Source: a virus. Taken from it: a stretch of DNA of 21,317 bases. Below, piece by piece: positions 1 to 21,317 of this stretch (position 1 is its first letter; every line of letters begins with the position of its first letter). The notes below the pieces were generated by a model. The model saw nothing but the letters and a program-made list of their open reading frames with translations, did no database searches and was not told the DNA's origin. The DNA is taken from positions 1-21,317 of IMG/VR virus record IMGVR_UViG_3300045120_000058. The stretch is one strand, 5' to 3'. The position numbers and the translations under genes are program-made.

Positions 1-1
1 A

Positions 2-30
2 GTCCCCCGACTGTCCACCCCGACGGCGCG
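2..30. repeat. Left copy of 29-bp terminal direct repeat
   Basis: Bases 2-30 are identical to 21289-21317, the last 29 bases of the window. The base before the repeat differs (A at 1, G at 21288). The simplest reading is a circular or circularly permuted genome whose two ends overlap, giving a unique length of about 21,288 bp. A genuine short terminal repeat is the alternative. Minus-strand genes continue sensibly across the join. Confidence 0.9.
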
Positions 31-137
31 ACCGTCCCCCCCCTGGGGCGCGCGCGCCGCGTCAAACGTCGTGCCAGGCGCGCGCCCGCGGCGCCGCCCG
101 CCGCCGCCCTGGCGCCCGCCCTGGCGCGCGTGGGCGC

Positions 138-162
138 GCAATGTGGCATATACAGACATTGC
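138..162. promoter_or_regulatory. Perfect inverted repeat, candidate operator
   Basis: GCAATGT at 138-144 and its exact reverse complement ACATTGC at 156-162 are separated by 11 nt (GGCATATACAG). The spacer holds a minus-strand TATATG that could act as a -10 element. The right arm continues as TTGCATA (159-165), the same heptamer that forms the half-site of the palindrome at 21193-21209. This suggests one regulator binds both sites. No protein in the window can be assigned to it with confidence. Confidence 0.45.
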
Positions 163-208
163 ATATTCGGCCGTTTGCGCGCGGCCTGGCCCGCGGCGCC
201 TGGTCGCC

Positions 209-463
209 TTAACGCGGAAAACATTTCCCGACAAACCGACGCGCCAGGCGGCGCCCGTCGTGCGCCCACAATTCGCAACCCGCGAGCGAACAATCACAAT
301 CCTGTATCGCTCGCGCCGTGTGCGTTTCCAGGTTCGCGACCTGGCGCGCGGTCAACGGTTGACGCGCCGCGGTCGCGCACGCGGGGGAGCAATACCGGAC
401 GACATACGGGCGGCGCCGAAATGACCGACCGCAAATCCCGCACGGGACGATCGCCCCAATCAT
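209..463 (-). CDS. Small zinc-ribbon protein
   Basis: An 84-aa protein that is the last gene of the early arm before the junction control region. It begins immediately after the HNH gene's stop (TGA followed directly by ATG). The N-terminus carries CGIC, then a YCSPAC segment about 15 residues later, in the style of treble-clef or zinc-ribbon knuckles. CDC and a further Cys follow in the C-terminal half. The order is compatible with one or two structural zinc sites. I recognise no enzymatic motif. Such proteins next to phage HNH and terminase genes are often of unknown function; DNA or protein binding is inferred only from the Cys pattern. Confidence 0.6.
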   Translation of the reverse strand: MIGAIVPCGICGRSFRRRPYVVRYCSPACATAARQPLTARQVANLETHTARAIQDCDCSLAGCELWAHDGRRLARRFVGKCFPR

Positions 464-841
464 TCACAACCCCGCGCCCGTTTTCCGCGTATGACACGCG
501 TTGCAGAGGGTTTGCCAGTTCCCGCCTTCGTCCCAAAACAACCCGCGATCGCCCCTATGCGGGACGACGTGATCGACCAGGTCGCCGAGCGTCACGCGGC
601 CGCGATCGAAACACGTCGACCCGACGGGCGCCTGGTCGCCTGGTCGCCCGCCGCATAGCGGGTACCGCTCGCGGAACAACCGCGCGCGACGCGCCCATCG
701 GTTCCCGTACCCGCGCGCCTGGCGCGACCCGCGCGCCTGGTCGACGGCCCGGGCGTGGAGCCCGCAACGCGCCCGCGTGACCAGGCGGCCGCAACCGGGC
801 TCGTCGCAATACTTCACGGGCGCGCGTCCCGCGGTTGACAT
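464..841 (-). CDS. HNH endonuclease
   Basis: A 125-aa HNH nuclease of the kind encoded beside phage terminases. A GYGNRW motif lies near residue 45. The catalytic core in the C-terminal third reads DHVVPHRGD, then LFWDEGGNWQTLCNACHTRKT split over the alpha-beta-metal fold, giving the expected His, Asn and His positions. CDEPGC and C-x-L-H at the N-terminus resemble an extra zinc knuckle. In HK97-like phages the HNH protein works with TerL in cos cleavage; here it lies about 1 kb upstream of the terminase genes across the circular junction, which fits that role. An upstream in-frame ATG exists at 991, but it would overlap almost all of the preceding zinc-ribbon gene. I therefore chose the ATG at 841, with a weak ribosome-binding site (GGAA). 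Confidence 0.85.
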   Translation of the reverse strand: MSTAGRAPVKYCDEPGCGRLVTRARCGLHARAVDQARGSRQARGYGNRWARRARLFRERYPLCGGRPGDQAPVGSTCFDRGRVTLGDLVDHVVPHRGDRGLFWDEGGNWQTLCNACHTRKTGAGL

Positions 842-1017
842 TTCCGACACGTGTCGCCGCGCGCGACGTACGCGCCGCAGTCGGCACACCTGGCGCGGCC
901 GACGGGGCACCAGGCGCCGACGGTGCAATGGTGGCGGTACGGCGTGCGGCCGTCGCGGCGCCGCGCGAAGATCCCGCCGCAGTTCGGACACACGACGCGC
1001 GCGATCGGCCCCGTCAT
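814..1017 (-). CDS. Small zinc-finger protein with several Cys pairs
   Basis: A 67-aa protein with the order CPNC, HHC, C, CADC and CRKC, enough ligands for two zinc sites, plus an Arg-rich loop. Its ATG overlaps the stop of the preceding gene as ATGA, so it is translationally coupled, and its 3' end overlaps the HNH start by 28 nt. Nothing catalytic is visible. The fold resembles small rubredoxin-like or zinc-ribbon proteins common in phage accessory regions. The first five residues (MTGPI) and the DNA around the start nearly duplicate the start of the gene just upstream. Confidence 0.65.
   Translation of the reverse strand: MTGPIARVVCPNCGGIFARRRDGRTPYRHHCTVGAWCPVGRARCADCGAYVARGDTCRKCQPRDARP
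1002..1017. repeat. 16-bp near-direct repeat, copy 1
   Basis: The 16 bases 1002-1017 match 1241-1256 with a single mismatch. Each copy contains the start codon and first codons of a minus-strand gene. The two copies bracket the low-GC gene at 1014-1256, as if that gene had been inserted or duplicated as a unit. Confidence 0.7.
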
Positions 1018-1256
1018 TGCGCGCCCGATGCCTTATCGTCCGCGATGATGGATTCGCCGACGTTTTGAAAGATCGACCCTAGAGTTACTAGTTGTTCGGC
1101 GGTCAGGAATACGTCATAGCGTATTGACAGCGAGCCATGTACGCCGATCGATATTTCGAGTAGGCGGCAATTCTCAGGAACAAGGCCCGCCGCTTGTAAT
1201 GGGGCGTGGAACTTCTGGACGTTGATTAAGGATTTCATACCGATCGGCCCGGTCAT
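1014..1256 (-). CDS. Hypothetical protein of atypical base composition
   Basis: An 80-aa protein starting at an ATG that overlaps the upstream stop (ATGA) and ending in another ATGA overlap with the zinc-finger gene. I do not recognise a family. The sequence is a compact alpha/beta-looking domain with hydrophobic stretches (LLEISIGVHGSLSIRYDVFL) and an Ile-rich helix near the C-terminus, and it has no Cys pairs. Hand counting gives about 53 percent GC, against about 70 percent in adjacent genes, and codon use is correspondingly AT-richer. Its boundaries coincide with a 16-bp near-direct repeat. These features suggest recent acquisition, and a moron-like accessory role is possible, but no function can be assigned. 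Confidence 0.6.
   Translation of the reverse strand: MTGPIGMKSLINVQKFHAPLQAAGLVPENCRLLEISIGVHGSLSIRYDVFLTAEQLVTLGSIFQNVGESIIADDKASGAQ
1241..1256. repeat. 16-bp near-direct repeat, copy 2
   Basis: Partner of 1002-1017, differing at one base. It covers the start of the low-GC gene; recombination between the two copies would delete that gene cleanly and leave the neighbouring genes coupled. Confidence 0.7.
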
Positions 1257-1522
1257 CCTAAAAACCCGTCGGGTTCCTCGTCGTTGTCGTCGGCGGGTTC
1301 CTGGCGTACGACGTCGACGCGCGCGTCGTCGGCGATCGCGTGCAAAATCCCGAGTACGGCCGTGCGATGTGCGGGCGTGTCCGCGAGCCCGAATTCCGCG
1401 AGTAGTTCGGGGATCGACCAGTGTAGACATCCGTCGCGGTCGCGCCAGACGCCCGGGCCAAGTCTGACCGCGTCGCGTTGTTGATCGGCGATTTCCGCGG
1501 CCGACAATTGACGGATCTTCAT
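1253..1522 (-). CDS. Hypothetical acidic small protein
   Basis: An 89-aa protein not recognised as a known family. The start MKIRQLSAAE is preceded by a strong GGGGGAG Shine-Dalgarno sequence 4 nt upstream of the ATG, which rules out longer in-frame versions that would run through the preceding gene. The middle (residues about 25-70) is predicted helical with a WSIPELLAEFGL segment that could be part of a small helical domain. The C-terminus is highly acidic (EPADDNDEEPDG). The stop overlaps the next start as ATGA. It is an early-arm accessory gene. Confidence 0.6.
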   Translation of the reverse strand: MKIRQLSAAEIADQQRDAVRLGPGVWRDRDGCLHWSIPELLAEFGLADTPAHRTAVLGILHAIADDARVDVVRQEPADDNDEEPDGFLG

Positions 1523-1532
1523 TTGCTCCCCC

Positions 1533-1745
1533 TTAACAGGTCGGCGCCTTCGTACTGTCCAGGCCCGCGGCGCCGCACGTGTCACAGGCCCACCGTTGTT
1601 GAATACACGCGCCGACGCGGTACGGCGGCGCCGGGATAATCCGCGCGTCACACGACGGGCACCGTCGCGTACCAGGCGGCGCCAGGTCGAACAACGTCGG
1701 CACGACCAGGCGGCGCGGATCAAACTTCGCGGATCGTGACCCCAT
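1533..1745 (-). CDS. Small zinc-ribbon protein
   Basis: A 70-aa protein with CPSC, a lone Cys about 18 residues later, CDTC and a C-terminal Cys: a typical four- or five-Cys zinc ribbon. I chose the ATG at 1745 because GAGG precedes it by 6 nt. It overlaps the end of the DUF1064-like nuclease gene by 26 nt. A longer start at 1811 would overlap that gene much more. The function is unknown; small zinc ribbons recur at least five other times in this genome. Confidence 0.65.
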   Translation of the reverse strand: MGSRSAKFDPRRLVVPTLFDLAPPGTRRCPSCDARIIPAPPYRVGACIQQRWACDTCGAAGLDSTKAPTC

Positions 1746-2127
1746 AGATCGCCTCAACGAGTCGTTTTCGTAAGCGGTACGCGGTCGTTTTCGTCGCGTC
1801 GGATTTCGCATCTTCGATCACGACTTCCCCGGATCGCGCGTCGACGTATCGGAAGTCGGCGCGATACCGACCGCACGCGACCAGGCGCCCGTCGGGTCGC
1901 CACAGTTCCAACACGTTGATCAGGAATTCGGGTTGCGTTTCGAGCGCGAGAATTTCGCCCGCGACCGCCAGGATTTTTAACCGTTCGTACCGCCGCGCTT
2001 CCTTCCGCGAGTCGAACCGGATCCCGTCGACGGTGCAAACGGCCGCATGGTATTTGTTCGCGCGGAGCGGGGGGACGACGAGCTCGTCGCCGACGATCGC
2101 GCGCGTCCAGGCGTCGCGGTCGGTCAC
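1720..2127 (-). CDS. DUF1064-like phage nuclease (PD-(D/E)XK-type)
   Basis: A 135-aa protein matching the DUF1064 pattern by eye. It has a KYHA start motif, G-x-x-FDSRKEARRYERL (residues about 35-48), LETQPEFLI, then ADFRYVD and VIEDAKS, and a basic helix YRLRKRLVEAIYG near the end. The D...ExK-like constellation (ADF, then VIEDAK) is the expected active-site arrangement of this endonuclease-like family, often associated with phage replication or recombination regions and thought to process branched or single-ended DNA. Its start overlaps the upstream stop (ATGA). It is the only recognisable DNA-processing enzyme of the early arm other than the HNH protein. Confidence 0.8.
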   Translation of the reverse strand: MTDRDAWTRAIVGDELVVPPLRANKYHAAVCTVDGIRFDSRKEARRYERLKILAVAGEILALETQPEFLINVLELWRPDGRLVACGRYRADFRYVDARSGEVVIEDAKSDATKTTAYRLRKRLVEAIYGVTIREV

Positions 2128-2372
2128 GTGCGCTCCCCGTTGCCATACGCGCGCCGCGATTGTTCGCCGCGGATAATGTGCTCAACCGCGATCGTCAGAC
2201 GTTCAACGACTTGGGTCGCCGACCAGAGTCGTACGGCGTGCGCGTGCGCGACGGCCGACCGTTGATCGCGCCGCGCGTCGGCGTATTCGTCCGCGAGCTC
2301 GTCGAGAAACGCGGCCGCGCGCCGCAAATCGTCGAGCATGAGCGACGCGATCGGATCAACCGGGGGCGTCAT
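2124..2372 (-). CDS. Hypothetical helical protein
   Basis: An 82-aa, strongly alpha-helical protein (LDDLRRAAAFLDELADEY, then VVERLTIAVEHII) with no Cys and no motif I recognise. The ATG at 2372 is chosen because it overlaps the lipoprotein stop as ATGA, the pattern used throughout this operon; another ATG three codons upstream (2381) is possible. It ends in an ATGA overlap with the nuclease gene. Its position between a lipoprotein and a nuclease gives no clear functional clue. Confidence 0.6.
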   Translation of the reverse strand: MTPPVDPIASLMLDDLRRAAAFLDELADEYADARRDQRSAVAHAHAVRLWSATQVVERLTIAVEHIIRGEQSRRAYGNGERT

Positions 2373-2791
2373 TGCCGCCATTGCCCCGACGTCGCGAGCG
2401 GCGCCAGCAAAAAATCGGCCGACGTCGCTTCCCGAAACACGACGTTATCAACCGCGATTTGTATCGACAGGAACGGGTACAGGACGCCGTACCCGTACGA
2501 AATCGGCGTGGCTTCCAGAGACAGAAACACGTTGTCGCCCGTGATCGCAAACGTCTGGAAGTAGGGAAGCGACGTCACGACTTGCCCGAGCCCGTCGACA
2601 GGTGTCGAGTACCGGATCCGTACGCTCGACGCGTTGCCTTGCGCGCGGAACTGGATCGTATGTTTCACGACGACGGGCGTCGTCGTCGACGGAGTCGGGG
2701 TTGTCGGGAGATTCACGATCGTGTCACCGCACGCGATCGCGGTCAGGGCGATCCCCAGGACGAGCACAATCCGCCAGGTCAGATATCGCAC
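2369..2791 (-). CDS. Secreted lipoprotein with beta-rich (MmpS-like) domain
   Basis: A 140-aa protein starting at GTG, preceded by AAAGGGG at a 5-nt distance. Residues 1-20 are a lipoprotein signal peptide (basic start, hydrophobic core, cleavage before the Cys in LTAIAC). A Thr/Pro-rich linker (TTPTPSTTTP) follows. The rest is a beta-strand-rich domain (IQFRAQGNASSVRIRYST, LPYFQTFAITGD, LSIQIAVDNVVF) resembling MmpS-like folds common in acidobacterial and actinobacterial lipoproteins. It should be anchored to a membrane outside the cytoplasm. In a prophage, a lipoprotein in this position is usually a moron, for example for superinfection exclusion or surface modification; that role is inference. 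The start region overlaps the DnaA-box-like array upstream. Confidence 0.75.
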   Translation of the reverse strand: MRYLTWRIVLVLGIALTAIACGDTIVNLPTTPTPSTTTPVVVKHTIQFRAQGNASSVRIRYSTPVDGLGQVVTSLPYFQTFAITGDNVFLSLEATPISYGYGVLYPFLSIQIAVDNVVFREATSADFLLAPLATSGQWRQ

Positions 2792-2799
2792 GGGATCCC

Positions 2800-2842
2800 C
2801 TTTCCACAATTCATGCACAGGTTTTCCACAGCTTTTTCAACA
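2800..2842 (+). promoter_or_regulatory. Array of four DnaA-box-like nonamers, candidate replication origin
   Basis: Four same-strand nonamers resemble the DnaA box TTWTNCACA: CTTTCCACA at 2800, TCATGCACA at 2811, TTTTCCACA at 2822 (perfect) and TTTTCAACA at 2834. Three are each one base off consensus. Their starts are 11, 11 and 12 bp apart, close to one helical turn. The array lies just downstream of a replication-initiator-like gene, in a non-coding stretch of lower GC. This arrangement is typical of iteron or DnaA-dependent origins; replication from here is inferred. Confidence 0.55.
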
Positions 2843-2858
2843 GCCTAAGCCTGTGACC

Positions 2859-2996
2859 CTATTCGGGTTGAGCGAAATTGACGGCCAGAATCGCGATGTG
2901 CTTTTTCTTCGCGCGCCATCGGCGCGCGGGTTTTGATCTGGATCTTGTCTTGTACTGTTGCGATACAAACTCCGCACATTTCGTGCAGAAATACAC
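2859..2996 (-). CDS. Very small zinc-knuckle protein
   Basis: A 45-aa reading frame starting at GTG, with GGGG five nt upstream. It begins with YFCTKCAEF, a CxxC knuckle, followed by a basic stretch (KTRSRSKPARRWRAKKK) and a hydrophobic end. With a single CxxC it would need to dimerise or use other ligands to bind zinc. It fills most of the gap between the initiator-like gene and the lipoprotein gene and lies on the same strand. The evidence is its composition and the start context only, so it may not be expressed. Confidence 0.4.
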   Translation of the reverse strand: MYFCTKCAEFVSQQYKTRSRSKPARRWRAKKKHIAILAVNFAQPE

Positions 2997-3020
2997 GCGT
3001 ACCCCATGACGGCGGGGAAA

Positions 3021-3404
3021 TCATCGGTCGCCCACGGTCCAATCGAGGGGGAGTTGCCCGATCCGCGCTAGGCGCCGCGCGTACTGGTCGCCGCGGCGTT
3101 CCATTGCAGGGATCCAGATCCCGCGATACAGATCCCACGCGTCGCGCCGAAAATGACCCGAGCGGGTACAGACGTCGATCAACGTCGTGAATTGATCGGC
3201 CGGTAACATGCTCGCGGCGACCAGGTCGTCGACAGGGAGCGGCGCGCCGCGCGAGTCGACCCCCTGACCAGGTCGGCGCCCGTGTCGCGCGACGTGACAC
3301 CACAGCCCGACGAGCCCGCCGAATCCCGCGGGACCGAGCGCGCGCACGACGGCGCGCACCTTCGGATCGTCGGGCGCGTCGGCGTCCAGTTGAAACCATT
3401 TCAT
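3021..3404 (-). CDS. Replication-initiator-like protein (DnaD / DUF4373-type N-terminal domain)
   Basis: A 127-aa protein starting at ATG, with GAGGGGGG upstream. The N-terminus MKWFQLDADAPDDPKV, then G-x-x-G-x-x-G-x-x-LW, matches the winged-helix region found at the start of phage DnaD/DUF4373-type replication proteins (W-F...D..DpKv...l...g..g.G.y..LW). It then continues with LVAASMLPADQFTTLIDVC and a Trp-rich helix. The long C-terminal helicase-loader part of such proteins is missing, so this may be a minimal initiator or a regulator. It lies 180-220 bp from the DnaA-box-like array, which supports a replication role. No helicase or polymerase gene is visible, so the host machinery would be used. 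Confidence 0.6.
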   Translation of the reverse strand: MKWFQLDADAPDDPKVRAVVRALGPAGFGGLVGLWCHVARHGRRPGQGVDSRGAPLPVDDLVAASMLPADQFTTLIDVCTRSGHFRRDAWDLYRGIWIPAMERRGDQYARRLARIGQLPLDWTVGDR

Positions 3405-3427
3405 ACGCGACCCCCCTCGTCGACGGG

Positions 3428-3733
3428 TTAGCGACGACGGGCGGCGGGGAGCGCGGGAAGCGTCGCCTTCGCGGCGCGCGGGCGGGGGAGCGTCGACGCG
3501 AACCCATGCGGGCGTCGCGGTTTCGGCGTGCGCGGCCGTTTCAGATCCGCGAGCACATCCTCACGGCGCCAACGGTACGGGTACTTGTCCCACGGGCGCG
3601 GGGAGAACGTCCCTTGCTGGACCTGGCGCCGGATCGTCGATTGAGACAAGCGATAGATCGGCGCGAGCTCTTGCAGGGTCAGGACGACGGGTAACGCGTC
3701 GAGATCGGAAACGGGGACGGTCGACGGTTTCAC
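3428..3733 (-). CDS. Helix-turn-helix protein, excisionase-like
   Basis: A 101-aa protein starting at GTG, preceded by AAGGGAG 8 nt upstream. Residues about 16-65 form a MerR/excisionase-type winged HTH: VLTLQELAPIYRLSQSTIRR, then QGTFSPRPW and YRWRREDVLADL. The C-terminal third is basic and Pro-rich (RPRTPKPRRP), suited to DNA contacts. It is divergent from the integrase gene and separated from it by a 310-bp control region, the usual arrangement for an Xis/AlpA-like directionality factor or an early regulator. No other candidate for excisionase or lysogeny repressor was found, so it may serve either role. Confidence 0.75.
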   Translation of the reverse strand: MKPSTVPVSDLDALPVVLTLQELAPIYRLSQSTIRRQVQQGTFSPRPWDKYPYRWRREDVLADLKRPRTPKPRRPHGFASTLPRPRAAKATLPALPAARRR

Positions 3734-3770
3734 GGTAGTGACTCCCTTCTATTTTTTCGAGGCCAGGGAG

Positions 3771-3880
3771 ATCGCGCGCGGTTCGGGGTCGCCCCGTGGG
3801 GCGTCCCTATGGGGCGACCCCTCGTGTAAATCACGACAAATTAAGGGTTTTTATGTGTTGCCTCACGCCTTCACACGGCG
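3771..3880 (+). repeat. Left arm of inverted att-like repeat flanking the integrase module
   Basis: This segment shares three blocks, in the same order, with the reverse complement of 5678-5794: an 11-mer (3771-3781), a 29-bp element (3797-3825, two mismatches) and CGCCTTCACACGGCG (3866-3880, exact). The distance between the last two blocks is 40 nt here and 39 nt in the right arm. The 15-mer equals the anticodon stem-loop of the tRNA-Val fragment, so this arm looks like a second, inverted core site without the rest of the tRNA. Confidence 0.75.
3785..3821. repeat. GC-rich 11-bp stem-loop
   Basis: GGGGTCGCCCC at 3785-3795 and its exact complement GGGGCGACCCC at 3811-3821, with a 15-nt loop. 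Related GGGGYCGCCCC/GGGGCGCCCC elements occur at 5397-5432, 5499-5521 and 5736-5759, all around the integrase module. It could act as a bidirectional terminator or a protein-binding site. Confidence 0.6.
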
Positions 3881-3967
3881 ATCTAGGTTCCAACGCGAAA
3901 AACCCACGCGCGAAATAGCTAGAGAGTGTTATGAAGGAGCGGAAATATATTGTCAAGGTTTCAGGCT

Positions 3968-3987
3968 AGAATTAGTCAGAATTAGAC
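3968..3987 (+). promoter_or_regulatory. Tandem 10-bp repeats, possible Int arm or regulator sites
   Basis: AGAATTAGTC (3968-3977) is followed directly by AGAATTAGAC (3978-3987), one helical turn apart and overlapping a TAGAAT -10-like hexamer (3967-3972) about 70 bp upstream of the integrase start. The AT-richness stands out in this genome. Such phased repeats fit arm-type integrase sites or an operator. Confidence 0.4.
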
Positions 3988-4043
3988 GATTGTGTGATAG
4001 GACACACCGCGCCGCGCGCGCGCTCTAGCGGAGTTTTGACGAC

Positions 4044-5249
4044 ATGCCACGACAACACGCCCGGATCCGTATCGGCCCCGGAATCTATCGCGACGGCGAC
4101 GCGCTCGTCGGCGAAGTACGGATCGGCAGTTCGCGCGCGGGAACGCAAACGCGCGCGCGTGAGCGGTTCCCGTTAGGTACCGCGGTAGCAGATATCAAAG
4201 CCTGGCAACACGGCGCGCGTCACGAGCTCGCGACCGCGGCGCCGCCGAGCGCGCCCGGGCGCGGATCGCTCGCGGCCGATATCGCCGACTTTGTCGCCGC
4301 GCTCCCCGAGGGGCGGTACCGCGTCGACACCGAAGATCTACTGTCTCACTGGTCGCGGAGCGAATTAGGCGCGCGCGACCGCCGCACGATCACGCGTTTA
4401 GATTTGCTCGCGGTGATTTCGGAGTGGACGACCGCGGGCGCCGCGGAGAATTCCTGTAACCGTCGCTTGTCGCGGTTGCGGAAACTGTACCGCGCGTTCG
4501 ACGGGCTCGACGACGGGAACCCGACCGACGCGATCCAATACTTGCGCGAGCCCCGCGCCGAGCCCCGCGACATCCCCGCGCGGATCGTCCAGTTGATCGT
4601 GTCGTCGCTTCCCGACCAGGGGCGCGCGAAACGCGGCGAAACGCGCCCGACGGTGTCGGAAACAAAAACCCGCTTACGCGTCATGGCGTGGACAGGGATC
4701 CCGCCCGAAACGCTTCGCCGCGTGCGGCCGCGGGATCTGGATCTGGATCACGCGCGCGTCTATCTCCGTCCACGGCGTAAAGGCAAAGGGGTACATGGCG
4801 CGTGGGTGACGTTGCTCCCGCTCGCGATCGACGCGTTTCGCGACTTCGCGGCTGTGGGGTTGTTCGGGCGCGCCTGGTCGGGGTCCAGCGTCGGGAAAAC
4901 CTGGCGCGTGGGGATCGCGCGCGCGACGGCCGCGGCCGACCGTGTCGCCGCCGAAACGGGCGATCGCTCATGGGCCGACGAAATCGCCGCGCTCCCCTCG
5001 AAATGTCGCCCGTACGATTTGCGTCACGCGTTCGCGTCGGAAATTTACCGCGAGACTGGCGATATCGGCGCCGTGTCGGAGCTCCTGCAACACGCGTCGT
5101 TTGAAACGACGAAACGGTACACGCGGGGCGCCGTGTCCGCGCGCGTCGCGGCCGCCATTGCGAAGGCGGGCGCCGCGTACGCGACGATCCCCACGATCCC
5201 CGCGCCCGTCGCGCCAGCGTCCCGCTTGCGCCTGGTCCGCGGCGGATAA
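4044..5249 (+). CDS. int: Tyrosine-type site-specific recombinase (integrase)
   Basis: A 401-aa protein with an N-terminal DNA-binding part (about 1-180) and a C-terminal catalytic domain (about 185-365). Visible motifs are the beta-hairpin RRKGKG (244-249, candidate catalytic Lys), YDLRHAF (324-330, in place of the usual H-x-L-R-H), H350 in LLQHASFETT, and Tyr359 in KRYTRG as the likely nucleophile. The usual TGLR box (Arg I) reads TGIPPETLRRVRP at 217-229, so the canonical Arg position is Pro. It is encoded opposite to nearly all other genes. A tRNA-Val fragment lies about 400 bp downstream and serves as the probable attP. The ATG at 4044 has a GGAG 10 nt upstream, a rather long spacing. 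Confidence 0.93.
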   Translation: MPRQHARIRIGPGIYRDGDALVGEVRIGSSRAGTQTRARERFPLGTAVADIKAWQHGARHELATAAPPSAPGRGSLAADIADFVAALPEGRYRVDTEDLLSHWSRSELGARDRRTITRLDLLAVISEWTTAGAAENSCNRRLSRLRKLYRAFDGLDDGNPTDAIQYLREPRAEPRDIPARIVQLIVSSLPDQGRAKRGETRPTVSETKTRLRVMAWTGIPPETLRRVRPRDLDLDHARVYLRPRRKGKGVHGAWVTLLPLAIDAFRDFAAVGLFGRAWSGSSVGKTWRVGIARATAAADRVAAETGDRSWADEIAALPSKCRPYDLRHAFASEIYRETGDIGAVSELLQHASFETTKRYTRGAVSARVAAAIAKAGAAYATIPTIPAPVAPASRLRLVRGG

Positions 5250-5260
5250 GGGGCGCCGAG

Positions 5261-5386
5261 ATGACGACGCCCGATAAAATGAACCGCGTGATCGCGGGTA
5301 TACGGATCGTCCTGGTCCTGGTCGGCCTGGCGGTCGCCGCCCTGGCGGTGATCGCGGTGATTTGGATCGTCTTGCGTAAGCGGTAG
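5261..5386 (+). CDS. 41-aa single-helix membrane peptide
   Basis: A short gene 11 nt after the integrase stop, on the same strand. The N-terminus is polar (MTTPDKMNRVIAG), then about 22 hydrophobic residues (IRIVLVLVGLAVAALAVIAV, continuing to IWIVL), ending in RKR. This is a clear single transmembrane helix with a positive C-terminus. GAG lies just upstream of the ATG. It is the only obvious membrane-embedded small protein and hence the only holin-like candidate, but its coupling to int points equally to a lysogenic function such as superinfection exclusion. No family is recognised. Confidence 0.6.
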   Translation: MTTPDKMNRVIAGIRIVLVLVGLAVAALAVIAVIWIVLRKR

Positions 5387-5387
5387 T

Positions 5388-5432
5388 CCCCCGTCGGGGG
5401 CGCCCCATTTCCCCCGCCTGTGGGGCGACCCC
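5388..5432. terminator. GC-rich inverted repeats after the membrane peptide
   Basis: CCCCCG-T-CGGGGG (5388-5400) starts one base after the tag stop at 5386. It runs into the palindrome GGGGCGCCCC (5397-5406) and a GGGGCGACCCC element (5422-5432). It is probably a transcription stop for the int operon, although no T-run follows, so the terminator call is tentative. Confidence 0.4.
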
Positions 5433-5498
5433 GCGGCGAAACGCTCCCCGCCCGAATTACCCCCGCCCCCACGGGCGATCGTCGCTCCAGGGCCGATC

Positions 5499-5521
5499 GG
5501 GGCCGCCCCAGGGGGCGCCCC
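5499..5521. repeat. GC-rich composite palindrome
   Basis: GGGGCCGCCCC (5499-5509) followed by GGGGCGCCCC (5512-5521) and AT. GGGGCGCCCCAT occurs three times here (5397, 5512, 5750), and a diverged form lies at 3798. These elements appear only around the integrase module as far as I could see. Confidence 0.6.
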
Positions 5522-5552
5522 ATGTTTCGCGATCGTGTATATTTCGGCCTAT

Positions 5553-5568
5553 TTTTAACTAATTAAAA
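5553..5568. repeat. AT-rich inverted repeat
   Basis: TTTTAA (5553-5558), CTAA, TTAAAA (5563-5568): a perfect 6-bp inverted repeat within an AT-only patch, unusual in this GC-rich genome. It lies about 75 bp from the tRNA fragment. It could be a bend or an IHF/Int-arm type site; this is inferred from location. Confidence 0.4.
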
Positions 5569-5643
5569 TCAGGCTTGGGGCGGCCCGCGACGCGGCCCCC
5601 GTTGGGACCGCGTCTGTAAGTGATTGATTCGGTGGGATTTAAG

Positions 5644-5693
5644 TAGTGGGCGCTACTGGACTCGAACCAGTGACCCCCGCCGTGTGAAGGCGG
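5644..5693 (-). other. attP: 3' part of tRNA-Val(CAC)
   Basis: Read on the minus strand this is a tRNA from the anticodon arm to the 3' end: stem CCGCC, loop TTCACAC (anticodon CAC, Val), stem GGCGG, variable GGGTC, T arm ACTGG-TTCGAGT-CCAGT, acceptor strand AGCGCCC, discriminator A, then CTA. The matching 5' acceptor GGGCGCT and D arm are absent, and the sequence before the anticodon stem is not tRNA-like. This is the usual form of a phage attP that restores the 3' end of a host tRNA gene on integration, with strand exchange probably in the anticodon stem-loop. It is not a functional tRNA gene by itself. Confidence 0.85.
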
Positions 5694-5794
5694 GAATCGA
5701 CGACGGAAGTCGTTGTCTCTACTCGACTTCGACGAGGGGTCGCCCCACAGGGGCGCCCCATGTCCCCCAATCGCGTCCAATTTCCGCGCGCGAT
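5678..5794 (-). repeat. Right arm of inverted att-like repeat flanking the integrase module
   Basis: Reverse-complement partner of 3771-3880. It holds the 15-mer core at 5678-5692, the 29-bp GC element at 5732-5760 and the 11-mer at 5784-5794. The 29-bp element can fold as a nested hairpin (GGGG, CCCC, TGT, GGGG, CCCC) about 46 nt after the end of the tail-fibre gene, so it may also terminate late transcription. Confidence 0.75.
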
Positions 5795-5805
5795 GTACGT
5801 ACCCG

Positions 5806-6351
5806 TTACGCTGGAATCACGTCGAGCGTCAGCATGGCGTACACAAACGGGGACGCGTTCCAAACCGCGCCATTGAGTAGGGTGATCTTCAATACGCCCG
5901 GGGTCGGCGGGTTCGCGACGACGACCCCGATCGCGTTCGGGACGGTAAAGATCGGGACGACCGCCAGCCCGTTGATCGCGTACCCCGCGGGCATTTTGAT
6001 ATTCAATTCCGTCGCGGATCCGCCCGCGATCGCGCCCCCCGCCGCGACGTGATAGTGCATCGTCAGACCGACGACCGCGTACCGCTGGACGGCGACATCC
6101 CCCGCGGCGACCGTCCAGGTCACGCCCGGGGTCGGCGTCCCGAAGTTGGTCGGATCGAACGGGACCGGGATCCACAATCCAAACGGCGCCCACGTCGCGC
6201 CGTACGCGCCGTCGTTGACATCGCGGATCAGGGTGTACCCGTTCGCGCCGCCTGTGAACGCGTGTCCGTCGTTCCAATGCGACGGCTGTACTTGCGATGC
6301 GTCGGCGCCGTCGGCCTTCGCGCTTCGGAACCGGTGATCAAGCGTTTTCAT
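5806..6351 (-). CDS. Putative tail fibre / receptor-binding protein
   Basis: A 181-aa protein, last gene of the late operon, starting in a TAATG overlap with the hub gene. The N-terminus (HRFRSAKADGADASQVQPSHW, split as HRFRSAKADG and ASQVQPSHWND) and GGANGYTLIRDVNDGAYGATW are typical of short phage fibre or tip proteins that attach to the hub. Residues about 55-181 are beta-rich and Cys-free, ending in a sandwich-like domain with many Val, Gly and Ala. It probably sits at the tail tip and contacts the host surface. No enzymatic motif is visible. Confidence 0.65.
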   Translation of the reverse strand: MKTLDHRFRSAKADGADASQVQPSHWNDGHAFTGGANGYTLIRDVNDGAYGATWAPFGLWIPVPFDPTNFGTPTPGVTWTVAAGDVAVQRYAVVGLTMHYHVAAGGAIAGGSATELNIKMPAGYAINGLAVVPIFTVPNAIGVVVANPPTPGVLKITLLNGAVWNASPFVYAMLTLDVIPA

Positions 6352-9185
6352 TAGCGTGACTCCAACAATAGGCGCGCCAGGACGTCGTCAAAAGAAAAGC
6401 GGGTGGTCGACGCGTCGACCTGGCGGCGCGGGTACGTGCCCGCCGCGGTCGCGACCTGGTCGATCGTGACGCGTTGTATCAGGAAATCGCCCGACAGGTT
6501 CGTCGGCGCGGGGAGCGCGACGTGGACGGTACGCCCGCTTCGGGTATTCGGATCGTGCGTCGTGTAACTGATCCGCGTTTCGACCGTTTTGAATAACGCG
6601 AGCTCCGCGCGCCCGCGCGCCAGGGCGCCCGCTTCGCTCAACCGTCGATCCTGGATGTAGTACTCGACGATCCCGTCGCTCCCTTCGACCGCCGCGAGCG
6701 CGCTTTGTGCGGCGACGTCGTCGACCTGGATGATGATCTGTACTTCGTCGCCGATCGTCACGCGGGACGCGGGCGTGACGCCCGTCAACGCGGGGACGGT
6801 CGCGAACACGGTCCCCGGGGGCAGGTCGGCGGTCACGGCGCCCGATCCCGACGGCGGGATCCCGGTCAGGTAGTACCGCGGTCCCGCCGTGATCCCCGTG
6901 TACCGGATCACTTGCTCCCCGACCAGGATCCAGCCCGCCGCGGGGATCCCGGTGGGCGCGTCGATTTCGATCGTCGTCGCGCCCGCGACGGTCGGCGGCG
7001 GGAGCCCGGTCACGGGGATCCCGGGGACGCCGGGAATTTCGGGGATCCCGGGGATCCCGGGGACGCCGGGAATCCCGAGCGGCGGGAGCTGCGCGCCGCC
7101 GAGCGCGGTATCCGGCGCGCTATCGGTCAACGCGGCCGTCGTGTTGTCGTTGATCGCGACGAGCTCGCGCCAGTCCGCGCCGCCGACCGCGCGAAACACG
7201 CGGCGTCGCGTCGTCCCCGCGGGGCCGACGGGAATCGCCGACAGGTCGACCGCGCCCGTCGTGATCGCGTTGACGGTCGGCGCGAGCTCCCCGCCCGACG
7301 CGACCACGACGTCGTTGTAACTCGTCGTCGTGTTGTCGCGCACGTCGGCGACCAGTCGGGCGGCGCCCGCGCCGTCGGCCCGGTACAGCCGACGCCCGAC
7401 GACGCGCGGGTCGCTCGACGTCGCCAGCGTCACGGTCGCCGCTTCGCCGACGTCGGTCGCGGACGAAAACGCGGGGAGTGGCGCGGTCGCTAGTTCGCTA
7501 TCGGCGGCGACGTCGACATATTGCGTCGCCGTGTTGTTCGGAATGTCGATCACGCGGCGCCAGGGGACGACGGGCGTCGCTTGCGACGATAGATCGGGAT
7601 TCGCCGACGATCGGTAGACGCGGCGCCCGACGACGCGCGCATCGGCGGCGATCGGGATCGCGAGCAACGCGACCGCGGTATTGTCGACCGTGACGTTGAG
7701 CGCGACCGCGCTTTGTACGGTCAGCGTTTCCCCGCGCGCCGTGAGATAGGAAATCGCGTAGTAGTACGACCCGACTTTGAGACGCCCGTTAATTTGCAGT
7801 TGATACGGGATCCCCCCCGACGGGGCCGCGACCGCGCGCCCGGTCAGCGCGGTTCCGCCAAGCGTCGCGGGGGTTTGACGGCCCGACGCGTCGACGAACG
7901 ATGTCGCATAGGCCGACGCGACCCCGACGGCGATCGGGCCGCGCCCGGGCGTCGCGAGCAACGCGGCCGACGTCGGGGGCGGGGCCGTCGCGGGCGTGAT
8001 CGTCACGGGCGCGGACGACGCGCCGATGTCTGACCGCCGCCCGTCGGACATTTCGATCGTCACCGCGTACGTGAAGGGGCCGCCCGCGACCTGGCCCGCC
8101 GTCGTCGTCGGCGCGAGCGCGGCCGCGGGGGCGCCTGGCGCCGCGGGCGGCGGGATCGGATCGACGGGCGGGACGGGCGGCACCGCGGGGATCGGCGGGA
8201 CCGGCAAAATCGCGGGCGGGAGTAACGCGACGGTATTCCCCTTGACCCCGCCCGCGAGCGTCCCCGTATACGCGACGATCGTCGTCCCGATTTTCGCGCG
8301 GCCGCCCGACGGGTTGAAATGGATCGCCGTCGAGAGCGGGATCTGACTATCGGCCGCGGGCACCGTCGCGGCCGCGGTCGCCCCCGCCCCTTCGACAATG
8401 ATCCGCGTCCTGACTTGGGTCAGGTCCGCGGAGATTTTCAGATCCGCAAAGCGGCCGCCCGGGACGAGCGGCGCGGGGGCGGCGCCGCTTTCCGTCCCGA
8501 CAAAGAAATGCAAATCGGCGACGTAATCGACATACCAGTACGCGCCGACCGTTTGCGCCAGTCGGGACAACGCGCCCGACACATCTTCAAACGTGAGCGT
8601 CATCCCGGGGATCGACGGGAGCCCGGGTTGTACGTGCCTGGCCGTGATCCCGGGCGCGAACCGCGCGACCAGGTCGACGACAATCGCCGACACGCTATTC
8701 GTAAAGTACTCCGCGGTCACGGTGCGCGTGTTCAACCGCCGCGTCCAGTCGACACACGTCAGGTCGTACCGCACGTGCGCGGGGATATCGAGCTCCGCGT
8801 ATTGCTCGCGCACGGTGATTTGCCCGCCGAAGATCTGGACGGCCGGATCGATCGCGCCGAGATAGATCGCGATCGGCGCGCCCGGGTTGATCGGCGGGGG
8901 CGCGACGGGGAGAAAATGGCCCGCCGCGGTCGCGAACGCGCCCGGGTCGAACGCGGTCGAAAACGGTCCCGCGCGCGACGTGACAATCGCGAACCCCCCC
9001 AGGTCGAACGCATGGGGCGCGAACGCGCCCGGGTCCGCGTCCTGGCGGCGGGGTTCGGCGACGAGCGTCAGGGCGGCCGTATTCGGCGCGTCGTTGAGAA
9101 TGTCGTCAATCCGCACGCGGCCGACGCGCGCGAACGGCGTCACGGTTTTTCCGTCGATCACGACGACGACGTCGGTCGCCGCCAT
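6351..9185 (-). CDS. Tail hub / tip protein with inserted Fn3-like repeats and collagen-like stretch
   Basis: A 944-aa protein directly after the tape measure gene (2-nt gap), in the usual place for a tail-associated hub. Residues about 1-265 are hub-like (GGQITVREQYAELDIP, YDLTCVDWTRRLNTR, a late-control/gp27-type pattern). The end (about 805-944: VQIIIQVDD, VEYYIQDRRLSEAGALARGRAELAL, ISYTTHDPNTRSGR) reads as the completion of the same hub fold. Between them are a Pro-rich linker (325-350), a beta domain, and at least three related modules marked by RRVYR (521), RRLYR (598) and RRVFR (660), each followed by an N-T-x-x-Y/L strand. A collagen-like G-x-P run (704-729) and another beta domain follow. 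The inserted region probably projects as an adhesive extension. Confidence 0.8.
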   Translation of the reverse strand: MAATDVVVVIDGKTVTPFARVGRVRIDDILNDAPNTAALTLVAEPRRQDADPGAFAPHAFDLGGFAIVTSRAGPFSTAFDPGAFATAAGHFLPVAPPPINPGAPIAIYLGAIDPAVQIFGGQITVREQYAELDIPAHVRYDLTCVDWTRRLNTRTVTAEYFTNSVSAIVVDLVARFAPGITARHVQPGLPSIPGMTLTFEDVSGALSRLAQTVGAYWYVDYVADLHFFVGTESGAAPAPLVPGGRFADLKISADLTQVRTRIIVEGAGATAAATVPAADSQIPLSTAIHFNPSGGRAKIGTTIVAYTGTLAGGVKGNTVALLPPAILPVPPIPAVPPVPPVDPIPPPAAPGAPAAALAPTTTAGQVAGGPFTYAVTIEMSDGRRSDIGASSAPVTITPATAPPPTSAALLATPGRGPIAVGVASAYATSFVDASGRQTPATLGGTALTGRAVAAPSGGIPYQLQINGRLKVGSYYYAISYLTARGETLTVQSAVALNVTVDNTAVALLAIPIAADARVVGRRVYRSSANPDLSSQATPVVPWRRVIDIPNNTATQYVDVAADSELATAPLPAFSSATDVGEAATVTLATSSDPRVVGRRLYRADGAGAARLVADVRDNTTTSYNDVVVASGGELAPTVNAITTGAVDLSAIPVGPAGTTRRRVFRAVGGADWRELVAINDNTTAALTDSAPDTALGGAQLPPLGIPGVPGIPGIPEIPGVPGIPVTGLPPPTVAGATTIEIDAPTGIPAAGWILVGEQVIRYTGITAGPRYYLTGIPPSGSGAVTADLPPGTVFATVPALTGVTPASRVTIGDEVQIIIQVDDVAAQSALAAVEGSDGIVEYYIQDRRLSEAGALARGRAELALFKTVETRISYTTHDPNTRSGRTVHVALPAPTNLSGDFLIQRVTIDQVATAAGTYPRRQVDASTTRFSFDDVLARLLLESR

Positions 9186-9187
9186 TG

Positions 9188-10753
9188 CTAGACGGTCCCC
9201 AGGCGCCGCGATCCCCGCATCCCTTGCATGACCGCGTCACTGACCAGGTCGGCGACCATTGAGCGCGTTTGCGGATCGTCGGTCCCGAGCATCCCCGACA
9301 TATTGACGGTGATCGTCGTCGGTCCCGCGGCGCCGCCCCCGCGCCCCGCGCCCGCGGCCGCGTCAGACGTGAGCGTCCCGAGCGACGGCCCGGTGAGCGA
9401 CGCAAACCCCGCCGCGACGTCGCCGACGGCCGCGAGCGCGGGATCGACCATGATCGCGTCGAGTCGCCCGAAGTGATCCGCGATCCCGTTGACCAGGTCG
9501 GGCACGGACGACATCCCGATAATCTGGTCGTACATCCACTTGAACGCGGCGACGATCTTTCCTGGTAGTTTGATGACCGCTTCGACGACATACAGAAACT
9601 TGTCGAGCAACCACATTTTGATGTCGGTGTACCATTGCGCGACCGCGGCGATCGTCGCTTTGAACGCGGCGGGCAACGTGTCGACCAGGAACCCACGCAT
9701 CGCGTCGACCGCTTTTTTCACGACGGCGACGATGTCGTCCCAGTAATGCCACACGGCCCACACGGCCAGGACCGCCGCGCCGATCGCGGCGATCAAGGGG
9801 AGAAACGGAACGATCGCGGCGCCCGCGGCCGCGAGCGCGGCGCCGAGGCCGACGGACCCGAGCAACGACACGACGGACGCGAGCGAGACGAGGATCGGCG
9901 CGACCGCGGTCCCGATCGCGACGACGGCGATCACGAACGTCTGGACCCCTTCGGGGAGCGCCTTAAACGCGCCGAGAATATTTTGCAGGTTATCCGCGAG
10001 CACCGATCCGATTTGCTCGTTAAAGTCGGACATCTGATTCTTCAGGTTCGCGAGTTTCCCGGTCGTCGTTTCCATGTCGGCGGCGACTTGCCCGCCGAAT
10101 TTTTCGTTGATCGCTTGCATGACGCCCGCGAAGTCGGTCCCCTTCGGGATCGTGTCGCCGAAAATCTTCGAGAGTTTCCCTAATGCTTCCCCGTCGCTTT
10201 GCATCGCTTTGATCATGAGATTGGCCGCGTCGGGCAAATCTTTTTTCATCCCGACCGCGAGATTCATGGTCGCTTCTAACACCGCTTGCATGTTTTCGGG
10301 GCCGACTTTCCCAACCGTCGTGAAGAGCGTTTGTGTATCGGTCAACGCTTCGTCAGAAAAGCGCGACACGCTTTGTAGGTGGGTCGCCATGTCCCCGTAC
10401 GCCTGGATCACGTCAGGCGACGCCTGGCCCGCGTTTTTCAGCGCGACGGTTAGGCGCGCGGTCGCTTCCTCGCCTTCGGAAAATTCCTTAATGAACCCCG
10501 ATACCGCTTCGGTGACGTCGCCAACGAAATCCTTCACTTGCGACGAGCTCAGTACGCTGTACGTCGTTTTCGCGAAGTCGGCGATCCCGGTCGCCGCGTT
10601 TTTGATCGACCCCGCCGCTTTGGCGATCGCTTCGTCGACGTCGGCGCCGACTTTCCCCGCCGACTCGACGAGTTGATCGGTCGACGTCGTCGCGTCCCGA
10701 CACGCGGTGATGAACGACGAGAAATCGGCGATAAAATTCGCGGTTAGTGGCAT
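9188..10753 (-). CDS. Tail tape measure protein
   Basis: A 521-aa protein that follows the tail chaperone genes and precedes the hub. Residues 1-265 are helical with the repetitive Ala/Asp/Lys-rich pattern of tape measures (QTLFTTVGKVGPENMQAV, FGDTIPKGTDFAGVMQAINE). Residues 271-338 are a long hydrophobic region with two or three potential membrane segments, as often seen in siphophage tape measures. The C-terminus has a Gly/Ala-rich linker and TTITVNMSG. At the commonly used 0.15 nm per residue the tail would be about 75-80 nm, which is short for a siphovirus. It starts 4 nt after the end of the frameshifted chaperone product. Confidence 0.9.
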   Translation of the reverse strand: MPLTANFIADFSSFITACRDATTSTDQLVESAGKVGADVDEAIAKAAGSIKNAATGIADFAKTTYSVLSSSQVKDFVGDVTEAVSGFIKEFSEGEEATARLTVALKNAGQASPDVIQAYGDMATHLQSVSRFSDEALTDTQTLFTTVGKVGPENMQAVLEATMNLAVGMKKDLPDAANLMIKAMQSDGEALGKLSKIFGDTIPKGTDFAGVMQAINEKFGGQVAADMETTTGKLANLKNQMSDFNEQIGSVLADNLQNILGAFKALPEGVQTFVIAVVAIGTAVAPILVSLASVVSLLGSVGLGAALAAAGAAIVPFLPLIAAIGAAVLAVWAVWHYWDDIVAVVKKAVDAMRGFLVDTLPAAFKATIAAVAQWYTDIKMWLLDKFLYVVEAVIKLPGKIVAAFKWMYDQIIGMSSVPDLVNGIADHFGRLDAIMVDPALAAVGDVAAGFASLTGPSLGTLTSDAAAGAGRGGGAAGPTTITVNMSGMLGTDDPQTRSMVADLVSDAVMQGMRGSRRLGTV

Positions 10754-10757
10754 GACG

Positions 10758-11293
10758 TCACCGCGCCGACTCGCGGTTGAGCTCGTCGATTAGGAATTCG
10801 TAATAGTGCATCGGGAGATCCCACACGTCCGCGAGTGTCCATCCCATGACGCGACAAATCGCTAAGTCGGAACGGGCGCCGTCGCGCCAGGCGTCGTTTT
10901 TTTTTCGGCCGCGATATACGCGCGCATGGTTTGATCGTGTGCCTGGATCGCCTTCTGGACTTCCATATAGCTTGGGGCGTCGATCGCGTCGAGCGCGGCG
11001 CGGACGACGGCCGTCGGTTGATCCCGAATCACCAGCGGCCGCCCGTCAAAATCCGTAAACGTCCAGTCGAGCAAGTACGCCAGGACGAGCCCGATCCCGC
11101 TTTCCGCGGGGTCGATATCAAACATCAAATCGTGCCCGCTCGTCGCGGTCGACGCGTCCAGGCGAACGGGTTTCGTCGCCGCTTTGATGAGCGCGCGAAA
11201 TTCCCCCGCGGTTAGGAACCGCTTCACGGTGACCGTGTCGCCGTCGGTCAGCGGTAACACGTCGACATCAGGGCGTCGGACACGTGATCCCAT
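10758..11293 (-). CDS. Tail assembly chaperone, frameshifted G/GT form
   Basis: The upstream frame starts at 11293 (GAGGGGG before the ATG) and normally stops at 10862. A -1 slip at the A-run 10897-10905 joins its first 132 codons to 46 more codons ending at the TGA 10758-10760. The added tail reads NDAWRDGARSDLAI, then DVWDLPMHYYEFLIDEL, the typical second-domain pattern of siphophage GT proteins. The predicted fusion is about 178 aa. Lambda-like phages use this G/GT pair as chaperones for the tape measure. The downstream frame has no good start of its own and exactly fills the gap before the tape measure gene. Confidence 0.8.
10862..11293 (-). CDS. Tail assembly chaperone, unshifted G form
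   Basis: A 143-aa protein with an ATG at 11293 and a GAGGGGG ribosome-binding site. An in-frame start further upstream would lie inside the preceding gene, so it was rejected. The N-terminal beta part (VLPLTDGDTVTVKRFLTAGEF) followed by helices is typical of gpG-like chaperones (residue/charge pattern as in tail assembly proteins). It ends in EKKTTPGATAPVPT just after the slippery run. It overlaps the preceding gene by 26 nt. Confidence 0.8.
   Translation of the reverse strand: MGSRVRRPDVDVLPLTDGDTVTVKRFLTAGEFRALIKAATKPVRLDASTATSGHDLMFDIDPAESGIGLVLAYLLDWTFTDFDGRPLVIRDQPTAVVRAALDAIDAPSYMEVQKAIQAHDQTMRAYIAAEKKTTPGATAPVPT
10897..10906 (-). other. Slippery site for programmed -1 frameshift
   Basis: The minus strand reads G followed by nine A's, in codons GAA AAA AAA ACG. 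After a -1 slip the frame continues open for 46 codons to 10758. A homopolymer of nine A's in a GC-rich genome, at the conserved place between G and T, strongly suggests a functional slip site. The length of the run should be checked for assembly error. Confidence 0.8.
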
Positions 11294-11573
11294 GTTCCCC
11301 CTCGACTGACATCGGCCCGAGCGCGGCGACAAACCGCCCGCCGTCGCGCCGCGTGATCGTGTGAATTTCCCAACGCCAGGCGCCGCGCTTGAACGGCGCG
11401 ACAAAAAAGAGCGGCCGTTGCGCGAGTTTGTACGCGTCGACCAGGCCCGGGACGAGCGACCCCGCGACCGCCCATCCCGTCGCCGCGTCGTGTGTCACGG
11501 TGTACCCCTCAACCGCCGCGGCCGTGAAGTACGCCCATTTGACCGACGCGACGCGGCCGCGGATCGTCCGCAT
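11268..11573 (-). CDS. Hypothetical tail-region protein
   Basis: A 101-aa protein between the tail tube protein and the chaperone genes, starting 9 nt after the tube protein stop. Contents are mixed alpha/beta: WAYFTAAAVEGYTVTHD, WRWEIHTITRRDGGRFVAALGP. It looks like a small beta-barrel or minor tail protein that phages of this type carry at this position, but I recognise no family. Its 3' end overlaps the chaperone start by 26 nt. Confidence 0.6.
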   Translation of the reverse strand: MRTIRGRVASVKWAYFTAAAVEGYTVTHDAATGWAVAGSLVPGLVDAYKLAQRPLFFVAPFKRGAWRWEIHTITRRDGGRFVAALGPMSVEGEHGITCPTP

Positions 11574-11582
11574 ACGCGCCCG

Positions 11583-11990
11583 TTACGGGACGGCCGGATC
11601 CATCGTCCACGGTCCCGCGCCCGCGAACGTCCCCGCGACTTTGATCGCGCCGTCGTGCGCGACTTCGATCGACGTGTCCAGGTACGCCAGGCCCGAGAAA
11701 AAGTACGTCGGCGCCAGGTCCGACGGGATCAGTTTCAGGAACGCGGCGATTTCGCCGAGCGCGACCTTGAATAGAACCGGGCTCGTCGTTTCGTCCCAAA
11801 TCCCTTCTAGCTTCCCTTCGATCGCGGGCAACCCCTGGACCGATACCTTGACCGTATCGCCGAAACACGTCGCGTCGGCGCGATCGCGCTTCAAATCCAG
11901 CGACCAGGTATTGAGCGTCGCGACGGCGACCGCGGTCGCGCCCCCCGTCGAATCCATTTCGACCGATCCGTGTGATCCATGTCGTCGCAT
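11583..11990 (-). CDS. Major tail tube protein
   Basis: A 135-aa protein with a strong GGGGGAG ribosome-binding site before the ATG. The pattern LNTWSLDLKRDRADATCFGD, VKVSVQGLPAIEGKLEGIWD, and FSGLAYLDTSIEVAHDGAIKVAGTF (shown in parts) matches siphophage tube proteins with a Gly-rich beta-sandwich. It sits between the tail terminator and the chaperones, as expected. It should polymerise as hexamer rings around the tape measure. Confidence 0.8.
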   Translation of the reverse strand: MRRHGSHGSVEMDSTGGATAVAVATLNTWSLDLKRDRADATCFGDTVKVSVQGLPAIEGKLEGIWDETTSPVLFKVALGEIAAFLKLIPSDLAPTYFFSGLAYLDTSIEVAHDGAIKVAGTFAGAGPWTMDPAVP

Positions 11991-12000
11991 AATCTCCCCC

Positions 12001-12423
12001 TTAAACGGGCGTCACGATCACCTCGTACCGCGCCCCGCCATGCTGCCAGGTATCCCCGTCGACGTTTTCGCTATACCGCACGCGATCGACCCACCGCATG
12101 ACCATGAGCCCCGCGCCCGCGGCGGGCGGGAGCGCGAGCGGTTGACGGTCGAGTAACGCGTTGATCCGCGCGTCGGCCGCGGCGATCGTCGTCGTCCCCG
12201 TGCTTTGAATCACGGCCTTGACGATATAGATCAACGCGCGCCAGGAATCGACCCCGCCGAATTCCATTTCGCCGCGCGACGTCGACGCGCTCACGATCGC
12301 GAACCGGGTCGACCCCTGGAGCGCCAGATCCCAATACACCCCGTCGGGCAGATACCCCGACAGTTCGGGATCGGCGGTCAGTTTCCCGATTAGGGCGCGC
12401 TCGACTTCGCTTGCGTTGATCAC
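12001..12423 (-). CDS. Tail terminator / completion protein (DUF3168-like)
   Basis: A 140-aa protein starting in an ATGA overlap with the gp10-like gene. The N-terminal helix (EVERALIGKLTADPEL), then GVYWDLALQGSTRFAIVS, a strand-rich middle with WRALIYIVKAV and the helix AAADARINALLDRQPL follow the DUF3168/gpU-like order. The family caps the tail tube and joins it to the neck. Confidence 0.75.
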   Translation of the reverse strand: MINASEVERALIGKLTADPELSGYLPDGVYWDLALQGSTRFAIVSASTSRGEMEFGGVDSWRALIYIVKAVIQSTGTTTIAAADARINALLDRQPLALPPAAGAGLMVMRWVDRVRYSENVDGDTWQHGGARYEVIVTPV

Positions 12424-12806
12424 GTGTGATCCCCGCCCACGGTGATCCCTTCGGCGCGGACGAGCTCCGCGACGTCGGCGGTCGCCGCGCGCCGATCGTG
12501 TTCCGTGATCGGGAGAAACGTCGCCCGCGGCGTCGTGCGCGCGGTCCCGAATTCGTACAAATGCGCGTGCGGGGAGCTCGACACGAGCGTGTACAACGTC
12601 GCGACCCCGCGCGCGGTTCGCTCGACGATCTTGACGCCCCCGCGCAGATTGCCCGTGACGACCGGGTACGCGCCCTGGACGCGCGCTTGCGACGCGCGCG
12701 CGTGTCGGAGCAAGATCGGATCGGCGCCGTGTTGCAGTTTCACGGGGAGCGCGACCAGGTCGCGGAGCAAGTCGTCAAACCCGCCAAGCTCAATTTTTGC
12801 GGACAT
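12420..12806 (-). CDS. HK97 gp10-like neck/tail protein
   Basis: A 128-aa protein whose ATG overlaps the stopper gene's TGA (TGATG). ELGGFDDLLRDLVALPVKL, then ARVQGAYPVVTGNLRGGVKI and SSPHAHLYEFGTARTTPRATFLPI (in parts) are the HK97-gp10 signature, including the YEFGT and PARPF-like ATFLP motifs. It sits between stopper and terminator, the canonical order. Longer upstream starts would lie within the stopper gene. Confidence 0.85.
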   Translation of the reverse strand: MSAKIELGGFDDLLRDLVALPVKLQHGADPILLRHARASQARVQGAYPVVTGNLRGGVKIVERTARGVATLYTLVSSSPHAHLYEFGTARTTPRATFLPITEHDRRAATADVAELVRAEGITVGGDHT

Positions 12807-13804
12807 CAAAGCGTTTCCTTCGCGAACACAAACAAATCCTGGTTGAGCTCGCGGGGGTTCGCGATCCCCGCGATCCGAAACTCCCGCACGATCGGCGGCG
12901 CCAGGCCCGCGCCGTCGTGGTAGACGGCGCGCCGTTCCCCAGGCGTGAGCGTCCGTTTCCACAACCCGACTTCGTCGATCGCGCCGTCGAAATAGTCGGC
13001 GATCGACGCGCCCACGTTCGACCCGATCCGAAATTCGGCCGCGCCGACGTTGACCGGGACGGCGACCGTCGACGCGGTTTCGACGGGGCCGTCGTTGACC
13101 TGGATCGAAATGACCGCCGCCGACGCGTCGTACCCCGCGACCAGGAAATACCACGTCCCCGCGACCAGGTCAGGCCCGCTCGACGTAACGATCGCCGTTT
13201 TGTTGCTCCGCGACGCGGTAAACCGGGCGCGCCCCAGGTCGGTCACGTCGAGCACGTAATCCCGCCCGTTCCCCGCGTCTTTCCCGACGACGATACTTTG
13301 TGACACGGTCGACAGGTTGATCCACGCCGTGAGCGTGAAATCCCCCGCGCCCGTGTCCAGGCCCGCGGCCGTAAATCCCAGGTACTGGGAATTCACTTGC
13401 TGGAACGTCGCGGCGCGGCCGACGCGCCCGGGCGCGGTCCCGACCCCGCCGTGTTCGGTCAGGTTCGCGCGCCCCAAGCGATCGCGCCGCACGCCCCCGG
13501 GCTCGTCGAGCGACCAGTACGCGACGAGCTCGTCGAGCGGGAACACGGCGCCGCCGCCTGGCGCCCATAGGATCCGCGCGTCGATCGTCACGTCGGGCCG
13601 GTACCGCCCGTGGATAACATGCGTCGCCGTCGCGACCGTCGTCCCCGCCGTTTGTCGTTCCAGGTCGCGCACGGTCGCGGGGCGAATGTCGATCGGCCAG
13701 GCGGGGGGCAGATCGATCCACGTGTCGACGGTCCCGCCGCCCCCGTCGGGGATCGACGTGATCGCTTGCAGCGTCCCGACGTGTCGAAAATCGCCGATCC
13801 CCAT
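12806..13804 (-). CDS. Head-tail stopper with an inserted LamG (concanavalin-like) domain
   Basis: A 332-aa protein, about three times the usual length for this family. Residues 1-80 are the N-terminal part of a head-tail joining protein (FRHVGTLQAIT, VDTWIDL, THVIHGRYRPDVTIDARILW). Residues about 304-332 (REFRIAGIANPRELNQDL, then FVFAKETL) supply its last strands. Between them, about 92-298, lies a LamG domain: LVAYWSLDE, GRVGRAATF, FTLTAWINL, TWYFLVAGYD and FDGAIDEVGLWKRTLTPGE. The LamG is therefore inside a loop of the connector rather than attached at an end. It probably displays a sugar-binding lectin-like module at the phage neck. Confidence 0.85.
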   Translation of the reverse strand: MGIGDFRHVGTLQAITSIPDGGGGTVDTWIDLPPAWPIDIRPATVRDLERQTAGTTVATATHVIHGRYRPDVTIDARILWAPGGGAVFPLDELVAYWSLDEPGGVRRDRLGRANLTEHGGVGTAPGRVGRAATFQQVNSQYLGFTAAGLDTGAGDFTLTAWINLSTVSQSIVVGKDAGNGRDYVLDVTDLGRARFTASRSNKTAIVTSSGPDLVAGTWYFLVAGYDASAAVISIQVNDGPVETASTVAVPVNVGAAEFRIGSNVGASIADYFDGAIDEVGLWKRTLTPGERRAVYHDGAGLAPPIVREFRIAGIANPRELNQDLFVFAKETL

Positions 13805-13808
13805 GACG

Positions 13809-14492
13809 TCACGCGAGCGCGGGATCGCGCGATCGCCGCGTCAGGTTCGCGATCGCGTTCCAGACGCGATCGTCGTTGTCGGCCGCGGCGCCGAATTCAT
13901 CCCCCCGATGTTCGTAGAAATGCGCGACGAGCAAGAGCACCGCTTGTTGGATCCAGGGCGGCGCCGTCGTGTCGTCCCAGGTCGGATCGTTGCGCCCCTT
14001 GAGATAGTCGCGGATCGTCGCACTCGCGGCCGCCAGTTTTTGCGCGACGTCGGCGTCGTGGAGCGTGTCCGTAATGTGTAAATGTTCCTTCGCGACGTCG
14101 AACGCGACGAGCAACGGATCGGTCGCCGCGTCGCGCGCCGCCCGGGCCGGGGGGGGCGGGGCGGTCAGAAATGCGGCGGTCACGGGGCCAGGCGCCAGGC
14201 CCGCGGGGGTCGCGTCGAGCACGACGATCGGGAGCTCCAGATTCCCGATCCGCGGCCGCGGCGCCCCGATCAATCGCACGTGCGCGAACGTCCCGACCCC
14301 TTCGATGTACACGACCGTCCCGCCCGCGTACGCCAGGATCGCGGGGCGGATGTACTGCCCGTCGCGGTCCAGGTTGTCGACGTACAGGCGCGTCACGGCG
14401 CCCACGTACGGCGCGGGGGCGTCGAAGCGGATTTCCCCGTCGGCGACGAGCTCGTCGACGGCCGCGGAGAAATAGAATCCCCAGGATCGCAT
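13809..14492 (-). CDS. gp6-like head-tail connector with an N-terminal fibre-like domain
   Basis: A 227-aa protein starting in a TAATG overlap with the collagen-like gene. The C-terminal half (about 124-227: LLVAFDVAKEHLHITDTLHD, KLAAASATIRDYLKG, IQQAVLLLVAHFYEHRGDEF) is the gp6-type helical connector that binds the portal. The N-terminal half (1-110: GEIRFDAPAP, VTRLYVDNLDRDGQYIRP, LELPIVVLDATP) resembles small beta domains commonly found in phage fibre or decoration proteins. APPPPARA joins the two. Such a fusion would place 12 copies of an outward-facing domain around the neck ring; that geometry is inference. Confidence 0.8.
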   Translation of the reverse strand: MRSWGFYFSAAVDELVADGEIRFDAPAPYVGAVTRLYVDNLDRDGQYIRPAILAYAGGTVVYIEGVGTFAHVRLIGAPRPRIGNLELPIVVLDATPAGLAPGPVTAAFLTAPPPPARAARDAATDPLLVAFDVAKEHLHITDTLHDADVAQKLAAASATIRDYLKGRNDPTWDDTTAPPWIQQAVLLLVAHFYEHRGDEFGAAADNDDRVWNAIANLTRRSRDPALA

Positions 14493-14974
14493 TAGCGCGC
14501 GTCCCGCCCATGTTTGACCGCGAGCGTCCAGGCGCCCCCGTTGCCGGGTCGCGTCGTCGTGTCCGCGTTGCAATGAAAGATCGACCCGTCGAGCGTCACA
14601 CAATCCCCGCGTTCGTACAGGCGCCCGGGGACGTGGACCCCGCGGTACAGCATGAGCGGGAGCACGATCGCCCGGGTGTCGACGACCCCGCCCCGCGTCC
14701 AGGCAAACGTCACCGTCCGCTCCCCGTCGTATTCGCAGTCGACCGTGTCGACGCCCCGCCCGTCGACGCCTGGCGGCCCGGGCGCGCCGTCGGCGCCAGG
14801 CGGCCCGGGGACAGGCGGCGCGGCCGCCAGGGCGTCGATCGTCGCCTGGACGCCCGCCAGGCCCGCCGACGCCCCTTCCAGGGCGCGCAACCGCACCGCG
14901 ACGGGCGCGAGCGCGGCGACGATCGCCCCTTCAACCGCCGACACGAGCGCGGCGACTTTGGGATCGTCAGGCAT
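14492..14974 (-). CDS. Collagen-like fibre with chitin-binding-like C-terminus
   Basis: A 160-aa protein overlapping the portal 3' end by 8 nt. Residues 1-50 are helical and heptad-like (VAALVSAVEGAIVAAL, VRLRALEGA), a possible trimeric stalk. Residues 53-74 are collagen-like (PVPGPPGADGAPGPPGVDGR). The C-terminus (LMLYRGVHVPGRLYERGDCV, IFHCNADTT, GGAWTLAVKHG) has the Y-G-x-Y...GD.V...G..F/W.C...T...P...W pattern of CBM5/12-type carbohydrate-binding modules, including two Cys. A trimeric adhesive fibre encoded between portal and connector suggests a head or collar fibre. Confidence 0.7.
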   Translation of the reverse strand: MPDDPKVAALVSAVEGAIVAALAPVAVRLRALEGASAGLAGVQATIDALAAAPPVPGPPGADGAPGPPGVDGRGVDTVDCEYDGERTVTFAWTRGGVVDTRAIVLPLMLYRGVHVPGRLYERGDCVTLDGSIFHCNADTTTRPGNGGAWTLAVKHGRDAR

Positions 14975-16355
14975 GGGCGATCGCCCCCCAATCCTTCCCC
15001 GCCAGGGCGACCGCGACCGCGTCGAGCTCCGCGCCCGCCGCGCCGGGCAGCGCGGGCGGGGGCGGGGCCGCGGGCGCGGGGGCGGCCGCCGCGAACGGGG
15101 AATTCCGATCGCGCTCGTCGAGCGCGGCCAGGGAGTAGTTCTGTTGTTGCATGTACGGGGTGTCGCCGCCCTTGACGGACCCGAGCCCGAAGTACTTCCG
15201 GCGCGCTTCGTTCGGCGACACGGCGCCCGCCCCGATCGCTTCGCTCGCGGCCTTTGTCCGGGTCGACGTGTCCATGTAAATCAGATCGTCGATATCGAAT
15301 TCGGTCCCGAAGTCGGTCCCCGCGATCCCGAGCCCGTCGTCGAGCGCGTTCTCACACGACACGACGAGACTTTGTATACATTGCGAGTAGTACTGTTGTT
15401 GCATCGGTTCGACACTGGAAAACGGCGGGGGCGGCCCGACCCCGATCATGAACGCGGGGACGTGGTAGCACGCGCAAATCGTTTCAGCGGTCCAGCGGAG
15501 TTGCTCAATCAGTTGCGCGTCGGCCGCGTTGACCGTCATGGGTTCGTATTTCAACCCGTCGCCGACGACGGCGATTTGTCCGACCTTGTCGCCCGTGAAA
15601 TTCGCTTGCCAGTAGTCTTTCAACCGCTTGATCGTGTCGTCGTCGACTTCCTTCGGCGCGGTCAGGATCCCGCCCGGTTGCGCGCCGCCCGCGAAAAATT
15701 TGTTGCTCGTCGTCTGGATCGTCAACCCCTGCAACGCGGACAACCCGCACGCGTACAACGGCGTCACCCCGATCAAGGGGTGAAAGAGCGCGATCATGCG
15801 GTCGTGAATGATTTCACTCGCGGGGACGACGATCGGCGCGTCGGCGCCGACGACGCCCGCCAGGTCATGCGATCGGAGCTCGTAGTACACCGCCCCGTCG
15901 GGCGCGACGAGCGGGCAGACTTTTTGCGCGTCGAGCACGTACAACGCGCGGACGACCCCGCGGTCGTCGCGTTCCTTGAGCGCGTACGTGTTCCCGTGGA
16001 CGAGTTTCGACGTGATCCATTGCTCGACAAATTTCTGGGTCGTCTGGTACCGGTTCGGTTTACGGAGCACGGGCGAGTACGCGGGGTTCGTCGTTTCGGT
16101 CCAGACGCCTTCGTCGTCGCGCCGCATGAGTCGGAGCGCGAGTTTGGCGACGTCGGCCGCGATCAACGTGACACACGCGAACACGGCGAAATACGACAGG
16201 GCCGACGCGCTTTGTATTTCTTCGTTGCGTTGCCAGGCGCCCGTCGACGGTTCGCGCACGATCGGGAACCACCCGCGCCCGCCGTCGAGCGGCCGCAACG
16301 GGGGCGGCGCCGCCTTCGTCGCGATCACGTGGTACCCGAAGATCGATAATTCCAT
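14967..16355 (-). CDS. Portal protein (HK97 type)
   Basis: A 462-aa protein. FACVTLIAADVAKLALRLMRR, VLRKPNRYQTTQKFVEQWI, GNTYALKERDDRGVVRALYVL, FHPLIGVTPLYACGLSALQG, PAFMIGVGPPPPFSSVEPMQ and SPNEARRKYFGLGSVKGGDT are the conserved string of HK97-family portals. The C-terminus is Ala/Pro-rich. Twelve copies form the ring through which DNA is packaged. The ATG at 16355 has a poor ribosome-binding site, and a 13-bp hairpin lies between it and the upstream capsid gene, so initiation may be weak or regulated. The gene lies after the capsid gene instead of before it. Confidence 0.93.
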   Translation of the reverse strand: MELSIFGYHVIATKAAPPPLRPLDGGRGWFPIVREPSTGAWQRNEEIQSASALSYFAVFACVTLIAADVAKLALRLMRRDDEGVWTETTNPAYSPVLRKPNRYQTTQKFVEQWITSKLVHGNTYALKERDDRGVVRALYVLDAQKVCPLVAPDGAVYYELRSHDLAGVVGADAPIVVPASEIIHDRMIALFHPLIGVTPLYACGLSALQGLTIQTTSNKFFAGGAQPGGILTAPKEVDDDTIKRLKDYWQANFTGDKVGQIAVVGDGLKYEPMTVNAADAQLIEQLRWTAETICACYHVPAFMIGVGPPPPFSSVEPMQQQYYSQCIQSLVVSCENALDDGLGIAGTDFGTEFDIDDLIYMDTSTRTKAASEAIGAGAVSPNEARRKYFGLGSVKGGDTPYMQQQNYSLAALDERDRNSPFAAAAPAPAAPPPPALPGAAGAELDAVAVALAGKDWGAIAHA

Positions 16356-16380
16356 GTCGGGGGGGGCGCCGAAATCCCCA

Positions 16381-16413
16381 CGGGGGCGCGTCGCGCTCGA
16401 CGACGCGCCCCCG
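16381..16413. terminator. 13-bp perfect hairpin between capsid and portal genes
   Basis: CGGGGGCGCGTCG (16381-16393), loop CGCTCGA, CGACGCGCCCCCG (16401-16413): a perfect 13-bp GC stem beginning 8 nt after the capsid stop on the minus strand. It lacks a following T-run on either strand. It is likely to lower read-through into the portal gene or to stabilise capsid mRNA. Confidence 0.6.
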
Positions 16414-16420
16414 CGGTTGA

Positions 16421-18307
16421 CTACTTCGCGCGGGTGCCCGCGGGCTCGTCGGCGGCCGCGCCCGACGGCGCGGGCCAGGCGACCGCGGTCAAGTACTTGA
16501 CCGCGTTCGCGTTCGCGCGCAACCAATTCACGTAGCGTTCGGCGCGGAGCCCGACCGAATTGGTTTGCCACAACGACACGAAAACGGTCGTCGCGTCAGC
16601 GGGCGACGCGGGCGCGCTGTCCATTTGCAACGACGCCTCGCGGGACGCGTCGATCGTCACCCCGCCGTCGTCCGCATACAACACGAGCGACGGTTGCAGG
16701 GCGATCACGTTCGTCCCCGCCGCCTGGCTGGCAATGAACGTCAACCCCTTGTAACTCCCGCCGTTGACGTCGACCCCGGGGAACGCCGGCGATCCGTCCG
16801 CGTTGACGCGGAACGACAACCCGAGACAATTGGCGGCCGACAGAATGAACGTGACCCCGCTCACGGCGATATTGTTCGTCGCAAAGTGATTGATCAACGC
16901 CATGATATCGGCCGTCGGGCTCGCGCTCCCCGCGGCCGTCGGCGCGCCGTTCGTGATCGACGCGGGGTTGACGCCCGCGACCGCGGCGACCGCGGGATCG
17001 ATGAACTGTTGATCTAGGAATTGCGCGATCCCCGCGACCATGTCGGCGCGTACCAGTTCTTCGGCCGACGGGCTCGACAGGCGTACCAGTTCTTCGGTCA
17101 GGACGATGATCCCCGCCGCCTTCGCGACCCCGAGCGTCGTCGCCGCGAACGCGAGTTTCGTCACGGGTTTTGGTTTCGCTTCCCCGACCCACCCGTACGT
17201 CCCGCCCGCCGTTTGCGCGGGTACCTTTGTGTTGAAGGGGATCTGACGCAACCCGGGGATCTTCCCGAGAATCGTCGCGGGACGGAGCAACGCGACAAAC
17301 TCACTCGCGATCCCCGTGTTAACGAGCGGCGACGCCCACGTCGCGTCGGTCGTCGTGCCTGGCGCCATTGCCGCCTTGAGGTACAGGGCGACTTCGGGCG
17401 TCGTGCTATCCCACCGTTTCGCGTATTCGGCCGCTTCGTGCAGGTTCCCGTTGCAGACCAGTTTCGCGCACGCGGCGCGGACGAACGCGGTCCCGAGCGG
17501 CACATTCGACTTGATCGTGATCACGGGCGACCGCGGCGCCGTGACGCCTGGCCCCGCAACAATGCGCGTTGCGCCAGCGGTTTGCAATTTTTCGAGCTCG
17601 CGGTACCGGACTAGGTCGCCGTCGATCGCTTTGACTTCGATCGTGAGCTCGTCGACGGTCGCGCGTTGCTCGTCGGGGATCGTCGTCGTGTCGGGCGCCG
17701 ACGACATGATCGCTTCGATTTGCGCGACTTTGGCGGCGCGCGTGTTTTCGTAGTTCTGGATCTTTTCTTGGGTCGTCATGGGGGGTTGTGTCCGCGGAAC
17801 CGGAACGCCGGAAGATCGGCCAGGCGCGGCCAGGTACGACGCGTCGAGCGATTTGATCGTGTGGATCGTCGCGTCCATGTTGGCGGGGACGGTGACGAGC
17901 GACAATTCACAAATCTCGACGCGGGAAAAGCGACGGGCGCCGTTTTTCAGGATCGACAGCCCGCCGTCGAGCACGCGGTACCCGATCGACACGCCCGTGA
18001 TCAGGCCCGCGGTCAGGGTTTGCCAGGCTTCCTCAACCCGATCGCGGAGCGGCCCGGGCGTGTCAACGTCGGGGATCATCGCGTCGAAGTCGATCCCCGC
18101 GACCGTCGGCGCGTGGAGATTCACGGTCCCGATCGGCCGTTCGCGGTCATGGTGCCAGAGCAACGGGATCGGGTTGCGGAACGTCGCGCCGAGCGGGTCG
18201 AGCACGTCGCCCGCCCGATCGGGCGTCGGGGTCGTCGCGACGCCCGCCAGGCGCCGCGGGCGGCCGTCGGCGCGTTTCGTTTCGAGGACGGCGTACGCGC
18301 GGAGCAT
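16421..18307 (-). CDS. Prohead protease fused to HK97-type major capsid protein
   Basis: A 628-aa polyprotein-like gene. Residues 1-165 are a phage prohead protease of the S78 type: LLWHHDRERPIGTV with His52/53, TGVSIGYRVL with Ser107, and FSRVEICELSLVTVPAN containing the acidic residue(s). A linker and a helical delta/scaffold-like region (175-245: EKIQNYENTRAAKVAQIEAI, DELTIEVKAIDGDLVRYREL) follow. Residues about 265-628 are the HK97 capsid fold (FVALLRPATILGKIPGLRQI, GWVGEAKPKPVTKLAFAATT, VLTEELVRLS, LSFRVNADGSPAFPGVDVNG). Cleavage after the delta region would release mature capsid. A 33-bp-spaced duplication encodes EELVR twice. The ATG at 18307 has AGGCGG upstream. Confidence 0.9.
   Translation of the reverse strand: MLRAYAVLETKRADGRPRRLAGVATTPTPDRAGDVLDPLGATFRNPIPLLWHHDRERPIGTVNLHAPTVAGIDFDAMIPDVDTPGPLRDRVEEAWQTLTAGLITGVSIGYRVLDGGLSILKNGARRFSRVEICELSLVTVPANMDATIHTIKSLDASYLAAPGRSSGVPVPRTQPPMTTQEKIQNYENTRAAKVAQIEAIMSSAPDTTTIPDEQRATVDELTIEVKAIDGDLVRYRELEKLQTAGATRIVAGPGVTAPRSPVITIKSNVPLGTAFVRAACAKLVCNGNLHEAAEYAKRWDSTTPEVALYLKAAMAPGTTTDATWASPLVNTGIASEFVALLRPATILGKIPGLRQIPFNTKVPAQTAGGTYGWVGEAKPKPVTKLAFAATTLGVAKAAGIIVLTEELVRLSSPSAEELVRADMVAGIAQFLDQQFIDPAVAAVAGVNPASITNGAPTAAGSASPTADIMALINHFATNNIAVSGVTFILSAANCLGLSFRVNADGSPAFPGVDVNGGSYKGLTFIASQAAGTNVIALQPSLVLYADDGGVTIDASREASLQMDSAPASPADATTVFVSLWQTNSVGLRAERYVNWLRANANAVKYLTAVAWPAPSGAAADEPAGTRAK
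17048..17097. repeat. 17-bp in-frame direct repeat inside the capsid gene
   Basis: GCGTACCAGTTCTTCGG occurs at 17048-17064 and 17081-17097, exactly 33 bp (11 codons) apart and in frame. Both encode the minus-strand peptide EELVR within TEELVRLSSPSAEELVRADM. It may be a recent tandem duplication in the capsid spine-helix region. Confidence 0.8.
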
Positions 18308-18332
18308 CGCCCGCCTAGCATGGGGCCGCGCG

Positions 18333-18524
18333 TTACCCGCGGGGAGTTTCTATTTTTTTATTGGCAGAATTACACAACGCGCGCCGAATGATTTCGGGAA
18401 CCGATAACCGCGCGACCGCGGCGCGCCGACACACCAGATCGAACGCGCGCCCGGGGAGCGCGATCGACACGACGACGGATCGATCGGCCCGGTCCAGGGG
18501 CGGGCGGCCTGGCGGATTGCTCAT
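18333..18524 (-). CDS. Ribbon-helix-helix protein
   Basis: A 63-aa protein beginning MSNPPGRPPLDRADRS, with strand SVVVSIALP and two helices (GRAFDLVCRRAAVARLS, VPEIIRRALC), the Arc/MetJ/CopG-type order. The ATG at 18524 is chosen over the GTG at 18530 because AGGGGGG is 8 nt upstream of the ATG. It overlaps the TerL stop region. It would act as a dimeric DNA-binding regulator. Its place between TerL and the capsid gene is unusual and suggests a late-operon regulator, possibly one binding the palindromes near the junction. Confidence 0.65.
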   Translation of the reverse strand: MSNPPGRPPLDRADRSVVVSIALPGRAFDLVCRRAAVARLSVPEIIRRALCNSANKKIETPRG

Positions 18525-18526
18525 AA

Positions 18527-20068
18527 TCACGTCCCCCCTAAAATGAATATCTGGTACTTCGGTTTCGGGTCGTGCCCCTGGCGGGTCATCGCGTCGATCG
18601 CCATGATCAACGCGTACGCGCCGTCGATCCGTTCCGTCGACAGATCTTTACTCGGTTTGATGTTCCCCGCCGCGTCGGTTTCGACCGACATATTGCCGAT
18701 ATTCCAGCGTAAGACGGGGTGTCCGTCGTGTCGGATCGTCCGCGCCAGGATCGACTTTTCGAGAAATTTCGACGGCGCCGACAACGTCGCGAACCCCTGG
18801 CGTACCTTCGCGCATACGAACCCGTCGATCTTTTCCAGGCGGGAAATGATATCGGTCGCGTTCCAGGGGTCGTACGCGACGACCTGGACGTCGAATTCCT
18901 GATCCCACGCGTGGAGGGTTTTTCGGATGTAGTCATAATCGACGACGGCGCCAGGCGTCGCCGTGATCAGGGCGGCGCGCGCCCATTCGGTATACGGGAC
19001 GCGGTCCCGCGTCGAGCGTTGCGCGATCCGATCGGCGGGGACGAAAAACGCGACCAGGACGTCGAACGCGTCGCCGTCGGGAAACACGGCGACCGCGGCC
19101 GAGAGATCCGTCGTCGTCGACAAGTCGAGCCCGATAAAACACGGGCGGCCGCGGAGCGCGGCGCGGTCGATCGGCGCCTGGCACCGATCCCACGTGTCGA
19201 GCGCGATCCAGCGGGTCGCTTGTTCGGTCCACTGGTTCAAATACAACCGCCGAAACGCTTGTTCCTGCGCGGGGATTTCCTTCGCCCGCGCGCACGCGGC
19301 GCGCATTTCGTCGAGCGATCGAAAGTCGCCGAGCGCGGGATTCGCGCGTTTCCAGACCGCTTCGTCGGTCCAGTCGGCGCCGTCGGCCGCTTCAAACAAG
19401 ATCGGGAGAAACGCGGGATCGATCGCGGGCGTCGCCTGGACGTTCTTCGCGTGCGCGTACAGTTCATACAAGATCGAATGTCGGTCGTATCCCGCGGTTG
19501 ATATCGCGATCGTGAGCGGTTGCGCCCGGGCGCCCGTCGACGACGTCAACACGTCCCATAGTTCGCGGTTCGGCGCCGCGTGGAGCTCGTCATACAACAC
19601 GCGCGACGCGTTGAATCCATGTTTGCTGTACGCTTCGGCCGAAATCGCGCGGTAAAACGAGCCCGTTTTATGGTCGACGATCCGTTTTTGCGAGTCGAGA
19701 ATATCGCACCGCGCGAGTAGTTCGGGATCGTTCCGAATCATTTGCGCGGCGACATGGAACGCAAGCGCGGCCTGATCCTTGTCGGCGGCCGCGCTATACA
19801 CTTCGGCGCCCGCTTCCCCGTCGAACAACAACCCGTCGATCGCGAGCGCGGCGAGCAATTCGGTTTTCCCGTTTTTGCGCGGCATCATTAACAGACACAT
19901 ACGGTACTGACGTTTCCCCGTCGCGCGGTCGACTTTGAATAACGGCCGGATGATCTGTTTTTCTTGCCAGGGCCGCAAGTTGAACGGTTGCCCCGCGAAC
20001 GGTCCCTTTGTATGCGTCAGTCGGTTGATAATGTCGACTTTCCGCCCGGGGCCGTTCGTGATTTTCAT
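18527..20068 (-). CDS. terL: Terminase large subunit
   Basis: A 513-aa protein. The ATPase part has Walker A PRKNGKT (63-69), followed by VYSAAADKDQA, and Walker B VLYDEL (157-162) with TSSTGARAQPLTIAISTAG after it. The nuclease part has IGLDLSTTTD (Asp315), VVAYDPWNAT (Asp400) and RIDGAYALIMA (Asp482). This is the P27-partner type of HK97-like phages. The enzyme cuts concatemers and drives DNA into the prohead. The start is in an ATGA overlap with a zinc-ribbon gene; a 44-aa in-frame N-terminal extension would run inside that gene and is rejected. Confidence 0.95.
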   Translation of the reverse strand: MKITNGPGRKVDIINRLTHTKGPFAGQPFNLRPWQEKQIIRPLFKVDRATGKRQYRMCLLMMPRKNGKTELLAALAIDGLLFDGEAGAEVYSAAADKDQAALAFHVAAQMIRNDPELLARCDILDSQKRIVDHKTGSFYRAISAEAYSKHGFNASRVLYDELHAAPNRELWDVLTSSTGARAQPLTIAISTAGYDRHSILYELYAHAKNVQATPAIDPAFLPILFEAADGADWTDEAVWKRANPALGDFRSLDEMRAACARAKEIPAQEQAFRRLYLNQWTEQATRWIALDTWDRCQAPIDRAALRGRPCFIGLDLSTTTDLSAAVAVFPDGDAFDVLVAFFVPADRIAQRSTRDRVPYTEWARAALITATPGAVVDYDYIRKTLHAWDQEFDVQVVAYDPWNATDIISRLEKIDGFVCAKVRQGFATLSAPSKFLEKSILARTIRHDGHPVLRWNIGNMSVETDAAGNIKPSKDLSTERIDGAYALIMAIDAMTRQGHDPKPKYQIFILGGT

Positions 20069-20244
20069 GCGTCGTCGTCCGACGGGAGAAACGCCCGCGC
20101 CGGGGCGTCCTTCCCGCAATGCGGGCAACGCGCATCGCCTGATCGGCCCATCTGGATCACGGTGATCTTCGGCGTATTCTTCGCCCCGCAGCGCGGACAC
20201 ACAAAACGGGCGATTAGATCACGTTCCCACGGTTGTTGTTTCAC
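20065..20244 (-). CDS. Small zinc-ribbon protein between TerS and TerL
   Basis: A 59-aa protein with CPRC and CPHC about 22 residues apart, a simple zinc ribbon. The C-terminus is acidic (DDD). I chose the GTG at 20244, which overlaps the TerS stop as GTGA, in keeping with the coupling seen elsewhere; an ATG at 20262 with a similar ribosome-binding context is possible. Located inside the terminase operon, it may help the packaging or cos-cutting complex, but no direct evidence is available. Confidence 0.65.
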   Translation of the reverse strand: MKQQPWERDLIARFVCPRCGAKNTPKITVIQMGRSGDARCPHCGKDAPARAFLPSDDDA

Positions 20245-20732
20245 GTGAGCAACCCCGCCCATTTCGACGGCGCCGCTTCCCCTGGCGGGGTCGGGAGTTT
20301 CGACGCGCGGGCGCGGCCCGACGGGGTCAACCCGAGCTCCGACCAGAGTCGTTGACAGTGTGACAACGCGCGGTCGGCGACGAGTAAATACGGGTTCGGG
20401 ATCGGGACCGCCTTCGTTGTCTCAATGCACATACCTAACGCGATGACTTGCGCGTGCGCGGCCAGGTACCGCGACCATTGTTGACAAAGCGCGGTCAGGG
20501 CGGCGCGCTCCGTCGCCGACACGAGCCCGACCCGACGGAGTAACGGCGCGACGCGCGACCATTCGGCCGCGGCGACCAGGTCGTCGACGAGCTCGCGCGG
20601 GACCGCGTCAAACGACGGGTCGGCCGCGGGGATCTTCGGTTCGTCGACATTGAGGGGCCGTTTCCCCGGGTTCCCGCGTAACACTTTCAACGCGGTCGGC
20701 GCGGGACGTCGGCCGGAATTCCAGTTGCCCAT
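20241..20732 (-). CDS. terS: Terminase small subunit, P27 family
   Basis: A 163-aa protein opening with GNWNSGRRPAPTALKVLRGN, PGKRPLN and EPKIP, the diagnostic start of P27-family small terminases. A long helical part (VDDLVAAAEWSRVAPLLRRV, ATERAALTALCQQWSRYL) and a basic C-terminus (GLTPSGRARASKL) follow. It recognises the packaging site and activates TerL. It starts one nt after the stop of the preceding small gene. Confidence 0.93.
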   Translation of the reverse strand: MGNWNSGRRPAPTALKVLRGNPGKRPLNVDEPKIPAADPSFDAVPRELVDDLVAAAEWSRVAPLLRRVGLVSATERAALTALCQQWSRYLAAHAQVIALGMCIETTKAVPIPNPYLLVADRALSHCQRLWSELGLTPSGRARASKLPTPPGEAAPSKWAGLLT

Positions 20733-20733
20733 A

Positions 20734-20928
20734 TCAGGCGATCCGCTTCGGGCCGTCGTGCGCGCGGCGAATACGCGCGGCGCGATCGTGCGCGCGGCGG
20801 TCGCCCGCTTCGGCCAGGTCCGCGTCGTACCCCGTGAAGCGCGGTACCGGGGTTTGTTTGCGCCAGGCGGGATCGGCGGGTTCCCCGAATAGGCGTACCG
20901 CCAGGCGCCGCAACACGCGCCCGATCAT
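20734..20928 (-). CDS. Hypothetical basic small protein
   Basis: A 64-aa protein starting in an ATGA overlap with the preceding zinc ribbon. It has a basic amphipathic N-terminus (MIGRVLRRLAVRLFGEP), a central PVPRFTGYDADLAEA, and an Arg/His-rich helix (GDRRAHDRAARIRRAHD). Highly basic, it may bind nucleic acid. The family is not recognised. Confidence 0.6.
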   Translation of the reverse strand: MIGRVLRRLAVRLFGEPADPAWRKQTPVPRFTGYDADLAEAGDRRAHDRAARIRRAHDGPKRIA

Positions 20929-21173
20929 GACGCGACGCCCTGGCGCGCGTCGAGCGGGGCGCCTGGCAGGATCCAGACGTCCCCAGGCGCCGCGGGCGGC
21001 CCGAAACACGTCGCGCACACCAGGACGCCCGCCGCGGGCGCCCGGGGACGGTACCGCGCGAACGCGCCGCACCGCGCGCACGCGCCGAGCTCGTCGTCCG
21101 CGAAATTCCAGGGGAGCGACAAGCGGCGCCCGACGACAACGATCATGGTCTGACCCGATCCGTCATACCCCAT
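20925..21173 (-). CDS. First gene of the late arm: zinc-ribbon protein
   Basis: An 82-aa protein with CARC and CATC about 19 residues apart. The ATG at 21173 is preceded by AGGGGGG, a strong ribosome-binding site, so a 44-aa extension through the control region is rejected. The N-terminus is a strand-rich piece (TMIVVVGRRLSLPWNF). It is the first gene after the junction control region and likely directly under a leftward promoter. Confidence 0.7.
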   Translation of the reverse strand: MGYDGSGQTMIVVVGRRLSLPWNFADDELGACARCGAFARYRPRAPAAGVLVCATCFGPPAAPGDVWILPGAPLDARQGVAS

Positions 21174-21192
21174 AGTCCCCCCTTGACCCCCC

Positions 21193-21209
21193 TTGCATAC
21201 GTTATGCAA
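21193..21209. promoter_or_regulatory. Palindromic operator-like site
   Basis: TTGCATA (21193-21199), CGT, TATGCAA (21203-21209): a perfect 7-bp inverted repeat with a 3-nt spacer. It overlaps the plus-strand -35 hexamer and lies just downstream of a minus-strand TATACA (21214-21219), so a bound repressor could block transcription both ways. The half-site also occurs at 159-165. Confidence 0.55.
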
Positions 21210-21221
21210 CCCCTGTATAAA
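21193..21221 (+). promoter_or_regulatory. Sigma70-like promoter reading rightward
   Basis: TTGCAT (21193-21198) and TATAAA (21216-21221) are separated by exactly 17 nt. On the circle it points through the repeat into 30-208 and then against the minus-strand genes; no plus-strand gene follows that I would support. It may make a regulatory or antisense RNA, or the match may be fortuitous. Confidence 0.45.
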
Positions 21222-21280
21222 ACCGGGCCGACCGCGGGCGCGCCGTCGGGCACGTTTTCTGCGATAACTTGCGTCAGGGC

Positions 21281-21294
21281 GGGGACCGGTCCCC
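21281..21294. repeat. 14-bp perfect palindrome at the repeat boundary
   Basis: GGGGACCGGTCCCC is self-complementary over 14 bp and overlaps the first bases of the right terminal repeat. In the left copy the palindrome is incomplete because the window starts there. Its location between HNH and terminase genes makes it a cos candidate. Confidence 0.55.
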
Positions 21295-21317
21295 CGACTG
21301 TCCACCCCGACGGCGCG
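21289..21317. repeat. Right copy of 29-bp terminal direct repeat
   Basis: Identical to bases 2-30. Its last 12 bases are also the inverted partner of 21239-21250. Confidence 0.9.

Follow-up and report, generated by a model that had tools for sequence, protein, structure and literature searches.

The window, the whole stretch of DNA analysed here, is a 21.3-kb (21,317-nucleotide) IMG/VR contig of a small phage represented by a metagenome record only. In the ORF scan, all identified genes are leftward except the integrase gene int (4044-5249, + strand). To the left of int lie an HTH_17 excisionase-like gene, xis (3428-3733, - strand), and replication-initiation-like, Holliday-junction resolvase-like and HNH genes, and on the right side of the window are genes for TerS, TerL, capsid/protease, connector and tape measure. 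The scanned window ORFs include no recognisable CI-like repressor, although several small ones have no assignment, and no complete tRNA gene was found in the window. Two scans of genome contigs for the host or a prophage state gave nothing useful.

The int gene encodes a tyrosine integrase of 401 residues with the tyrosine recombinase catalytic domain (PF00589). The predicted fold, a model of moderate confidence (pLDDT 72 and pTM 0.51), contains three domains: an N-terminal beta-sheet/helix domain (residues 8-65), a SAM-like core-binding domain, and the catalytic domain. This fold matches XerA, Tn1549 Int, and lambda Int in the PDB. At residues 324-327, the usual HxxR motif is replaced by YxxR (PYDLRH) across the whole family alignment. 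No Int match was found among annotated phages, and the matches listed for plasmids are distant recombinases only, with identity below 30%.

Downstream of int is the 47-nt 3′ half of a tRNA-Val(CAC) (5647-5693, - strand), whose anticodon stem-loop forms the core of the phage attachment site attP (5678-5692), as the first-pass annotation had stated. The 15-bp core contains a 7-bp loop, TTCACAC, which is the presumed overlap. In nearly all Int relatives among the viral contigs, a tRNA 3′ half, from Val-CAC, Arg-TCT, or Arg-CCT, is found just downstream of int. The well-resolved attPs have a recurring layout of 11-12 bp GC-rich sites on both sides of the core. Counted from the anticodon stem, these are a tandem pair at -66/-53, one reversed site at about +86 to +107, and a second tandem pair at +152-172/+164-184. 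By repeat spacing across relatives, the window has the P′ arm pair at -66 and -53 (5736-5759), the single reversed site at +107 (5577-5586), and the outer P-side pair at +172 and +184 (5499-5521), all on the - strand. The arm motif was unmatched in a few distant attPs (L120, L122, and L125).

The spacing of the arm-like sites (in the window, 5499-5759) is common to the genomes, and their sequences are GC-rich and genome-specific, for example GGGGNNNCCCC; the site centre is CGA, GAA, or CAT, and GGGATGGCCCC in L116. These genome-specific sequences suggest fast co-evolution with a binding protein, and we infer from the sequences that Int binds the GC-rich sites. The GC-rich elements were also considered as hairpins or terminators, which was ruled out because the repeats of L114 (GGGGCGGTAAC) are non-palindromic. 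In L007 (5932-6010), ARAGORN joins the attP 3′ half and the outer flank into a complete tRNA-Val(cac), and this call is probably spurious.

The region between int and attP also holds small genes. In the window, a small membrane-protein-like ORF (5261-5383, + strand) lies inside the int segment, and a cargo gene at this position, on the strand of int, is also present in L107, L109 (5246-5512), and L115. In L110 (6371-5985) and L112 (6734-6342), in contrast, the cargo gene is on the late side of attP and on the opposite strand, so that its position is mirrored about attP.

Upstream of int is a second copy of the core. The 15-mer CGCCTTCACACGGCG is found exactly at 3866-3880 (+ strand), 178 bp before the int ATG, and at 5678-5692 (- strand), which bears out the exact inverted repeat noticed in the first-pass annotation. 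Within 3 mismatches there are no further sites in the window, although about 2.8 would be expected by chance, so it is the exactness of the left core that is notable and not the number of matches. The first-pass annotation had also described a 29-bp GC-rich element at 3797-3825 and 5732-5760 on opposite strands, 40 and 39 nt from the respective cores. Both copies are present (93% identical) and the distances are correct, but the element is no special unit: as judged from its sequence, it is the P′ arm of attP, one of several arm-type sites there, with more at 5499-5521 and 5577-5586. The 11-mer ATCGCGCGCGG that had been included in the repeat is indeed present on both sides (3771-3781 and 5784-5794), but it is poorly conserved in relatives and probably incidental. 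The left P′-type arm contains three GC-rich sites (3785-3795, 3798-3807, and 3811-3821, + strand) at -80, -67, and -54 from the start of the left core's stem. The left site thus consists of a P′ arm and a core copy, inverted relative to attP, and has neither the tRNA half nor the GC-rich P-side sites, so it resembles an inverted tRNA-distal prophage end (attR).

Between the left core and int is a leftward early promoter-like sequence that the first-pass annotation had overlooked, P_L (3928-3956, - strand), composed of TTGACA (3956-3951), a 17-bp spacer, and CATAAC (3933-3928). A stricter default promoter scan passes over it because the -10 hexamer ends in C. A sequence of this type, TTGAC(A/T/G) followed by a -10-like hexamer and mostly with a 17-bp spacer, occurs in 15 of the 16 relatives, with or without a left site, and we infer that P_L is an active promoter. 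Its leader spans the left core, which lies ~40-55 nt past the expected transcription start, and reaches xis, the first gene downstream. The inverted cores at 3866 and 5678 bracket P_L, a promoter by consensus only. As P_L lies between the left core and int, control is likely directed at the early operon and not at int alone. AT-rich direct repeats GAATTAGTC/GAATTAGAC (3967-3987, + strand) are located between P_L and int, upstream of int like the left site. They form a 17-bp invariant block, resemble the AAAATAGGC repeats on the P side of attP, and may be operator or arm sites.

The location of the left site in the divergent P_L/int region would suit an operator; that Int might bind its own promoter was one of the options in the first-pass annotation. 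Occupying the left P′ arm and core, Int would block transcription from P_L and/or Pint, possibly through a loop to attP, and set the balance of int and xis in the manner of autoregulated integrases, with no inversion involved. The AT repeats are kept in most relatives whether or not a core is present, all genomes have a single orientation, and autorepression by integrases at their att sites has been described (PMC2951348). We regard this as a serious candidate, if a tentative one. The same leader could also act as RNA, with the hairpin loop GUGUGAA pairing with the tRNA-Val anticodon loop, to which it is complementary, or as an attenuator. The leader of L107 does fold well (z -4.0), but the fold is weak in the window and L106 and unsupported in L109 (z +0.3) and L116 (z +0.9), and no Rfam match was found. 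The missing conserved fold largely refutes an RNA element, which is the least probable of the explanations we considered.

The first-pass annotation had named a missing left arm in close relatives as an outcome that would count against it; the comparison was made, and close relatives do carry the arm. The Val clade comprises four distinct genomes: the window, L106, L107/L108 (identical Int, counted once), and L109. In all four, the left core is conserved at 15 of 15 positions and lies at exactly -178, while only 38 of 90 columns (42%) are invariant in its flanks. The presumed overlap is kept at 7 of 7 bases; by our own estimate, the chance of seven invariant bases is 0.42^7 ~ 0.002. In the left region of these genomes, just three 17-bp blocks are invariant: one at the core (CGCCTTCACACGGCGAT), one at the P_L -35, and one at the AT repeats. 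A left site is also found in L116, which belongs to a separate clade, has an Int 60% identical, and uses tRNA-Arg(CCT) as its target. The left core of L116, at -181, matches the genome's own target core at 14 of 15 positions and at all 7 of the overlap (CGCACTCCTAAGGCG versus CGCCCTCCTAAGGCG), although the evidence for L116 is one short contig. The P′ arm spacing of the left sites is -67/-54 in the Val clade and -66/-54 in L116, compared with -66/-53 in attP, that is, within ±1 bp in both lineages. As the left core of L116 corresponds to its own Arg(CCT) target, the left core, by sequence, tracks the tRNA target in both lineages.

The best match to the genome's own core upstream of int has no mismatches in the four Val genomes and one in L116. 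In the relatives without a left site it has 4-6 mismatches, the same level as foreign cores compared with the 800 bp upstream of int (3-6 mismatches in 80 comparisons). The left site is thus present in 5 of the 18 resolved relatives and missing in 13, and no left cores beyond these five were found among the TerL-related loci examined. Since it occurs in two separate clades and is missing elsewhere, the site must have either arisen on two occasions or been lost several times. Another HTH (excisionase-like) gene, between int and attP, was seen in L110 (5615-5460), L111, L112, L113, and L119, and is confined to the sister clade without the left site.

These comparisons bear on whether the left site is a relic, as the first-pass annotation had allowed in proposing a trace of an earlier integration or duplication. 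If Int had recombined attP with a secondary site located between int and xis in a different copy of the phage, it would have left P′ arm, core, and unrelated DNA, exactly the attR-like product seen here. The distance from P_L to xis is larger in genomes with a left site (218-229 bp) than in those without (109-202 bp), and the site may have two origins. A pure trace is nevertheless disfavoured, because the flanks drift but the core does not vary, the arm spacing is kept within ±1 bp, and the same layout is found in a lineage with a different tRNA target; the position is also fixed at -178. We consider a relic improbable.

An operator would have no need to copy the 7-bp overlap or to follow the tRNA target, as the left core of L116 does. 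Mutating the core in KplE1 did not relieve the repression that Int exerts on its promoter (PMC2951348), which suggests that the conserved core exceeds the needs of an autorepressor. Inversion was ranked slightly above the operator model. We tentatively favour a reading in which the left element is a half-att site recognised by Int in the P_L-xis interval, equivalent to attR in having P′ arm sites and a full C-O-C′ core, and recombines with attP on the phage circle or, in the prophage, with the end proximal to the tRNA. Crossover at both cores would invert 3866-5692, a segment of ~1.8 kb containing int and P_L. After the flip, P_L would be uncoupled from xis and the early operon, and int would be co-directional with the early operon. 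The left junction would become a complete attP and the right junction a P′+core half-site, so the two states would be mirror images. Inversion in silico restores all five arm sites, the core, and the tRNA half in the correct places. The outcome would be a self-flipping promoter/integrase switch affecting lysis/lysogeny; both the strand exchange between the left site and attP and the effect on lysis/lysogeny are presumed. That the integrase doubles as a DNA invertase, with each flip rebuilding attP and toggling the early operon as a lysis/lysogeny switch, is a stronger claim, and we think it rather unlikely.

Self-inversion had been among the options raised in the first-pass annotation. The layout is suited to it and the flipped state rebuilds a full attP, but no inverted junctions were found among the IMG/VR contigs. 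The junction pattern RCGCCTTCACACGGCGGGGGTCA had four matches in viral contigs, in unrelated attPs with flanks unlike the left outer flank; CGCCTTCACACGGCGAT matched known loci and three unrelated ones only, and the P_L block pattern matched known loci only. The orientation is the same in all five distinct left-site genomes and in the relatives without the site. Under free equilibrium flipping, a single orientation would have a chance of ~3%, a figure that doubles if agreement in either direction is accepted. The overlap identity could also reflect descent, provided that each left site is a recent derivative of the attP in its own genome. Inversion by Int is therefore no more than possible. 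The attR-like anatomy of the left site would also fit a decoy that stabilises the lysogen, in which the left site of the prophage would rival the true attR as the partner of the tRNA-proximal end at excision. The restored tRNA would then be broken. Val-CAC and Arg-CCT tRNAs are usually wobble-redundant, so their disruption could be tolerated. We consider such a decoy very unlikely.

The attP resembles those of lambda-type heterobivalent integrases: the core is in an anticodon stem-loop with the 7-nt loop as the presumed overlap, int adjoins attP, and arm-type sites lie on both sides in a layout like the five arm-type sites of lambda. It differs in that the arm-like sites are GC-rich and genome-specific and that an extra inverted P′+core half-site precedes int. 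In fimS and the Bacteroides capsule promoters, short inverted repeats around a promoter are acted on by a site-specific recombinase. Inverted repeats likewise bracket a promoter here, a predicted one, whereas the recombinase would be the phage integrase, the repeats are att cores, and int is inside the segment; unlike in those switches, a second orientation was not found among the left-site contigs. In the yeast 2-micron FLP/FRT system, a recombinase and its inverted targets are on the same circle, as here, where there is no sign of replication amplification. In the open-licence papers searched, we found no case of an inverted half-att site by which an integrase gene and an early promoter are bracketed, an absence that is weak evidence; the related cases there were integrases under autoregulation and a phage tyrosine invertase with a dedicated function (PMC6109161). 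The latter, of the bifidophage Rin shufflon, is predicted to invert phage DNA carrying receptor-binding genes and is separate from the integrase (PMC6109161), whereas here the integrase itself is proposed. If inversion is true, one enzyme would integrate the phage and toggle early transcription, combining phase variation and lysogeny in one module. The KplE1 intS-type autoregulated integrase gene has integrase-type sites in its promoter region, and candidate sites of this kind lie upstream of int here. KplE1 has only one att site, which overlaps the promoter and can lose its core without loss of repression (PMC2951348), whereas here the additional copy stands apart, is inverted, and has a core that matches the target. 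Even as an operator only, a half-att site that lies in the early leader and tracks the target would be an unusual form of integrase feedback, and it would explain the need for the core to follow a change of tRNA target.
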